Below, piece by piece: positions 1 to 64,000 of a DNA stretch of 64,000 nt. The DNA is from Ferrimonas lipolytica (GTDB lineage: Bacteria > Pseudomonadota > Gammaproteobacteria > Enterobacterales > Shewanellaceae). The stretch lies in NCBI RefSeq assembly GCF_012295575.1, contig NZ_CP051180.1, positions 620,001 to 684,000 on the forward strand, given 5' to 3'. The notes below the pieces were generated by a model, which was given only the letters and a program-made list of their open reading frames with translations, had not been told where the DNA came from and made no database searches. The first letter of the stretch is position 1, and each line of letters begins with the position of its first letter. Both the position numbers and the translations under genes were made by a program.

Positions 1-1
1 G

Positions 2-1270
2 GCTGAAATTAAGTTTTTTACTCAGGGTATTGGTGACGGCTCCATTAGCGAAGGGCAAATTGCCGCTTTTGCGATGGCTGTATTTTTCAATGACATGACG
101 ATGCCAGAGCGGATTGCGCTCACCGAAGGTACGCGTGATTCTGGTGTGGTGCTGGATTGGAGCCGTTACAACTTCGACGGCCCTATTCTGGATAAACACT
201 CTACCGGTGGTGTAGGTGACTGCGTTTCGTTAATGCTCGGTCCCATGATTGCAGCATGCGGTGCCTACGTGCCAATGATCTCAGGCCGTGGCCTTGGTCA
301 TACTGGCGGTACACTGGATAAATTGGAGTCGATTCCTGGTTATAACATCGAACCAGATAACGACACCTTTGCTAAGGTGGTTGGCGATGCAGGGGTGGCA
401 ATTATTGGCCAAACCGGCGATTTAGCGCCGTGTGATAAACGCTTCTACGCCACTCGTGATGTTACCGCAACCGTTGATTCATTGTCGTTGATTACTGCAT
501 CTATTTTGGGCAAAAAGCTTGCCGCTGGACTAGATGCGCTGGTTATGGATGTTAAGGTCGGTAGCGGTGCCTTTATGCCTACCTACGAGCTCTCAGAAGA
601 ACTAGCGCAAAGCATTGTTGATGTTGCTAATGGTGCAGGTGTTGCGACATCTGCTTTACTTACTGATATGAATCAGGTGTTAGCATCCAGTGCTGGCAAC
701 TCGGTTGAGATCCGCGAAGCGGTTCAATTCTTAACTGGCGAATACCGTAACCCTCGCTTGCTGGAAGTGACTATGGCGCAAGCAGCGGAATTATTGGTAG
801 TGGGTAAACTGGCGCAAACCGATGACCAAGCTAAGTCGATGCTGACCAAAGCATTAGACAGCGGTGCTGCTGCAGAACGCTTTGGTAAAATGGTTCACGG
901 CCTTGGCGGTCCAGCTGACTTTATGGCGCGTTACCAAGAGTATTTGCCGCAGGCAAATGTGGTGAAACCAGTAACCGCCGATGCCGCTGGAGTTATCCAG
1001 GCAATGGACGGTACTGCTATCGGCATGGCTGTGGTTGGTTTAGGCGGTGGCCGTCGCGTTGCTGCTGACGATATCGATCACAGTGTTGGTTTCGATCAGA
1101 TCGTTGCCATTGGCACCGAGGTTAGCGCCGATACACCGATAGCCTTGCTGCATGCGAAAGATGAGGCAAGTTGGCAAGAAGGGGCCAGCGCGCTTCGTGC
1201 TGCCATTACTATTGGTACCGAACAACCCGCTGCTGCAACTCAGGTTTATCGCGTTATTCGCGGCAGCTAA
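2..1270 (+). CDS. deoA: Thymidine phosphorylase, C-terminal 422 residues (5' end outside window)
   Basis: Cytosolic enzyme that splits thymidine with phosphate into thymine and deoxyribose-1-phosphate. The reading frame is open from base 2, so the gene starts before the window; compared with E. coli DeoA (440 aa) about 18 N-terminal residues are missing. Family hallmarks are visible: the phosphate-binding KHSTGGVGD loop, [17 protein letters not shown], and [10 protein letters not shown]. The end matches the family C-terminus (VYRVI). deoB follows after 14 bp, the usual deo operon order, and takes the deoxyribose-1-phosphate onward. Identification is near certain. Confidence 0.97.
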
Positions 1271-1284
1271 GACGAGGAATAGAT

Positions 1285-2499
1285 ATGTCTCGCGCAATTA
1301 TTTTAATGATGGATTCATTTGGCGTTGGTGCGACTGACGACGCTGATAAGTTTGGTGACGTTGGTGCTGATACCTTTGGCCATATTGCTCAAGAGTGTGC
1401 TGAAGGTCGTGCTAACAACGACCGTAATGGCCCGCTAACATTACCAAATTTAACCAAGTTAGGTTTAGCTCAGTTAGGTTACGAGAGCACTGGTGTTGCA
1501 CCTGCAGGGTTTGATATGTCGGTAGTACCAACAGGTGCCTACGGCTATGCCGCCGAACTCTCCTCAGGTAAAGATACTCCTAGTGGCCACTGGGAGCTTG
1601 CCGGTGTGCCAGTGCTGTTTGATTGGGGCTACTTCAGCGATTTAGAAAATAGCTTTCCAAAGGAGTTAACCGATAAGATCTTGGCCCGTGCTGGCCTAGA
1701 TAGCTTTTTGGGCAACTGCCATGCTTCCGGAACAGCGATTCTAGAGCGTATCGGTGAAGAACATATGCGCACCGGCGCACCAATCTTCTACACCTCTGCA
1801 GATAGCGTGTTCCAGATCGCTTGCCACGAAGAAACCTTTGGTCTTGAGAACCTGTACAAGCTGTGCGAAATCGCCCGTGAAGAGCTTGAACCGTATAATA
1901 TCGGCCGAGTAATTGCGCGACCATTTGTTGGTAGCAGCGCCCAAGATTTCGCCCGTACCGGTAACCGTAAAGATTACGCGGTTGAGCCACCAGCACCAAC
2001 CTTGCTAGACAAGCTAGCAGAGGCTGGCGGTGAGGTTATCTCTGTTGGTAAAATTGCTGATATCTATGCCCATCGTGGCGTGACACAGAAAATTAAAGCG
2101 ACCGGTTTGGCCGCTTTATGGGATGCCACTTTAACGGCGGTAGACCAAGCAGAAGACAACAGTTTGGTGTTTACCAACTTTGTTGACTTCGACTCCTCCT
2201 ATGGCCACCGCCGTGATATTCCCGGCTACGCCAAAGCGTTGGAGTACTTTGATTCTCGTTTGCCTGAGTTCATCGGTAAGCTTCAAGAGGGTGATGTTGT
2301 GATCATCACGGCTGATCACGGCTGCGACCCGACTTGGAGTGGTACCGAACATACTCGTGAACACGTTCCAGTGATTGCATTCGGTCCTGGCGTGAAAGCG
2401 GGTTCTTTAGGTAAACGCGACAGTTTTGCTGATATAGGCCAGTCATTGGCAAGTCACTTAGGCTTGGCACCGCTGGACTACGGCAAGTCTTTTCTTTAA
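1285..2499 (+). CDS. deoB: Phosphopentomutase
   Basis: Converts (deoxy)ribose-1-phosphate to the 5-phosphate, linking nucleoside phosphorolysis to the pentose/aldolase pathway. The protein is 404 aa (E. coli 407). Metal-binding alkaline-phosphatase-superfamily motifs are visible: [12 protein letters not shown] at the N-terminus, [11 protein letters not shown], and ITADHGCD followed by [10 protein letters not shown] near the C-terminus. An open frame runs upstream to 1171, but the start at 1285 has a GAGGAA ribosome site six to ten bases before it and gives the family N-terminus. It lies between deoA and deoD in one operon. Confidence 0.97.
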
Positions 2500-2523
2500 C
2501 TCATAATATTGGGGTCAATATTA

Positions 2524-3228
2524 ATGGCTACTCCGCACATTAATGCAGCTGATGGCGCATTCGCTGAAACCGTTCTGTTTCCTGGCGATCCGCTACGCGC
2601 TAAATACATCGCAGAAACCTTTCTGGAAGATGTAGTTCAGGTTACCGACGTACGCAACATGTTCGGCTTTACCGGTACTTACAAAGGTAAGAAAGTCTCT
2701 GTAATGGGTTCCGGTATGGGTATTCCTTCTTGCTCTATCTACGCCAAAGAGCTGATCACCGAATACGGTGTGAAGAACCTTATCCGCGTAGGTTCTTGTG
2801 GTGCTATCTCTACCGACGTGAAAGTACGTGACGTAATCATCGGCATGGGTGCTTGCACCGATTCTGGTGTAAACCGTACCCGCTTTAAAGGTTATGATTT
2901 CGCTGCTATCGCTGACTACGGCCTGTTGGCTAACGTTGTTAAGGCCGCTGACGCTGCTAACATCGACGTTAAAGTTGGTAACGTTTACTCTGCTGATCTG
3001 TTCTACACTCCAGACCCAGAGATGTTTGACGTTATGGAAAAGATGAACGTATTGGGCGTTGAGATGGAAGCAGCTGGCCTATACGGTGTTGCTGCTGAGT
3101 ACGGCGCTAACGCACTGTGTGTTGTGACTGTATCGGATCACATCCGTACCGGTGAAGCGACCTCAGCTGACGAGCGTCAAAATACTTTCAACGACATGAT
3201 CATCATGACTCTAGAGTCTATTCTGTAA
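2524..3228 (+). CDS. deoD: Purine nucleoside phosphorylase, DeoD type
   Basis: Hexameric-type enzyme that phosphorolyses purine (deoxy)nucleosides to base plus (deoxy)ribose-1-phosphate. It has 234 aa against 239 in E. coli. Visible motifs: [13 protein letters not shown] at the start, [33 protein letters not shown], the substrate-binding [10 protein letters not shown] and the catalytic SDHIRTGE. The start chosen is the ATG at 2524; a TTG at 2509 is in frame but would add five non-family residues. It is the last gene of the deo operon and ends before an intrinsic terminator. Confidence 0.97.
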
Positions 3229-3270
3229 ATGTCGATTTGATGGGCTTAAGCCCACCAATGAAGTAATGAC

Positions 3271-3300
3271 GGGCGGCCAATTAGGCTGCCCGTTTTTTTA
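3271..3300 (+). terminator. Intrinsic terminator after deoD
   Basis: An 8-bp GC-rich stem (GGGCGGCC / GGCTGCCC with one wobble pair, loop AATTA) is followed by seven T. It ends the deo operon. The stop codon of the convergent smp gene (3281) lies inside it. A second short palindrome, GGGCTTAAGCCC, precedes it at 3242-3253. Confidence 0.85.
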
Positions 3301-3901
3301 TCTGCTTAGCGCGCATTTTAAGCCAACTTATACGTGCTCGCTTGAATGAAAAGGCGCGAGCAAGAATAAAGCCGATCAGGCCGCTGCTCAGCAGCAATAG
3401 ACCCAACTGCCGCTGTTGTTGTTGATGTAACCGTCGTCCCTTTTTGTTCAGCAGGTTGGTATTTACCCGCAAGCGCAGATAACCATAGGATTGTTGCTGT
3501 TGAACCACTGAGATCGTATAGGGTGTAAAGTGCTGTAACGCGTCTTCTAAAACTTGGGTTTCAGGCAATTCATCAATAGGAAATAAACTTTGGGCGGTAG
3601 CGACTTTATGTCCTTGGTAGTTGAATACCGTTGCTGACACCACTTCCGGTTTGCTTGATAGGTTGGTTACTACCCACTGCAGTAGCTCGTCGTCATCTGC
3701 TTTAAGAGCAGTGGCTGCGCTTACTGAAGCGACATCGAGTAACTGATCAGTCACCCGTTTCCCTTGTTCGTCAAGTAATTGAGTTACTTGGGTACGCTGT
3801 TGTTGCCACAGCACCAAGATAGTTGCCATGATCGTCAAGGCAAATAGAACCTGAGCTAAGCGAGGCAAAATAATTGTACGTCGGCGTATCGATAAACTCA
3901 T
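3281..3901 (-). CDS. smp: Smp/YtjB (AhpA) family membrane protein
   Basis: A 206-aa inner-membrane protein of the Smp/YtjB family, found beside serB in many gammaproteobacteria. One N-terminal membrane segment (about residues 13-31) is followed by a periplasmic-looking domain (32-165), a second hydrophobic segment (about 168-185) and a basic tail (KRAR, KMRAKQIKKRAA). The biochemical function is not established. It is divergent from serB as in E. coli, but the shared upstream region has been enlarged by a MITE (copy A). GGGAAC lies upstream of the ATG, and a TGGTATTAT extended -10 candidate lies at 3929-3937 on the minus strand. Confidence 0.85.
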   Translation of the reverse strand: MSLSIRRRTIILPRLAQVLFALTIMATILVLWQQQRTQVTQLLDEQGKRVTDQLLDVASVSAATALKADDDELLQWVVTNLSSKPEVVSATVFNYQGHKVATAQSLFPIDELPETQVLEDALQHFTPYTISVVQQQQSYGYLRLRVNTNLLNKKGRRLHQQQQRQLGLLLLSSGLIGFILARAFSFKRARISWLKMRAKQIKKRAA

Positions 3902-3928
3902 AACGTTCCCAAAACCTGTCTGCTGGAT

Positions 3929-3937
3929 ATAATACCA
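3929..3937 (-). promoter_or_regulatory. Candidate extended -10 promoter for smp
   Basis: Read on the minus strand the bases are TGGTATTAT, an extended -10 element (TGn plus TATTAT) about 28 bp before the smp start. The surrounding GGTTGGTAT matches, in inverse orientation, the serB promoter at 4428-4438. No clear -35 is seen, as is common with extended -10 promoters. Confidence 0.45.
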
Positions 3938-3968
3938 ACCTCAGTAACTATTTGCTCATTCAGCTGAA

Positions 3969-4274
3969 ATTAAATGGGCTGTGTACCAACTAAGTGTTGT
4001 TCTTTCCAATGCTGTTAAAGCACCGGTTAGGCGAGCGCCGATACAAAGGGTTAAGCACTGCCGTCGTTGATGTTTTGCCTTAGGTCGCAGTCCAGCGAAG
4101 CGTTTTGGACTGCGACCTAAGGCAAGGGGGATTCCAAAGGGGGCGAAGCTCCCTCCTAATGCATACAAAAATGTGCTGTCGCCACCGCGACATAGCCCTA
4201 AAGAGTACTGCAATCGGCAGAGCCGAAGGCTTGATATAAACTTCAACACGTAACTACGACACAGCCATTAAATG
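3969..4274 (+). mobile_element. MITE-like element copy A with 8-bp target duplication
   Basis: A 290-bp element (3977-4266) bounded by GGCTGTGT and ACACAGCC, flanked on both sides by the perfect direct repeat ATTAAATG (3969-3976 and 4267-4274). The terminal inverted repeats continue imperfectly for about 24 bp to a shared GTGTTG. No transposase is encoded. The centre holds a perfect 18-bp inverted repeat (4077-4094 / 4106-4123). Orientation is taken as plus when the GGCTGTGTACCAACTAAG end is on the left. Five further full copies occur in the window. Confidence 0.9.
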
Positions 4275-4427
4275 GGTTGTGGGTGTAGCAACCGATGGGC
4301 GCTTTAGTGGTGCTAAAGCGAGATTGGTTAACGCATCAAAAACCATTTAAATCAACCAAAGGTAAGCGCTCAACATACTAGAAAAAGCTTGGTTTGACGC
4401 TAGTGATGAGACTAACTATTCACCTCG

Positions 4428-4438
4428 GTTGGTATAAT
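4428..4438 (+). promoter_or_regulatory. Extended -10 promoter candidate for serB
   Basis: TTGGTATAAT ends 32 bp before the serB ATG and contains TGG plus the consensus TATAAT, an extended -10. No convincing -35 is visible at 16-18 bp. An AAGGAA ribosome site lies eight bases before the ATG at 4471. Confidence 0.55.
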
Positions 4439-4470
4439 ATGACGTTATTACACTACAAGGAATTAACTTA

Positions 4471-5340
4471 ATGTCAGCGACGACAGCTCCTCAAGCTCGA
4501 TGGAATAGAGATCAACCCGCGTTCGCAGTTATTGCTGAAGATAAGGTTGATGATCTGTTGTTGCCGGAGTCATTGCATCTGGTGGCCATGGGTAATATCA
4601 CGGCGTCGCTCAGCCGCAAAGTATGGCAGGGCGATAGCAGTATGCTGGTTTGCAACTCGAATCAACAACAAGAGTGGTTTCAGTTGCCTGCGCAACTGCC
4701 GTCTATCAGGCAACCTGGCTTGTTGCTGATGGACATGGACTCCACAGCGATTGAGATGGAATGCATCGATGAGATTGCTCGTCGAGGTGGTGTTTATGAG
4801 CAGGTGTCAGCGGTAACTGAACAGGCGATGCAGGGCCAATTGGATTTTGCTGACGCGTTGCGAGTCCGAGTAGCGCTGTTAGCGGGAATTCCAGCCTCGG
4901 TGCTAGCGGAGATTGCTGCTGATCTACCATTGATGCCAGGTTTGAAGGTGTTATGTCGTAGCTTGCAGCAGCATGGCTGGAAGATTGCCATCGCCTCCGG
5001 CGGGTTTAACGCCATCGCTGCCGTGTTAGCTCAACAGTTGCAGGCCGACTATTTTGAAGCAAATGAACTCGAACAGCATCAAGGCATACTCACCGGCAAG
5101 GTGACTGGCGCAATTGTTGATGCACAGCGTAAAGCGGAGATATTGGCGGAATTAGGGGCTCGATTTGAGATTGAACCAAGCCAATGGGTTGCGATTGGTG
5201 ATGGTGCTAATGATTTGCCGATGCTAGCAACGGCCAACCTAGGCGTTGGCTTTCGCGCAAAACCTAAAGTGGCGGCACAAGCCGATGTTGCGATTAATTA
5301 TTTGGGTCTTGATGCGGTTTTAGGCTTGCTAACGGACTAA
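4471..5340 (+). CDS. serB: Phosphoserine phosphatase
   Basis: Last step of serine biosynthesis: hydrolysis of O-phospho-L-serine to serine. The 289-aa protein is a HAD-superfamily phosphatase. The catalytic motif MDMDSTAIEMECIDE carries the nucleophilic Asp; SGGF is motif II, and AIGDGANDLPM is motif IV with the Mg-binding Asp residues. The roughly 80-residue N-terminal region is shorter than in E. coli SerB (322 aa). Its stop overlaps the end of the convergent PilZ gene by 4 bp. The order smp/serB/.../radA is the conserved gammaproteobacterial arrangement. Confidence 0.96.
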   Translation: MSATTAPQARWNRDQPAFAVIAEDKVDDLLLPESLHLVAMGNITASLSRKVWQGDSSMLVCNSNQQQEWFQLPAQLPSIRQPGLLLMDMDSTAIEMECIDEIARRGGVYEQVSAVTEQAMQGQLDFADALRVRVALLAGIPASVLAEIAADLPLMPGLKVLCRSLQQHGWKIAIASGGFNAIAAVLAQQLQADYFEANELEQHQGILTGKVTGAIVDAQRKAEILAELGARFEIEPSQWVAIGDGANDLPMLATANLGVGFRAKPKVAAQADVAINYLGLDAVLGLLTD

Positions 5341-7691
5341 ATCTGATCGCAGTGGGCTGGCAGTAAGCTCTCCAGCCCCACTCGGCACAGTAACTCTTCG
5401 CTCACATCCAGCAGCATGGCACAGCCCTTTAATTGCCACAGCATGGTTTCCAGCTCTCGAGCACGGTGCAGGGCGTGGCCACTAATGGCGGACAGGTCTT
5501 CTTGCAAGTAATTGAGATCCGGTTTATCGGTGGCACTTAATTCAATCTGCAGTCCAAGTAAACTCTTTTGGGCAATGGCCTTAATCAGGAATCTTCGTAG
5601 AGTTAACTTATCGGTTTGGTCAACATTGATGATTTGTGCCGGTTGCTGTCCCTGGGGCAATACCATGGCGAGAGTGATGCGTTGAGGCAACAATGGATTA
5701 ATTTTATCCACTTGATGGATGGCCTGTTGCAGTGCCGGATAGCTTAGCAGCCATTGCAGGTTAACTGGGCTGGTTGCCTGCGGTGCGATCTTGCTCAGTA
5801 GTGGGTGTTTAATATCGCTACAGCCGATGAGATCAGCAAGGTACAGTGCTTCGCGCTTATGGATAAACAGCGGAATGGCGGCCATTCTGGGTAGGGCGAT
5901 ATTCTTGATGCTTTCAACCAGCTGCTTGTTTTGTTTGCTACTGCTGGCCGTAACTAATCTATTGCTATTTTTGCTAAGAAGCTCGGTAAGGAAGCGTTGT
6001 CCCGGCAGTGGTTTCCCGATAATCGCTTGGAGCCGCAAAATGGAGTCATCATCAGCACTGCCAATAATCTGGTAAGGCAGCCCTGATAACTTACTTTTAC
6101 CAGCCAACTCTTGCATCTGCGGTAGCGCTACCTCCACCAGCTTATCGATCTTAAAATTGTGTGGGCTGGTTAGCTTAAGCTTCATTCCTTGAGTAGAGAT
6201 ATCAAGTGACTGTGCTTCGACGACGGAGCCAAACCCTTGACTGACTTTCACCACGGTGGACATGTTGAAGCGTGCTTCAGTGCGCATATCGTCATGCAAA
6301 GAAGCGATGGTGCGGATCTCGCTCTTATTTTGACGGATCATACCGAAGCGTCGTAATAGATTGGGATCGATCGCCGCTGGACGCTGCTGATAAGCGCTGA
6401 CATCGGTATCCAGCGGCTGCAGCGTCACCAGTACCGACGTGTCTTGCAGCTGTTGCAGTACCAGTGGTTCGTATGGACACATCGTCAGCGGATTACGTAA
6501 GGCTCGATTCAGATCGGTGTTATTTAACTGATGCTGGCCAATACGGTGGACCCTGAAGCTGGCTTGGTTCGACGCTATCTGCAAAAAATCATCGACCATA
6601 TTAGCGTGTTGTAAGTCAGCTAACGTCGCACTAAAGAACAGTTTTTGTTGTTGCTGGTGGATATGAAAACTGTACAGCAGCCCATGGGCAAGGTTGTCTG
6701 GGTATTGCCGTAATTGTGCAATACGCTCCGGACTCAATGCAGCAGAGAGTTGACTGACATTATTCTCGTCGCACCAGTATTGATGGACCGCTTGATTACG
6801 TTGGGTTTTCAGCATCAATAACGGCGTTAGCTTGTTGTCATCAGCGCTGCAAGCAATGATTAAGGTGTTCATCAGTGGCAATAATTGCCGTTCGTAGCCG
6901 TGACTACGGGTTGTCGCGATGAGGTGGTTGATCTCCGGAACGGTACGCAGGCTGTTGGCCTGTAAAACTCGTTCGAGTTCCTTATCTTGGTCGGCTTGGC
7001 TGTTAACTCGCTTTAGTCGCAAGTATTGATAGCCACGTCGAGATTCAGACTGGAGCAGTTGGTACTGCACACCTTGATCCAACGACGGCACCATAAATTC
7101 GCGACCGAATTCGGAGAAGTGCAGATAGACTGGGTGACTCTCAACGAGTCGAAACTCATTACTGGTGCGTACCCTGCAGCCACCAACGGAGAGATCTATG
7201 GTCAGCCCTTCGTGCTTATGATTAGGGTTTTGCCACAAGGTCACCTGGGTGCTAAAACTGCGCCGGATTTCGCGGCGCATGACGTAATGGCCTAAGGCCA
7301 TTAGTTCGCACTCTCCAGCTTCAAGTTCGTTCGCTTCTGTGACATTACTAGGGTCTATGGGTTGTGGCTTGCGGACATCGGCTAGCAGTTCTTCGACCGC
7401 CCCAACGGTAAGCCTGCCACCGTACATTTTTACCAACTGGTCCAGTTGCTGACTCAACTGTGGGGTGAGGAAATGGGTAACACCAGCTATCTCAACTTGG
7501 CTGCACTGTGCTGACAATCTATCTCGCAGATCAATGCTTTGCGAAGTGGATTGATTAAGGCGACTGAGCTCCATCTTTAATAAGAACTTATCGGAGCGGT
7601 GCAGATCTTGGCACAGCAATTCGAACAAACTATCAAAGTCTGTGTGTTGCATTACTGGCTTGAGCTGCTCGATAAGTTCTTGATGTGCCAT
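5337..7691 (-). CDS. Large protein with two PilZ (c-di-GMP-binding) domains
   Basis: A 784-aa soluble protein with no signal peptide or membrane span. Two PilZ signatures can be read. The first has R140-E-I-R-R144 followed by D166-L-S-V-G-G171. The second has R470-T-E-A-R474 followed by D497-I-S-T-Q-G502. Both fit the RxxxR and D/NxSxxG pattern that contacts cyclic di-GMP, so both sites look competent. The regions between (about 230-450) and after (520-784) match nothing I recognise by eye. It sits between serB and radA, tail to tail with serB. A role as a c-di-GMP effector is inferred; the target (motility, adhesion, other) is unknown. Confidence 0.8.
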   Translation of the reverse strand: MAHQELIEQLKPVMQHTDFDSLFELLCQDLHRSDKFLLKMELSRLNQSTSQSIDLRDRLSAQCSQVEIAGVTHFLTPQLSQQLDQLVKMYGGRLTVGAVEELLADVRKPQPIDPSNVTEANELEAGECELMALGHYVMRREIRRSFSTQVTLWQNPNHKHEGLTIDLSVGGCRVRTSNEFRLVESHPVYLHFSEFGREFMVPSLDQGVQYQLLQSESRRGYQYLRLKRVNSQADQDKELERVLQANSLRTVPEINHLIATTRSHGYERQLLPLMNTLIIACSADDNKLTPLLMLKTQRNQAVHQYWCDENNVSQLSAALSPERIAQLRQYPDNLAHGLLYSFHIHQQQQKLFFSATLADLQHANMVDDFLQIASNQASFRVHRIGQHQLNNTDLNRALRNPLTMCPYEPLVLQQLQDTSVLVTLQPLDTDVSAYQQRPAAIDPNLLRRFGMIRQNKSEIRTIASLHDDMRTEARFNMSTVVKVSQGFGSVVEAQSLDISTQGMKLKLTSPHNFKIDKLVEVALPQMQELAGKSKLSGLPYQIIGSADDDSILRLQAIIGKPLPGQRFLTELLSKNSNRLVTASSSKQNKQLVESIKNIALPRMAAIPLFIHKREALYLADLIGCSDIKHPLLSKIAPQATSPVNLQWLLSYPALQQAIHQVDKINPLLPQRITLAMVLPQGQQPAQIINVDQTDKLTLRRFLIKAIAQKSLLGLQIELSATDKPDLNYLQEDLSAISGHALHRARELETMLWQLKGCAMLLDVSEELLCRVGLESLLPAHCDQI

Positions 7692-7835
7692 GTTTCTTCT
7701 AATTTATCAGTATATTTTTTAATAAAGTCAGCACCTTGCCCACTGATACTAGAGCCATTGCAATCGCTGACAACAGCTAGGAACAAGGCGTGGGTTGGGT
7801 ATAATGCCAGTTACTATTCATCGACCAAATTGCTA

Positions 7836-9203
7836 ATGGCTAAAGTAAAATCTGCCTACGTTTGTAATGATTGTGGTGCCGACCACCCGCGCTGGCAGGG
7901 ACAATGCAATGCTTGCCATGCGTGGAATACGCTAACTGAACTTCGACTTGGCTCGAGTAAGGGCAGTCGAAGCCCCGATCGATACAGTGGCTATGCTGGC
8001 AGTGCCGATGCCAAAGTTCAAACACTGAATGAGATCGATTTATCAGAATTGCCACGTTTCGCAAGTGGTTACACTGAGCTTGACCGAGTATTAGGTGGTG
8101 GAATTGTACCCGGTTCGGCCATCTTGATTGGTGGTAGCCCCGGCGCTGGTAAATCGACGCTGTTGCTGCAAGTAATGTGTCAATTATCGCAGCAGATGAA
8201 TGCACTCTACGTCACTGGTGAGGAGTCGTTGCAGCAGGTTGCCATGCGCGCCAATCGCTTGAACTTGCCCACCGATAAACTGAAGATGCTGTCAGAAACC
8301 TCAGTTGAGCAGATCTGTCTAATCGCGGAAAAAGAGCAACCAGCGATTATGGTTATTGACTCGATTCAAGTGATGCACATGGCTGACGTTCAATCTGCTC
8401 CAGGCAGTGTGGCGCAAGTCCGTGAAAGTGCAGCCTACCTGACTCGCTTCGCCAAGCAGAATAACGTTGCCATCTTTATGGTTGGCCACGTTACCAAAGA
8501 TGGCAGTTTAGCGGGACCTAAGGTGCTTGAGCACTGCATCGATTGCTCGGTGTTGCTTGATGGCAATACTGACAGTCGCTATCGCACCATGCGCAGTCAT
8601 AAAAACCGTTTTGGTGCCGTCAACGAATTGGGCGTGTTCGCCATGACCGGGCACGGGCTAAAAGAGGTTGCCAACCCGTCGGCCATCTTCCTCTCGCGCG
8701 GTGAAGAGCAATCGCCAGGCTCGGTGGTGATGGTGATCTGGGAAGGCACGCGGCCACTATTGGTAGAGCTCCAAGCGCTGGTGGATCACAGTCAACTGGG
8801 CAACCCGCGCCGCATTGCGGTGGGCTTGGAGCAAAACCGACTGGCTATGTTGCTGGCAGTACTTCACCGTCATGGTGGCTTAATGATGTCCGATCAGGAC
8901 GTCTACGCCAATGTGGTTGGTGGGGTTAAAGTCACCGAAACCAGTGCTGATTTGGCCTTATTGTTAGCGATGGTTTCCAGTTTCCGTGATCACACCTTAG
9001 CGCGTGAACTTGTGGTGTTTGGTGAGGTCGGATTATCCGGTGAAATTCGCCCAGTAAATAATGGTCTGGAGCGGTTGAACGAGGCAGCTAAGCACGGTTT
9101 TACCCGCGCCATTGTGCCCAAAGGTAATGCGCCAAGACAGCCTATCGAAGGCATAGAAGTTATTGCAGTTAGTAAACTAACCGACGCGTTAGAAGCGATA
9201 TAA
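7836..9203 (+). CDS. radA: DNA repair protein RadA (Sms)
   Basis: RecA-like, Lon-related protein that helps process recombination intermediates and branch migration. The 455-aa product (E. coli 460) has the N-terminal zinc finger CNDCGADHPRWQGQCNAC, a Walker A GGSPGAGKST, the RadA-specific KNRFG motif and a C-terminal Lon-protease-like domain without active-site function. The frame is open upstream to 7599, but ATG 7836 gives the conserved MAKVKSAYVCNDCG start. A TATAAT lies at 7800-7805, too close to the start for certainty about the 5' leader. The next gene follows after 12 bp. Confidence 0.96.
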   Translation: MAKVKSAYVCNDCGADHPRWQGQCNACHAWNTLTELRLGSSKGSRSPDRYSGYAGSADAKVQTLNEIDLSELPRFASGYTELDRVLGGGIVPGSAILIGGSPGAGKSTLLLQVMCQLSQQMNALYVTGEESLQQVAMRANRLNLPTDKLKMLSETSVEQICLIAEKEQPAIMVIDSIQVMHMADVQSAPGSVAQVRESAAYLTRFAKQNNVAIFMVGHVTKDGSLAGPKVLEHCIDCSVLLDGNTDSRYRTMRSHKNRFGAVNELGVFAMTGHGLKEVANPSAIFLSRGEEQSPGSVVMVIWEGTRPLLVELQALVDHSQLGNPRRIAVGLEQNRLAMLLAVLHRHGGLMMSDQDVYANVVGGVKVTETSADLALLLAMVSSFRDHTLARELVVFGEVGLSGEIRPVNNGLERLNEAAKHGFTRAIVPKGNAPRQPIEGIEVIAVSKLTDALEAI

Positions 9204-9215
9204 ATAGGATACGAA

Positions 9216-9959
9216 ATGTTTAGTAAATTGATGGCCTCGGTGGGCATTGGCGCCGCTAAGGTGGATACCTTGATCTTGACCGAGCAACTGCTCCCAGGAC
9301 AGCCGTTTGATATCGAAATCGTCATCAAAGGCGGCAACGTTGCTCAACAGATCAATGGGCTTACACTGGCGTTGATGGTCGAAGCTGAGGTTGAATCTGG
9401 TGACAGCGAAGGCCTACAAAACCTGATATTGCATGATTGGACTTTGAACGATAGCTTTACCATTGCTGCTGGTGAAGAGCTGCGGGATCAATTCCAATTA
9501 GAGTTGCCAGAGCAGACGCCGCTGACGTTGCTGCCGCGTTGCCATAACAAAACCAAGGTGTGGCTGCAGACCGGACTGGACATCGCCAGCGGAGTGGATG
9601 GCAGCGATCGTGACTTTTTGCCTATTGCTCCAACGGCTGCGATGGCAACGTTTTTAACGGCGATGGAGCAGTGTGGTTTTATGCTGCACAGTGCCGATGT
9701 CGAAAAGGGTAACCTGCACGGGCGTAACTTCCAGTCGACCATTGGCTGCTATCAAGAGCTGGAGTTCCGGCCTGTTGGTTTTGGTGGCTTTAGCATCAAA
9801 GAGGTCGAGGTGTCGTTTGTGCTAGAAGGCGCCACAACCCATGTGATGTTGGAAGTTGATCGTCGCTTCAGCGGTGATGGCTTGTTGAGCTTGTCGCTGT
9901 CACCACAGATAACCGTGGCAGACGCCGAGCGGCAAATTCGCGGCCTATTGAGATTATAA
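9216..9959 (+). CDS. Spo0M-like (SpoOM family) protein
   Basis: A 247-aa cytosolic protein related to the Bacillus sporulation-control protein Spo0M, an arrestin-fold family found in many non-sporulating marine proteobacteria. The N-terminus (MFSKLMASVGIGAAKVDT...) and the following beta-rich pattern, with GQPFDIEIVIKGG, fit the family. Function in Gram-negatives is not known; in Bacillus the family is tied to sporulation control and the cytoskeleton. It lies 12 bp after radA, probably co-transcribed, and ends in a strong terminator. Confidence 0.8.
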   Translation: MFSKLMASVGIGAAKVDTLILTEQLLPGQPFDIEIVIKGGNVAQQINGLTLALMVEAEVESGDSEGLQNLILHDWTLNDSFTIAAGEELRDQFQLELPEQTPLTLLPRCHNKTKVWLQTGLDIASGVDGSDRDFLPIAPTAAMATFLTAMEQCGFMLHSADVEKGNLHGRNFQSTIGCYQELEFRPVGFGGFSIKEVEVSFVLEGATTHVMLEVDRRFSGDGLLSLSLSPQITVADAERQIRGLLRL

Positions 9960-9967
9960 TAAATCCC

Positions 9968-9997
9968 ATGCCCACAATTGCGGTTGTGGGCATTTTT
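9968..9997 (+). terminator. Intrinsic terminator after the radA/Spo0M-like operon
   Basis: A perfect 10-bp stem, ATGCCCACAA with TTGTGGGCAT, loop TTGCGG, then a T-tract. MITE copy B is inserted directly in the T-tract: its left target duplication ATTTTTAT covers 9992-9999. Confidence 0.9.
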
Positions 9998-10298
9998 ATG
10001 GCTGTGTACCAACTAAGTGTTGTTCTTTCCAAGGCTGTTAAAGCACTGGCTAGTCGAGTCGCGATACAAGGGTAAAGCACTACCGCTATTGATCTTCTGC
10101 CGCATTGGAGCAGTCCAGCGAAGCGTATTGGACTGTGACCTAAGGCAAGGGGGACTCCAAACGGGGCAAAGCTCGCCCCTAATGCATACAAGAATGTGCC
10201 GTCGCCACCGCGATATAGTCCCCTAAAAGCACCGAAATCGGTGAAGTGGAAGGCTTGATATAAACCTCACCACTTAACTGTGACACCGCCATTGTTAT
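9992..10298 (+). mobile_element. MITE-like element copy B inserted in a terminator
   Basis: Element body 10000-10290 (291 bp), plus orientation, beginning GGCTGTGTACCAACTAAG and ending in a decayed GACACCGCC. Flanks ATTTTTAT and ATTGTTAT differ at one of eight bases, an aged target duplication. Only one arm of the central copy-A palindrome is well kept. The remaining leader (10299-10445) before the next gene shows no recognisable feature beyond the ribosome site. Confidence 0.85.
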
Positions 10299-10445
10299 CG
10301 CTTTAGCACAACGTCTAATGTTGTCGCCAGCGAAAGCCTTTACTATGGTCAGTGTCATCACAGTCAACACGTTGAATTGCACGATGTTAAACCGGTGGTA
10401 GGGAGGTTTAGTAATTCGCTTGTCACCGTTTAGGAAGGATCCACC

Positions 10446-11096
10446 GTGCAATTAGATAAACTTATCATTGCGGATGACCATCCGCTGTTTCAGCAAGCGC
10501 TGCATGAGCTACTCAGCCACCATTTTTCGCAGGCCGAAGCGCTCTGTGCTAATTCATCGGCGGAGCTGTTTAAACTGCTCTCCCAGCATTTAGATACCGA
10601 GTTAGTCCTGCTTGACCTCAATCTATCTGACAGTAATGGCCTGACGACCTTGGTGCGATTGCGGCGTGAGTTTCCCCAGCTTGGGGTGATTGTCGTATCT
10701 GGGCAAGAGGATAGTGCCACCATTAATAAAACCATGCAGATGGGAGCTAATGGCTTTGTGCCTAAGTCACAACCGGTGGAGCATATTATTGATTCAATCG
10801 AAACGGTGCTTACTGGACAGAACTGGTTACCGCAGGGTTTTGCCCTAACTACCGATAGCCAACTGAGCGATCAACTGGCTCGGCTTGATAGTTTATCGCC
10901 GCGACAACACAGTATCTTGTTGATGTTTGCCGAAGGTTTGCTTAATAAACAGATTGCTGCTCAGCTGGAGTTATCTGAAGCCACGGTTAAAGCGCATGCT
11001 AGTGCGATATTCCTTAAGCTTGGGGTGCGGACCCGCACGCAAGCGGTTATCGCCTTTAACCAAAGCCAACACGAACCCGGTTATAGCATTGGCTAA
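10446..11096 (+). CDS. crbR: LuxR/NarL-family response regulator, CrbR/ErdR-like
   Basis: A 216-aa regulator. The receiver domain (1-120) has acidic residues D10-D11, phosphoacceptor D57 in LVLLDLNL and the conserved Lys in FVPKS. A LuxR-type helix-turn-helix fills about 150-205 (LSPRQHSILLMFAEGLLNKQIAAQL...TVKAHASAIFLKLGVRTRTQAV). Start is GTG with AAGGA upstream. It converges with a transporter-fused kinase, the arrangement of the CrbS/CrbR (MxtR/ErdR) systems that control acetyl-CoA synthetase and acetate use in Vibrio and Pseudomonas. The symbol is assigned on that combination and is not proven. Confidence 0.75.
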   Translation: MQLDKLIIADDHPLFQQALHELLSHHFSQAEALCANSSAELFKLLSQHLDTELVLLDLNLSDSNGLTTLVRLRREFPQLGVIVVSGQEDSATINKTMQMGANGFVPKSQPVEHIIDSIETVLTGQNWLPQGFALTTDSQLSDQLARLDSLSPRQHSILLMFAEGLLNKQIAAQLELSEATVKAHASAIFLKLGVRTRTQAVIAFNQSQHEPGYSIG

Positions 11097-11134
11097 ACTA
11101 CAGCTCCGGTAATTCGCTATAGCTGTAGTTTTGT
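11096..11134. terminator. Bidirectional hairpin between crbR and crbS
   Basis: A perfect 10-bp stem AACTACAGCT / AGCTGTAGTT with a 15-nt loop, followed by TTTTG on the plus strand. It covers the crbR stop and the last codons of crbS, so a terminator for crbR is written inside the kinase coding sequence. Confidence 0.6.
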
Positions 11135-14100
11135 TGCAAGTGCTGCATCAACATCGCACTCATCATACTTCTCAGAGCAAGGGGTTTAATCAACTTCCTC
11201 AGGTAGCCAAAACCGAGTGTATCCGCTTGGGCATGGAGGGTTGGGTCGGTGTTGGCAGTAATCAATATGCCAGGCACATCATAGCTGCCAATTTGCCTGA
11301 GCTGTTGCAACAGTGTTAACCCATTTTGACCATGATTAAGCTGGTGATCGATCAGCATAATATCGATACCGTCGGGATTCTGCTGCAGCCAAGCCAGTGC
11401 TTCGTCACCATCAACAAAGGTAGTGATATGACAATGCCAACTGCGCAGTAATGCGCTCATGCCGTCCAACACTTCTGGCTCATTATCGACACATAATACC
11501 CGCACCCCCTTGAGGCTGTTTACTGTGACAGCGCGACTTAGTGGCGCCGCTGCCGGCGCACAAACCTCCACCGCCAAACTAAAGCAGCAACCGTGGCCAG
11601 CTTGAGAGCGCAGGGTTAGTGTGTGCCCCATTAATTGCGACAATCCTTGGGCAATATTAAGCCCAAGGCCTAACCCCGTTGGAGCGTGAGCAGCAGCGCC
11701 TGCCAGCCGAGTGAATTGTTCAAATACTCGTTGTTGTTGTGACTCTGGGATCCCTGGCCCGCTATCGATAACTTGGATTTCCAACTGTTCGCCGCGACGA
11801 CAGCCGAGTAAAACCTTGCTGCCGCGAGCATAACGGAAGGCATTACTGAGCAAGTTTTGCAGTACTCGACGCAATAACACTTGGTCACTTTTAACCCACA
11901 TCCGTGTTGGCACTAAGTGCAGTTCAATCTCATAGTGGCCGCAACTGGCTTGAAACTCCTCAACTAGGCTGTGCAGTAACGGTTGCAGTGGGAACTTATC
12001 GCGTTTGGGCTCTACCGCGCCAGAATCGATACGTGCGATTTGGTTGAGATCAATAAGCAGCTCGTTAGCGACTTCTAATGACTGGTCGATTTGGCGCAGC
12101 TGTTTGGCTTGTTCTGGTGTAAGCGAACGGTCGGTCAATAGCGATGATGAGAATAGCCGTGCCGCTGATAGTGGTTGTAACAGGTCATGGCTACAGGCTT
12201 TGAGGTACTGGCTTTTTTGTTGGTGAGCAAGTTCCGCTTTGGCGCGTGCATCATCAAGCTGATTGTTGGATTGGGCTAGTTGTAGGTTAGTGGCTTCCAG
12301 TGTCTGGGTACGCTCCGATACTCGCGCCTCCAGATCAAGGTTCTTCTCTTGCAATAACTGCTGTGCTTGGCGGTAAACGGTGATGTCGGTAAAGACCATG
12401 ACAAAGCCACCACCGGGGATGGGGTTACCCTCAATCTTAATAACACGTTGATCCAGTTGTTGACGTTCGGTGCTATGACGACTCCCCAAGCGCAGGCGTT
12501 CGACTCGCTTTTCTACCTGAAAACGCAACTCGGCAGGATCGGTGATTTGCTGCTTAAGATTGTGTTCAATTAGCAATCGCACCGGAGTACCGATTTGCAG
12601 CAACTGTTGTGGATAATTAAATAGCGTTTGGTAACTTTGATTCCAAGCAACCAATTGCAACTCTTCGTCTACCACGGAGATGCCCTCATTGGCGTTCTCG
12701 ATGGCGCTCTGCAATACCGAGTGGCTAAAGGCAGTCCGCTCGTTGCTGGCATCGGCGACCAGCTGAGCCATCTCATTTAGCGCGAAATCACGGCCCTCAA
12801 CCGCACAAGTGATGACCAATCGCGCTGATGATGAACCCATGACAGTGGCGAGCAGGTTTTCGGTAAACGGCAGTAAGGCTTGTTGCCGTTGGTGGTGGCT
12901 ACTGTGGCGGTGTGTTTGTTGAAACTGCTCGAAGCTCAGCTGCGCTTTGTCATCTCCGACAAAGCGTGTGGCGAGCCGCTGCAGTTCACTGCCATCGAAA
13001 CGGTCGTGGGCTACCTTATCGAGGGTCATTAATTGTTGTGGGCCGAGGAACTGCTCGCGCTGCATATTGTGTTGCATCGTTGGCCGCGTAAGCCGTGAAA
13101 CCAATAATACCATTAGGGCGTTGATGGCCAGTCCGAATAGCGTTGCTAGGGTGGTTTTGGCAAATGCAGAACCTTCAAATGGGTGCGGATATAAGCCCAG
13201 TTGTGGCATAAAATTTAGGACTAGCCACAAAGAGAACCCGACTAATATGCCACTGAATACCCCAGCCAAACTTACCCTGCGCCAATAGAAGGCGGCCCAC
13301 AATGGCGGGCCAATCTGGGCAATTGCGCCGAAAGCCACTTCACCCAGTGACGACAATGTATCTGTTGGAGCCAGTTGATAGAGTAAGTAACTGAGGCCGA
13401 TGACGGTAATCACTAGGGCTTTGCGCACCAGTAACAATCGATTTCGGAACGATTCATATTGGGTGTTATCGAGATCGCTGGAATTAAATAGCGCTGGGAA
13501 CACCACTTCATTGCTGAGCATGGTTGATAGGGCGATGGTTGAGATGATGACCATCGCGCTGGCTGCCGAAATTGCCCCAAGGAAACTCAACAAGCTTAAC
13601 CATGAGTGGCCATGGGAGGAAGGTACAAACAATACGTAAAAGTCCGCTGCGACCGAGTCTCCGTACATCAGCAGCCCTGCTTGCCCAAGTGGGGCTGCTA
13701 ACAAGGCAAACACTAGAATGTACGCTGGAAACACCCACCGGCTTATGGTGCTGTGGCTTTGCTCTTTGAGTTCGACCATGGTTACTTGAAACTGGCGCGG
13801 TAAACATAAAAAGGCACTAAACACGATGATGGTTAGACCCATCATCGAGAGCATATCAAAATGGTTTTGTTGAAAAAGCTGTTGATGGGCAGCCTCCGCT
13901 TGTTGCCAGATCTGCTGGGGAGAATCAAAGGCAACAAAGCTAACAAAGAGGCCAATAACGATAAAGGCAATCAGCTTTAGTAGCGATTCAAATGCAATCG
14001 CAACCATTACTCCAGGGTGGCGCTCGGTTACGTCAATAGCTCGTACCCCAAAGATGATGGTAAAGCCGATAAGTACGATGCTGACGGCGAGGCCAATTAA

Positions 14101-14562
14101 CCACGGCTCAAACGATGGGGTTTGCCTTAGCACTTCGTATGAGCCGACGATAGCCCGTAGCTGCAATGCTAAGTAGGGGAGGGTGCCGATAAAGGTTACC
14201 GTGGTGACCAACACTGCTAGAGGTTGCGATTTGCCAAAGCGTGCGGCTAGTAGATCGGCAATTGAGGTGATGTTTAAGCGAAGACACACCGAGATGATGC
14301 GCTGAATAAAGCCCCAGCCAAAAACAAATAGAATGATCGGTGCTAAATAGACCGGCAGATAGGAAAAGTCGCCCCGAGCCGCTTGAGCTGCGGTGCCGAG
14401 AAAACCCCAGGAGGTGCAATACACTCCGAGTGATAAGGCGTAGATCCAGCGGTGGTGCTGTGGTTTCAATTTGTGTCGATAACGGTCACCTAAGTAGGCG
14501 ACGATAAACAGCAAGCTAACATAACCCACACTTACCAATACCAGTAACCAGTTAGCAAACAT
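11098..14562 (-). CDS. crbS: SSS-transporter/PAS/histidine kinase/receiver hybrid sensor, CrbS/MxtR-like
   Basis: A 1154-aa membrane sensor. Residues 1 to about 500 form a sodium:solute-symporter (SLC5/PutP-like) domain with about 13 membrane helices (YALSLGVYCTSWGFLGTA near the start). A PAS region lies around 640-740, then a coiled coil, a HisKA domain with H792 in SHDLLQPL, an ATPase domain with DSGPGIP and GLGLGLNIAQGL, and a C-terminal receiver with D1072 in MLIDHQL. This is the architecture of CrbS/MxtR/CbrA kinases. It is convergent with the probable partner regulator (1 bp apart), and its promoter region faces the porin gene. The ligand is unknown; acetate or a related acid is the family-based guess. 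Confidence 0.85.
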   Translation of the reverse strand: MFANWLLVLVSVGYVSLLFIVAYLGDRYRHKLKPQHHRWIYALSLGVYCTSWGFLGTAAQAARGDFSYLPVYLAPIILFVFGWGFIQRIISVCLRLNITSIADLLAARFGKSQPLAVLVTTVTFIGTLPYLALQLRAIVGSYEVLRQTPSFEPWLIGLAVSIVLIGFTIIFGVRAIDVTERHPGVMVAIAFESLLKLIAFIVIGLFVSFVAFDSPQQIWQQAEAAHQQLFQQNHFDMLSMMGLTIIVFSAFLCLPRQFQVTMVELKEQSHSTISRWVFPAYILVFALLAAPLGQAGLLMYGDSVAADFYVLFVPSSHGHSWLSLLSFLGAISAASAMVIISTIALSTMLSNEVVFPALFNSSDLDNTQYESFRNRLLLVRKALVITVIGLSYLLYQLAPTDTLSSLGEVAFGAIAQIGPPLWAAFYWRRVSLAGVFSGILVGFSLWLVLNFMPQLGLYPHPFEGSAFAKTTLATLFGLAINALMVLLVSRLTRPTMQHNMQREQFLGPQQLMTLDKVAHDRFDGSELQRLATRFVGDDKAQLSFEQFQQTHRHSSHHQRQQALLPFTENLLATVMGSSSARLVITCAVEGRDFALNEMAQLVADASNERTAFSHSVLQSAIENANEGISVVDEELQLVAWNQSYQTLFNYPQQLLQIGTPVRLLIEHNLKQQITDPAELRFQVEKRVERLRLGSRHSTERQQLDQRVIKIEGNPIPGGGFVMVFTDITVYRQAQQLLQEKNLDLEARVSERTQTLEATNLQLAQSNNQLDDARAKAELAHQQKSQYLKACSHDLLQPLSAARLFSSSLLTDRSLTPEQAKQLRQIDQSLEVANELLIDLNQIARIDSGAVEPKRDKFPLQPLLHSLVEEFQASCGHYEIELHLVPTRMWVKSDQVLLRRVLQNLLSNAFRYARGSKVLLGCRRGEQLEIQVIDSGPGIPESQQQRVFEQFTRLAGAAAHAPTGLGLGLNIAQGLSQLMGHTLTLRSQAGHGCCFSLAVEVCAPAAAPLSRAVTVNSLKGVRVLCVDNEPEVLDGMSALLRSWHCHITTFVDGDEALAWLQQNPDGIDIMLIDHQLNHGQNGLTLLQQLRQIGSYDVPGILITANTDPTLHAQADTLGFGYLRKLIKPLALRSMMSAMLMQHLQQNYSYSELPEL

Positions 14563-14668
14563 CCGCCCTCCTTGGCCTGCGCTGTGTTAACCACAATCGG
14601 TTCACTATTACACACCAATACGCTAGCGACTAGACTCCAGCACCAGTTAACTCCGCCTGTTGAACTTT

Positions 14669-14680
14669 AGTCGTACGACT
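14669..14680. promoter_or_regulatory. Palindrome AGTCGTACGACT in the crbS/porin intergenic region
   Basis: A perfect 12-bp palindrome, about 90 bp before the porin start and about 107 bp before crbS, in an otherwise AT-rich divergent promoter region. It has the size and symmetry expected of a dimeric response-regulator operator. Assignment to CrbR is only inference from position. Confidence 0.35.
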
Positions 14681-14760
14681 TTCTCACTAATACCTTTTCC
14701 CAATTGAGCTACATCTGCTTTTTGACGATGTTCGGTAGCGATTATAAAAGGAGATGGATG

Positions 14761-15831
14761 ATGATTTCACAAAGCAGAAAATTGATTGTTGCGAGTTCAA
14801 TGCTGGCTTGTGCCGCACCGGCGATGGCAGGTTTTGAGTTCGATCTAGGAGATGGCAACAAACTCAAATTTGGCGGTTACATTAAAATTGATGCGCGTTA
14901 CGTCGATGGTGACGTGGCTTATAAAGACTTTTGGACTGGCCGAGGAACCGTCCTACAGGATGACAAATCGCAGTTTAAGATCTTTGCTAACGAAACCCGT
15001 TTTAACACCACCTATATCCATGGTGATGTAACTGGTTTTCTTGAATTCGATCTCTACGGTGGCAACGGCAACGAGATTATCTCTAACTCATATAACCCTC
15101 GTTTGCGCCATGCCTTTATTAAGTACCAAGATTGGCTAGCTGGGCAAACATGGACCACCTACATGAATACCAGTGCCATCCCGGAAACCGCTGATTTTGC
15201 AGGCGCAACCGTAGGTCTAGCGTTCATTCGTCAGGGCATGATCCGCTACAGCAACAGTGGGTTTGAATTCGCAGTGGAGAACCCAGAAACCTATGCTCCA
15301 GGGGTAGAGGATCCAGAAAACGACAACATCCCGGATCTGGTGGCGAAATATACCTTTAAGGATGACTGGGGCAATATATCTGCTTCGATTCTTGGGCGCC
15401 AATTGAACTTCTTTAATACCGAGGACGGTTCAGAGGATGATGATTACGCCGTTGGATATTCCTTGGCTGGTAACATTAAAACCTTTGGTAAAGATGATAT
15501 CCGCTTCCAAGTACACCTTGGGGAAACCGGTCGTTACACCACGGTGACAACATCGCAGGATGTCTACAATAACGAAGCGGAAGAGACTACCGCTTACCTT
15601 GTTGCTTACCGCCACTTCTGGACCGAAACCATGCGTTCGACCTTTCTCTATGGTATGGCTGAAGCCGATGGCAGTGAAGATGAAGCCACCCAATGGAGCG
15701 TCAACCTATTTGAGAATCTGACCAAAGAGCTGGCGGTTGGTTTTGAAATCGGTAACTTCGAAATGGAGCCTGGCACTGGCGATAAGGGCGATTCCTACTA
15801 CGGCCAACTATCGGTGCGCTACGTCTTGTAA
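14761..15831 (+). CDS. DcaP-like outer-membrane porin
   Basis: A 356-aa beta-barrel porin of the DcaP type, the family that takes up dicarboxylic and other organic acids. The start chosen is the second of two adjacent ATGs (14758, 14761), which has GGAGA at the best spacing. Signal peptide residues 1-23 end at APAMA; the mature protein begins GFEFDLGDGNKLKFGGYIKIDARY, a typical DcaP opening, and ends in SVRYVL with a hydrophobic last residue. It heads the ABC-transporter/CoA-ligase block and probably supplies the outer-membrane step. Confidence 0.8.
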   Translation: MISQSRKLIVASSMLACAAPAMAGFEFDLGDGNKLKFGGYIKIDARYVDGDVAYKDFWTGRGTVLQDDKSQFKIFANETRFNTTYIHGDVTGFLEFDLYGGNGNEIISNSYNPRLRHAFIKYQDWLAGQTWTTYMNTSAIPETADFAGATVGLAFIRQGMIRYSNSGFEFAVENPETYAPGVEDPENDNIPDLVAKYTFKDDWGNISASILGRQLNFFNTEDGSEDDDYAVGYSLAGNIKTFGKDDIRFQVHLGETGRYTTVTTSQDVYNNEAEETTAYLVAYRHFWTETMRSTFLYGMAEADGSEDEATQWSVNLFENLTKELAVGFEIGNFEMEPGTGDKGDSYYGQLSVRYVL

Positions 15832-15841
15832 TACCAATCTA

Positions 15842-15863
15842 CACGGGCTGGCGTCAGCCCGTG
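15842..15863 (+). other. Intercistronic hairpin after the porin gene
   Basis: A perfect 9-bp stem CACGGGCTG / CAGCCCGTG with loop GCGT and no T-run. It could be a 3' RNA-stabilising hairpin or weak terminator, allowing more porin than transporter mRNA. Confidence 0.5.
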
Positions 15864-15952
15864 ACCTCGCTCTCTTCACCCACTTGTTTTATGGCACCCG
15901 CAAGGGCGGGCCAAATGCGACTTTTTATTAGTGAATACTCGGGAATTCAATT

Positions 15953-16750
15953 ATGCCAGATTCGATTTTGCAGGTTAATGATGTGTCGTTGGCGTTTGGT
16001 GGGGTTAAGGCTCTGACGGAGGTAAGCTTTGCGGTTGAGCGTGGCTCAGTGTTTTCAATTATTGGCCCCAACGGTGCCGGCAAAACCTCGATGCTCAACT
16101 GTGTATCTGGTCGTTATCAGCCTCAGCATGGGCTAATCAATTTTGATGGCCACGATGTTACTGAACTTAAACCAAACGATCGTGCCCGTCTTGGTATGGG
16201 GCGAACCTTTCAAAATCTGGCTCTGTTTGGCCACATGACCGTGCTCGATAACATCATGGTTGGTCGCCATCACTTAATGAAAAACAACTGGCTTACCGGA
16301 CCTTTGTATTGGGCCTCACCAGCGCAAAAAGAGGAGCTCAATCACCGCCGTGAAGTTGAAGAGATCATCGACTTTCTCGATATCACTCACGTCCGCAAAG
16401 CCGTCGCAGGCACCTTGTCTTATGGCCTGCGCAAACGGGTTGAGCTCGCTCGAGCAATGGCGTTGAAACCCAAATTAATTCTGCTAGATGAGCCGATGGC
16501 AGGGATGAACCTAGAAGAGAAAGAGGATATGGCGCGCTATATCCTCGACTTGAATGAAGAGTTTGGTATCACCGTAGTGATGATTGAGCACGATATGGGT
16601 GTGGTGATGGATATCTCTCATCAGGTGATGGTGCTCGACTTTGGTAAGCGCCTCATTACCGGATTGCCGGAACAAGTGATGACCGATGAACATGTGAAAC
16701 GCGCCTACCTTGGCTTAGAGGACGATAGCCAACTGGAGGAGGCCAGCTGA
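15953..16750 (+). CDS. ABC transporter ATP-binding protein, LivG type
   Basis: A 265-aa ATPase of the branched-chain-amino-acid (HAAT) class. Walker A GPNGAGKTS, the LivG-specific NLALFGHMTVLDNIMVGRHH stretch, signature LSYGLRKRVELARAM and Walker B LILLDEPMAG are all intact. It ends with TGATG, overlapping the next start by one base, so it is translationally coupled to the acyl-CoA synthetase. Together with the LivH, LivM, LivF and binding-protein homologues it completes an importer whose substrate is more likely an organic acid than an amino acid, given the CoA ligases in the operon. Confidence 0.88.
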   Translation: MPDSILQVNDVSLAFGGVKALTEVSFAVERGSVFSIIGPNGAGKTSMLNCVSGRYQPQHGLINFDGHDVTELKPNDRARLGMGRTFQNLALFGHMTVLDNIMVGRHHLMKNNWLTGPLYWASPAQKEELNHRREVEEIIDFLDITHVRKAVAGTLSYGLRKRVELARAMALKPKLILLDEPMAGMNLEEKEDMARYILDLNEEFGITVVMIEHDMGVVMDISHQVMVLDFGKRLITGLPEQVMTDEHVKRAYLGLEDDSQLEEAS

Positions 16751-18696
16751 TGGATAGCAGCAATCGCTTTGATATGGGCTCGTTAGACAGTTTTCCTAAA
16801 ATCCTTCGTCAAAATGCGAATTCATGGCCAAACGATGTGGCCATGCGTGAGAAAGAATTTGGTATTTGGAACGAGTTTAGCTGGCTTGATTATCACAATC
16901 GTGTGCAATGGATTGCCTTGGGCTTAACTGATCTAGGTATCAATAAGGGCGATGCCATCGCCATGCTCGGCGACAATCGGCCCGAGTGGGTATGGGGGGA
17001 AGTAGCCGCTCACGCGATGGGATGCTACTCCCTTGGGGTTTACCAAGATTCAATGCACGACGAGGTTGCTTATCTCCTTAACCTTGCCTGCGCCACCGTG
17101 GTTATTGCCGAAGATGAAGAGCAGTGCGATAAGTTACTAGAGCTTGGCGATCAGATCCCAACGGTGAAACACATCGTGTATTGCGATCCCCGAGGTATGC
17201 GTAAATACCATGATGAACGGCTACTTGATATACGTGATCTATACCAGATAGGGCAGCAGCGGTTACAGACAAACCAAGGTCAATATGATCAGCTGGTCGA
17301 TTCAGTCGATCCTGATGAAGTCGCTATCTACTGCACCACATCTGGTACGACTTCAAAGCCAAAGATTGTGCTGTTGCAGGGGGGCAACTTTGTTAAGCAT
17401 TGTTGTTCATACCTGCGGGCGGATCCCCGTGAACCAGGGGATAACTATGTATCAGTATTGCCGTTGCCATGGATCATGGAACAGGTCTACGCCGTTGGCC
17501 AAGCTCTGATTGCTCGACAGGTGGTTAACTTTGTCGAAGAGCAGCAAACCATGATGGCGGATTTGCGTGAAATTGGTCCGAGCTTTGTACTGCTAGCCCC
17601 ACGAGTTTGGGAAGGGATCTTAGCTGACGTACAGGCGCGTATGATGGATTCGACCCCACTTAAACAGAAGTTGTTTGATTTCGCCTTAGCACGGGCGGAA
17701 GCGGCACTTGAGCGAGGCAAACGTTCATCCATTGCCGATCTGATGTTGATGAACGCCCTCAAGGATCGGCTTGGCTTCTCATTCTTGAAATCGGCCGCAA
17801 CCGGTGGCGCAGCCATGGGGCCAGATACCTTTCGATTTTTTCAAGCCATAGGCGTTCCGCTAAGACAGCTCTATGGGCAAACCGAGATGTGTGGTGCCTA
17901 CACTATCCATGATGACGATGATATCGACTACGACAGCGTCGGCCATGCTTTTGATAACGCCGAAGTGAAGGTGATCAACGCTGATTCGGAAGGGCTAGGG
18001 GAGGTCATTGCTAAGACCGAAGGGATGTTTTGTGGCTATTTAGGCAACCCAGAGGCGTTTGCCGAGGACGTCCGTGATGGCTGGATGCACACTGGCGATG
18101 CTGGCTATTTCAAAGAATCAGGACATCTGGTGGTGATCGACCGGATTAAGGATCTGGCTCATACCAGTCAAGGGATCCAATACTCGCCGCAATACATCGA
18201 AAACAAATTGAAGTTTTCCTCTTTCATTGGCGAAGCGGTGATCCTCGGTAAAAACCGACCGTTTTTGTCCGCCATCTTATGTATCCGTTTTTCTATCGTG
18301 GCGAAGTGGGCCGAGCAAAAGGGCTATTCATTTACCAACTACACCAACCTTTCTACCTTGCCGGAGGTTTACGCCAAGCTAACCGAAGAGGTTGACAAGG
18401 TTAACCAAACGCTGCCAGAAGCCCAAAAAATTCATAAATTTGTGCTGCTCTACAAGGAGCTTGATGCGGATGATGGCGAGCTTACTCGTACTCGAAAGGT
18501 TCGTCGTGGGGTAGTGGCAGAGAAGTATGGCGACATTATCGACGCCATCTATAGCGACAATAACAGTGTTGATATTGATACCGTCATCACCTTCCAAGAC
18601 GGTACTAAGACCCGCATTCAAACAGAGCTGGCGGTGGCCAACCTTATCGATGCGGATGCACCTAGCAATCCTGAGCAGCAACGGAGAGCCTCATGA
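16750..18696 (+). CDS. AMP-binding long-chain-type acyl-CoA synthetase
   Basis: A 648-aa adenylate-forming ligase of the FadD15/long-chain acyl-CoA synthetase class. The AMP-binding P-loop YCTTSGTTSKPK, the LYGQTEMCGAYT motif and the hinge GWMHTGDAGYF with DRIKDL are readable. It would activate an imported carboxylic acid with ATP and CoA. It sits inside the ABC transporter operon, overlapping livG-like by 1 bp and livH-like by 4 bp, an arrangement seen in fatty-acid and aromatic-acid uptake clusters. Chain-length specificity cannot be read from sequence alone. Confidence 0.87.
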   Translation: MDSSNRFDMGSLDSFPKILRQNANSWPNDVAMREKEFGIWNEFSWLDYHNRVQWIALGLTDLGINKGDAIAMLGDNRPEWVWGEVAAHAMGCYSLGVYQDSMHDEVAYLLNLACATVVIAEDEEQCDKLLELGDQIPTVKHIVYCDPRGMRKYHDERLLDIRDLYQIGQQRLQTNQGQYDQLVDSVDPDEVAIYCTTSGTTSKPKIVLLQGGNFVKHCCSYLRADPREPGDNYVSVLPLPWIMEQVYAVGQALIARQVVNFVEEQQTMMADLREIGPSFVLLAPRVWEGILADVQARMMDSTPLKQKLFDFALARAEAALERGKRSSIADLMLMNALKDRLGFSFLKSAATGGAAMGPDTFRFFQAIGVPLRQLYGQTEMCGAYTIHDDDDIDYDSVGHAFDNAEVKVINADSEGLGEVIAKTEGMFCGYLGNPEAFAEDVRDGWMHTGDAGYFKESGHLVVIDRIKDLAHTSQGIQYSPQYIENKLKFSSFIGEAVILGKNRPFLSAILCIRFSIVAKWAEQKGYSFTNYTNLSTLPEVYAKLTEEVDKVNQTLPEAQKIHKFVLLYKELDADDGELTRTRKVRRGVVAEKYGDIIDAIYSDNNSVDIDTVITFQDGTKTRIQTELAVANLIDADAPSNPEQQRRAS

Positions 18697-19586
18697 ATTT
18701 TGAATTGTTACTGCAACTGGTGATTAACGGCCTCATCGTTGGTTTGCTTTATGGTGTGGTCGGTATGTGTTTTGTATTGGTGTACAAATCGACGCAGATC
18801 GTCAACTTCGCCCAAGGGGAGTTTTTGTTGATAGGCGCTTGGGCTTGCTGGGCGATGCTGGTGTATTTGGAGTTGCCATTCTTCCTTGGATTTTTCCTTA
18901 GTTTGGGCTTTATGGCGCTGTTTGGCGTTGCCATTCAAATGATTGTACTAAGGCCAATGATCGGTGAACCGATCATCTCGGTCATCATGATCACCATTGG
19001 TTTATCGATTTTCTTCCAGGCGCTAACTAAGTGGATCTTTGGGGTGGCACCGCAGAGTTTCCCCAGGGTGTTTGATACGCAAACCATCAATATTGCTGGG
19101 CTGAATATCGAATTGGCTTACCTAATGAGTACCGTGATTGCGCTCATTATCATGGTCGGTTTCTTTCTGTTCTTTAAATACTCCAAGCATGGTTTAGCAA
19201 TGCGGGCCACCGCTTTTGATCAGCAGGTAGCTCAGAGTTTAGGGATTTCAGTTAAACAGGTGTTTGCCATGAGTTGGGGGATCGCAGCCACGGTATCGGC
19301 TACTGCTGGGGTGGTTATCGGCATGGTTAATGGTGTCTCTGATTCACTCTCAGTGATTGGCATTAAGGTGTTCCCCGCGGTGATTTTGGGCGGGTTAGAT
19401 TCCATTGTTGGTGCCATTGTTGGCGGGGTTGTTATCGGGGTGCTGGAAAACCTAGCTGAGTTTTTCGACAGCCAATATCTGCACATCGGCAACATGTATG
19501 ACATTGCGCCATTTTACGTACTGCTGATCATCCTTTGGTTTAAGCCATACGGGTTGTTCGGCACCAAAGATATTGAACGGATTTAA
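18693..19586 (+). CDS. ABC transporter permease, LivH type
   Basis: A 297-aa inner-membrane permease with about eight helices; the N-terminus (LVINGLIVGLLYGVVGMCFVLVYKSTQIVNFAQGE) is the LivH signature. The ATG overlaps the preceding stop (ATGA). The late GLDSIVGAIVGGVVIG segment corresponds to the ATPase-contact region. It pairs with the LivM-type subunit encoded 17 bp downstream. Confidence 0.88.
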   Translation: MNFELLLQLVINGLIVGLLYGVVGMCFVLVYKSTQIVNFAQGEFLLIGAWACWAMLVYLELPFFLGFFLSLGFMALFGVAIQMIVLRPMIGEPIISVIMITIGLSIFFQALTKWIFGVAPQSFPRVFDTQTINIAGLNIELAYLMSTVIALIIMVGFFLFFKYSKHGLAMRATAFDQQVAQSLGISVKQVFAMSWGIAATVSATAGVVIGMVNGVSDSLSVIGIKVFPAVILGGLDSIVGAIVGGVVIGVLENLAEFFDSQYLHIGNMYDIAPFYVLLIILWFKPYGLFGTKDIERI

Positions 19587-19603
19587 CCGTCAAGGAGAGC
19601 GTT

Positions 19604-20677
19604 ATGTCCAGTTTATCCATGCGCCCGTGCGGAGATTTCCGCACCAGCTACAAGCAAGATAACACCATATTCGAAACCAAGACCATTCGCTGGTTTACCG
19701 CAGTGATTATTGTTGCTGCCTGTGCAGTGCCGTTTGTATTTGATGCTTACTACTTAACCTTGTTTATTCAGGTGAGTTATCTGGGGATTGCGGCGTTAGG
19801 GTTAAACATATTGGTTGGGTTTACCGGCCAGATCTCCCTTGGACACGGTGCCTTTTTCGGATTCGGTGCCTTTGCTTCCGCCTGGTTGAATACCCAGTTT
19901 AGTATTCCAGTGGTGCTTACTATCCCGCTGGCGGGCTTTCTCACCATGGCGGTGGGGATGATGTTCGGCATGCCAGCGGCTCGAATTAAGGGGCTGTATC
20001 TTGCCATTGCCACTTTGGCCGCACAGTTCATTCTTGAGGACTTCTTTGCTCGTGCTGACTGGTTCTCCGGTGGTTCAGCCGGCTCAATGGCAGAGCCAGT
20101 AACGTTGTTTGGCTTTGCTTTTGATAGCGATGAGAGCTTCTTTTACATCGCCTTATTTGCCTTGGTGTTTATGTATATCTGGGGCTGTAATCTGATGCGT
20201 TCCCGCGATGGTCGTGCCTTTGTTGCAGTTCGCGATCACTACCTATCGGCAGAGATCATGGGGGTTAAGCTCAATAAGTATCGTTTGCTCAGTTTTGGGA
20301 TCTCCTCCTTTTATGCCGGTATTGGTGGTGCGTTATATGCCCACTACCTTGGGTATGTGTCCGCCGAGGGATTCACCTTAATGATGTCGGTACAGTTTTT
20401 AGCCATGGTGATCATCGGAGGTCTCGGCTCCATCAACGGCACCCTTATGGGTTGCGTATTTATGGTGTTGTTGCCCGAATTCCTCGCCGGCGGCGTTGGC
20501 TTGGTCAAGATGACCGAGTGGGGCAACACGCCAATGATCACTGATGGTCTGGCTTACATCAAAGAGATGGCAATTGGCTTGGTGATCATTCTGTTTCTCA
20601 TTTTTGAACCTGAAGGGCTGGCGCACCGCTGGCAGCAGGTAAAGAACTACTGGAAGTTTTACCCATTCGCCTACTGA
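19604..20677 (+). CDS. ABC transporter permease, LivM type
   Basis: A 357-aa permease with a cytosolic N-terminal stretch of about 30 residues, then about ten helices. The family motif GLNILVGFTGQISLGHGAFFGFGAFASA and the coupling region MVIIGGLGSINGTLMG are present. AAGGAGA precedes the ATG. It forms the transmembrane channel with the LivH-type subunit. Confidence 0.88.
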   Translation: MSSLSMRPCGDFRTSYKQDNTIFETKTIRWFTAVIIVAACAVPFVFDAYYLTLFIQVSYLGIAALGLNILVGFTGQISLGHGAFFGFGAFASAWLNTQFSIPVVLTIPLAGFLTMAVGMMFGMPAARIKGLYLAIATLAAQFILEDFFARADWFSGGSAGSMAEPVTLFGFAFDSDESFFYIALFALVFMYIWGCNLMRSRDGRAFVAVRDHYLSAEIMGVKLNKYRLLSFGISSFYAGIGGALYAHYLGYVSAEGFTLMMSVQFLAMVIIGGLGSINGTLMGCVFMVLLPEFLAGGVGLVKMTEWGNTPMITDGLAYIKEMAIGLVIILFLIFEPEGLAHRWQQVKNYWKFYPFAY

Positions 20678-20794
20678 TTCAGTTCAGCAATGGTGGTGAC
20701 GGTTGCTGCGGTTAAGCGGTCTAGCAGCGACCATTTGCAACAGCTCGGCCCCAATTATTATCAAGCGGAGCCGTAAACAAAAAGGATCTTTACG

Positions 20795-22042
20795 ATGCAT
20801 AAGAAAACCATGCTTGCCAGCGCCATGGCACTAGCAACGATGACCGCCGCGCAACCCGTTGCTGCGCAGGAGTCTGTTTTTGTCGGTCACTTGGCTGATA
20901 TGTCTGGGCCAACGGCGTTTGTTGGCAAGATGTACGCCGATGGGGTGCGAGATGCACTGACTTACATAAACAACACCGGTGGTATCGATGGCACTGCACT
21001 TGAGTTCGAAACCATCGATTATGCCTATAAGGTGCCGCAGGCGATCGCCTCTTATAAAAAATGGAAATCCCGTAACAATATGGTTGCGATGCAGGGGTGG
21101 GGGACCGCGGATACCGAAGCACTGATCTCCTTCGTCGCCAAAGACAAGATTCCGGTCTACTCTGCGTCCTACTCCGGTCACCTGACTGATCCGATGGGCA
21201 AGAACCCTAAAACCAAGAAGCCAGCTCCATATAACTTCTTTTACGGCGCTTCCTATTCCGATTCTTGTCGGGGCTTAGTGCAGTGGGCGGCACAAGACTG
21301 GCAAGAAAAAAGGGGCAAAGGCAAACCCAAGTTCACCCATATTGGTGCCAACCACCCATACCCCAATGCGCCTAAGGCTGCCTGTGCAGCCTACGCCGAG
21401 GAGCTTGGGTTTGAGGTGATGGCGCCAGTGGTTATCTCGATGAAACCCGGTGACTTTAAAGCGCAATGCTTGAGTTTAAAGAGCTCCGCAACCAACTATG
21501 GCTACATCGGTAACCTTGGTGGTTCGGTTTTAAGCTTGGTGAAATCCTGTAATACCGTCGGCACCGATCTGCAGTTTATGGCCAATATCTGGGGCGGCGA
21601 TCGCTTGATCTTTGAAGCCGCCGGCGACGGCATTAAAGATTATATCTTCCCAACCATGGGCCCGTTCTGGAGCGATGACGTAGCTGGGATGGCATTGGTC
21701 CGCGAGATCTCTAAAGTCTCTGATCCGGCTGGAGAGCAAAGTCGTGTTCACCACTACATGCGCGGCGTTTGTTCTGTTTACTACATGAAAGAAGCAATGC
21801 TGTGGGCCAAAAAGAATGGCGGTATCACTGGCGAGAATGTGCGTAATGGTATGTATGCCACTAAAGATTGGGTTCCCGCTGGACTCGAGGGGGTCTGTTT
21901 ACCAGCCACTTGGACCGCTGAGGATCATCGCGGTATCAATCAAGTGAACATCTACAAAGGCAACTATAACGCCGGTGACGTGAAGATTGAGAAGGTGACT
22001 GAAGTGACCTTAGAACGCCGTGCTGATTGGCTCGGTTTCTGA
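20795..22042 (+). CDS. Periplasmic substrate-binding protein of a HAAT-type ABC transporter
   Basis: A 415-aa periplasmic binding protein (peripla_BP_6/LivK-like). A signal peptide, residues 1-25, ends AAQPVAAQ. The mature N-terminus (VFVGHLADMSGPTAFVGKMYADGVRDAL) is the type I binding-fold opening. Four or more cysteines suggest disulphides in the periplasm. AAGGATC lies before the ATG. It is the largest spacing in the operon (117 bp after livM-like), followed by a hairpin, so its mRNA may be separately stabilised. Ligand not identifiable by eye. Confidence 0.85.
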   Translation: MHKKTMLASAMALATMTAAQPVAAQESVFVGHLADMSGPTAFVGKMYADGVRDALTYINNTGGIDGTALEFETIDYAYKVPQAIASYKKWKSRNNMVAMQGWGTADTEALISFVAKDKIPVYSASYSGHLTDPMGKNPKTKKPAPYNFFYGASYSDSCRGLVQWAAQDWQEKRGKGKPKFTHIGANHPYPNAPKAACAAYAEELGFEVMAPVVISMKPGDFKAQCLSLKSSATNYGYIGNLGGSVLSLVKSCNTVGTDLQFMANIWGGDRLIFEAAGDGIKDYIFPTMGPFWSDDVAGMALVREISKVSDPAGEQSRVHHYMRGVCSVYYMKEAMLWAKKNGGITGENVRNGMYATKDWVPAGLEGVCLPATWTAEDHRGINQVNIYKGNYNAGDVKIEKVTEVTLERRADWLGF

Positions 22043-22070
22043 TCTCGATACCTGACTTAGGGCCAGTTTG

Positions 22071-22096
22071 GGGCGATGGCTTAAGGGCTATCGCCC
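22071..22096 (+). other. Intercistronic hairpin between binding-protein and livF-like genes
   Basis: Stem GGGCGAT / ATCGCCC with further inner pairing (GC/GC). There is no T-run, so it is more likely a processing or stabilising hairpin that favours the abundant binding protein than a terminator. Confidence 0.5.
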
Positions 22097-22117
22097 TAGA
22101 CCTAAAGGAGTGTGGCA

Positions 22118-22939
22118 ATGGCTGAAGCGGCAGAAGCACTATCGACACCAGAATCGGTGCTGTCGATAAATAATATTGAAGTGGTCTATGACGAGGTGAT
22201 TCAGGTACTTCGCGGGGTTAGCATTGAGGTACCACAAGGCCAGATAGTAACCCTGTTGGGGCCTAACGGCGCTGGTAAGTCGACTACTTTAAAGGCGATA
22301 TCCGGATTACTGAGGACTGAAAATGGCGAAGTGACCCGAGGCGATATTCATTTTCAGGGCAAACGTATTGATAAACAGGCACCAGAACAAGTGGTGCGAG
22401 ATGGACTGTTTCAGGTGATGGAGGGGCGACGAATTATTGAGGACATGACCGTTATCGAGAACCTTAAACTCGGTGCCTACACCCGCACAGATGGCGAAAT
22501 TCAACAAGATATTGATATGGTGTTTAGCTATTTTCCACGGTTGCAAGAGCGCACCGGCCTAGCTGGTTACCTTTCCGGTGGTGAGCAGCAGATGCTAGCC
22601 ATCGGTCGTGCTTTGATGGCGAGGCCAAAGATGATCTGCCTTGATGAACCGTCAATGGGGCTGTCACCTCTATTGGTTAAAGAGGTATTTGGCATTATCG
22701 ACAAGATCAATAAGGAGCAGGGGATCACCATGCTTCTGGTTGAACAGAACGCTAACTACGCCCTTAAAGCTGCAGACTACGGTTACATCATGGAGTCAGG
22801 CAAGATTGTGTTAGATGGCACCAAGCAGCAGCTGTTGGCCAATGAAGATGTGAAGGAGTTTTATCTTGGTGGTGGTAACGAAGAGCGCAAGAGCTTTAAG
22901 AACTTAAAGTCCTATAAACGTCGTAAACGTTGGTTATAA
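22118..22939 (+). CDS. ABC transporter ATP-binding protein, LivF type
   Basis: A 273-aa ATPase: Walker A GPNGAGKST, Q-loop region VMEGRRIIEDMTVIENLKLGA, signature YLSGGEQQMLAIGRALM and Walker B MICLDEPSMGLSP. ATG 22118 is preferred over GTG 22112 because AAAGGAG ends 7 bp before it. The basic C-terminal tail (FKNLKSYKRRKRW) recurs, as I recall, in LivF proteins of acyl/aromatic-acid clusters. It is followed 11 bp later by a second CoA ligase. Confidence 0.87.
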   Translation: MAEAAEALSTPESVLSINNIEVVYDEVIQVLRGVSIEVPQGQIVTLLGPNGAGKSTTLKAISGLLRTENGEVTRGDIHFQGKRIDKQAPEQVVRDGLFQVMEGRRIIEDMTVIENLKLGAYTRTDGEIQQDIDMVFSYFPRLQERTGLAGYLSGGEQQMLAIGRALMARPKMICLDEPSMGLSPLLVKEVFGIIDKINKEQGITMLLVEQNANYALKAADYGYIMESGKIVLDGTKQQLLANEDVKEFYLGGGNEERKSFKNLKSYKRRKRWL

Positions 22940-22950
22940 CGGAGCCTGTG

Positions 22951-24177
22951 ATGTTCGATTATTACGACAGCCAAGAGTGGCAGCCAGAACAAGAGCGTGA
23001 ACGCAACTTGATGATCAGGTTGCCGTCGTTTCTCAATTACATCACTGAACAGAGTAGCTACTATCGAGACCATTTCGGTGGCATCGATATCAACCAGATA
23101 GTCGATCGAAGTCGATTGGCTTCGTTGCCACTTACCCACAAAAGCGACCTTAGCCAACTGCAGCAACTACAACCGCCTCTAGCTGGGATGGTACCTGCGG
23201 CACATCAGCCCGATCGGCTCTTTCAATCACCGGGTCCAATCTGTGAACCTGAATGTACTGGTGATGATTGGTGGGGCCTTGGTCGTGCCTTCTATGCTGC
23301 CGGTTTTCGCCGTGGGGACCTGGTCCAAAACTGTTTGTCTTACCATATGAGTCCCGGCGGTTTTATTCTCGACTCTGGTGCACGCGCCTGTGGTTGCACC
23401 GTTATACCCGCTGGGCCCGGCAATACCGAACAGCAACTTGACCTCATTGAGCAACTGAAGCCACAGGGTTATTGTGGCACCCCCTCATTTTTGAAGATAT
23501 TGCTTGATAAAGGCGACGAGCAAGGGCGCGATCTGACTTCGATAACTAAGGCTTTGGTTACCGGTGAGGCCTTTACCGCGCCGTTGCAGCAACGATTTAC
23601 CCAAGCAGGGCTTAATGTCCGACAAGCCTATGCCAGCGCTGATCTAGGCTTAATCGGTTACGAGACGGTGCCCAATCAAGGCTTAGTGCTGGCGGAGGAC
23701 ATTATCGTTGAGATAGTGCGCCCTGGAACAGCTACTCCGGTGGGTGTCGGCGAGGTCGGTGAGGTGGTGGTGACTCGTTTTAACCCTGAATATCCGCTGG
23801 TACGTTTTGCCACCGGCGATCTGTCGTCGATATTGCCAGGACCAAGTGAGTGTGGTCGTACTAACGTACGTATTGCCGGTTGGCAGGGAAGGGCGGATCA
23901 ATCGACCAAGGTAAAAGGATTATTTATCCATCCGCAGCAGCTCGAACGCTTGCGGCAGCGTTTTGACGACATTGCGTTATTACGGCTGATCATCAACTCA
24001 GACAACGATAATGACCAGATGCAGTTGCAGTGTGAATTGCAAACTGATGAAAGTAAATTAGATACCCAAACCATCGCCTCCGAACTTAAGGCGATTACCA
24101 AGCTTACTGGTTCAGTTAAGTTAGTACCGCCCCGAGCGCTAGCTAGAGATGGCGTGGTGATCGAAGACCGCCGTTAA
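22951..24177 (+). CDS. Phenylacetate-CoA ligase-like AMP-binding enzyme
   Basis: A 408-aa adenylate-forming enzyme of the PaaK class: the N-terminal pattern of LPSFLNYITEQSSYYRDHFG, then LPLTHKSDL, is PaaK-like, and the C-terminal half has VRFATGDLS and the late hinge region. The usual glycine-rich P-loop (SSGTTG in PaaK) is poorly matched; the aligned region reads SPGPICEPECTGDD, so ligase activity is less sure than for the upstream enzyme. Start ATG 22951 follows GGAGCC. It is the last gene of the uptake block and is closed by a strong terminator. Confidence 0.75.
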   Translation: MFDYYDSQEWQPEQERERNLMIRLPSFLNYITEQSSYYRDHFGGIDINQIVDRSRLASLPLTHKSDLSQLQQLQPPLAGMVPAAHQPDRLFQSPGPICEPECTGDDWWGLGRAFYAAGFRRGDLVQNCLSYHMSPGGFILDSGARACGCTVIPAGPGNTEQQLDLIEQLKPQGYCGTPSFLKILLDKGDEQGRDLTSITKALVTGEAFTAPLQQRFTQAGLNVRQAYASADLGLIGYETVPNQGLVLAEDIIVEIVRPGTATPVGVGEVGEVVVTRFNPEYPLVRFATGDLSSILPGPSECGRTNVRIAGWQGRADQSTKVKGLFIHPQQLERLRQRFDDIALLRLIINSDNDNDQMQLQCELQTDESKLDTQTIASELKAITKLTGSVKLVPPRALARDGVVIEDRR

Positions 24178-24224
24178 GTTTCCCCCACCAAGTACGGTAC
24201 CCATCATACCGTATGTCCCTTGGT

Positions 24225-24255
24225 AGCCGGCTTACTCCTTGCCGGCTTTTTTTTT
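24225..24255 (+). terminator. Intrinsic terminator after the uptake operon
   Basis: A perfect 7-bp stem AGCCGGC / GCCGGCT, loop TTACTCCTT, then nine T. MITE copy C starts directly after the last T (24256). A second small inverted repeat, CGGTA/TACCG, lies upstream at about 24194-24211. Confidence 0.9.
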
Positions 24256-24511
24256 GGCTGTGCCGTAGTTAGCTGTTGAAGCTTATCTTAAGCCTTGGGC
24301 TTCACCGATTTCGGTGCTTTTAGGGGAGGATGTCGCGGTGGCGACGGCACATTCTTGTATGCATTTGGGGGGAGCTTCGCCCTTCTGAACTGCTCCAATG
24401 TGGAGAAAGATCAGCGGCGGTAGTGCTTTCCCCTTGTATCAACAATCGCCCAACCGGTGCTTTAACTGCATTGGAAAGAACAACACTTAGTTGGTACACA
24501 GCCTTTTGTTA
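24248..24511 (-). mobile_element. MITE-like element copy C in a terminator T-tract
   Basis: Element body 24256-24503 (248 bp), minus orientation, starting GGCTGTGCCGTAGTTAGCTG and ending TTGGTACACAGCC. The left flank is T8 and the right flank TTTTGTTA, matching at six of eight positions, an eroded or sequence-biased duplication. The central palindrome is largely lost. Bases 24512-24692 show nothing recognisable. Confidence 0.8.
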
Positions 24512-24692
24512 ATAGTCTCGGGTTGAGAGGAGCGTCTGTATTGCTTGTTCGTTGCTGCTCATTTTTTGGGTGCATCGCGATGCCGCAATGGTGGCATTTT
24601 TATCGTGAGCGAAGTGCAGTTTGGTGAACAACAGTTGTCTACCTAACGGCGTTATCGAAGTGAACACTGTTACCTAAACTGAGCTTTGACTT

Positions 24693-25193
24693 CTAGAAAA
24701 TCCCAGAGCAAAACGGCGATTCAGGGTTACGGTTAACACAGTATTTATCGAAGTTAGCAGCGCTGATGCTGCTTACTTGGCAGCGGCTGTTATAACTTTC
24801 GAACTGGAGCTGTCGTTTTGCAGTGTCTGCACTTAGTTGTTCTCGGTCGAGATCAAATTGCTGGTTCTTTGACGCATAGTTATCGCGGTTGCGATCAAAT
24901 TTGCGAGTATAGCCATTGAGTTTGGCTTCGATGTGGTTACAGCCATCGCTGCAGTCTTTGAGTTTTTGCGAGAGCTGCTCTAGGTGGGTCTTTTGCTCCA
25001 ACAACTGCTGATGTAATTCAGTTAGATGGTGCTGCTGGCGGTTGAGTTGTTGATGCCATTTATGTTGCTCCTTCAGCTCGACTCTTAGCTGTTGGCTTTC
25101 GGCAATACAGGATTCAATTTGCGTAGCATTAAGCTCTGAGGCCGTGCTAGCCAGTGGCCAGATGGCGAGTAAGAGCAGTAATCGTTGCAACAT
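24693..25193 (-). CDS. Small secreted coiled-coil protein, unknown function
   Basis: I do not recognise this 166-aa protein. A signal peptide, residues 1-18, ends PLASTAS. The mature part is very rich in Gln, Leu and Glu, with heptad-like spacing from about 40 to 85 (QQLNRQQHHLTELHQQLLEQ), consistent with a coiled coil. Six cysteines (including CSDGC and the C-terminal CVNRNPESPFC) suggest periplasmic disulphides. GGAAG precedes the ATG. It stands alone, between MITE copies C and D in the same orientation. Confidence 0.7.
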   Translation of the reverse strand: MLQRLLLLLAIWPLASTASELNATQIESCIAESQQLRVELKEQHKWHQQLNRQQHHLTELHQQLLEQKTHLEQLSQKLKDCSDGCNHIEAKLNGYTRKFDRNRDNYASKNQQFDLDREQLSADTAKRQLQFESYNSRCQVSSISAANFDKYCVNRNPESPFCSGIF

Positions 25194-25259
25194 AAGGGCT
25201 TCCTTTCCTTAGAGTTTTAACTAATCTACCGCTGTTACCAACTATTGACCACTCGCAAC

Positions 25260-25543
25260 GCATGTTTGGCTGTGTCGTAGTTAGCTGTTGAAGTTTATCT
25301 TAAGCTTTCGGCTTTACCGATTTCGGTGATTTTAGGGGAGGATGTCGCGGTGGCGACGGCACATTCTTGTATGCCTTAGGGGGAGCTTCGCCCCCTTTGG
25401 AATCCGCCCTTGCCTTAGGTCGCAGTTCAAAGCGGCAGAAGGTCAACGGCGGTAGTGCTTAACCCCTTGTATCGGCGCTCGCCTAGCCGGTGCTTTAACT
25501 GTATTAGAAAGAACAACGCTTAATTGGTAGACCGCCCATGTTT
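25260..25543 (-). mobile_element. MITE-like element copy D
   Basis: Element body 25268-25536 (269 bp), minus orientation, starting GGCTGTGTCGTAGTTAGC. The right end is decayed (GGTAGACCGCC). The left flank is GCATGTTT; CATGTTT recurs right after the element, so seven of eight target bases remain, with one lost. It lies just 15 bp downstream of the lnt stop. The rest of the gap (25194-25259) shows only the leader of the secreted-protein gene. Confidence 0.85.
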
Positions 25544-25550
25544 GTGTTGG

Positions 25551-27107
25551 TTAAGCGTTACTCGAGCGCCAACGCATCCGCGGACGGTGTAAACGGCTAA
25601 TCAATAAACCCCAGCCAAGCATTACAGCAGCAAGCCAATACAACGGTGCTTGGCCATATTGAGCAAATGGGGTTTGCCCCTGATAGAGTGCGACCTTATC
25701 TCGTAAAACTCCGCTGACAAATTGTGGTAATTGCGATTGGATCTCACCGGTAGGAGTGACGATAGCGGTCACGCCATTATTGGTCACTCGTAATAGCGGC
25801 TTACCCAGCTCCAGCGCACGCATCTGTGCAATCGCCATATGTTGTAGCGGGCCGATAGATTGACCAAACCAAGCGTCATTAGAGACGGTTAACAGCATGT
25901 CGGTTGCTGGGTTGACCGCGCCCCGAACCAACTCAGGAAAGGCTATTTCATAGCAGATGGCTGGGGCAATATTGGTATCTGCCACGTGTAGATTCGTTTG
26001 CACTAAATCACCACGGGCAAAGCTCGACATTGGCAGATTGAAGAACGGTGCTAATGGCCGCAACAGCTCTTGAAACGGTACAAATTCGCCAATGGGAAGC
26101 AGTTGATGTTTATGGTATCGATTATCGTCGGCAGGGCTAAAATGTTGTTGTCGTTGTGGTTGGTTTAACACCAGCAAGGAGTTATAGAAGTTACGCTGAT
26201 CGTCCATGCTGATGATACCGGTAATCAATTCACTGCCCGCTGCGGTAACGCCATCTTCAAATTGGACTAAAAAGTCGCTCACCATCGCTTCCGGAGCCGG
26301 TACTGCAGCTTCGGGCCATACAATCAGGTCGGCGTCAAAATGGGGAATACTCAACTGTTGGTATTTGAGCATAGTGGGCCAAAGCTGATCTTGTTGCCAC
26401 TTCATATTTTGGGCGATGTTACCCTGCACCAGCGCCACATCACGGCTTTCACCGGTTGGTTCAATCCATTGTGATTTGCTAAAGCCAAACGGCAGTGCTG
26501 CGATAACCAGCAGCGGGATGGCATAACGCCAGTGTCCCTGTATCAAAGAAGATAGGGCGACAGCAGCAACGCTTAGCAGTAAGCCCACCCCTAAAGCACC
26601 GACAAGTGGAATAAGGCTAGCCATGGGGCCATTAAGCTGACTGTAACCAGACCATAGCCATGGGAACCCGGTCATTACTGCACCACGAAGGTATTCACCT
26701 ACTAGCCACAGTGCCGGGAACGCACATAGACGACTAATATGGTTGCCGTTACACCAGCGATTAAGGGCGTAAATAACTAACGCAGGATAGAGAGCGAGAT
26801 AGAGCGCAAGCAGGGCAATCAGGGTAAGCGATGCCACCAACGGCATGCCGCCAAACTCTGCGATGCTAACGTGAACCCAGCGCAAGCCAAAAATAAATTG
26901 GCCAAAGCCCCATGCTAAGCCCGTTAGTAGCCCCTGTTTAGCGCTTTTTTGTTGGCTAAGTAGTAATAGGGCCGATAACGACAGCGGCAATAGCAGCCAG
27001 TAGTCGTAGGGAGCGAATGCAAGGTGAGAAAGGGCGCCAGCAATAAACGCCAGTAGATAAAAAACAGCGGAGCTAAGCCCCGCTGATTTGGTTTGGTATT
27101 GGGTCAC
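25551..27107 (-). CDS. lnt: Apolipoprotein N-acyltransferase
   Basis: Inner-membrane enzyme that adds the third acyl chain to lipoproteins before Lol sorting. 518 aa (E. coli 512). About six N-terminal and one C-terminal membrane helices enclose a periplasmic nitrilase domain with the catalytic triad E266 (VWPEAAVP), K333 ([12 protein letters not shown]) and C385 ([12 protein letters not shown]), matching E. coli E267/K335/C387. The start overlaps the corC stop by 4 bp. Part of the corC-ybeY-phoH-miaB block. Confidence 0.96.
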
Positions 27108-27994
27108 GCCGCGCTATTTTCCTTATCGGGCTGTGCTTTTGATTGGCGCACTTGCAGTTGGACCAAACGGCGAGTGTCGGCACTAACGACCTTGAACTCG
27201 AACCCATTTAATTCGACGCATTCTCCGCGCTCAGGCAAATGGCCAAAGGCGTGGCTGACTAAGCCACCAACAGTATCGTACTCCTCATCGGAGAATTCAC
27301 TGCCAAAGTGTTCGTTGAAATCGTCGATTGGCGTTAACGCCGCCACGGCCCAAGTTTGACGGCTAATGCGGCGGATGTGGATCTGCGTATCCTCTTCCAG
27401 ATCGGTTTCATCTTCGATGTCACCTACGATGGCTTCGAGAATATCTTCAATGGTGATTAGCCCTGATACGCCGCCATATTCGTCAACCACAATTGCCATG
27501 TGGTAGCGCTCTTGGCGGAACTCTTTGAGCAGCACATCAACGCGCTTACTTTCTGGCACCACTACTGCTGGGCGTAGAATGGTTTCCAGATTGCGTTCCG
27601 CATCAGTAGCAAAGCCCCATGCCAACATATCTTTGGCAAGCAGAATACCTTCGATGTGGTCTTTATCGCGATCGATAACTGGGAAGCGGCTGTGGGCAGA
27701 TTCAAGGACGATCGGAAGAAACTCTTCGACCGTTTGGTTCTTTTCAATGGCAATGATCTGCGAACGCGGGATCATTAGATCGCGAACCCGCAGTTCGGCC
27801 ACTTCAAGTACGCCGTTGATCATCTCTTTGGTGTCGGCATCAATAAGATCGCGCTCTTCCGCGTCCTGGATGACATCCACCAGTTCCTGTCGGTTTTGTG
27901 GCTCTCCGGTAAAGAGCTGGGTTAGTTTGTCGAGTAAACCCGGCTTCGGTTTATTACCGGCGCCGTTGGTCGACGGAGGTTGATCGTCGTGCAT
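27104..27994 (-). CDS. corC: CorC/YbeX CBS-domain protein
   Basis: A 296-aa cytosolic protein with two CBS domains (about 70-190: [23 protein letters not shown] and [17 protein letters not shown]) and a C-terminal CorC_HlyC/transporter-associated domain (about 205-285). It is implicated in Mg/Co homeostasis, but its N-terminal part has no membrane DUF21 domain, as in E. coli YbeX. The N-terminal [25 protein letters not shown] is the family opening. It overlaps lnt and lies 33 bp after ybeY. Confidence 0.95.
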
Positions 27995-28027
27995 ATTATC
28001 TCTTTAGATTAGAATCGAACGCTCAGA

Positions 28028-28477
28028 TTAGCGCTCTTGGTAGGGATCGGCAATGGCAATTTTCGCGAGAAGATCTCGTTCCAATGATTCCATCTCTTCT
28101 GCTTCGTCATCATCGATGTGATCGTAACCACAAAGATGCAGACAGCCGTGGATAACCATGTGAGCCCAATGGTCGTGTAATGCTTTTTGTTGTTCCTGTG
28201 CTTCGCGGGCTACCACTTCAGCACAGATCACCAGATCACCCAGTAATGGCAGTTCAATTCCCGGTGGAGCTTCAAATGGGAACGACAATACATTGGTGGG
28301 TTTGTCTTTGCCGCGATAGTCGCTATTGAGCTGTTGGCTCTCGGCGCTATCGGTGATGCGAATGGTTAGCTCCGCTTCATCCATTTTGGCTAGAACTAGC
28401 TCAACCCAGCTTTGAAGCTGGGCTTCAGTAGGCAAGCTGGCGTCTTCAATCGCCAGTTGCAGATCAAGCGTTACCAT
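28028..28477 (-). CDS. ybeY: Endoribonuclease YbeY
   Basis: Metal-dependent RNase needed for 16S rRNA 3'-end maturation and ribosome quality control. 149 aa from the ATG at 28477, which gives [12 protein letters not shown]; an upstream in-frame start at 28507 would lie deeper inside phoH. The zinc-binding signature [11 protein letters not shown] is intact, as is [19 protein letters not shown]. It overlaps the end of phoH by 14 bp, so the pair is probably translationally coupled. Confidence 0.95.
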
Positions 28478-29552
28478 CGGTTGGCTCCTGCTGTGTAACC
28501 GGTGCAAGCGAAGCTTTGGCTGCTTCTAACTCGGCTTTACGCTGTTTGTCTTTTTCAATTTTTTTAGCATGCTCGATGCGTTCAAACTTTTCATAGGCTT
28601 CAACGACCCGGGCGACCACGGGATGGCGAACCACATCTTGGCTAGCAAACATGCTAAAGGCGATGGTATCGACGTCGCGTAACACTTCGATGGCGTGACG
28701 TAAACCAGAGCGAGTGCCGCGAGGCAAGTCGACTTGAGTAATGTCACCGGTGATCACCGCACGGCTGTTGAAACCGATACGGGTCAGGAACATCTTCATC
28801 TGTTCAACGCTGGTGTTTTGCGCTTCATCCAAGATAACAAAGGCATCGTTGAGGGTACGGCCACGCATGTAAGCGAGTGGGGCGACCTCAATAACGTTAC
28901 GCTCAATCAGGCGCTCGACCTTTTCAAAGCCCATCATCTCAAATAGGGCGTCGTATAAAGGACGCAGGTATGGATCAACCTTTTGGCTTAAGTCACCAGG
29001 CAAGAAACCAAGTTTCTCGCCCGCTTCTACTGCAGGACGGGTAAGCATGATGCGACGAATTTCACCGCGCTCAAGCGCATCAACCGCAGCGGCAACTGCA
29101 AGGTAGGTTTTACCGGTACCGGCAGGGCCAATACCAAAGCAGATATCGTGGGCAACAATGTTGCGAATATACTGTGCTTGGTTTGGATTACGAGGCTTGA
29201 GTACACCGCGTTTGGTTTTGAAGAACACTTCATCGCCCATGGCACTGGTGTCTTCCGCTTCCAAAGCGATAAGCTCTTGAATGGCAATATGGACTTGTTC
29301 CGGCTCAAGATCAGCTTGCTGACCCTTAAGCGGTTGGGTATCCACATAGAGATTCTTTAATAGATCAATCACGCCTTTGGCTTGCACCGGCTGACCAACC
29401 ACGGTGAAGTGGTTGTTTTGGTGGCTGATCTCTACGCCTAAGCGGCGCTCGATTTGACGAAGGTTATCGTCAAAAGGCCCGCACAGGGCCGCTAAGCGGA
29501 CATTCTGTGCAGGCTCTAAAAAGACCTCTAGGGTCAGCAATTTGTTGCTCAC
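28464..29552 (-). CDS. phoH: PhoH-like ATPase (YbeZ)
   Basis: A 362-aa cytosolic NTPase with Walker A GPAGTGKT at residues 142-149, Walker [11 protein letters not shown] and a probable KH-like N-terminal part (about 20-70). It acts with YbeY in RNA metabolism. The C-terminus is a charged helix ([20 protein letters not shown]). It lies 8 bp after miaB in the same operon. Confidence 0.95.
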
Positions 29553-29560
29553 GGTTGTCC

Positions 29561-30994
29561 TTAAGGTTGGAACGTAGCTACGCCCAGCTCATCCGGCTGG
29601 CCATGTGGTCGTTTGCTCAGAATATCAGAAGGACGCAACGCACGGCGTAGATCCATATCATCTTCTGTGCGAACCAAAGTAGCACGGAGTGAGTTCGGGT
29701 ACACCTCGGTTATCTCAACATCAGCAAAGGTACCGATAAGCTCTGGCGCACCTTCGAAGTTAACCACGCGGTTATTTTCGGTACGGCCACGCAGTTCCAT
29801 GGCGTTTTTCTTCGACAAGCCTTCTACCAAGATACGCTGCACGGTGCCTTGCATTCGGCGGCTGTATTGCATCGCTTGCTGGTTGATGCGCTCTTGCAGA
29901 ATGTACAGACGCTGCTTTTTGGTTTCTTCAGTAACGTCATCCACCATGTCGGCCGCTGGCGTACCTGGGCGTGGTGAGTAGATAAATGAGAAACTCATAT
30001 CGAAGTTAACCTGCTCAATCAGATCCATGGTCTTCTGGAAGTCATCTTCGGTTTCGTTCGGGAAACCAACGATAAAGTCCGAGCTAATGTGAATCTCCGG
30101 ACGAACCTTGCGCAGGCGACGAATGATCGACTTAAACTCAAGCGCGGTGTGGTTACGCTTCATCATGGTTAAGATGCGATCTGAACCGGCCTGTACTGGT
30201 AAGTGCAGGAAGTTGACCAACTCAGGCACATCGGCATAGGCGTCGATGATGTCTTGAGTGAATTCAACCGGGTGGCTGGTGGTAAAACGCAGACGGTCGA
30301 TGCCGTCGATGCTGGCGACGTAACGCAGCAGATCCGCAAAGGTAGTTAGTTCACCTTCGTCATTTTCATGGCGATAAGCGTTTACGTTCTGTCCCAGCAG
30401 GTTGATCTCACGGACGCCTTGCTCAGCCAGCTGGGCAATTTCGTAGAGGATATCTTCCATTGGGCGCGATACTTCTTCGCCACGGGTGTATGGCACCACG
30501 CAGAAGGTACAGTATTTGTTACAACCTTCCATGATCGATACGAACGCTGTTGCGCCTTCAGCACGTGGCTCAGGCAGGCGGTCGAATTTTTCGATTTCAG
30601 GGAAGGACACGTCCACCACGCCAGACTCGCCGTTAGCCAGTTTGGTCAGCATCTCTGGGATGCGGTGCAACGTTTGTGGGCCAAACACCATATCAACGAA
30701 CGGTGCGCGGGCACGGATTGCGTCGCCTTCTTGCGAGGCAACACAGCCACCAACGCCGATAACCACGTTCGGGTTGGCTTCCTTCAATGGACGCCAGCGT
30801 CCGAGTTGATGGAATACCTTTTCCTGCGCTTTTTCACGAATGGAACAGGTGTTGAGCAGCAATACGTCTGCTTCATCCGCGTTGTCGGTTAGGGTATAGC
30901 CGCCGTTTTCGTCAAGTAGATCAGCCATCTTGGCTGAGTCGTACTCGTTCATTTGGCAGCCCCAGGTCTTAATGTGCAGCTTCTTGCTCATCAA
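29561..30994 (-). CDS. miaB: tRNA-2-methylthio-N6-dimethylallyladenosine synthase
   Basis: Radical-SAM methylthiotransferase that turns i6A37 into ms2i6A37 in tRNAs. 477 aa (E. coli 474). The auxiliary cluster cysteines C13, C50 and C84 and the radical-SAM triad C158, C162, C165 (GCNKYCTFC) are all present, with a C-terminal TRAM domain (about 380-445). Two adjacent ATGs open the frame. First gene of the phoH-ybeY-corC-lnt block and divergent from ubiF, the E. coli arrangement. Confidence 0.97.
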
Positions 30995-31337
30995 TTAGCG
31001 TCGCTCAGTTGGTGTTTGGGGAAAAATTTAGCCGCACATTTTACCCGCGAAAGTGAGTTTGTACCAGCAATAGCGCAGATGGTAGCGATGCCAACGCTGT
31101 TAGCCGTAATTAACTGACTAATTTAGTAGGACATATCACTTGTTTATGGTGGCCAAAAACGATGGCAGCGTTGAAAGCTGAGCTGACGGCGATAAGTTTA
31201 GCTGCTGGTAAGCAACACAATCAAAGCTATGTCTCTGGCAACAAACTAAAATTCTGTAAGAGGAGCGAGGATTGTCTGAACATTGACATCAATTTGACTT
31301 AAAATGGCGGCAGAATTTCGGGACGGAAAGATAAACA
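30995..31337. other. miaB/ubiF divergent intergenic region
   Basis: A 343-bp gap between divergent genes, where promoters for both must lie. I see no tRNA, terminator or repeat. A TTGACA at 31283-31288 and a TAAAAT at 31300-31305 are too close together to be one promoter. A 45-codon ORF (31162-31299) lacks a ribosome site and is not called. Confidence 0.4.
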
Positions 31338-32507
31338 ATGAGCAACCACTTTGACGTATTGATTGTTGGCGCAGGTATGGTTGGCGCTGCTGCGGCAATA
31401 GCATTGGGGCAACAAGGGTGGAGTGTCGGTTTGATTGAGACCAACCAACCGCAAGCTTTTGAACCTGAACAGCCGATGGACTTACGAGTAAGCGCCATCA
31501 GTGCGGCGTCAGAGCAGCTGTTGCAATCATTGGGCGCGTGGGATGCCATTGCAGCAATGCGGGTTACGCCCTATGACACGCTGGCAACATGGGAGTGGCA
31601 TGACAGTGAGGTCAGCTTTTGCGCCGACGACCTGCAGCACAGTCACTTGGGTCATATCGTTGAGAACAGGGTGGTACAGTTGGGGCTGTGGCAACAGTTA
31701 CAGCAACTCGATAACGTTACCCTTGTTTTAGGGCAGAGCCCAACCGATATCAGTCAAAATGAGGCTGGAGTTAGCTTAGTCATTGGAGATGAGCGCTATC
31801 ACACATCATTGCTGCTTGGTTGTGATGGTGCCCAGTCCAAGGTGCGTCAAGCGGCGCAAATTGGGGTCACCGGTTGGAACTACCGTCATCATTGTTTGAT
31901 TATTAATATTGCCACCGAGATGGAGCAGCAGCGGATCACCTGGCAACAGTTTTTCCCCTCAGGTCCGCGGGCCTTTTTGCCATTGACTGGCAAGCAGGGC
32001 TCATTGGTGTGGTACGACAGCCCAGAGCGAATCGCCGAGCTAAAACGCTTAGATAAATCGGAATTGGCTGAGCAGATAACGTTGGCCTTCCCTGAGCGCT
32101 TAGGTGCATTTGAGGTTGAGCGCTTAGCTTCGTTCCCATTAACGCGTCAACACGCTCAGCGCTACTATCATAATCGAATGGTGTTGCTTGGCGACTCCGC
32201 TCACACCATTAACCCGCTGGCTGGGCAAGGAGTTAATCTTGGTTTTAAAGATGTTGCTGCCTTGGCTGAAGTGATGGCGAAGGTGCATCGCAGTGAGTTA
32301 GAAGCGGACATTCGTCCTGAACTGGCTAAGTATGAGCGCCTACGTCGTAACGACAATCTGCGTATGCAAGGGGCGATGGATCTGTTCTATAACGTTTTCT
32401 CCAATGATATCTTGCCACTGAAGTTGGTTCGCAATATTGGCTTTAAGATAGCTCAGAACGCGGGGCCAATTAAGCATCAAGTGATGCGTTACGCGATGGG
32501 ACTATAA
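31338..32507 (+). CDS. ubiF: Ubiquinone-biosynthesis FAD monooxygenase, UbiF-like
   Basis: A 389-aa flavoprotein hydroxylase of the UbiH/F/I family. The dinucleotide-binding GAGMVGAAAAIALGQQG, the internal DG motif (LLGCDGAQSKVRQ) and LLGDSAHTINPLAGQGVNLGFKD are intact. The position divergent from miaB matches E. coli ubiF, which does the C6 hydroxylation of demethoxyubiquinol; UbiF is therefore chosen over paralogues UbiH and UbiI, which share the same motifs. The C-terminus is followed after 7 bp by a YccS-like gene. Confidence 0.88.
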   Translation: MSNHFDVLIVGAGMVGAAAAIALGQQGWSVGLIETNQPQAFEPEQPMDLRVSAISAASEQLLQSLGAWDAIAAMRVTPYDTLATWEWHDSEVSFCADDLQHSHLGHIVENRVVQLGLWQQLQQLDNVTLVLGQSPTDISQNEAGVSLVIGDERYHTSLLLGCDGAQSKVRQAAQIGVTGWNYRHHCLIINIATEMEQQRITWQQFFPSGPRAFLPLTGKQGSLVWYDSPERIAELKRLDKSELAEQITLAFPERLGAFEVERLASFPLTRQHAQRYYHNRMVLLGDSAHTINPLAGQGVNLGFKDVAALAEVMAKVHRSELEADIRPELAKYERLRRNDNLRMQGAMDLFYNVFSNDILPLKLVRNIGFKIAQNAGPIKHQVMRYAMGL

Positions 32508-32514
32508 CCACAGT

Positions 32515-34566
32515 ATGCTGCGCCGTTTATGGGTTAATCCCTATCTTAACTTCTCTTTCCGACTGACAACGGCACTGCTGCTGTTTCTATTGGCTGCGTG
32601 GCAGCTGGATCTGTTGCCACAAGGGGTAATATCGCTGCTGGTTATGCCGGCACTGCTTATCGGTGGCATCGATATCCCCTCCGCGCATTGGTCTCGACGG
32701 ATCGCCTTAGGCGTGCTGGGATACGCAGGGTTTGCCGGACTAACGGCGTGGATTGGCGTGCATGCGCCTGAGTTCACCACCCTTTGGTTTGCCTTACTTG
32801 GCTTTGTGTTAACCAGTTGTAGTGCCTTTGGTAACCTAGCAGCCAGATTAGCTATGGGCTCGTTGACCATGGCGGTTATTGGCCTTGCTACCGGTTCGCT
32901 TTATCCGATTTGGCAACTTACTTTGGGCTTTGGCTTAGCGGTTAGTTGGTTGGTGCTCTATAGCGCCTTATGGTATCGCTTAACCGGCAATATGCCGTTG
33001 CGGCAGTCGCTGGCAGAAACCTACCAACGCCTTGCGGCCTTGATGATTAAACGCCCGGAGCAACTGCTTGACCATGCGCTGCCGGTTCATTTCGATGAAC
33101 CATTGGGGATCCATTTGGCTAACTGTCGCCGTTTATTGGGATCGCTTGGGGATCCCAATAAGAATGGCCCGCTTAAGAACGCCTTTATGTTAGCGGTCGA
33201 TATGCAAGAACGGCTGCAAGCCGTTCCGGATCCGGAGCTCGCCAGTAAGGTGCTGGTAAATGAGGGTACCTACCCAGCTTATCGGCAGTGGACGCGCGCG
33301 GTAGCAGCGCGGTTGCATCGCATCGCTCGAGATCTGCAACGGGGGGGCGAGCCAAGCAAGAGCGACTCTGTTACTCAATTTACCGACCAATTTTTGCAGG
33401 CTTTAGAGCCGATGCTTGCCCGCGGCGGAAAAGAAGGCATGGTGGCCAACTATATGGCCAACAACGCGCGCCAAATTGAGCGATTGGTGCAGCGGGCAGC
33501 ACCACTTTACCAGCGCAATATTAAAGTCGAGCAAAGTCAATCACCTTGGAAAAAGTGGCGCCAGATGATGGTGTGGTCGAATCCGGTCATGCGCGGCAGC
33601 GTTCGAATGTCGCTATTGTTGGCATTAGGTTCGGAGATTGGCAGTTTAATGCCGATGGATAATGGTTTTTGGATCCTTTCTACCGTGGTAGTGGTTTGGC
33701 AAGCCAGCTTTGTGGCAATCCGCAGTCGCGCGTGGCAACGGGCCGGTGGCACTATAGCTGGGTTAGTGTTGGCGCTGATTGCACTTACTGCTGGTGTCAG
33801 TGGCATTTGGGCGTTATTGATGGCAGTGGTTTTGGTGCCAATCTCTTTGGCTTTGGTGACTAAGCATCATGGCTGGACCACCGTTGGCGTTACCCTGATT
33901 TTAATGCTGGCGTTTGAATACAATGGCATGGCTACTACCGAAGTAATCATTGCACGGATGTTCGACACTCTCATCGGCTGTTTATTAGTGCTTGGGGGCT
34001 ACCGCTATCTGTGGCCGCAATGGCAAGGGGGGCGGCAAGCGCAGTTGCGCATCGACTCTTTAGTCAGCTTGAACCATTACCTCAAATTGCTGCTGCAAAG
34101 TTTTAGCGGTAAAGAGGTCGCTGCAATTGACCTAGCCTTGGCTCGACGAGCTGCTTATGAGCAAGGTATTGCGCTTAACGACAGCTTCAATCAGATGCGA
34201 CAGGAGCCTGGTTTTGGCCGCAATGTGCAAAATAGCACGGCACTGCTTGCTCTGTATAAAGGGGCGATGAGTCATATGAATGCCATCGTGCCGCAGGTTC
34301 ATAAAGGCCTTCGTCTCGAAGCAGAGGAGGGGCAAGAGCTCTGTCATTTGTTTGATGAACTTGCCGATATAATGGAACAAACCAGTAAGGGGAATATACA
34401 ACCGTGGCCAGACTCCTTTAAGGAGCGGGAGCAGTGGTTCTATCAGCGCTTGGAAAGCGGTAACACTGATAAGTCTGGTTTTGTACTTTATCAGCTGTCG
34501 TTGGTATTGCAGCGTTATCATGCGATTCACCAGATATTGTTGCAACCGGCCCCCAAAGCCTCGTAG
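32515..34566 (+). CDS. YccS/YhfK-family (FUSC-like) inner-membrane protein
   Basis: A 683-aa membrane protein with two blocks of about five helices (residues about 12-150 and 365-500), each followed by a soluble helical domain, the YccS/YhfK layout related to aromatic-acid efflux (AaeB) and fusaric-acid resistance proteins. The central SVRMSLLLALGSEIGSLMPMDNGFWILSTVVVVWQ-type segment (365-400) is the FUSC core. Substrate unknown. It starts 7 bp after ubiF and is probably co-transcribed. Confidence 0.8.
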   Translation: MLRRLWVNPYLNFSFRLTTALLLFLLAAWQLDLLPQGVISLLVMPALLIGGIDIPSAHWSRRIALGVLGYAGFAGLTAWIGVHAPEFTTLWFALLGFVLTSCSAFGNLAARLAMGSLTMAVIGLATGSLYPIWQLTLGFGLAVSWLVLYSALWYRLTGNMPLRQSLAETYQRLAALMIKRPEQLLDHALPVHFDEPLGIHLANCRRLLGSLGDPNKNGPLKNAFMLAVDMQERLQAVPDPELASKVLVNEGTYPAYRQWTRAVAARLHRIARDLQRGGEPSKSDSVTQFTDQFLQALEPMLARGGKEGMVANYMANNARQIERLVQRAAPLYQRNIKVEQSQSPWKKWRQMMVWSNPVMRGSVRMSLLLALGSEIGSLMPMDNGFWILSTVVVVWQASFVAIRSRAWQRAGGTIAGLVLALIALTAGVSGIWALLMAVVLVPISLALVTKHHGWTTVGVTLILMLAFEYNGMATTEVIIARMFDTLIGCLLVLGGYRYLWPQWQGGRQAQLRIDSLVSLNHYLKLLLQSFSGKEVAAIDLALARRAAYEQGIALNDSFNQMRQEPGFGRNVQNSTALLALYKGAMSHMNAIVPQVHKGLRLEAEEGQELCHLFDELADIMEQTSKGNIQPWPDSFKEREQWFYQRLESGNTDKSGFVLYQLSLVLQRYHAIHQILLQPAPKAS

Positions 34567-34671
34567 GTTATTGTTTAGCTAAGATTAGTCAATTAAGCTG
34601 CTAAATTCACCCAGACCAGTTTAATGTTTTACCATATAAACTGTGTGGAAAATATTTAGTTAAGCAACAAT

Positions 34672-34708
34672 ACTCATCCTTGATGCCGCAAGCCCATCAA
34701 GGATGAGT
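34672..34708 (+). promoter_or_regulatory. Perfect 14-bp hairpin sequestering the M6 protease ribosome-binding site
   Basis: ACTCATCCTTGATG (34672-34685) and CATCAAGGATGAGT (34695-34708) pair perfectly around a 9-nt loop. The 3' arm contains the Shine-Dalgarno AAGGA (34699-34703), six bases before the ATG at 34710. Folded mRNA would hide the ribosome site, so translation should depend on melting or opening of the stem. There is no T-run, so it is not a terminator. Confidence 0.75.
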
Positions 34709-34709
34709 C

Positions 34710-37700
34710 ATGAAATATTGGTTAATTATTTTATGTTGGTTGCTGCCGATGCAGCTAGCAGCGATGCAACCGCCGACAGATCACCAGCGCCAGCAACTCA
34801 ATAAGGATCCCAACCGGCACGAACGGGCTGAGTTTGCGCGATCGCTTTTGCTTCCACCTCGATTGGAATCAGAGCAAGCGCCGAGTGCGGCGGAGCCAAC
34901 AGATATTCCACCATTAGGGCGAACTCGCAACTTACCTGCCACCGGTACGGTCCGGATCCCCATCATCCTGATGGAGTTTAATGATTACCTCCATGCTCCA
35001 GATAAAGACCTCAATTACTATTACGAAAGAACCTTTGAGCCCAACCCCACCGCACTTGCACCGCCAGCCGATAGTATTAATGCCTATTACCACCGTGCGT
35101 CGCGAGGCCAACTCAATATTGAGGGGGACCTACTCGGTTGGTTTAATCCCGGCTACAACCGTCCGATAGATGAAGGCAACGTGGTTGAAGCGGCGGAGAA
35201 AATGCTGACAGAGGCGCTGGAACACTTTTCTGCCCAAGGGCATGACCTCTCCCAATACGATAACGATAACGACGGTGATATCGATACGGTGGCGGTGCTA
35301 TGGACTGGACCTATCGGCGATTGGGCCACACTTTGGTGGGGCTGGGCGACAGCTTACTCAAGTATCGAAGTTGATGGACTTAAACTCGCTGGGTTTACTT
35401 GGCAATGGGCCAATGCGGCGGCGGGACAAGAGTTTACCCCAGTGGTGATTAATCATGAGATGGGGCACGTATTAGGTTTACCTGATTTGTATGATTATGA
35501 CTCGAGTGTGGGTAACTCTGGTGGCGTCGGTACCTTTGACCTAATGCACGGCAACGTTTATGGCATTAATGGCTTCTTTAAGTCGATTTTGGGTTGGGTT
35601 GAGCCGACGGTTGCTGCCACCGTTGGTGGTACAGGCAATTTAGCCCTTAATGAGCAAACCATTCTGCAGATCATGCCGGGAACCCAGAAGGATAACCCTA
35701 ACGATGAATTCTTTGTGGTTGAACACCGAACACCGCAAGGTAATGACATTGAAGCGTACTTTCTGCCCGCAGAGGGAGCGGTAGCGGTATGGCATGTGGA
35801 TGCCGGTTTTTATGGTGGTAGCCGTTCGAAGAACAATAACTCCTATTCCGAAGATAAGTTGCTGCGATTAGTCCAAGCCGATGGTCTTGATAATATTGAA
35901 CTGAGCGGTGCCAGGGCCGAAAGCGGTGATTTTTTTGGTAGCGGTGCTCGGTTTGGGTTTACTGAGCCCGCTGGCAGTCGCCGCAACGACCTTAGTCAGT
36001 CAGGGGTGGCTATCGATGTTAGTTCGGTCGCCACAACCGAGGCTCAGATCAATTACGCCTTGGTTGCTGATGTGCCCGATTTTCGCCTTGATATACCCCG
36101 TTATTCATTTATCCGCGATGGCGATGAGTTACCACTCTATTTTGTTAGTGAGCCGCTCGATATTGAGCTACTTCATCGCGGTGAACCACTGGCGCAGCTT
36201 AGTGCGGCGGAGATACCTTATCGCTGGGACTTTAGCCAGACCAGTGCCATTGATGGATGGTTGGAATTTAAAGTAACCAATTCCGCCGGTGTGACCGCTT
36301 CTGAGTTTCGCCACACCAGCCCAACTATGGAACAGCCGTTTTATTCCTACGTTAACCTAAGTCAAGATCCCTACGACCAGTCACTTGATGTGGTCAAACT
36401 GCTGCGGGAGTCCGGTTTAACTGTGTTGGTCTCGCGTTACCTGTTATCCAGCTACTACCCTTATCTTAGTGGGGCATTTATTAGTTATGGAGCTGGTCGA
36501 AAGGAGATAGACCGTTACCGCTACGGCCTAGCTGAAACCTTGCTTGAATATCGAGCCATTGGCTTACCCTACTATTTTGAATCGGAAGACTATTGGTCAG
36601 ATGTGGTTGATATGGATACAGCGCCAGATCGAATCTATGAGGCGTTTCGTGTTTACCAAAGCTTGGGAGAAAGCGTCGTCTCAACGGTATCGAGCAATGA
36701 TATTAACTTAGAGTCGGAACAGTATGCACAGCTGGAGGAGTACCAATACAGTGATGTGTTGTTGTTTCCAGACTCGCACGGGTTAGAGTCGCTGCTTCAG
36801 GTTGATGGCATGAACAGTTATTACAATCCCGGCACTGGCGAATTTACCGATCCAATGCCGATCAGTGGCAGTTGCTCGGTACTGGACCCGCAATCGTTGC
36901 GTATTGCGGCATCGTGCATTTTGCGCCGCTTCAATGATTTTGAGCAGCGACAAATATTGAACCGCTATTTTGACGCGATGAATATTGAAGCCAGCTTGTA
37001 TACCGGCTTGCCGGAATTTGTACTGGCTAGCCCTCGCTCCGTATGGGAGCAACAGGTAGTGCAGTTATCGGTCGTGCTTGAAAAGTTAGCTGTTGCTGAG
37101 GTTGAAATCGATTGGCAACAGCTTTCTGGGCCTAGTATCACTATCGATAGCAGTGATCCGGTTGCGCCACGACTTACCTTTGATGTTGGTTCGGCTGATA
37201 ACTCAGTGGAGATAGAGGTAGCGGTAACCCATGATGGCAAAACCGCTCGCAAGCGAGCTGAAATAGCGGTTTCTAAGTTAGCACTGCCGGAGTTTGATGT
37301 TGAAGCGCTGCAATTTCCTGCTGAAGTCGCTGAAGGGGAACCGGTAGAAATTAAGGTTAATACCGAGCTAACTGACACCGCTGGCTGGGAATATTCATTC
37401 ACTCAAAGCAGTGGATCTGCGGTTACCAATCTGCAAACGGAATTTTTTAGAGCGAGCTTTACTGCACCGCAGGTCGATACCGACGAGCTTATCGAAATCG
37501 AGTACAACCTGCGTTTTCCCAATATTCATAACATCACTAAATCGGCGCTTATTCGTGTTGTTGACTACCAGCTTCCCTCGCTCGGGCAGCAGCCATCTTA
37601 CTCAATATTGGAGGGAAGCAATGTCCAAATTATGCCGCAGCTCGTTAATCCTGCGGGATTAGACGTTGAGCTGATTTGGCACTTTGCTGCGGGCATTGAA

Positions 37701-39350
37701 CCTGTTTGGTCGCAACAGGGGAATATCCTTCATGTTGAAGCGCCAAGGGTAATGGAGCAGTCGCAGATCCAATTTACCCTCGAACTAATGTTGGACGGCA
37801 CCTTACTTGAGTCGCAGCCAGTCACTATCACCGTTGATGATATTGCCGCACCGCAGCTACGTAGTACCACAACCTTTAACGCTAATGGTGGTGACGTTGT
37901 TGAGTTGGCTATCGATGTGACCGACAGCAGTGGTTATCCACTCTCATACTCTTGGCTCCAAACCAGTGGTGATAGCGTTACCTTGAGTGCTCCAAATACA
38001 GCAACACCTAGCTTTACGGCACCACAAGCCAGCGACGATCTGCGGTTGCTGTTTGAGGTTACTGTTGGAAACGGTTTTGAAGAAGCGACCGCCACTGTTG
38101 AGGTAAATGTAGCCGCTAACGGTGCGGTACCAAACTTCGCCATTTCCTCACCTACTTCAGCTTACTCAGGACAGCGGGTAGATTTAGCCGTTAGCTTGGA
38201 TGGGCTAACGGTTGAACAGGTTGAGCTGGAATGGCTGCAACTGGCGGGAGGTATTGGGGTTGAATTGAATGTCGACGATCCACTAAATGCATGGTTTATA
38301 GTGCCAGACGGCATTGACGATCAAACCGTTGAGTTCGAGTTGCAGGTTAGTCATAACGGGCGAGTCGGTCGTAACACTGTGTCGGTACTGTTGCGTCAAT
38401 ATGTGGCTCCGACTATTCAAATCACCGTAGATGATGAGGTACTTGAATGGGAGCGGGTTACCGTCGCTGCTACGGTGGCTAACCCCGCCGCTTTGCCATT
38501 GCAGTTTGAGTTGCTGCAGCACTCAGGTGCAGCGATCGAAGCGGTGGAGTGGGTCGATGGTTCGGTCAGCTTCATCGCCGCTGAAGTGGCAAGCGATCAG
38601 ACAGTCGAACTGCAATACATTGCTCGATTTGAGGAGTTATTTCTGTTCACCCAGTCCATCAGCATCACCGTCAAAAATCAGCAGCAGGCCAGTCTTGGAG
38701 TACAGCCACAGCTAGAGGCGATTGAAGGTCAGCGGCTGCTTGTCGAGCCACGGGTAAACAACCCTCAGCAGCAAGCAGTCACTGTCAGCTGGCGTTTTGA
38801 CTCTGGCGTTGAACCAAGCTGGAACCAAGTTGACGACAACCTTGAGCTAGAAGTACCAACCATTGTAACCGATCAGGTGGCACGGTTTACCGTTGAGCTT
38901 TGGCTCGATGGTGCCTTGATTGACGCCCAAAATGTTGAGCTCGCTTTAATCAACGTACTGCCGCCAATTTTAACCAGTGCAAGCATGGCGGCCCAAGTGT
39001 CGGGCAACCAAGTTAGGTTATCGATTGGCGTCGTAGACAATAGCGCCAATGAGCTGTTCTACCTATGGCGCCAATTAAGCGGCACTTCAGTGGTACTCGA
39101 TGATGCCAATAGCGCGACCCCAAGCTTTACTGCACCTACGGTAACGTCCAATGAGGAGCTCTTGTTCGAGGTAGAGGTTAACAACGGCATCGAACAAGCA
39201 ATAGCACAGGTGCGAGTGACCATTGAGCCCAAGGCTGCAGTTATCGTAAGCGCTAATGGCAGTGGGGGCGGAGGCGGCGGTGCATTAAATTGCTGGAGTG
39301 TGGTGGTATTGGCGCTGCTTGGTTGGCGTCGGCGCCTACTTAGGAATTAG
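34710..39350 (+). CDS. Secreted M6-family metalloprotease with duplicated Ig-like blocks and GlyGly-CTERM tail
   Basis: A 1546-aa exoprotein. A signal peptide, about 1-18, is followed by a propeptide and an M6 (immune-inhibitor-A-like) peptidase domain (about 80-450) with zinc-binding H249-E-M-G-H253 and an Asp-rich DNDNDGDID calcium-type loop just before. Residues about 450-765 are unassigned. From about 767 a block of four Ig/PKD-like domains occurs twice (about 767-1138 and 1139-1515). The tail, SGGGGGGALNCW, a hydrophobic helix and WRRRLLRN, is a GlyGly-CTERM signal, which implies type II secretion and processing by a rhombosortase encoded elsewhere. Translation is probably hairpin-controlled. 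Confidence 0.88.
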   Translation: MKYWLIILCWLLPMQLAAMQPPTDHQRQQLNKDPNRHERAEFARSLLLPPRLESEQAPSAAEPTDIPPLGRTRNLPATGTVRIPIILMEFNDYLHAPDKDLNYYYERTFEPNPTALAPPADSINAYYHRASRGQLNIEGDLLGWFNPGYNRPIDEGNVVEAAEKMLTEALEHFSAQGHDLSQYDNDNDGDIDTVAVLWTGPIGDWATLWWGWATAYSSIEVDGLKLAGFTWQWANAAAGQEFTPVVINHEMGHVLGLPDLYDYDSSVGNSGGVGTFDLMHGNVYGINGFFKSILGWVEPTVAATVGGTGNLALNEQTILQIMPGTQKDNPNDEFFVVEHRTPQGNDIEAYFLPAEGAVAVWHVDAGFYGGSRSKNNNSYSEDKLLRLVQADGLDNIELSGARAESGDFFGSGARFGFTEPAGSRRNDLSQSGVAIDVSSVATTEAQINYALVADVPDFRLDIPRYSFIRDGDELPLYFVSEPLDIELLHRGEPLAQLSAAEIPYRWDFSQTSAIDGWLEFKVTNSAGVTASEFRHTSPTMEQPFYSYVNLSQDPYDQSLDVVKLLRESGLTVLVSRYLLSSYYPYLSGAFISYGAGRKEIDRYRYGLAETLLEYRAIGLPYYFESEDYWSDVVDMDTAPDRIYEAFRVYQSLGESVVSTVSSNDINLESEQYAQLEEYQYSDVLLFPDSHGLESLLQVDGMNSYYNPGTGEFTDPMPISGSCSVLDPQSLRIAASCILRRFNDFEQRQILNRYFDAMNIEASLYTGLPEFVLASPRSVWEQQVVQLSVVLEKLAVAEVEIDWQQLSGPSITIDSSDPVAPRLTFDVGSADNSVEIEVAVTHDGKTARKRAEIAVSKLALPEFDVEALQFPAEVAEGEPVEIKVNTELTDTAGWEYSFTQSSGSAVTNLQTEFFRASFTAPQVDTDELIEIEYNLRFPNIHNITKSALIRVVDYQLPSLGQQPSYSILEGSNVQIMPQLVNPAGLDVELIWHFAAGIEPVWSQQGNILHVEAPRVMEQSQIQFTLELMLDGTLLESQPVTITVDDIAAPQLRSTTTFNANGGDVVELAIDVTDSSGYPLSYSWLQTSGDSVTLSAPNTATPSFTAPQASDDLRLLFEVTVGNGFEEATATVEVNVAANGAVPNFAISSPTSAYSGQRVDLAVSLDGLTVEQVELEWLQLAGGIGVELNVDDPLNAWFIVPDGIDDQTVEFELQVSHNGRVGRNTVSVLLRQYVAPTIQITVDDEVLEWERVTVAATVANPAALPLQFELLQHSGAAIEAVEWVDGSVSFIAAEVASDQTVELQYIARFEELFLFTQSISITVKNQQQASLGVQPQLEAIEGQRLLVEPRVNNPQQQAVTVSWRFDSGVEPSWNQVDDNLELEVPTIVTDQVARFTVELWLDGALIDAQNVELALINVLPPILTSASMAAQVSGNQVRLSIGVVDNSANELFYLWRQLSGTSVVLDDANSATPSFTAPTVTSNEELLFEVEVNNGIEQAIAQVRVTIEPKAAVIVSANGSGGGGGGALNCWSVVVLALLGWRRRLLRN

Positions 39351-39365
39351 AGTTAGCGAGCAATT

Positions 39366-39400
39366 AGCAGGGCAACCTATTTGAGCTACCCTGCTATTTG
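39366..39400. terminator. Bidirectional hairpin between M6 protease and tpm
   Basis: Stem AGCAGGG / CCCTGCT (39366-39372 and 39389-39395) followed by ATTTGTTT on the plus strand. Convergent genes end on both sides (39350 and 39407). Confidence 0.55.
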
Positions 39401-39406
39401 TTTAAC

Positions 39407-40042
39407 TTAACGAGACAGCAACCACACTTGGTTGTGGGCGCTAATTCCGCCCTTGAGTCCACCAGCTACCTCGGTCTGGGTTAGTAATCGCAATTGGTAA
39501 CTGCCTTGGTAGTGGCGGCTAACTTCAGTTGCGGCGACGGCGAATGGCGGGCCAGATTTTAGGCTTTGATCGTATTCGACGGTGAGCAGCAATTGCGGTG
39601 CGCCCTGAGTAATGGCGATGAGGTGTTGACTGTAATTGTCACGCATTGGCTCAGGCAGTGCTACCAATGCTGCGCGATCGTAGATGGCATCGATATGACC
39701 GATTTGCGCCGCGCTGAGGTGAAAAATATCACCGACAAAGATATCCAGATTGCCGTTGCGATAGTGGCGAATATTATCCAGTTCGATGATCTCAGGCGTT
39801 AGTTTGAGCTGTGCAAATAGTTGCTCAATAGCTAACTCGCTGAGTTCAGCGCCGACTACCGAGAAGCCTTGCTGCAATAACCATTCAATGTCCTGCGTCT
39901 TGCCACACAATGGCAGAAACAAGCGGGCTTGTTTATTGAGATCGAGAGTTGGTAAATATTTGATTAAACTGGCATTAACTTCATGCTGATGAAATCCTGT
40001 CTCTCCGTTATGCCACTTTTTATGCCAAAAGCTCGCTTCCAA
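39407..40042 (-). CDS. tpm: Thiopurine S-methyltransferase
   Basis: SAM-dependent methyltransferase of the TPMT family (211 aa), which in bacteria methylates thiopurines and oxyanions such as selenite or tellurite. Recognised from the N-terminal FWHKKWHNGETGFHQHEVN, then LFLPLCGKTQDIEWLLQQG (the SAM site), GAELSELAIEQLF and YDRAALVALPEPMR. Monocistronic by appearance. It lies 71 bp downstream of the sensor kinase stop on the same strand. Confidence 0.93.
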   Translation of the reverse strand: MEASFWHKKWHNGETGFHQHEVNASLIKYLPTLDLNKQARLFLPLCGKTQDIEWLLQQGFSVVGAELSELAIEQLFAQLKLTPEIIELDNIRHYRNGNLDIFVGDIFHLSAAQIGHIDAIYDRAALVALPEPMRDNYSQHLIAITQGAPQLLLTVEYDQSLKSGPPFAVAATEVSRHYQGSYQLRLLTQTEVAGGLKGGISAHNQVWLLSR

Positions 40043-40112
40043 TGTACAACTCCTCTGTTGGCTACGTTACTGAGTACGGTACACCAACTGGCAGTCAATA
40101 TTGAATCTGATT

Positions 40113-41363
40113 TTATATGTGAAAAGAGATTTGGGCTCGACAGCCGCCGTTGGCAAGATCAGTAAGACTAAATTTCCAACCGTAGCGCTGGCAGACATCG
40201 GTAACAATCATTAAGCCGAGGCCGTGACCATCTTTACTTTTTTCACCTAGGCCATTGCCATCGTCGTCGATAAAGAGCAACTCTTCGGTCATCTCAACTG
40301 CAATGTTGCCGCTGATGCTGGCGCCAATGGCGTTGCGTAATAGGTTGCCAAACACCATCGCCAGTAATGGTTTACTGGCTCGTACCTTCGGAGAACCAAG
40401 GACATTAAGGTTAATCTCAACTGGGTTGCCCAATGCTGGCGGTCGGTTGTTTTCTATCAGTTGTTCTAACTCATCCTTGTTGATCTGTCGCCACGGCTCG
40501 AGTTTGTCGTGACGTTCATTTCTCACCAAACTTAGTAACGCTTCGACAGTTTCTTCCATCTGGTTGGAGGCATTGGCGATGCGTTGGCTCTGCCGTTGCT
40601 GAAATTTAATGTCTGTATTGGCACCAAGTAAGCTGTTTGCTCCTTTGATAATGGTTAAAGGGGTGCGCAGCTCGTGGCTGGTATAGCGAGCAAAGGCTTG
40701 CTCCCGTTGCAGCAATCGGTGAGTTTCAGCGCGATAATGGTTGAGTTGGGTCACCAAACCTTGGAATTCGGAGGTGGCTGATTCTGGCAATTTAAACTCA
40801 ATTTCCGGATCGCCACGGTGCAGTTTCAACTGATTATTGAGCGTATAAATCGGTTCTATTAACCGTTTTGATAAGCGGATTAATACGATGCCAAGTACCC
40901 CAAGTAGTGTGCCGGTAAAGGCAAAGATAACGATTGATAATACCGTGCTCTCTTGCTCGGTCAGTTCGATCGAATTGGAACTCGAGATTAAGTAAATTTG
41001 TTTGGTGCTGCCAAGGTATTGATATTGATCTATCAGCACAAAATATTCGCCATGGTCGAGCTCAACTTCAGAAAGCAACTTGGTTGCGTTGCGAATTTCT
41101 TCAGGCAAAAAGGTGGGCAGTTGGCTGCGGTCATTGAAGGCGGTGGTGATGTTATCCATCTTAATCGGGCCTTGTGCGCCGGTAATATAGCGACCTACAG
41201 CAAAGTCTCTATTTACTTGCAGATGCCTTAAAGTGACCGAATCCTCAGCCCACAGTATGGCTTCAGTGATAAAAAACCATAATGATAAAGCCAGAACGAT
41301 CGACATTGAACTAAAGGTAATGGCGAGCCGAGTTGTCAGCAGTCGGGCGGAGTGCTGACTCAT
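40113..41363 (-). CDS. Membrane sensor histidine kinase
   Basis: A 416-aa kinase with two membrane helices (about 13-35 and 140-162) bracketing a periplasmic sensor of about 100 residues, then HAMP, a HisKA domain with SHELRTPL and an ATPase domain (DDDGNGLG, GHGLGLMIV). Its ATG overlaps the stop of the upstream response regulator by 4 bp, so they form a coupled pair. The sensed signal is not evident; no close named homologue is claimed. Confidence 0.87.
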   Translation of the reverse strand: MSQHSARLLTTRLAITFSSMSIVLALSLWFFITEAILWAEDSVTLRHLQVNRDFAVGRYITGAQGPIKMDNITTAFNDRSQLPTFLPEEIRNATKLLSEVELDHGEYFVLIDQYQYLGSTKQIYLISSSNSIELTEQESTVLSIVIFAFTGTLLGVLGIVLIRLSKRLIEPIYTLNNQLKLHRGDPEIEFKLPESATSEFQGLVTQLNHYRAETHRLLQREQAFARYTSHELRTPLTIIKGANSLLGANTDIKFQQRQSQRIANASNQMEETVEALLSLVRNERHDKLEPWRQINKDELEQLIENNRPPALGNPVEINLNVLGSPKVRASKPLLAMVFGNLLRNAIGASISGNIAVEMTEELLFIDDDGNGLGEKSKDGHGLGLMIVTDVCQRYGWKFSLTDLANGGCRAQISFHI

Positions 41364-42052
41364 TGATTTGGTTCCAAGCGGAAGCCGACCTTAGGAATGG
41401 TATGCAGCATCGGTTCTGGGAACGGTCTATCCAACTGATTACGCAATTGATATATGTGGCTGCGCAACGCTTCATTGTTTGGTTCCGAATCGGGCCATAG
41501 GAATTCGCATAATGCCTCCCGAGTAACCATTTCTGGCGCACTGCGGGCCAGCTTTAGCAATATCTTAAAAGTGGTTGGGGTAAGCACCAGTGGCGTATTG
41601 TTGCGGCTGGCGCTGTGGCTAGCTGGATCGATTCGCAGATCGCCAATACTTATAATGGTACAGGAAACATTGCCGCGATAACGTTTTGCCAGTGCATTGA
41701 GCCGGGCATCTAGAATCGACAACTCAAACGGTTTATTGAGGTAATCATCGGCACCGCTGGCAAAGCCAACTAACGTATCGTCCTGTCCTGTTAATGCGGT
41801 TAACATCAACACCGGGGTTGCATTGCCGTTTTCACGGAGGTGTTTACAGACGGTGAGACCGTCCATTCGCGGCATCATCAAATCAAGAATGATCACATCA
41901 AAATCGTTTTCCAGCGCTAACTTGAGCCCCAGTTCACCGTTATCGGCGTAATCAATCTCTACGCCTCGACTTTCGAAATAGTCGAAAATAATACCGGCTA
42001 CATCTCGATTGTCTTCAACCAGTAGCATCTTGTTGATCATGTTTTCTGCCAT
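41360..42052 (-). CDS. OmpR-family response regulator
   Basis: About 230 aa: a receiver domain with acidic pair E/D in LLVEDNRD, phosphoacceptor in VIILDLMMPRMDG and the Lys in YLNKPFE, followed by a winged-helix DNA-binding domain (about 135-230: LVLTPTTFKILLKLARSAPEMV...). The ATG at 42052 is preferred over a TTG at 42070; another ATG at 42040 is possible and no strong ribosome site decides. Partner of the kinase it overlaps. Confidence 0.87.
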   Translation of the reverse strand: MAENMINKMLLVEDNRDVAGIIFDYFESRGVEIDYADNGELGLKLALENDFDVIILDLMMPRMDGLTVCKHLRENGNATPVLMLTALTGQDDTLVGFASGADDYLNKPFELSILDARLNALAKRYRGNVSCTIISIGDLRIDPASHSASRNNTPLVLTPTTFKILLKLARSAPEMVTREALCEFLWPDSEPNNEALRSHIYQLRNQLDRPFPEPMLHTIPKVGFRLEPNQ

Positions 42053-42175
42053 ATTGAACTGCTGCACCAAATAATGGTCTCTGCTCCGTGAAAAAACTGT
42101 GAAGCTTCATGTAATAAGAGGGTTTGGAGCCAACTATAAACGATGTGAGGGTATCGGTGCCTGTATTGCAACTAC

Positions 42176-42601
42176 TTAAGTAATATTGCTGCTGAGTCGC
42201 GCTTGTTTACGAAGGTGATTAAAGGTAAGTACAAAGAACACCGCGAACAACGCGTCATTGATGCCATAGATCATATAAAACAAGCCGGCCATCGTATCTT
42301 GGTCGTATAGGATTGGTAATGTATCGCCGTAACGCCAGACCCATGTTACCCAAACAACGGTATAGGCCATTTTTTCCAAGGCAAACACCAATGCAATCAG
42401 TGGTGCTTGAGTAACCGCCTTGGCGGTAACGAGATAAGCCGCGCCCCACAACATAATGGTTAGGCACCCAAGCAGAGAGAATGTCTGTGGATCACTTTGC
42501 ATCAGCACCTCATTGGTCAGTGCTTTACTAAACAACAGTATCCCGCCGATATTGATTATCCCAGCAGCGTAAAACCCCAGCCGAATCGCTTTAAGGTGCA
42601 T
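42176..42601 (-). CDS. Small four-helix membrane protein, unknown function
   Basis: A 141-aa hydrophobic protein with four predicted membrane helices (about 8-28, 45-63, 70-95, 110-132). The start at 42601 (MHLKAIRLGF) is chosen because GGAGAG lies six bases before it; that site overlaps an earlier ATG at 42613. I do not recognise a family. It stands alone, with the two-component operon downstream on the same strand after 106 bp. Confidence 0.65.
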   Translation of the reverse strand: MHLKAIRLGFYAAGIINIGGILLFSKALTNEVLMQSDPQTFSLLGCLTIMLWGAAYLVTAKAVTQAPLIALVFALEKMAYTVVWVTWVWRYGDTLPILYDQDTMAGLFYMIYGINDALFAVFFVLTFNHLRKQARLSSNIT

Positions 42602-42984
42602 GGTTCTCTCCATTGTTTATACCAATTCATAGTGACTCTATGGTGCCTTGTTCGCGATAGCATAATCTCCGCAGAAACTGCCGTTAATTATAACTATTAA
42701 TTTTATTTGCCGATGTTGGCGTTGGGGTAGGTGGCACGGAATCTCCCCAACATCCCCCCATTAAAGCACAATAGTTGTTAAGACAAATTTCAACAGCCAA
42801 ATATGACAGCGTCGTTATTTGTGAATCCGACGGGTGAATTAGCGAGCATTAATGAAATCGACTATTGCCACTGTTACCGCAGTGGGAGTTTGAGTGTGAA
42901 GAAAACGTGAAGGACATTGCTTTCACATCGAGTATGAATAATGGGGCCAATAGTAACCGACTAACCCATAAGGCAGACCCCCGC
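42602..42984. other. Intergenic region with two mutually exclusive hairpins
   Basis: The gap between divergent genes holds GATGTTGG (42712-42719) complementary to CCAACATC (42747-42754), and a GTTGGGG (42721-42727) complementary to the overlapping CCCCAAC. Only one pairing can form at a time. No other feature is seen; ATACCAATT at 42619-42627 resembles the ends around smp/serB but has no partner. Confidence 0.35.
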
Positions 42985-43980
42985 ATGCTGGCATTCAAGA
43001 TGATTCCTAGTGATCCGCCGAAAGCGATCTCGTTGTCCATCGTAATCCCAATCTATAACGAAGCGGAGGTTATGCCGGTGCTACAACAGCGCCTAATTAC
43101 GGTGTTAGACCGCATGCCGGAGCGGGTTGAAATCGTTTTTGTTGATGATGGAAGTAACGACAATAGCTTGGTATTGGCACACCAGTTTGATGGCGGCACT
43201 TCCGACGTCACTGTGGTGAGTTTAAGCCGTAACTTTGGTAAAGAAGCGGCCACTAGCGCTGGCCTTCAGCATGCGAAAGGCCTAGCGGTGATCCTGCTTG
43301 ATGCTGACTTACAAGATCCGCCGGAGTTGATCCCAGCAATGGTATCTGCATGGCGGAAAGGCTTTGATATCGTCAATATGCAACGTCGCCAGCGTTTGGG
43401 TGAAAGCTGGATTAAGCGCACCAGTGCTGCCTGTTTTTATCGATTACTTAACATCATGTCTGATCACGCTATTCCGGAAAATGTTGGTGACTTTCGCTTA
43501 CTGAGTCGTGAGGTGGTTGATCACATTAATGAACTGCCAGAGCGAAACCGGTACATGAAAGGACTGCTTAACTGGCCGGGGTTTGAGCAAACCACCCTGC
43601 CATTTGATCGTGAGCCTCGAGCGGCGGGTGACACTAAGTGGAACTATTTCAAATTGGTTGGCTTGGCTATCGACGGCATCACCTCTTTTAGTATTAAACC
43701 GCTCCGTTTGGCCACTGTTGTGGGGTCATTGTGTGCGGGATGGGCACTGACGTTTGGCGCTTGGATCATGATTAAGACCGTCTTGTGGGGAGAGCCAATG
43801 CAAGGCTACCCAACCATTATGATTGCTATTTTGGCGTTAGGTGGTTTGCAGTTATTGGCTATCGGCATCTTAGGTGAATACCTTGGCCGAGTGTTTGTTG
43901 AAGTGAAAGGACGGCCAACCTATTTGGTTAAGCAGCTCGAGCAGCGAAAGGCGTCGCAATTGGTGGAGCAAAATCAGTGA
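42985..43980 (+). CDS. Family 2 glycosyltransferase, GtrB/ArnC/DPM-like
   Basis: About 331 aa from the ATG at 42985; the frame is open to 42865 and the start is uncertain, since neither 42934, 42985 nor 43000 has a strong ribosome site. The GT2 core begins SIVIPIYNEAEVMPVL, with DDGSNDNS, LDADLQDPPELIP and the NVGDFRLLSREVVD acceptor motif. Two C-terminal membrane helices (about 240-300 of this numbering) anchor it. It should load a sugar onto undecaprenyl phosphate on the cytosolic face, feeding the ArnT-like and GtrA proteins of the same overlapping operon. Confidence 0.85.
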   Translation: MLAFKMIPSDPPKAISLSIVIPIYNEAEVMPVLQQRLITVLDRMPERVEIVFVDDGSNDNSLVLAHQFDGGTSDVTVVSLSRNFGKEAATSAGLQHAKGLAVILLDADLQDPPELIPAMVSAWRKGFDIVNMQRRQRLGESWIKRTSAACFYRLLNIMSDHAIPENVGDFRLLSREVVDHINELPERNRYMKGLLNWPGFEQTTLPFDREPRAAGDTKWNYFKLVGLAIDGITSFSIKPLRLATVVGSLCAGWALTFGAWIMIKTVLWGEPMQGYPTIMIAILALGGLQLLAIGILGEYLGRVFVEVKGRPTYLVKQLEQRKASQLVEQNQ

Positions 43981-45383
43981 AGTCGATTTGGAGTAAGTTT
44001 GGTCTATTGATAGTCGTGGCACTGGCTGCCCGTTTGTTGAGCTTGCCACTGTATCCATTGATGGACACTACGGAAGCCCGCTACGGCAATATGGCGCGGA
44101 TCATGGCTGAAACTGGTAACTGGTTAACGCCAATGTTTGATTATGGCATTCCGTTCTGGGGTAAGCCGCCACTGCATACTTGGGCCAGTGCAGTTGGTAT
44201 AGAGCTGTTTGGGCTGAGCGAATTTGCGGTGCGAGTACCTCATTTCATCGCTGGGCTATTGGTGCTTGGTTTAGTGATGCTGTTGGCGCGGCAGCTTAAA
44301 TTAAATCCGCTGATGACGGGGTTGGTGTTAGCAACCACACTGGTGTTCAGCCTCGCTGCCGGCGCAGTAATGACTGACATGTTGTTAACCTTGGGGATGA
44401 CCTTAGCTATGGTCGGCTTCTATATCGGTTGGCAGCAACAGCCACATAGTCGCAGTTGGAGTTACGCTGCCTTTGTTGGTTTGGCTATTGGCCTGTTGGC
44501 CAAAGGCCCTGTAGTGATTGTGTTATTTGGCTTAGCGATTGTACCGTGGTTGCTGTGGCAGGTTGGGCCAATTAACGGCTTTAAGCAGTTATGGCTCCGC
44601 CACCCAATAGTGAGCGGTTTGTCGCTGATGCTGGTTATCGTTGCGCCTTGGTACATTATGGCTGAATTGGCCACCCCGGGGTTTCTCGAGTATTTCTTGC
44701 TGGGTGAACATTTCTTTCGTTTTGTTGATGCTGGCTGGGCAGGGGATCTTTATGGCAAAGCCCATGACCAACCTCGAGGCATGATCTGGTTATTCTTTGC
44801 TGGTGCAGCAATGCCATGGACACCAGTACTGCTGTGGTTTGGCATTCGAGCGCTGAAGCAGGGCCAGCGCCGCTTTAGTCAGGCACAAGCATTCCTGCTG
44901 TGTTGGATGCTGGCGCCACTAGTGTTGTTCACCTTTGCAGGCAATATTTTACCGGCATACGTGTTACCAGGGATCCCGGCTTTGGCACTGCTGGTAACTG
45001 CTGGCGTGCAAGAGCAAGATCTGCGTTGGCTGGGCAAGTTAAGTATGGTTACGCCGCTACTGCTGCTTATCGCCATCATTGTTGTTGCCGCTAGTGTCGG
45101 TAAAGACCGGAGTGATAAGCTATTGCTGGCTAATGTTGAGGTACAAACACCAGTTTATTACATCGACAAATCTACCTTCTCCGGTCGATTTTATAGTGAC
45201 GGTCGGGCCCTGAAAATCGAACGGGATGAGTTAGTACAGCAAGCAACTAATGCCATGCCTTATGCCGTTGTAGTTAATGCTAAGCGCGGGGTACCACAAC
45301 CACTGCAACGATACTGTGAGTTCGTTGATGAGAACGATAAACGAGCGCTTTACCATTGTGATAACAAGGCGCCGCAACAATGA
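43977..45383 (+). CDS. ArnT/PMT-family lipid-linked sugar transferase
   Basis: A 468-aa polytopic membrane protein (about 11 helices) with the GT-C signature MDTTEARYGNMARIM in the first periplasmic loop and GKPPLHTWASA after it, as in ArnT (aminoarabinose to lipid A). It would transfer a sugar from undecaprenyl phosphate to an envelope acceptor. GTG start overlapping the GT2 stop by 4 bp. The absence of arnA/B/C/D neighbours means the sugar is unlikely to be aminoarabinose. Confidence 0.85.
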   Translation: MKSIWSKFGLLIVVALAARLLSLPLYPLMDTTEARYGNMARIMAETGNWLTPMFDYGIPFWGKPPLHTWASAVGIELFGLSEFAVRVPHFIAGLLVLGLVMLLARQLKLNPLMTGLVLATTLVFSLAAGAVMTDMLLTLGMTLAMVGFYIGWQQQPHSRSWSYAAFVGLAIGLLAKGPVVIVLFGLAIVPWLLWQVGPINGFKQLWLRHPIVSGLSLMLVIVAPWYIMAELATPGFLEYFLLGEHFFRFVDAGWAGDLYGKAHDQPRGMIWLFFAGAAMPWTPVLLWFGIRALKQGQRRFSQAQAFLLCWMLAPLVLFTFAGNILPAYVLPGIPALALLVTAGVQEQDLRWLGKLSMVTPLLLLIAIIVVAASVGKDRSDKLLLANVEVQTPVYYIDKSTFSGRFYSDGRALKIERDELVQQATNAMPYAVVVNAKRGVPQPLQRYCEFVDENDKRALYHCDNKAPQQ

Positions 45384-45769
45384 GCTCGGTGCTGACCTTT
45401 GCATTGGTAGGTGCGCTTGGTTTTGGCGTCGATTGGTTACTATTTAATAGCTTACTGCTACTCGACGCTGAACCACGGGCAGCGAGGCTCATTGCCTTTG
45501 CTGTTGCTGCAGCCACTACTTGGTGCGGCAATCGTAGCTTCACTTTCAGCAATCGGCCAGCGCAACCGAAACTGCGCCAACTCGGCCGTTATGGCTTAAT
45601 GGCAATCACCTCAGCGGTGCCTAATCTGGCAATGTTTAACGGCCTCACGTTACTACTTGGACAATCTTGGTGGGCGCTACAAGTGGCATTAGTGGCGGGA
45701 GTACTTACCGGTATGGTGAGCAATTATGTTATTAGCGAACGTTGGGTCTTCCCGCAACAAGCACGATAA
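45380..45769 (+). CDS. GtrA-family membrane protein
   Basis: A 129-aa protein with four helices and the GtrA pattern (FALVGALGFGVDWLLFN at the N-terminus, WCGNRSFTF, NYVISERWVF at the end). Family members are thought to flip or help flip undecaprenyl-phosphate sugars. ATG overlaps the ArnT-like stop (ATGA), making a three-gene coupled operon: load, transfer, flip. Confidence 0.88.
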   Translation: MSSVLTFALVGALGFGVDWLLFNSLLLLDAEPRAARLIAFAVAAATTWCGNRSFTFSNRPAQPKLRQLGRYGLMAITSAVPNLAMFNGLTLLLGQSWWALQVALVAGVLTGMVSNYVISERWVFPQQAR

Positions 45770-45794
45770 CGCCTTCAGTATTTAACCCGCCAGT

Positions 45795-47309
45795 TCAAGC
45801 GTCGCGGCAACTCAGTTGCACTGGCGCTTGCAGGCGCCGCCTCAACGTTCGCGCAATAGTATCAATCATCAAATTAAGCAGGGCGCAGGCGATAATCAGC
45901 ACCAATGCTCGATCAAAGCGCAACTCCTCAAAAGCCGAGTCAACATAAAAGCCTAGTGTGGTGATCCCTAGGAATCCCAAAATGGCGGTCTCTCGCTGAA
46001 TGATCTCCCAGCGGTACAGTAACCAGGTGATGAACTGAGGGTAGATCCGCGGTAACAGTTGATACAGGTAGAAACTGAGGCGACTAAATGGTGTCGGTTT
46101 GTCGTCAGTGCGAAACAGTAGGTTGTTGCTGTAGCCACCACAAAGGTGAGCAATGATGGCGCCGTTGTGTAATGCCAAAGCGATGATGGCAGGCAGTAGG
46201 CTCGGCCCAAGCAACAACAATGCTACAAAAGCCAATACAAACTCAGGGGTGGAACGGGTAATGATTAGAAATAGGTTCCCTAACACCCGACTCATGGCGC
46301 TAAATAACAGATAGTTGCGCAGTGGAAACCACAGTAACGCCAACATTGCGGTCGCAAGCAATGCTAGTTGACTGAGTAGCAGGGTATCGATGCTGCCCGG
46401 CAGGATCTGTTGTTGCCATAGTAGCGACAACCATGACTGCAGCTGTCCCAGTGATTGCCAACTGAAGCCTTCACCCCGCAGCGGTGCCGGAACGATGTCG
46501 TAGCTGATGAACTCCCAAACTAGGCTCCAGTCGACGCTGGCCGTGGGCGTTAGCGTCACCAGCGATACCGCTAAATAGAGTGGAATAAGGGCGCCACGAA
46601 ACCACCAGCGCATGGTGGCTATCAATAGATAAAATAGGTACAGCAATGCTGCGGCCTCACTGTAGTCACCTTGCCGAAAGGCGCTTTCTAGGTGAAATCC
46701 TAAGGTGGGTAAACCGACAAAACCGAGTACGATTGAACTACGCATGCCGCATTCAAAACGGTAACGTGCGTAGCTTACAATATGAGGCCAAGCGATGGGG
46801 AGCTCAGCGTATAGCCGCTGGCTAAGACGTTGATTGGAGCTCTTTGGTAGAGCAGCTAATGCTGCCTTATCAATCTCTTCAAGGATCTCCCCAAACACCT
46901 TGGTAAAGATCCCACTATAGGGGATCCAGAGGGCGAGTACTGCAGTAAGCGAAGATAGGCCAAACAGCTGTAAAAAGATCAGCGCCCAAAACAGTTCGTG
47001 TACCGAACGAATAACTGCCGCCACCATGCGTACACTGCGATGTTGGTAGAATAGGGCGCAGGTAAAGCCGGTTACTGCGGCCAAACTGATCCCTTGTAAC
47101 GCAAAAGCGACCGTATGAAGCAGCGCTTGCCATAGGTATTCGGTAGCGCCGAAATCCGGGGTAACTGCACCGGTGGCCATCCGTTCCAACGCTGTCCATG
47201 GAGATAGCTGAGTGGTCGCTAGATCGGCAAAGGGCAAACACAGCAGGGCGCTGATGGCGATAAGCAGTGATACGGTGCGGAATTGAATGCTGCGGCTAGT
47301 ACTGTTCAT
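45795..47309 (-). CDS. Fused ABC permease of the phosphonate/selenate type
   Basis: About 504 aa from ATG 47309; earlier in-frame starts lie inside the ATPase gene. Two PhnE-like permease units are fused: the first about 1-250 with GFVGLPTLGFHLESAFRQGDYS, the second about 255-500 with GFLGITTLGFYVDSAFEELRFDRA. Each of these is the family's repeated motif, so one chain supplies the whole membrane channel. Overlaps the ATPase end by 14 bp. Forms an importer with the next two genes. Confidence 0.85.
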   Translation of the reverse strand: MNSTSRSIQFRTVSLLIAISALLCLPFADLATTQLSPWTALERMATGAVTPDFGATEYLWQALLHTVAFALQGISLAAVTGFTCALFYQHRSVRMVAAVIRSVHELFWALIFLQLFGLSSLTAVLALWIPYSGIFTKVFGEILEEIDKAALAALPKSSNQRLSQRLYAELPIAWPHIVSYARYRFECGMRSSIVLGFVGLPTLGFHLESAFRQGDYSEAAALLYLFYLLIATMRWWFRGALIPLYLAVSLVTLTPTASVDWSLVWEFISYDIVPAPLRGEGFSWQSLGQLQSWLSLLWQQQILPGSIDTLLLSQLALLATAMLALLWFPLRNYLLFSAMSRVLGNLFLIITRSTPEFVLAFVALLLLGPSLLPAIIALALHNGAIIAHLCGGYSNNLLFRTDDKPTPFSRLSFYLYQLLPRIYPQFITWLLYRWEIIQRETAILGFLGITTLGFYVDSAFEELRFDRALVLIIACALLNLMIDTIARTLRRRLQAPVQLSCRDA

Positions 47310-47988
47310 GAGGATAGAGCGCCAACAGCTGGTTGCGACTGATTTCGCTGCTGAGCTGATCCAGTACGATACGACCATTGTTGAGGGCGATGATGCGCTC
47401 GCAACAACCAAGCGCCAGTTCAACATCGTGCAGTGCCACCACCATGGTGCGATGGGCAGCTTTGATCTGCTGTAACACCGTTATTGCGTGCAGTTCATCA
47501 ATAGCGGACACCGGCTCGTCACCAATAAAGATTGACCGTTGTTGGTACAGAGCACGGGCGAGGCTTATCCGTTGTTGTTCGCCACCGGAGAAGCGTTCTG
47601 CCGATTGATACAGGCGCTTAGGATCACCGTTTAACAGGCCTAAAGAGGTTGCTAGCACAGCTATCTCCTCAACATCTTGGCGCTTAGGACAGATAAGGTT
47701 AGCAATGTTAGCTAAGGTTGTACGTTGGTGAAGTCGCCCCATATAAACGTTGTTATAAAGGTTTAGCATTGGCACTAACCCTGGTGCTTGTGGGCACCAA
47801 CTTACCTGCTCAGCATGATGCAGGCGCAGCTGTTCAAGTAGGGTTGATTTACCGGCCCCGCTGGGGCCGATAATGGCAACGGCTTGGCCCTCGGGGATCC
47901 GTAAACTAACCTCTTTGAGGATGGTTTGCTGACCTCGAGTAACGCTTACCTGATGCAGCCTCAGTGCCACTGGGGCATCGTTAGCCAT
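47296..47988 (-). CDS. ABC ATPase, PhnC-like
   Basis: A 230-aa ATPase: Walker A GPSGAGKST, signature FSGGEQQRISLARAL and Walker B SIFIGDEPVSAID. The PhnC-like sequence LMLYNNVYMGRL region (NLYNNVYMGRLHQRTTLANI) supports the phosphonate-type class. Start overlaps the binding-protein stop by one base (TGATG). Partner of the fused permease and the binding protein. Confidence 0.86.
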   Translation of the reverse strand: MANDAPVALRLHQVSVTRGQQTILKEVSLRIPEGQAVAIIGPSGAGKSTLLEQLRLHHAEQVSWCPQAPGLVPMLNLYNNVYMGRLHQRTTLANIANLICPKRQDVEEIAVLATSLGLLNGDPKRLYQSAERFSGGEQQRISLARALYQQRSIFIGDEPVSAIDELHAITVLQQIKAAHRTMVVALHDVELALGCCERIIALNNGRIVLDQLSSEISRNQLLALYPHEQY

Positions 47989-48836
47989 CAGTCAATCAAA
48001 CCAATTGCTTGCGCCGTTGCTTTAATCGCTTGGTAATCGTCATTATTCGCAGCGATGAACTTGCTGCGAGGAAACGCCTGCAGCAGTTTGGGATCATCAA
48101 TATTCAGCAATGCTTGTTGAACCTTACTGCTAAAGTCAGCGCCGAAACGGCTGTTAATGTCGCCGCGAATGGTCCATTGATAGTCGGTAAACGCAGGGGT
48201 TTCCCAAATCACACTAACCTTGCTGGAATCGATTTTGCCGGCGGCTAAGGCGCTTTCCCACACCTTATAGTTAACTGCACCTATCTGGTAACTGCCAGCT
48301 TGCACCAACTCGATGGTGCGATTGTGATCACCACTAAAGCCAACCTTGCTGAACAGCTGTTGTGGTGCCTGCTCAAATTGCTGACGCAGGTAATATTCCG
48401 GCATTAATCGACCGGAGGTTGATCCTTTAGATCCAAAAGTGAAGGTTTTGTCTTTTAGCGCTGCTGGAAGGTTATCTGCGGCGGTTAAACCAGTACTGCT
48501 ATGGGCGATAAAATAGCTTTTGAAAAACTGATCTTCAAAACCCTGAGCAATGGCGTTGCTGCCTTTGACTCGCTGTCGTGCCTGCACTCCAGATAGACCG
48601 CCAAACCACGCTAGTTGTACTTGGTTGTTGCGAAAGGCAGTAATGGCAGCAGCGTAGGATTTCACTGGGACGTATTTGACCTCGACCCCAAGTTCATTGG
48701 ATAGATAGACAGCGACCTGATCAAAGCGGCTGCGGAGATTACTCTCATCTTGGTCGGGAATAGCGGTGAAGGTAAAGGTATTGGACAAGGCCAACGGGCT
48801 CAGCAGCAACAGCAGTGAGCAGATAAGCAAACGCAT
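47988..48836 (-). CDS. Periplasmic binding protein of the PhnD/putative-selenate type
   Basis: A 282-aa binding protein; signal peptide 1-18 (LLSPLALS). The mature N-terminus FTFTAIPDQDESNLRSRFDQ, then YVPVKSYAAAITAFRNNQVQLAWFGGLSGVQARQRV, is the PhnD-type fold. From memory this close variant is the group annotated as putative selenate ABC transporter binding protein rather than classical phosphonate PhnD. AAGGAA precedes the ATG. The substrate is open between phosphonate/phosphite and selenium oxyanions. Confidence 0.82.
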   Translation of the reverse strand: MRLLICSLLLLLSPLALSNTFTFTAIPDQDESNLRSRFDQVAVYLSNELGVEVKYVPVKSYAAAITAFRNNQVQLAWFGGLSGVQARQRVKGSNAIAQGFEDQFFKSYFIAHSSTGLTAADNLPAALKDKTFTFGSKGSTSGRLMPEYYLRQQFEQAPQQLFSKVGFSGDHNRTIELVQAGSYQIGAVNYKVWESALAAGKIDSSKVSVIWETPAFTDYQWTIRGDINSRFGADFSSKVQQALLNIDDPKLLQAFPRSKFIAANNDDYQAIKATAQAIGLID

Positions 48837-49125
48837 AGTAGATTCCTTGGTTAAATAGCAAAGAGTCGTTGTTAATTTAGTGTTATAGCGGCGCTCATGC
48901 TAACAGCAAACTATTTGTTTAGTTAGACAAATTTGTGAGTCGCTAGAGCAAGGAGGGAGTTAAGGTAAGCGTTGGTAAAATAGTGATGGCAGGCTAAGCC
49001 GCTTTAAGGCGGACCGTTAGTGATGTAATCGTATTTGGTTATCGTTATGGCTATTGTTGTCTTGCATAGATGAAAGATAACGACAAAAAGTACAGTGGGC
49101 AACGAATAGGGCCAAGGGGAGCTCT
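48837..49125. other. Intergenic region upstream of the PhnD-like gene
   Basis: AT-rich promoter region for the ABC operon, with a small inverted repeat (CCGC/GCGG, 48997-49010). Nothing else recognised until the small ORF at 49126. Confidence 0.35.
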
Positions 49126-49200
49126 GTGGTTACAGGAACGGTATCGGTAATTATTGGTATGGCGTTACTGTATTTTGGTATCAGCACAATACAAGTTTAA
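49126..49200 (+). CDS. Possible 24-residue single-span membrane miniprotein
   Basis: GTG-started ORF with AAGGGGA six bases before the start. The product is a nearly continuous hydrophobic helix (MVTGTVSVIIGMALLYFGIS then TIQV). Size and composition fit small membrane regulators or accessory subunits. It stands in a 529-bp gap with no other gene. Support is only ribosome site plus hydrophobicity, so it may be chance. Confidence 0.35.
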   Translation: MVTGTVSVIIGMALLYFGISTIQV

Positions 49201-49320
49201 ATTGATGTTTGCCGGTTAACCGCGCTTTGCAACGGTGGCTTCTTATCAGGAATTAGGCTCATTCAGGTTTTGGCCCATCGGCAATGGTTTGTTTACTGGT
49301 CGAGTAAAATAGGTCGAATA

Positions 49321-49364
49321 GCGAGCGTAGCTGTGAGCGTAAACGGCTCAACCGCTACGCTCGC
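49321..49364 (-). terminator. Strong hairpin downstream of the RegA-like gene
   Basis: A perfect 11-bp stem GCGAGCGTAGC / GCTACGCTCGC with inner pairing GAGCGT-AAACG-type, one base after the stop of the regulator gene. The following minus-strand sequence, TATTCGACCTATTTT, has only a weak T-run. Confidence 0.6.
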
Positions 49365-49365
49365 A

Positions 49366-49887
49366 TTAGGCACCTACGGGTCGTTTCTGTAGCTTCCTTT
49401 GCAGGGTACGACGGTGCATGCCAAGCTGCCGTGCGGTGGCGGAAACATTACCATCGTTGACTGCAAGCACCTGATGGAGGTGTTCCCACTCCAACCGTTC
49501 TGGCGACATTACTTCTTCGTCGAGTTGCTCGACCTCAGCGACATTACCATGCAACGCTTTCAGTAATGACTTGGTGTCCGCGGGTTTGGCCAAGTAGTCA
49601 TCAGCACCGCGGCGCATCGCTTCGACGGCGCTGCTGATGCTGGCAAAGCCAGTTAGCAACACTAAGCGCACTGACGGCAAGGCGCTGCGCAGTGGTTGAA
49701 TGAGTTCTAAACCACTGCAACCAGCTAGGTTCAGATCCAGCAATATGTGACTTGGCTGCGTTTGCCGTGCCTGCAGCAACACATCACACACTTGATGTAC
49801 CTGGACACAGTCAAACCCTTGTTTGCTGAGTCGTCGGGCTAGCGTGCCGGCAAAGGCAACATCATCTTCGATAATTAGTAGCTTCAT
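49366..49887 (-). CDS. RegA/PrrA/ActR-like response regulator
   Basis: A 173-aa two-domain regulator: receiver with D51 in ILLDLNLAG and Lys in YLAKPAD, short linker, and a Fis-type helix-turn-helix ending NVSATARQLGMHRRTLQRKLQ, the diagnostic RegA-class DNA-binding helix. In alphaproteobacteria this class controls respiratory and redox genes with RegB. The ATG overlaps the kinase stop by 4 bp. I leave the symbol blank because gammaproteobacterial members are named variously. Confidence 0.88.
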   Translation of the reverse strand: MKLLIIEDDVAFAGTLARRLSKQGFDCVQVHQVCDVLLQARQTQPSHILLDLNLAGCSGLELIQPLRSALPSVRLVLLTGFASISSAVEAMRRGADDYLAKPADTKSLLKALHGNVAEVEQLDEEVMSPERLEWEHLHQVLAVNDGNVSATARQLGMHRRTLQRKLQKRPVGA

Positions 49888-51140
49888 TGGCGACTCCGAT
49901 AGGGGAGAGTTACGGTAGCAATGGCGCCTTGGTCGCTATTGTTGCTCAGCTGTAAATGGCCTCCCAAACGCTCAATACTGGCATTGCTGAGCATGACTGC
50001 CATCCCCAAGCCCTGAGGGTTGTCGACCAAGCTTTGCCCTAGTGCCTGTAAACGTTGCTGATCGATGCCATTGCCGCGATCGGCGATGGATAGACAGACC
50101 TCTTCGTTACTACTTACATGCCACTGCATTGTCAGTTGGTTCTGATGCTGTTGCTCATTAGCACTGACCGCGTTTTGTGCCAGATTAAGCAATGCCGGCA
50201 ACAGCATTGCATCGGTTTTGATCTGGCCTGCTGGTGGTGCGTTCAACCAAAGCTGTTGTTGGGCTGGAAATTGCAAGTTGATGATGGCGCTAAGCTGCTG
50301 TTGCAACTGGCTTGTCTCGGTCCAACGCTGCTCATTATTACGCACGTCTGTCGCCAGCTGGCGGAAGTAATCGAGATGTTGGCCACAGTGCTTGATCGGT
50401 TCAGCTAACTCCTTTACCGCCGGACTGTCTGGGTATTCCTCTTGCAGCTCTTCAAATAACAATTGAATGGTACTAAGTGGCGTTGCCAAGTTGTGGGTTA
50501 CCTGAGCTGAGGCTGTGCCCAGAGCCAATAACTGTTCCTGGCGTAGCTGCATCTCCCGACTTTGGGCAAGGTGACGTTCGCGGGTGACGATCATCTTCGC
50601 CATGGTTCCCACCACAACACTGACGACAACGGCGGAAAGGAGGAAACTTACCCACATACCGAGGTAGTGCTCAGTCATGTCCATTTCGTGCATGACCATC
50701 ATCTTAGGCATGTTGTATACCAACAAACTGTATGCGCCGATGGCAGACATGGTGACGATAAACAGGTGCCCCAGTTGTAAGCATACACCGGCGAAAACTA
50801 CCGGCACTAGCAGCACTGAGACAAAGGCGTTGGTGGCGCCACCAGAATAGGCTAAAAGCGCGGTGAGTATAACCAGATCAAGCATGATCTGAATCATCTG
50901 GGTTCTGAGCCCAAGCTGAGTTCGCTGCCACAACAGCGCCATGCTGATAACGTGAATTGCTAAGCCACTGGTGATAATAACGGCTCTGCTTTCACCGATA
51001 CCGCCATAGCCTTGCCATAGTGGTAACAGTAATAAAATCAGGCCAATAACGGGTAACCAAATTGACCTAAAAAACAGCAACTTATGACAACTACTTGCCG
51101 CCGCAAGCGATTGACTGAGATGACGAAATGACAGTTCCAT
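49884..51140 (-). CDS. RegB/PrrB/ActS-like redox sensor kinase
   Basis: A 418-aa kinase with six membrane helices (about 28-180). In the second periplasmic-side loop GGATNAF (100-106) matches the quinone-contact motif GGxxNPF of RegB, with Ala for Pro. The H-box VTHNLATPLSTI has H216 (RegB: HELxTPLATI). C252 lies 36 residues later (IKHCGQHL), comparable to the redox-active Cys of RegB. The ATPase domain has DRGNGI and GLGMAVML. Coupled with the RegA-like gene; divergent from the copper receptor. Confidence 0.87.
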   Translation of the reverse strand: MELSFRHLSQSLAAASSCHKLLFFRSIWLPVIGLILLLLPLWQGYGGIGESRAVIITSGLAIHVISMALLWQRTQLGLRTQMIQIMLDLVILTALLAYSGGATNAFVSVLLVPVVFAGVCLQLGHLFIVTMSAIGAYSLLVYNMPKMMVMHEMDMTEHYLGMWVSFLLSAVVVSVVVGTMAKMIVTRERHLAQSREMQLRQEQLLALGTASAQVTHNLATPLSTIQLLFEELQEEYPDSPAVKELAEPIKHCGQHLDYFRQLATDVRNNEQRWTETSQLQQQLSAIINLQFPAQQQLWLNAPPAGQIKTDAMLLPALLNLAQNAVSANEQQHQNQLTMQWHVSSNEEVCLSIADRGNGIDQQRLQALGQSLVDNPQGLGMAVMLSNASIERLGGHLQLSNNSDQGAIATVTLPYRSRQ

Positions 51141-51205
51141 AAGTTGTCCCTAACGGTGAAAGAACGCGCACTTTACTGCAAGCAATGTGACTTGCAAAGG
51201 GTTAG

Positions 51206-51224
51206 CTGCGACCGATTGTCGCAG
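51206..51224. promoter_or_regulatory. Inverted repeat resembling a RegA/PrrA box
   Basis: CTGCGAC, five bases, GTCGCAG: a perfect 7-bp inverted repeat containing GCGAC-N5-GTCGC, close to the GCGnC...GnCGC half-sites described for RegA/PrrA-type regulators. It lies 66 bp before the regB-like start and about 82 bp before the copper receptor, so it could govern either. A weaker repeat, TGCAAG-N8-CTTGCA, lies at 51177-51196. Confidence 0.5.
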
Positions 51225-51305
51225 TTGTTTAGGTTTTGCTGGGGCGAGTCACGAAAATCCGTATAACTGCAATTACTTGGTTGATTTACATGGATAGACC
51301 TCCTG

Positions 51306-53273
51306 ATGATGAACGTAAAACTGATGACAATGGCTGCGGCAGTGCAATGCGCTATGTGGGCACCACAAGCCTTGGCAACGGAAGGTTGTGGTGATCGTAG
51401 TTGCGATGAAACCATGGTAGTTGTGGCCGATACCATGGATCGAGCATTGACCACCGTGGCCGATCCCAAATTACCACGGCAGCCGATCCCAACCTTTGAC
51501 GGCTCCGGCTTTTTAAAAACCATTCCAGGTTTTAACGTAACTCGTAAAGGCGGTGCCGGTGGTGACATCAGCTTGCGCGGTATGGCTGGCTCACGCATCA
51601 GTGTTATTAACGACGGTCAGCAGATGGGCGGCACCTGTGGTGGTCGTATGGATCCACCGACTAACTATATTGCGCCAGAAACTTATGAACAGGTAACCGT
51701 AATTAAAGGGCCGCAAACCGTTAAGTACGGCCCAGTTGGCAGCGCCGGTACAGTGTTGTTTGAGCGTGATCACTTTGGTATGGATGAGCAGGGAGTGGAA
51801 GGCCGCGCCTCAATGACCGTCGGTAGCAACGACCGTCTTGACTACGTTACTGAGCTGAAGGTTGGCGATCAGCAGCATTACTGGAGTTTGGATCTCAACG
51901 GCTCAGAAAGCGACAATTTTGAAGATGGCGATGGTAATGAGATCCAATCCCGTTATGACCGCGATAATCTTAATGCCGCTATCGGTTGGACCCCAACCGA
52001 AGCGAGCGTAGTTGAGCTAAATTATGGCGAGTCCAGCGGTGAAGCGGAATACGCCGATCGTGCTAACAAAGCGCGAGTTATTGATAATGAAAACTGGTCA
52101 CTGTTGGCGAAAACCGATATTGACCACCAATTCTTGCGCGGGCTTGAGTTCCTAGGTTATTGGAATGAAAACGACCACATCATGGATACCTTTGATACCG
52201 GTGGTGACGACGCCTCGGGGGTGAACCCTCGTCGTACTACTTACGGCGCGCATCTGTGGGTCGAGCTTGAACTGAACCTCAACTGGCAGGCCACTATAGG
52301 CGTTGATTTCATTAACTCAACTCAAGATATGCGCAGTGGTAGCTCGCTCAATGAGTTAGCAGCAGCGGCTTATAAAGACGTGTTCTCGCAAGAGAATATC
52401 GGCATCTTTATCGAATCAGAAAACGGCATAGGCAACGGCAGCCTGTTTACCGGTTTGCGCTATGACCAGTGGCAAACTGAGCTTCATGGCACTTGGGCCG
52501 GCGGCGATAAAGACACCGATAACAACGATGACCTGTTTAGCGGTTTTGTGCGTTACCAATATGATATTGGTGTGCACCAGTATTACGTCGGTCTTGGCCA
52601 CTCTGAGCGTATCGCCGATTATTGGGAAACGATGAAGTTCGGCAAAAAGCTCGAACTGGATACCGAAAAGACCAATCAACTTGATATCGGTTGGATCTAC
52701 AGTGGCCCAATTGAGCTAACCGCTTCGCTGTTCTACGCTGATCTGCAAGATTATATCTTGATTGATACCAACTCAGCTCCGAACGCCCGTAATGTTGATG
52801 CCACATTATATGGTGGTGAAGCCTCGGCAAAATACAACTTCAGTGACCACTGGAGTGCGGTAACAACGGTTGCTTACAGCCACGGTGACAATGACAGCGA
52901 TGACGTAGCACTGGGGCAAGTATCACCGTTGGAAGGGCGTTTAGCGGTTAACTACCAAGCTGAAGCGTGGTCGTTTGGTGCCCTGTGGCGCCTTGTTGAT
53001 AAACAAGACCGTGTTGCCGAAGGGCAAGGCAATATCGTTGGCCAAGACCTCGGTGAAACCGCGGGTTTTGGGGTGTTATCGCTTAATGGGGCTTGGGATC
53101 ACTCCGATGCAGTCAGCGTGAGCTTTGGCATCGACAACCTGCTTGATAAAACCTACGCAGAACACATTGCTAAGAGTGGTGCTGGCAACGACGCGCTGCC
53201 AATCAACGAACGTACTGAGCAAGTCAATGAACCTGGTCGCACCGGCTGGATTAAGTTGAGCTACCAGTTCTAA
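51306..53273 (+). CDS. TonB-dependent copper receptor (OprC/NosA-like)
   Basis: A 655-aa outer-membrane receptor: signal peptide about 1-24 (PQALA), plug domain with ISLRGMAGSRISVINDG and GGTCGGRMDPPTNYI, the latter typical of the OprC/NosA copper-receptor group, then a beta-barrel ending in WIKLSYQF. The mature N-terminus has CGDRSC, a possible metal ligand pair. NosA/OprC supplies copper for nitrous-oxide reductase and other cuproenzymes. No good ribosome site precedes the two adjacent ATGs. Divergent from the RegB-like kinase, which suggests redox control. Confidence 0.88.
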   Translation: MMNVKLMTMAAAVQCAMWAPQALATEGCGDRSCDETMVVVADTMDRALTTVADPKLPRQPIPTFDGSGFLKTIPGFNVTRKGGAGGDISLRGMAGSRISVINDGQQMGGTCGGRMDPPTNYIAPETYEQVTVIKGPQTVKYGPVGSAGTVLFERDHFGMDEQGVEGRASMTVGSNDRLDYVTELKVGDQQHYWSLDLNGSESDNFEDGDGNEIQSRYDRDNLNAAIGWTPTEASVVELNYGESSGEAEYADRANKARVIDNENWSLLAKTDIDHQFLRGLEFLGYWNENDHIMDTFDTGGDDASGVNPRRTTYGAHLWVELELNLNWQATIGVDFINSTQDMRSGSSLNELAAAAYKDVFSQENIGIFIESENGIGNGSLFTGLRYDQWQTELHGTWAGGDKDTDNNDDLFSGFVRYQYDIGVHQYYVGLGHSERIADYWETMKFGKKLELDTEKTNQLDIGWIYSGPIELTASLFYADLQDYILIDTNSAPNARNVDATLYGGEASAKYNFSDHWSAVTTVAYSHGDNDSDDVALGQVSPLEGRLAVNYQAEAWSFGALWRLVDKQDRVAEGQGNIVGQDLGETAGFGVLSLNGAWDHSDAVSVSFGIDNLLDKTYAEHIAKSGAGNDALPINERTEQVNEPGRTGWIKLSYQF

Positions 53274-53302
53274 CCCAGTAACAATTCGACCCCTGCTAAG
53301 TA

Positions 53303-53329
53303 AAACGTCACTGCTGTGGCGTTTTTTTT
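53303..53329 (+). terminator. Intrinsic terminator after the copper receptor
   Basis: A 7-bp stem ACGTCAC / GTGGCGT (one wobble), loop TGCT, then eight T. MITE copy E begins directly after the last T. Confidence 0.85.
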
Positions 53330-53613
53330 GGCTGTGTACCAACTAAGTGTTGTCCTTTCCTATGCAGTTAAAGCACCGGCTGAGCAAGTTTTGATCCAAC
53401 GGGTTAAGCACTACCGCCGTTAATCTTCTGCGACCTAAGGCAAAGGGGGCGGAGCTCCCCTTTGGGTGCCGTAGCCACCGCGACATCCTCCCCCCTAATG
53501 CATACAAGAATGTGCCGTCGCCACTGCGACATACCCCACCCTAAAGCACCGCAATCGGCACAGCCCAAGGCTTGATATAAGCCTCAACATTTAACTTAGA
53601 CAGCGCTTTTTTT
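53322..53613 (+). mobile_element. MITE-like element copy E in a terminator T-tract
   Basis: Element body 53330-53605 (276 bp), plus orientation, starting GGCTGTGTACCAACTAAG and ending in decayed AGACAGCG. Flanks T8 and CT7 match at seven of eight positions. The central part is rearranged relative to copy A: one palindrome arm is missing and a GCCGTAGCCACCGCGACATC segment is present twice in variant form (53468-53490 and 53515-53535). Confidence 0.82.
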
Positions 53614-53705
53614 GGTTGTGTTGTCAGTTAGCTACTGAGGTTTGTTGTAAGTGAACTGCGATAACAGGTGGCATTACTTCACCTTGGCAGTGCCGCTGCT
53701 TTTAG
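53614..53705 (-). repeat. Degenerate partial MITE abutting copy E
   Basis: GGTTGTGTTGTCAGTTAGC, then TACTGAGGTTTGTTGTAAG, aligns with the other end of the family (GGCTGTGTCGTAGTTAGC, then TGTTGAAGTTTATCTTAAG), and GCTGCTTTTAGCAC near 53694 echoes GGTGCTTTTAGGGG. The rest is lost. It is separated from copy E only by the T-tract. The remaining leader to 53814 shows nothing further. Confidence 0.55.
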
Positions 53706-53814
53706 CACACCGCCGATACATTTTTGTGGCTAATGGCCGCGGTTTACTAGACTAGTAACTAGTAGAGCAAGGCGGCTGTGATCTGCCTAACTGAGTCAAC
53801 AGGGGAGCGTTTAG

Positions 53815-54090
53815 ATGAAACAAGTAGTCGCCAAGGTATCTGGAAGGGTACAGGGGGTTTGGTTTCGCGCAAGCACAATGCAACAGGCTCGCTCGTTAGG
53901 GGTGACGGGCTATGTGCGTAACCTCAGTGATGGCTCGGTTGAAATCCTCGCCCAAGGTGGCGATCTGGCGGTTGAGGCGCTATTAGATTGGGCTAACAGT
54001 GGGCCAGAGCACGCTACCGTCAATGATGTCTTAGTGAGTGACTATGACGGTAGCGATCTCTATCTCGACTTTGAGATTAGCGAAGGGTAG
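53815..54090 (+). CDS. acyP: Acylphosphatase
   Basis: A 91-aa enzyme that hydrolyses carboxyl-phosphate bonds. The signature VSGRVQGVWFRASTMQQA contains the catalytic Arg, and GYVRNLSDGSVEI contains the catalytic Asn. Length is normal for the family. GGGGAG precedes the ATG. Its end overlaps the convergent csiV end by 14 bp. Confidence 0.94.
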   Translation: MKQVVAKVSGRVQGVWFRASTMQQARSLGVTGYVRNLSDGSVEILAQGGDLAVEALLDWANSGPEHATVNDVLVSDYDGSDLYLDFEISEG

Positions 54091-55087
54091 TGGTTGTGGC
54101 CGTACCTGTATCTTGCTGAGGTAGTTCGGCTAACTGCGGCTGCTCCATTCGACGAATCTGCATCACCATCCCCATCTCTGGGTGATCAAAATAGTGGATC
54201 TCTCGGCTGCGAACACGGCGAGCTTGGTTCATGCCGATGGTGGCTAGATAAGGCTCCATCTCGATCGCATCTGTTGCCAGCGGTTGATCATCAATAGCAA
54301 AAATCTGTACCCCTTGGTTAGTTTCCCCCAAGTTTTGTACTACCGGTTCAGGCTCCACTGGCGCGAGTGGGCGCTCACTTGGTTTTCTCAACCCAAGCTG
54401 GGTTTGAATGAACAGGAATTGATTGAGGTAGATCTTTACCGTGCCATCAAGTTGCCAGATAGGCATATCGTTGTTGCTTTCCAGTGGCGCTAGCCAACTG
54501 AAGTTTGACAGCGGCTCGGCCTCTTCAACAACGACACTGCCGTTGTTTTGGTACTGCTCTTGATAGTTTTTACCACCATAGATCCGGAAGGACTTAGCGC
54601 TGCGCTTACCGTAAACCGGCATCTGCCAGCCACTGTGTAGTAAGATCTTACTACCACTGCGACGCAGCTGTGTCGCTTGGTCGACAAATTGCAGCATATC
54701 TTCAGTCAGCAAATAAGGCGCCTGAGTTGCCGGGTTGCCAAGATGCTCTGCGGCCACCAACGCGGCCAACGAATCCGGAGCTGCTGGTTGCTTTAACTCC
54801 TGCTCCCGCAGTTCACAGCCAAGTGGATCCAGTTGCCACTGTTGGCTGTCACAGCCGTTTAATGCCAACTCCAGAGCCGATAAATCGGGCGTGCGAATGG
54901 ATTGAAATAGATCAATTGCACCGTTGGTTTTGAACGGTTTTTGGTTATCTGGCCACTGTTCGCTGGTGGTTGAATCTTGGCTAAATACCAATATCTCCAC
55001 TTCGAACCAGGTTGGATCTTCGGCATAGGCAAAGCTACTGCTGAGCAGTGCGATGGCGGCTACGCTGTGGGCAAGCAATGATTTCAT
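54077..55087 (-). CDS. csiV: CsiV-like periplasmic protein
   Basis: A 336-aa protein with signal peptide 1-22 (SSSFAYA) and the family opening TWFEVEILVFSQ. CsiV in Vibrio is a periplasmic protein needed with LpoA for response to non-canonical D-amino acids in peptidoglycan control. Position next to mfd supports the call. The ATG overlaps the mfd stop (TGATG). Confidence 0.8.
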   Translation of the reverse strand: MKSLLAHSVAAIALLSSSFAYAEDPTWFEVEILVFSQDSTTSEQWPDNQKPFKTNGAIDLFQSIRTPDLSALELALNGCDSQQWQLDPLGCELREQELKQPAAPDSLAALVAAEHLGNPATQAPYLLTEDMLQFVDQATQLRRSGSKILLHSGWQMPVYGKRSAKSFRIYGGKNYQEQYQNNGSVVVEEAEPLSNFSWLAPLESNNDMPIWQLDGTVKIYLNQFLFIQTQLGLRKPSERPLAPVEPEPVVQNLGETNQGVQIFAIDDQPLATDAIEMEPYLATIGMNQARRVRSREIHYFDHPEMGMVMQIRRMEQPQLAELPQQDTGTATTTTLR

Positions 55088-58000
55088 CAGTTAAGATCCG
55101 CAGATACTAAGTTGAGCCAGTGGTCGATGGCGTTGAAACGTTCTTCTGCGTTTTCCATCTCTTGGACAAATCGCAGCTTTGTTGGACCATCCATTTTAAG
55201 GGTAGTTGGATTCGACTGCAGCAATTTAATTAACGTGGTTGCTTCGATCGGCGTTTGTTCACTGAAATCAAAGCTGCCGGACTTGGCATTGGCTTCAATG
55301 CGGCGGATGCCTAGGGCGCTGGCGCGCAGCTTCATCTTAGCGGTATTGAGTAGGTTTTCGGTTGCAGTAGGCAGACGGCCAAAGCGGTCGACCAACTCTA
55401 CCTTTGCCATGATGATCTCATTTTCGGTTTTACACGATGCAATCTGTTTGTAGATCGCTAGACGCGTGTTGACGTGAGGGATGTAATCGTCAGGCAGTAA
55501 GGCCGGTAGGCGAAGCTCGAGTTCGGTTTGGTCGGCCAAAATCGAGTCCAGTGACGGTTGCTGGCCGGCTTTTAGTGCCTCGACAGTTTGCTCGAGCATA
55601 TCCATATACATGCTAAAACCGATCTTGGCGATGTGGCCACTTTGTTCGTCACCCAGCAATTCACCGGCACCACGGATCTCCAGATCCTGGGTTGCCAGCA
55701 TAAACCCGGCCCCTAAGTCTTCCAGTTGCTCAATCGCTTCCAATCGTTTCTGCGCATCTTTACTAAGCCGTTTTGACGGTGTCAGCAAGTAGGCATAGGC
55801 CTGGTGATGAGAGCGTCCTACCCTGCCTCGGAGTTGGTGTAACTGCGCTAGACCGAACTTATCGGCACGCTCGATGAGGATGGTGTTGGCAGTGGGGATG
55901 TCGATGCCGGTTTCGATGATGGTGGTACACACCAGTAGGTTGAAGCGACCGTGGTGGAATTCGCTCATCATCTGCTCAAGTTGACGTTCACGCATCTGCC
56001 CATGGGCAACGCCGATACGAGCTTCTGGCACTAATGCGGCAAGGTCTTTGGCGCACTCTTCAATGGTTTCGACGCTGTTATGAAGGTAATAGACTTGGCC
56101 ACCACGGAGGATCTCCCGTAGCAGTGCTTCGCGGATCAACTCTGGCTCATACGGGCGGACAAATGTCTTAACCGATAATCGACGTTTCGGTGGGGTGGCG
56201 ATTATCGACAGATCTCGCATGCCCGACATCGCCATATTGAGAGTTCGCGGGATCGGGGTGGCGGTAAGAGTGAGGATATCAACCTCGGCTCGCAGCGCCT
56301 TAATTTGATCTTTTTGGCGTACCCCAAAGCGGTGCTCTTCATCGACAATCAGCAGCCCTAAATCTGGGAATTTGATGTCGCTTTGCAACAACTTATGGGT
56401 GCCAATGATGATATCAATCTTACCGTCGGCGAGGTTCTGCATCGCTTTCTTTTGTTCTGAGGCAGTTTTGAAACGCGACATCACCTCAATCTGTACTGGC
56501 CAGTCGGCAAAGCGATCGCGAAAGTTGTCGTAGTGCTGTTGCGCAAGCAATGTAGTGGGTACTAACACCGCTACCTGTTTGCCACCGTGTACGGCAACAA
56601 AAGCGGCGCGCATTGCGACTTCGGTTTTTCCGAAACCAACGTCACCACAAACCAGTCGGTCCATCGCTTGGCCTTGGCGCATATCACTGATAACGGCATC
56701 AATGGCGTTGGCTTGATCTTCGGTTTCTTCAAATGGGAAACCGGAGCTGAACCGCAGGTATTCGCCATTATCCAGTTTAAAGGCGAAGCCTTTTTTGGCT
56801 TCCCGTTGGGCATAGATTTCCAGCAACTCGGCCGCGACATCACGAACCTTCTCGGCGGCTTTGCGACGGTTTTTCTCCCACGCTTCGCTGCCCAATTTGT
56901 TGAGTGGCGCGCTGTCATCATCGGCACCGCTGTAGCGGCTGATCAGATGCAACGCATTAACCGGAACGTAGAGCTTACTGCCGGTGGCGTATTCCAGCAT
57001 TAGGAATTCAGCGCTCATGCCGCCAGCGTCAAGTAATTCGAGCCCTAGGTAGCGGCCGACACCGTGCTTTAGGTGCACCACTGGTTGACCAATCTTTAGT
57101 TCGGCTAGGTTTTTAACCAGAGTATCGGAGCTGACGCCCCGAGATTTCCGGCCACTGCGCTGACGGACGCGGTTGCCAAACAGCTGCGCTTCACAGATCA
57201 ACGCCAGTTTTTCTTGGTTGAGCAGCACCGAGTTTTCTAGTGGGCTGACGATAACACCTACGGCTTCATCAGCGCTGACAAACTGCTGCCAATGGTCAAA
57301 ACGAGTCGGCTTGATGCCAGTACTGCGGAGCAACTCAAACAGTGCTTCTCGTCGCCCCTCCGACTCCACTGAGAAGAGGGTGCGTTGCCAGCCTTGCTGC
57401 TGTTCTAACAAGCTTGTAAGTGGCTGTTTAAGCTGGTGGTTTGCCTCAATTCCAGTTAATGGCTGACATTGAGCTTGCTTCTCTTTGGCGATTTCACTGG
57501 TGCCGGCTTGCAGCTGAATTCGACCATGAGGTTTCATTGCAGCAAATAGCTCTTCGCTGCGCAGAAATAGTTCCTCTGGTGCCAATAACGGTCGTAGTGG
57601 ATCAACCCGTTGGTTGTCGAAGCGATTGTGGGCGTCTTTTAGGTAGCGCTCACAAGCGTGTTGAATGTCGCCAACACTCAGCAGTTGTACCTGCTCTGGC
57701 AAGAAATCAAAGGCGGTAGAAGTGTTGGCAAAGAACAGCGGCAGATAACACTCAACCCCAGCAGGAAGAATGCCTTTGCTGATCTGTTGATACACCGACT
57801 CCGGTTCGTTGCTTATGCGCTCAAAGCGTTGTCGGTATTGGGTGCGAAAGGTATCTATTCCGGCTTGATTGGTTGGGAACTCCCGAGCAGGTAACAACGA
57901 TATTGCTTCGATGGTACCTGCAGAACGTTGGCTGTCGATATCAAATGGGCGAATGGACTCGAGTTCGTCATCAAACAGGTCTAAGCGCAATGGTTGTTCG

Positions 58001-58539
58001 GCCCCCATCGGGAATAGGTCGATGATGGAGCCACGGACGGTAAATTCGCCATGCTCGTAAACCTGCTCAACGGTATGGTAGCCCGCCCGCGCCAGCTGAG
58101 AACGCAAGGCGTTGATGTCGATGGTCTGTCCCTGTTTGAACGACAGCACGTTACCGGCCACAAAATCCGTTGGGCATAAGCGGTTAAGGGCCGTTGATAC
58201 CGGTAAAATCACCAAACCGCTACGCATGCTTGGCAGCGCATTCAACGCTTCAAGACGTTGTGAAATGATATCTTGGTGGGGCGAAAAGCTATCGTAGGGC
58301 AGGGTTTCGCGATCAGGGAATAGCAATACCGGGTAGTCGCCGTGGCTTAAATAGTTAAGCTCTTGCTCCAGCTGCAGCGCCGTGGGGGTGTCTTCAGTGA
58401 TCAACAGGGTAAGTTGGTCGCTGTTTTGGCGGATCAGCTGATCAGCACTTAAACTCAGTGCCGAGCCAGTTAACCCAGTTAATTTTAGTTTGCTGCCTGC
58501 ACCGGCTTGTGGCGGTTGCAGTGGAGAAAAGCGACTCAT
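55087..58539 (-). CDS. mfd: Transcription-repair coupling factor
   Basis: 1150 aa (E. coli 1148). It frees stalled RNA polymerase from lesions and recruits UvrA. UvrB-like N-terminal domain (about 1-340), RNA-polymerase-interaction domain (about 475-545, GQPVVHLKHGVGRYLGL), RecG-like helicase with Walker A GDVGFGKTEVAMRAA and DEEH box, then the TRG motif region and a C-terminal UvrA-binding domain (about 1000-1110). All helicase motifs look intact. A GGTAGC/GCTACC hairpin lies upstream at 58554-58571. Confidence 0.97.
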   Translation of the reverse strand: MSRFSPLQPPQAGAGSKLKLTGLTGSALSLSADQLIRQNSDQLTLLITEDTPTALQLEQELNYLSHGDYPVLLFPDRETLPYDSFSPHQDIISQRLEALNALPSMRSGLVILPVSTALNRLCPTDFVAGNVLSFKQGQTIDINALRSQLARAGYHTVEQVYEHGEFTVRGSIIDLFPMGAEQPLRLDLFDDELESIRPFDIDSQRSAGTIEAISLLPAREFPTNQAGIDTFRTQYRQRFERISNEPESVYQQISKGILPAGVECYLPLFFANTSTAFDFLPEQVQLLSVGDIQHACERYLKDAHNRFDNQRVDPLRPLLAPEELFLRSEELFAAMKPHGRIQLQAGTSEIAKEKQAQCQPLTGIEANHQLKQPLTSLLEQQQGWQRTLFSVESEGRREALFELLRSTGIKPTRFDHWQQFVSADEAVGVIVSPLENSVLLNQEKLALICEAQLFGNRVRQRSGRKSRGVSSDTLVKNLAELKIGQPVVHLKHGVGRYLGLELLDAGGMSAEFLMLEYATGSKLYVPVNALHLISRYSGADDDSAPLNKLGSEAWEKNRRKAAEKVRDVAAELLEIYAQREAKKGFAFKLDNGEYLRFSSGFPFEETEDQANAIDAVISDMRQGQAMDRLVCGDVGFGKTEVAMRAAFVAVHGGKQVAVLVPTTLLAQQHYDNFRDRFADWPVQIEVMSRFKTASEQKKAMQNLADGKIDIIIGTHKLLQSDIKFPDLGLLIVDEEHRFGVRQKDQIKALRAEVDILTLTATPIPRTLNMAMSGMRDLSIIATPPKRRLSVKTFVRPYEPELIREALLREILRGGQVYYLHNSVETIEECAKDLAALVPEARIGVAHGQMRERQLEQMMSEFHHGRFNLLVCTTIIETGIDIPTANTILIERADKFGLAQLHQLRGRVGRSHHQAYAYLLTPSKRLSKDAQKRLEAIEQLEDLGAGFMLATQDLEIRGAGELLGDEQSGHIAKIGFSMYMDMLEQTVEALKAGQQPSLDSILADQTELELRLPALLPDDYIPHVNTRLAIYKQIASCKTENEIIMAKVELVDRFGRLPTATENLLNTAKMKLRASALGIRRIEANAKSGSFDFSEQTPIEATTLIKLLQSNPTTLKMDGPTKLRFVQEMENAEERFNAIDHWLNLVSADLN

Positions 58540-58611
58540 ACGAAATTCCGTGTAGGTAGCGTTGCTGCTACCGGGCTAAAAATAGTCAATGGCTGGCAAC
58601 GTTAACCGAAG

Positions 58612-59184
58612 TTAGTTACCCCGTTGTTTGTCTGCACGCGCCCGCAGTTGTCGTTGTTGTACTTGTAAGCTGGCGCGTACCAGCTGTTCTTGTGCAGCTT
58701 CAACAATGCTGCTGAACTGGATGTCGGCAACGACGCCAGCGTCACTGTCGCTGCAGTTCATCACTTCGCCATGGGCGAATACCGCTAGGTTGTCATCGTC
58801 GATAAAGATCCGCATTGATACCGCACTGCCTTGCACCAATGTCGTTGGTGCTAACACCGACACGCCAGAGCCGCCAAAGCGTTGCCCTTGGCAGCGAAAG
58901 TCGGCACTAGGATCTTGGGCAAGTTGTTGTTGCAGTACCAAATCAATCTTTGTTGCTTGTAGTTTAAGGTATTGCGCTAAGCCTTTGGCGTGCTTTTCCA
59001 TATTTTGCAATAACGGTAAACATTCACGCTCTAAATCGGTAACCTGAGACATTAATCGGAAGGCGGTTGGCATCTGCGTGATAAGTTGTTGTTCGTCCAA
59101 CCAAAGCTGATCTGGGTTGATTTGATCAATCAGAACTGTGAACGAACTGGCGACGCTGAAGAAGGATTCATCGGATGCTGACAT
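58612..59184 (-). CDS. PilZ-like domain protein adjacent to mfd
   Basis: A 190-aa soluble protein. The C-terminal half (about 90-180) has the spacing of a PilZ fold: FRCQGQRFGGSGVSVLAP in place of D/NxSxxG, then SVSMRIFIDDD and GEVMNCSDSDAG, but no RxxxR motif, so c-di-GMP binding is doubtful. The N-terminal half is helical. Position between mfd and lolC corresponds, as I recall, to the V. cholerae PlzB locus. It is divergent from lolC. Confidence 0.6.
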   Translation of the reverse strand: MSASDESFFSVASSFTVLIDQINPDQLWLDEQQLITQMPTAFRLMSQVTDLERECLPLLQNMEKHAKGLAQYLKLQATKIDLVLQQQLAQDPSADFRCQGQRFGGSGVSVLAPTTLVQGSAVSMRIFIDDDNLAVFAHGEVMNCSDSDAGVVADIQFSSIVEAAQEQLVRASLQVQQRQLRARADKQRGN

Positions 59185-59256
59185 TGCCAGTCCTTGTTAG
59201 TTACATGGTTTTGCCATTATTATCTGCGAACTTATGGATTTAGCCAACCTAACCCT

Positions 59257-60450
59257 ATGATTTCTCCTGCTCCCTTGATGATCGGGTTGCGCTATTGGCG
59301 TGCTCGCAAAGACACGCGTTTCGTTTCGTTTATTACTTTGTTCTCCGTATTGGGGATCACTATTGGTGTTGCTGCGTTGATTATGGTTAGTTCTGTAATG
59401 AACGGCCTCGAAGATCGGCTAAAAGGTCAAATTTTAGGTTCAGTGCCGCAGATAACCTTAACTGCTGCGAAGGGCGACACAATTCCAACCGTGTCAACCT
59501 TTGACGGGGTAAAAGCGCAGGTACCTATGCTGGCGAGCGAAGCGTTGCTCAGTCAGGGCGGGCAGATGTCTGGCGCGCAGGTCATTGGTATTAGCCCTGA
59601 ATTGGAACAACCCGTGTCGCCGGTTGCTGCTGCAATGGTTCATGGCCAGTTCAACAATCTGGTGAGTGGCCAATATCAAGTCTTACTGGGCTCAGGCTTA
59701 GCCCGTAAATTAAATGTATGGAGCGGCGATACCATACGCATTATGACTTCAGGTGGGGCACGATACACGCCGATGGGGCGAGTGCCGGGCCAGCGTTTAT
59801 TTACCGTTAGCGGCATCTTCGAGCTTGGCGCTGAAGTGGATCAGGCGATGGCGCTTATCCACATCGATGATGCCAAACGGTTATTGCGTCAATCTCACCA
59901 AAGCCGTCTTTACCTTGATGATGCTTTCACGGCACCGGAGCTCAGCACTCAGTTGCAGCAGCAATACCCGCAGTTAACGGTGCAAGACTGGCGGCAACAG
60001 TATGGCCAGTTGTTTGCGGCGGTGAAGATGGAAAAAAGGATGATGTCGCTGTTATTGGGGCTGATTATTGCGGTGGCCGCATTCAATATTGTTTCCGCCT
60101 TGGTAATGATGGTGACTGACAAAACCGCCGATATGGCGATATTGAAAACCCAAGGGTTTAGCCGCCATCACATCATGCAGGTGTTTACCGTACAGGGCAT
60201 GAGCAGTGCTTTATTAGGTACCGTTATTGGTGCAGTGATTGGGTTATTCCTTACTTGGCAAATGCAGCCATTACTCAGCATGCTGGGAATTTGGCTGCTC
60301 CCACCGGGGCAGCCGTTGCCAGTACTTATTGATTATCAACAAGTTATATTGGTGGTGCTTGGGGCACTACTACTTAGCTATTTAGCAACTATATACCCCG
60401 CGTGGCGGGCGTCTCACGTCAATCCAGCGGAGGTTTTACGTCATGAGTGA
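59257..60450 (+). CDS. lolC: Lipoprotein-releasing ABC permease LolC
   Basis: 397 aa from ATG 59257 (the frame is open to 59194 but [18 protein letters not shown] matches the family start). Four membrane helices: one N-terminal (about 28-50) and three C-terminal (about 270-385) around a large periplasmic domain. Releases mature lipoproteins from the inner membrane to LolA. Ends overlapping lolD by 8 bp. Functionally linked to lnt in the same window, which finishes the lipoproteins it exports. Confidence 0.93.
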
Positions 60451-61129
60451 TCCAATTTTACAGTGCCAGCATTTGGGCAAGGTATACCAAGAGGGTAAGC
60501 AGCAAACCCGAGTGCTTACTGATTTGTCACTGTCGATAAATGCTGGTGAGTTGGTGGCAATTGTTGGTAGCAGTGGCTCCGGTAAAAGTACCTTGCTGCA
60601 TCTGCTTGGCACACTTGATACCCCCAGCGAAGGCCATATTCAGTTTGCTGGGCGAGATATCGCTAAGTTATCGGAGCGCGAACGCAACACCCTGCGTAAT
60701 CAGCAGCTTGGTTTTATCTACCAGTTCCACCACTTATTGCCTGAGTTTACTGCACTTGAAAATGTGGCGATGCCGATGCGGATCGCTGGCATAGCCTCCA
60801 ATGAGGCAAACCAACAGGCAGAGCGGTTGCTAGGTCGGGTTGGTTTAGCAGAGCGAGTGAGTCATCGCCCAAGTGAGCTGTCCGGTGGCGAGCGCCAACG
60901 GGTGGCCATTGCTCGTGCTTTGGTTAATCAACCAGCCTTGGTTCTGGCTGATGAGCCTACCGGTAATCTGGATGAAACCAGCGCAGAATCGGTATATGAG
61001 TTGCTACGTGAGTTAGCGCGGGAGCAGGGGACCGCCTTTGTAGTGGTTACTCACGATCGTGCTTTAGCGGCCAAATTGGATCGACAGCTAGAGATGCGTG
61101 CGGGCCATTTGGAGACTGCTCATGGCTAA
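60443..61129 (+). CDS. lolD: Lipoprotein-releasing ABC ATPase LolD
   Basis: 228 aa: Walker [31 protein letters not shown] (the LolD-specific QFHHLL motif), signature [15 protein letters not shown], Walker [13 protein letters not shown] and switch His in VVVTHD. Overlaps lolC by 8 bp and lolE by 8 bp, so the three are translationally coupled. Confidence 0.96.
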
Positions 61130-62351
61130 GGGGTTAGCGCTGCAAATTGGCTGGCGTTTTTTGCGCGGTCGCAATAACAATGGTTTTGTGTCGTTTATTT
61201 CGCTGTCGTCGGTTGTTGGGATAACCCTTGGGGTAACCGTGCTAATTATGGTGCTATCTGCCATGAATGGCTTTGAGCGTGAGCTAAAAGAGCGGTTACT
61301 TGCGGTTGTTCCACATGGTGAGTTTGTGGCAGCTGCTGGCACCTTGGATGACTGGCAAAAGCTGGCGGCCGAAGCGCGAGCGGAACCGGGCGTTGAGGCA
61401 GCGGCACCCGCGGTATTGATTCAAGGCTTATTGCAGCGAGGCGATGGCATGAAGCCGGTGTCGTTACGAGGGATCGATATCGAGCAAGAGGGCACAGTGT
61501 CTGCGGCGCCGCAGTTTATCGACGCTGCCGCGTGGCAAAGCTTGCAAGAGAATCAAGCTAACGTGGTGTTGGGAGCAGCGTTGGCACAACACTTAAATGT
61601 TGATGTTGGCGAGCGAGTCAGTCTGCTGATTCCAGCGCCCGATGCGCGTCAGGCTCCCCGACGACAGATTTTGACGGTTACTGGTCTTTTCAAGATGGGC
61701 GGTGAAATCGATAACAGTATCGCCTTTACCAATATCGACTTTGCCGCCAAAGTGATGGGAGTTGCTGGACCAACCAGCGTGCGCATTAAGGTCTCTAACC
61801 TGTTTGATGCGCCGGGCTTAGTTCGGACCATTGGCTTTCGCCAATCGCAATATATGATGCTTGAGGATTGGACCCGAACTCAGGGCCATCTCTACAGCGA
61901 TATTCAGCTGGTGCGAATGCTTACCTACCTTGTGTTGGTATTAGTGGTTGCAGTAGCCAGTTTTAATATTATTTGCTCACTGGTGATGGCTGTTCGTGAT
62001 AAACAAGCTGAGATCGCTATCTTAAGAACCATGGGTATGAGCCAAAGCAGTGTCCTCACCAGCTTTATGGTGCAAGGGGCGGTTACTGGCGCGGTTGGCT
62101 GTTTGCTCGGTGCCGCTATCGGTTCGCTACTGGCGTGGCGATTGTCTGAGCTGGTGGGGTGGATTGAATCGACCATGGGAATTACCATCTTATCTGGCGA
62201 CGTTTACTTTATTGATTTTCTGCCATCGCAACTGCAGTTAAGCGACGTACTGTTAGTTACAGTGTTGGCCTTCATAGTTACGTTGGTGGCGACTTGGTAT
62301 CCCGCTTGGCAAGCCAGCCGCTTGAAGCCGGTTGAGGCGTTACACCGCTAG
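61122..62351 (+). CDS. lolE: Lipoprotein-releasing ABC permease LolE
   Basis: 409 aa from ATG 61122, overlapping the end of lolD. Same layout as Lol[36 protein letters not shown] at the N-terminus holding helix 1, a periplasmic domain, three C-terminal helices and the end [14 protein letters not shown]. LolC and LolE heterodimerise with two LolD copies. Confidence 0.93.
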
Positions 62352-62417
62352 CTCTAATGGGGCAAGACTGATAGGATCCGCGCAATTTTTTCGGCTCGCT
62401 TAACGAGGAGACCCCTG

Positions 62418-62699
62418 ATGGCTCGCACAGCAGCAGCGTTACACATTTTGGTAAAACATGAAGAGAAAGCCAAAGAATTGCTTACTCAGTTAGAAAAGGG
62501 CGCGAACTTTCAAACTCTCGCGAAGAAGCACTCGACCTGCCCATCGGGTAAGAAGGGCGGTAGTCTTGGTGAATTTGGTAAGGGTGATATGGTGCCAGCC
62601 TTTGATAAAGCGGTATTTACCGGCGCTATCTTGAAGCCAATTGGTCCAGTAAAAACCAAATTTGGCTTTCATATCATCAAGGTATTGTATCGCACCTAA
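62418..62699 (+). CDS. ppiC: Parvulin-type peptidyl-prolyl isomerase C
   Basis: 93 aa, the size of cytosolic E. coli PpiC. The parvulin domain is readable: [42 protein letters not shown] (substrate pocket with Cys), [10 protein letters not shown] and [18 protein letters not shown] lies before the ATG. Single gene. Confidence 0.95.
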
Positions 62700-62737
62700 C
62701 AGCCCAGCGTGTCTGTTCTAACGAACACGAGAATCGA

Positions 62738-62766
62738 AACTACGGCAGCCTTGGGTTGCCGTAGTT
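62738..62766 (+). terminator. Hairpin downstream of ppiC
   Basis: A perfect 10-bp stem AACTACGGCA / TGCCGTAGTT with a 9-nt loop, followed by GTTG rather than a T-run. Could be a weak terminator or a 3' stabilising hairpin. The rest of 62700-62979 shows nothing recognisable. Confidence 0.5.
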
Positions 62767-62979
62767 GTTGGTAGCGGCGGGGGGCTCTTCAGCTGAGTCG
62801 CTAGGGCGGGTTCTGGCCAGCTGTTGTCATTGCTGCTTACCTAACTAGATTTGAGTTAAATTGTTCATTTTTGCCTAAACCTTGCGCAATGTTGTTGCTG
62901 ATCAAGGGTTGGGAGTTATCTTGTTGGCATACTCAGCCCTGTTGTTTTCCAATGTAGTCTATCGACAGGGAGTGATGCG

Positions 62980-63141
62980 ATGAACAACCAACCTAATGCG
63001 AAAAAGAATGATGTGCCTGCGGTGTGCCCAATGGCGGCTCTGAAAGGCTGTAACCGCTGTCCTATCTATAAGGTGTGTTTACCTAAGTACGTTATTGGTG
63101 ACGAGCCTTTACCGACAAGAACGCCGAAACGGGTAGATTGA
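62980..63141 (+). CDS. 53-residue Cys-rich protein
   Basis: ATG with AGGGAG seven bases upstream; product MNNQPNAKKNDVPAV then C16-P-M-A-A-L-K-G-C24-N-R-C27-P-I-Y-K-V-C33. Four cysteines spaced C-x7-C-x2-C-x5-C could bind a metal or Fe-S cluster. No signal peptide, basic C-terminus. I do not recognise the family. Composition and ribosome site support a real gene; function unknown. Confidence 0.6.
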   Translation: MNNQPNAKKNDVPAVCPMAALKGCNRCPIYKVCLPKYVIGDEPLPTRTPKRVD

Positions 63142-63165
63142 GTTAAGCAGGGTGCTTGCAACGCA

Positions 63166-63427
63166 TAAAAAATGGCTGTGTCGTAGTTAGCTGTTGAAGT
63201 TTATCTTAAGTCTTCGGCTTCATCGATTGCGGTGCTTTTAGGGGGAGCTTCGCCCCCTTTGGAATCCCCCTTGCCTTAGGTCGCAGTCCAAAGCGCTTCG
63301 CTGGACTGCTCCAATGCGGCAGAAGATCAACGGCGGTAGTGCTTTCCCCTTGTACCAAAACTCGCCTAGCCGATGCTTTAACTGTATTAGAAAGAACAAC
63401 ACTTAATTGGTACACAGCCTAAAAAAT
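63166..63427 (-). mobile_element. MITE-like element copy F with perfect 8-bp target duplication
   Basis: Element body 63174-63419 (246 bp), minus orientation, GGCTGTGTCGTAGTTAGC to TTGGTACACAGCC, flanked by the perfect direct repeat TAAAAAAT (63166-63173 and 63420-63427). The right repeat is the A-tract of a terminator hairpin. Internal palindrome partly kept (CCTTAGGTCGCAGTCCA with an altered partner arm). Confidence 0.9.
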
Positions 63428-63455
63428 GGCAGCTCTAGTGGCTGCCATTTTTATA
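63422..63455. terminator. Bidirectional intrinsic terminator
   Basis: AAATGGCAGC / GCTGCCATTT, a perfect 10-bp stem with a 7-nt loop, flanked by A-tract on the left and T-tract on the right, so it works on both strands. It serves the DUF2062 gene on the minus strand and originally the Cys-rich gene on the plus strand. MITE copy F now separates it from the latter. Confidence 0.85.
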
Positions 63456-63466
63456 TCTTGTTGAGA

Positions 63467-63994
63467 TTAACTGTATCGCTTAGCTCGGTTTTTTTGCCGT
63501 TTGCGCCAGTTAAATAGAATGCCATATCTCCACAAGCTATTGATTATAAAGTAAGTAAATGCTGCACTGATAATGCCAAGCATCGCGCAGCCTAAAAGCA
63601 TCGGCGGGCCGACAGAGTGAATGCTTTCTGCCAGCCACTGCCAACTGAGCTCAAAGTTAAAGTCAGTCCGTTCTATTCCTAAGATGGATACGCCAAATGC
63701 GTAGGCGCTGTAGAACATAATTGGCATGGTGATTGGGTTTGAAATCCACACTGTAGCCACTGCTAAAGGCAGGTTCACCCCAAATAATATTGCGCTAAAG
63801 GCCGCTAATAACATCTGAAAGGGGATTGGCACCCAACACACTAATACGCCCAAGGCTAACGCGCCGGAGGCTGAGCGTCGGTTTAGATGCCATATGTTGG
63901 CTTGTTGCATCCATGGCCCCAGCAGCTTCAAATACTTATGCTGCCTCAACTGCTCTGGATCAGGCATGATGCGTTTAAATGTTCTTCTTGGCAT
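63467..63994 (-). CDS. DUF2062 membrane protein
   Basis: A 175-aa membrane protein with about three helices (about 45-100 and 130-160) and the DUF2062 core ALGVLVCWVPIPFQMLLAAFSAILFGVNLPLAV, then WISNPITMPIMFYSAYAFG. The N-terminus MPRRTFKRIMPDPEQLRQHKYLKLLG is the family opening. Function not established. Basic C-terminal tail (RKRQKNRAKRYS). Confidence 0.85.
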   Translation of the reverse strand: MPRRTFKRIMPDPEQLRQHKYLKLLGPWMQQANIWHLNRRSASGALALGVLVCWVPIPFQMLLAAFSAILFGVNLPLAVATVWISNPITMPIMFYSAYAFGVSILGIERTDFNFELSWQWLAESIHSVGPPMLLGCAMLGIISAAFTYFIINSLWRYGILFNWRKRQKNRAKRYS

Positions 63995-64000
63995 GTGTTA

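Follow-up and report, generated by a model that had tools for sequence, protein, structure and literature searches.

How can a gene for a large secreted protease be translated when the Shine-Dalgarno (SD) sequence in front of it is buried in a perfect stem? This question is raised by a hairpin located immediately 5' of a metalloprotease gene in Ferrimonas lipolytica, within the 64,000-nucleotide stretch of DNA that was analysed as a whole and is referred to here as the window. The elements that define the problem are the following:

32515..34566, + strand: yccS, a gene for a YccS/FUSC-type membrane protein, co-directional with the protease gene and 143 nt 5' of its ATG
34672..34685, + strand: hairpin 5' arm (the anti-SD strand), ACTCATCCTTGATG, from sequence reading and arm pairing
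34686..34694, + strand: hairpin loop, 9 nt, CCGCAAGCC, from sequence reading
34695..34708, + strand: hairpin 3' arm with the SD inside, CATCAAGGATGAGT, from sequence reading and arm pairing
34699..34703, + strand: SD AAGGA, ending six bases 5' of the ATG, from sequence reading
34683..34706, + strand: in-frame ORF ATG...TGA of seven codons, crossing the loop and the 3' arm, from direct reading
34710..39350, + strand: gene for an M6-domain metalloprotease of 1546 aa with a signal peptide (by eye), a PKD-like domain and a GlyGly-CTERM-like tail

Direct reading places the dyad at 34672-34708, followed by a single C and the ATG at 34710, and the two 14-bp arms pair completely with zero mismatches. 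The perfect stem, the 9-nt loop, the AAGGA and its spacing to the ATG, all of which had been claimed in the first-pass annotation, proved exact when the sequence was reread. The product of the gene matches the M6 family metalloprotease domain model TIGR03296 at 127.7 bits (cut-off 110.8) and contains a HEMGH motif and a K319L-like PKD domain; its earlier description as a large secreted protease appears correct by family. ATG 34710 is a credible start because it is followed by a signal peptide recognized by eye, MKYWLIILCWLLPMQLAA, most of which would be deleted if the next in-frame ATG at 34749 were used. The tail of the protein is glycine-rich, hydrophobic and arginine-rich and matches rhombosortase-dependent and GlyGly-CTERM models at their C-terminal end, with scores below the full-length cut-offs.

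In the mRNA sense, the SD is predicted to be paired in a stable helix. Folded alone, the hairpin reaches -20.2 kcal/mol (z -7.3), a value equalled by 0 of 200 shuffles, and in a 121-nt context -39.7 kcal/mol is obtained (z -4.3). The energy needed to unfold the initiation region, taken as -15 to +3 in a 75-nt context, was compared among 367 ORFs, two of 369 called genes being excluded as too near the sequence end. The protease gene ranks third at 21.6 kcal/mol, with a mean of 6.7 (sd 3.5), a median of 6.1 and ten ORFs at 15 kcal/mol or more; the two ORFs above it are uncurated, and the one at rank 1 (L086) is an ORF of 124 aa. Among the 211 ORFs whose SD score is 4 or higher the protease gene ranks second. 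For this ranking, as for those of upstream scores and leaders given below, genes were called mechanically (longest ORFs, SD-weighted start) and some starts are wrong. The mean probability that AAGGA is unpaired is 0.0006 at 37 C, and together with the opening-cost rank this prediction bears out the earlier view that the stem hides the SD very strongly. A role as RNA thermometer was rejected, since in the model the mean unpaired probability of AAGGA stays at or below 0.0056 at all eleven temperatures from 4 to 70 C; that the stem would be too stable for a simple thermometer had been anticipated at first pass. An intrinsic terminator was rejected as well. The stem is followed by CATGAAATATTG instead of a T run, and no terminator-like site was reported in 34400-34800, between yccS and the protease gene, by a crude scan that likewise reported none after the protease gene, nor in the yccS/TPMT gap of a relative despite stable stems there.

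The predicted masking depends on where the RNA begins. At 37 C, opening of the SD and AUG (34697-34712, a stretch slightly different from that opened in the 367-ORF comparison) costs 20.4-22.6 kcal/mol for nine 5' ends from 34567 to 34672, and no alternative fold of the leader therefore relieves the masking in the model. With the 5' end at 34676 the cost is 13.9-14.2 kcal/mol, at 34680 it is 6.6-8.1 and at 34684 5.6-7.7, the range over 5' ends 34680-34690 being 5.4-8.1 kcal/mol. Removal of the 5' arm is thus predicted to free the SD: 20.8 kcal/mol is required with the 5' end at 34672 and 8.1 with it at 34680. Since the cost drops when this arm is lost, the point at which the message begins would be decisive, and in the model all RNA from upstream is locked.

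The reading preferred here, tentatively and as plausible if short of probable, is that the hairpin acts in cis as a translational lock on upstream-initiated mRNA, most plausibly filtering messages by their origin. RNA starting 5' of ~34676, including read-through from yccS, would fold the 14-bp hairpin, which would hide the SD and allow hardly any translation. RNA from a regulated promoter of the gene itself that begins within the 5' arm would be without this strand of the stem, and its translation would be normal. The fold, the opening cost and the effect of a moved 5' end are computed quantities; that upstream-initiated RNA and a start inside the arm exist is inferred. This lock is preferred since no additional opening factor has to be postulated for it and since it suits a gene that stands behind an older one. 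Further features of the region between the two genes bear on it:

34567..34709, + strand: whole leader from the yccS stop to the ATG, 143 nt, assessed by folding z-score
34571..34667, + strand: possible outer helix of 34571-34582 with 34656-34667, 12 pairs including two G-U, on weaker evidence
34628..34656, + strand: weak promoter candidate TTTACC-17-AATATT, start ~34663, 5' of the hairpin, score 8.31, below the shuffle mean
34646..34674, + strand: weak promoter candidate TGGAAA-17-AATACT, start ~34681, inside the 5' arm, score 7.05, below the shuffle mean

A consensus scan of 34400-34800 returned no sigma-70 site. The listed candidates, and others with starts near 34642 and 34614, come from a promoter frequency matrix. 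The best score in the leader, 8.31, is below the shuffle mean of 8.72 and was reached by 161 of 300 shuffles; among 362 gene upstreams (mean 7.14), 25% reach this score and 75% are lower. As the best candidate does not exceed shuffles, the promoter candidates are not counted as evidence. The weak candidate with its start at ~34681, fourth best in the leader, would place the mRNA 5' end in the 5' arm and so abolish the lock. Rho-dependent termination may occur after yccS.

The same leader can be read in another way, in which the main mRNA starts 5' of the hairpin (e.g. at ~34663) and the stem is a gate opened on signal by a small RNA, an RNA-binding protein, a helicase or a ribosome on a short leader ORF. 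The best-scoring promoter candidate would have its start at about this position, although it does not rise above shuffles, and among 217 upstream regions none is more structured than this leader (z -6.6, mean -0.7). Without the hairpin, its first 105 nt (34567-34671) rank 7 of 217 (z -3.6, 60 shuffles); with 200 shuffles z is -2.9 and 3 of 200 are equally stable. The possible outer helix surrounds two small hairpins in the fold. The leader strand near 34660 can alternatively pair with the early coding region, in competition with that helix. A larger structured leader may thus be present, judging from one sequence, and would favour an RNA over a DNA function. The seven-codon ORF stops in frame just 5' of the ATG, and a coupling function is possible but unsupported: by eye it has no SD of its own, and its start itself lies within the 5' arm. 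For the ISPpu9 transposase gene, a masked ribosome binding site (RBS) has been described, with an antisense RNA as its presumed opener (PMC8450116). Against such a gate, Rfam gave zero matches at gathering score across the window, and hence no known riboswitch or Rfam leader; no leader length tried lowers the opening cost through an alternative fold while the 5' arm is present; and small-RNA, protein and ribosome openers are without positive evidence. A gate opened in trans is rated as unlikely.

Whether the hairpin could be a chance product was approached through its rarity and placement. Perfect hairpins of at least 14 bp with loops of 3-20 nt number nine across 464 kb sampled from the genome (the window plus 20 stretches) and zero in three Markov-1 control sets of equal size, and from this difference the protease hairpin exceeds chance. 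Several other long hairpins carry A/T tracts and look terminator-like by eye, whereas the protease hairpin has no such tracts. In 864 kb, or 21% of the genome, 177 perfect hairpins of at least 10 bp were found, and each was checked for a 3' arm containing an SD-like word 3-10 bases ahead of a start codon whose ORF has 60 aa or more. Four of the 177 show this arrangement, three of them being hairpins with an A tract and a T tract that precede ORFs of 60, 89 and 111 aa, and the protease hairpin is the sole one that masks the SD of a credible gene; its placement is unique in the 864 kb sample. L086, in which a terminator-like hairpin covers the called start of the 124-aa ORF, falls outside this arrangement.

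A mobile or repeated hairpin was rejected. Searches of genome_contigs and viral_contigs (own-genome records possibly omitted) for exact copies of the inner 12-bp dyad gave none, and plasmids and phages yielded only matches at E 0.6-0.7. A high-copy palindromic repeat elsewhere in the genome is unrelated in sequence to the protease hairpin (by eye). In the window it forms a perfect 20-bp hairpin at 4075-4125, with a loop of 11, around GCCTTAGGTCGCAGTCC. Its 16-base core CCTTAGGTCGCAGTCC has 252 genome matches with up to two mismatches (115 forward, 137 reverse), compared with 3 for the reversed control, and exact copies are found 300 bp apart at 909554, 909854 and 910154. These repeats are a high-copy family, REP- or MITE-like by their palindrome.

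The gene neighbourhood provides the setting for the proposed lock. In window 32515-40042, the protease gene sits between yccS and a convergent TPMT gene on its 3' side. In G013, the nearest relative, 79 bp separate yccS from a convergent TPMT homolog and no protease gene lies between them (identities of 70% for YccS and 48% for the TPMT homolog), and because the two genes are adjacent there, the protease gene is taken to stand behind an older gene. No ortholog of the protease was found in the 13 other genus genomes, nor in the order sample (394), the family (152), the class sample (369) or genome_contigs, where partial, domain-level relatives are the only matches. All 14 genus genomes, own included, match the protease at E <=0.001; the matches other than the own one cover the PKD-like or C-terminal part only, except for G008, which matches residues 224-287 around the HExxH motif. 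By these comparisons the protease gene is probably a lineage-specific gain or loss, and a gain is simpler since an ortholog was found in 0 of 13 other genus genomes. In several genus relatives, the region 3' of the yccS homolog (L069-L073) contains repeated stretches like tRNA 3' ends, together with short hairpins, ATGGCTGGGCTACC... with AAAAAAGCC...GGCTTTTT (both by eye).

Like the gene, the leader gave no ortholog in the samples searched, hence no compensatory changes in the stem speak for the lock. Within the genus, leader DNA gives weak matches, the best non-own one at E 0.03, and in none of the seven inspected are both arms kept; the L080 match covers the loop and both arms, but mismatches break the stem, and the L078 match has the SD-plus-ATG context alone in common. 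In 14 distant M6 homologs the initiation region is open, at a cost of 0.5-9.1 kcal/mol for the first in-frame start (L032-L037 and L104-L111; weak M6-like loci such as L030, L039, L041, L042, L045, L046, L048-L050 and L055 lie outside this comparison). A palindrome without function, generated for example by template switching in a barely expressed gene, would account for a hairpin that is seen in one genome only, before a gene that lacks an ortholog in the rest of the genus, and in a genome where perfect hairpins are common. It accounts less readily for an intact frame of 1546 codons with a signal peptide and a sorting-like tail, or for a position on a credible gene's SD that is shared by no other of the 177 hairpins, and is regarded as rather improbable.

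A further explanation assigns the dyad to DNA: a dimeric regulator would bind it as an operator over the promoter and start region, and the RNA fold would be a by-product. An exact dyad near a gene start suits such a role, as do the weak -10 candidate overlapping the 5' arm and the histidine kinase and response regulator with a Trans_reg_C domain encoded near the protease locus. The half-site is not clearly enriched, however, with three one-mismatch genome matches beyond its own arms compared with one for the reversed control, and of 152 family genomes 4 (own included) contain a shortened dyad, compared with 11 of 152 for its reversed control. Sharing of the dyad at other promoters, searched for in the genome and the family, gave no support for a shared operator, and the SD inside one arm is unneeded by an operator. 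This use of the dyad is not considered likely. These comparisons leave both a family-wide RNA element and a shared operator unsupported.

To our knowledge, hairpin locks that depend on promoter choice are known mainly from T4-type phage genes and transposons. In the fold-back inhibition of IS10, external transposase transcripts fold and mask their SD, while native transcripts start inside the repeat; there the structure belongs to the terminal repeat of a transposon, whereas no transposon end was noticed at the protease hairpin. The leaders of T4 gene e (lysozyme), soc and 49 hold the SD and/or AUG in a helix, as here, and the leader structure of gene e is said to lower lysozyme synthesis 100-fold, late transcripts being devoid of its 5' portion (PMC3014915). 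Those genes have phage late promoters, whereas the present case concerns a chromosomal surface protease with candidate transcription starts only. For I-TevI, I-TevII, I-TevIII and segB of T4 and mobE of phage Aeh1, a hairpin is described that masks the RBS of an inserted gene on read-through transcripts, as proposed here; for I-TevI and its relatives, masking affects the early and middle messages that read through, and late transcripts, which lack the 5' strand of the hairpin, are free (PMC2988022). The same logic underlies the lock preferred here, although the phage genes encode mobile endonucleases and their late promoter is known or predicted, whereas the protease gene is not known to be mobile and has candidate promoters only. 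For the transposase gene of ISPpu9, also chromosomal, a leader structure has likewise been proposed to obstruct the RBS, but within a 244-nt 5'-UTR and with the antisense RNA Asr9 as proposed opener, none being known at the protease leader (PMC8450116).

The translational lock suggested for the protease leader is therefore of a known type in an unusual place, a chromosomal surface protease gene. A literature search found nothing on this leader, which is not a claim of its absence from print. The most specific version of the idea is that a bacterial chromosome silences a newly gained surface protease on read-through from an older gene, with translation solely from a start in the 5' arm, and in this full form it has a small chance of being correct. 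If true, a gene gained behind an existing gene would be insulated at translation and not by a terminator, and this insulation would concern a large secreted protease, a product that should be costly when mistimed.
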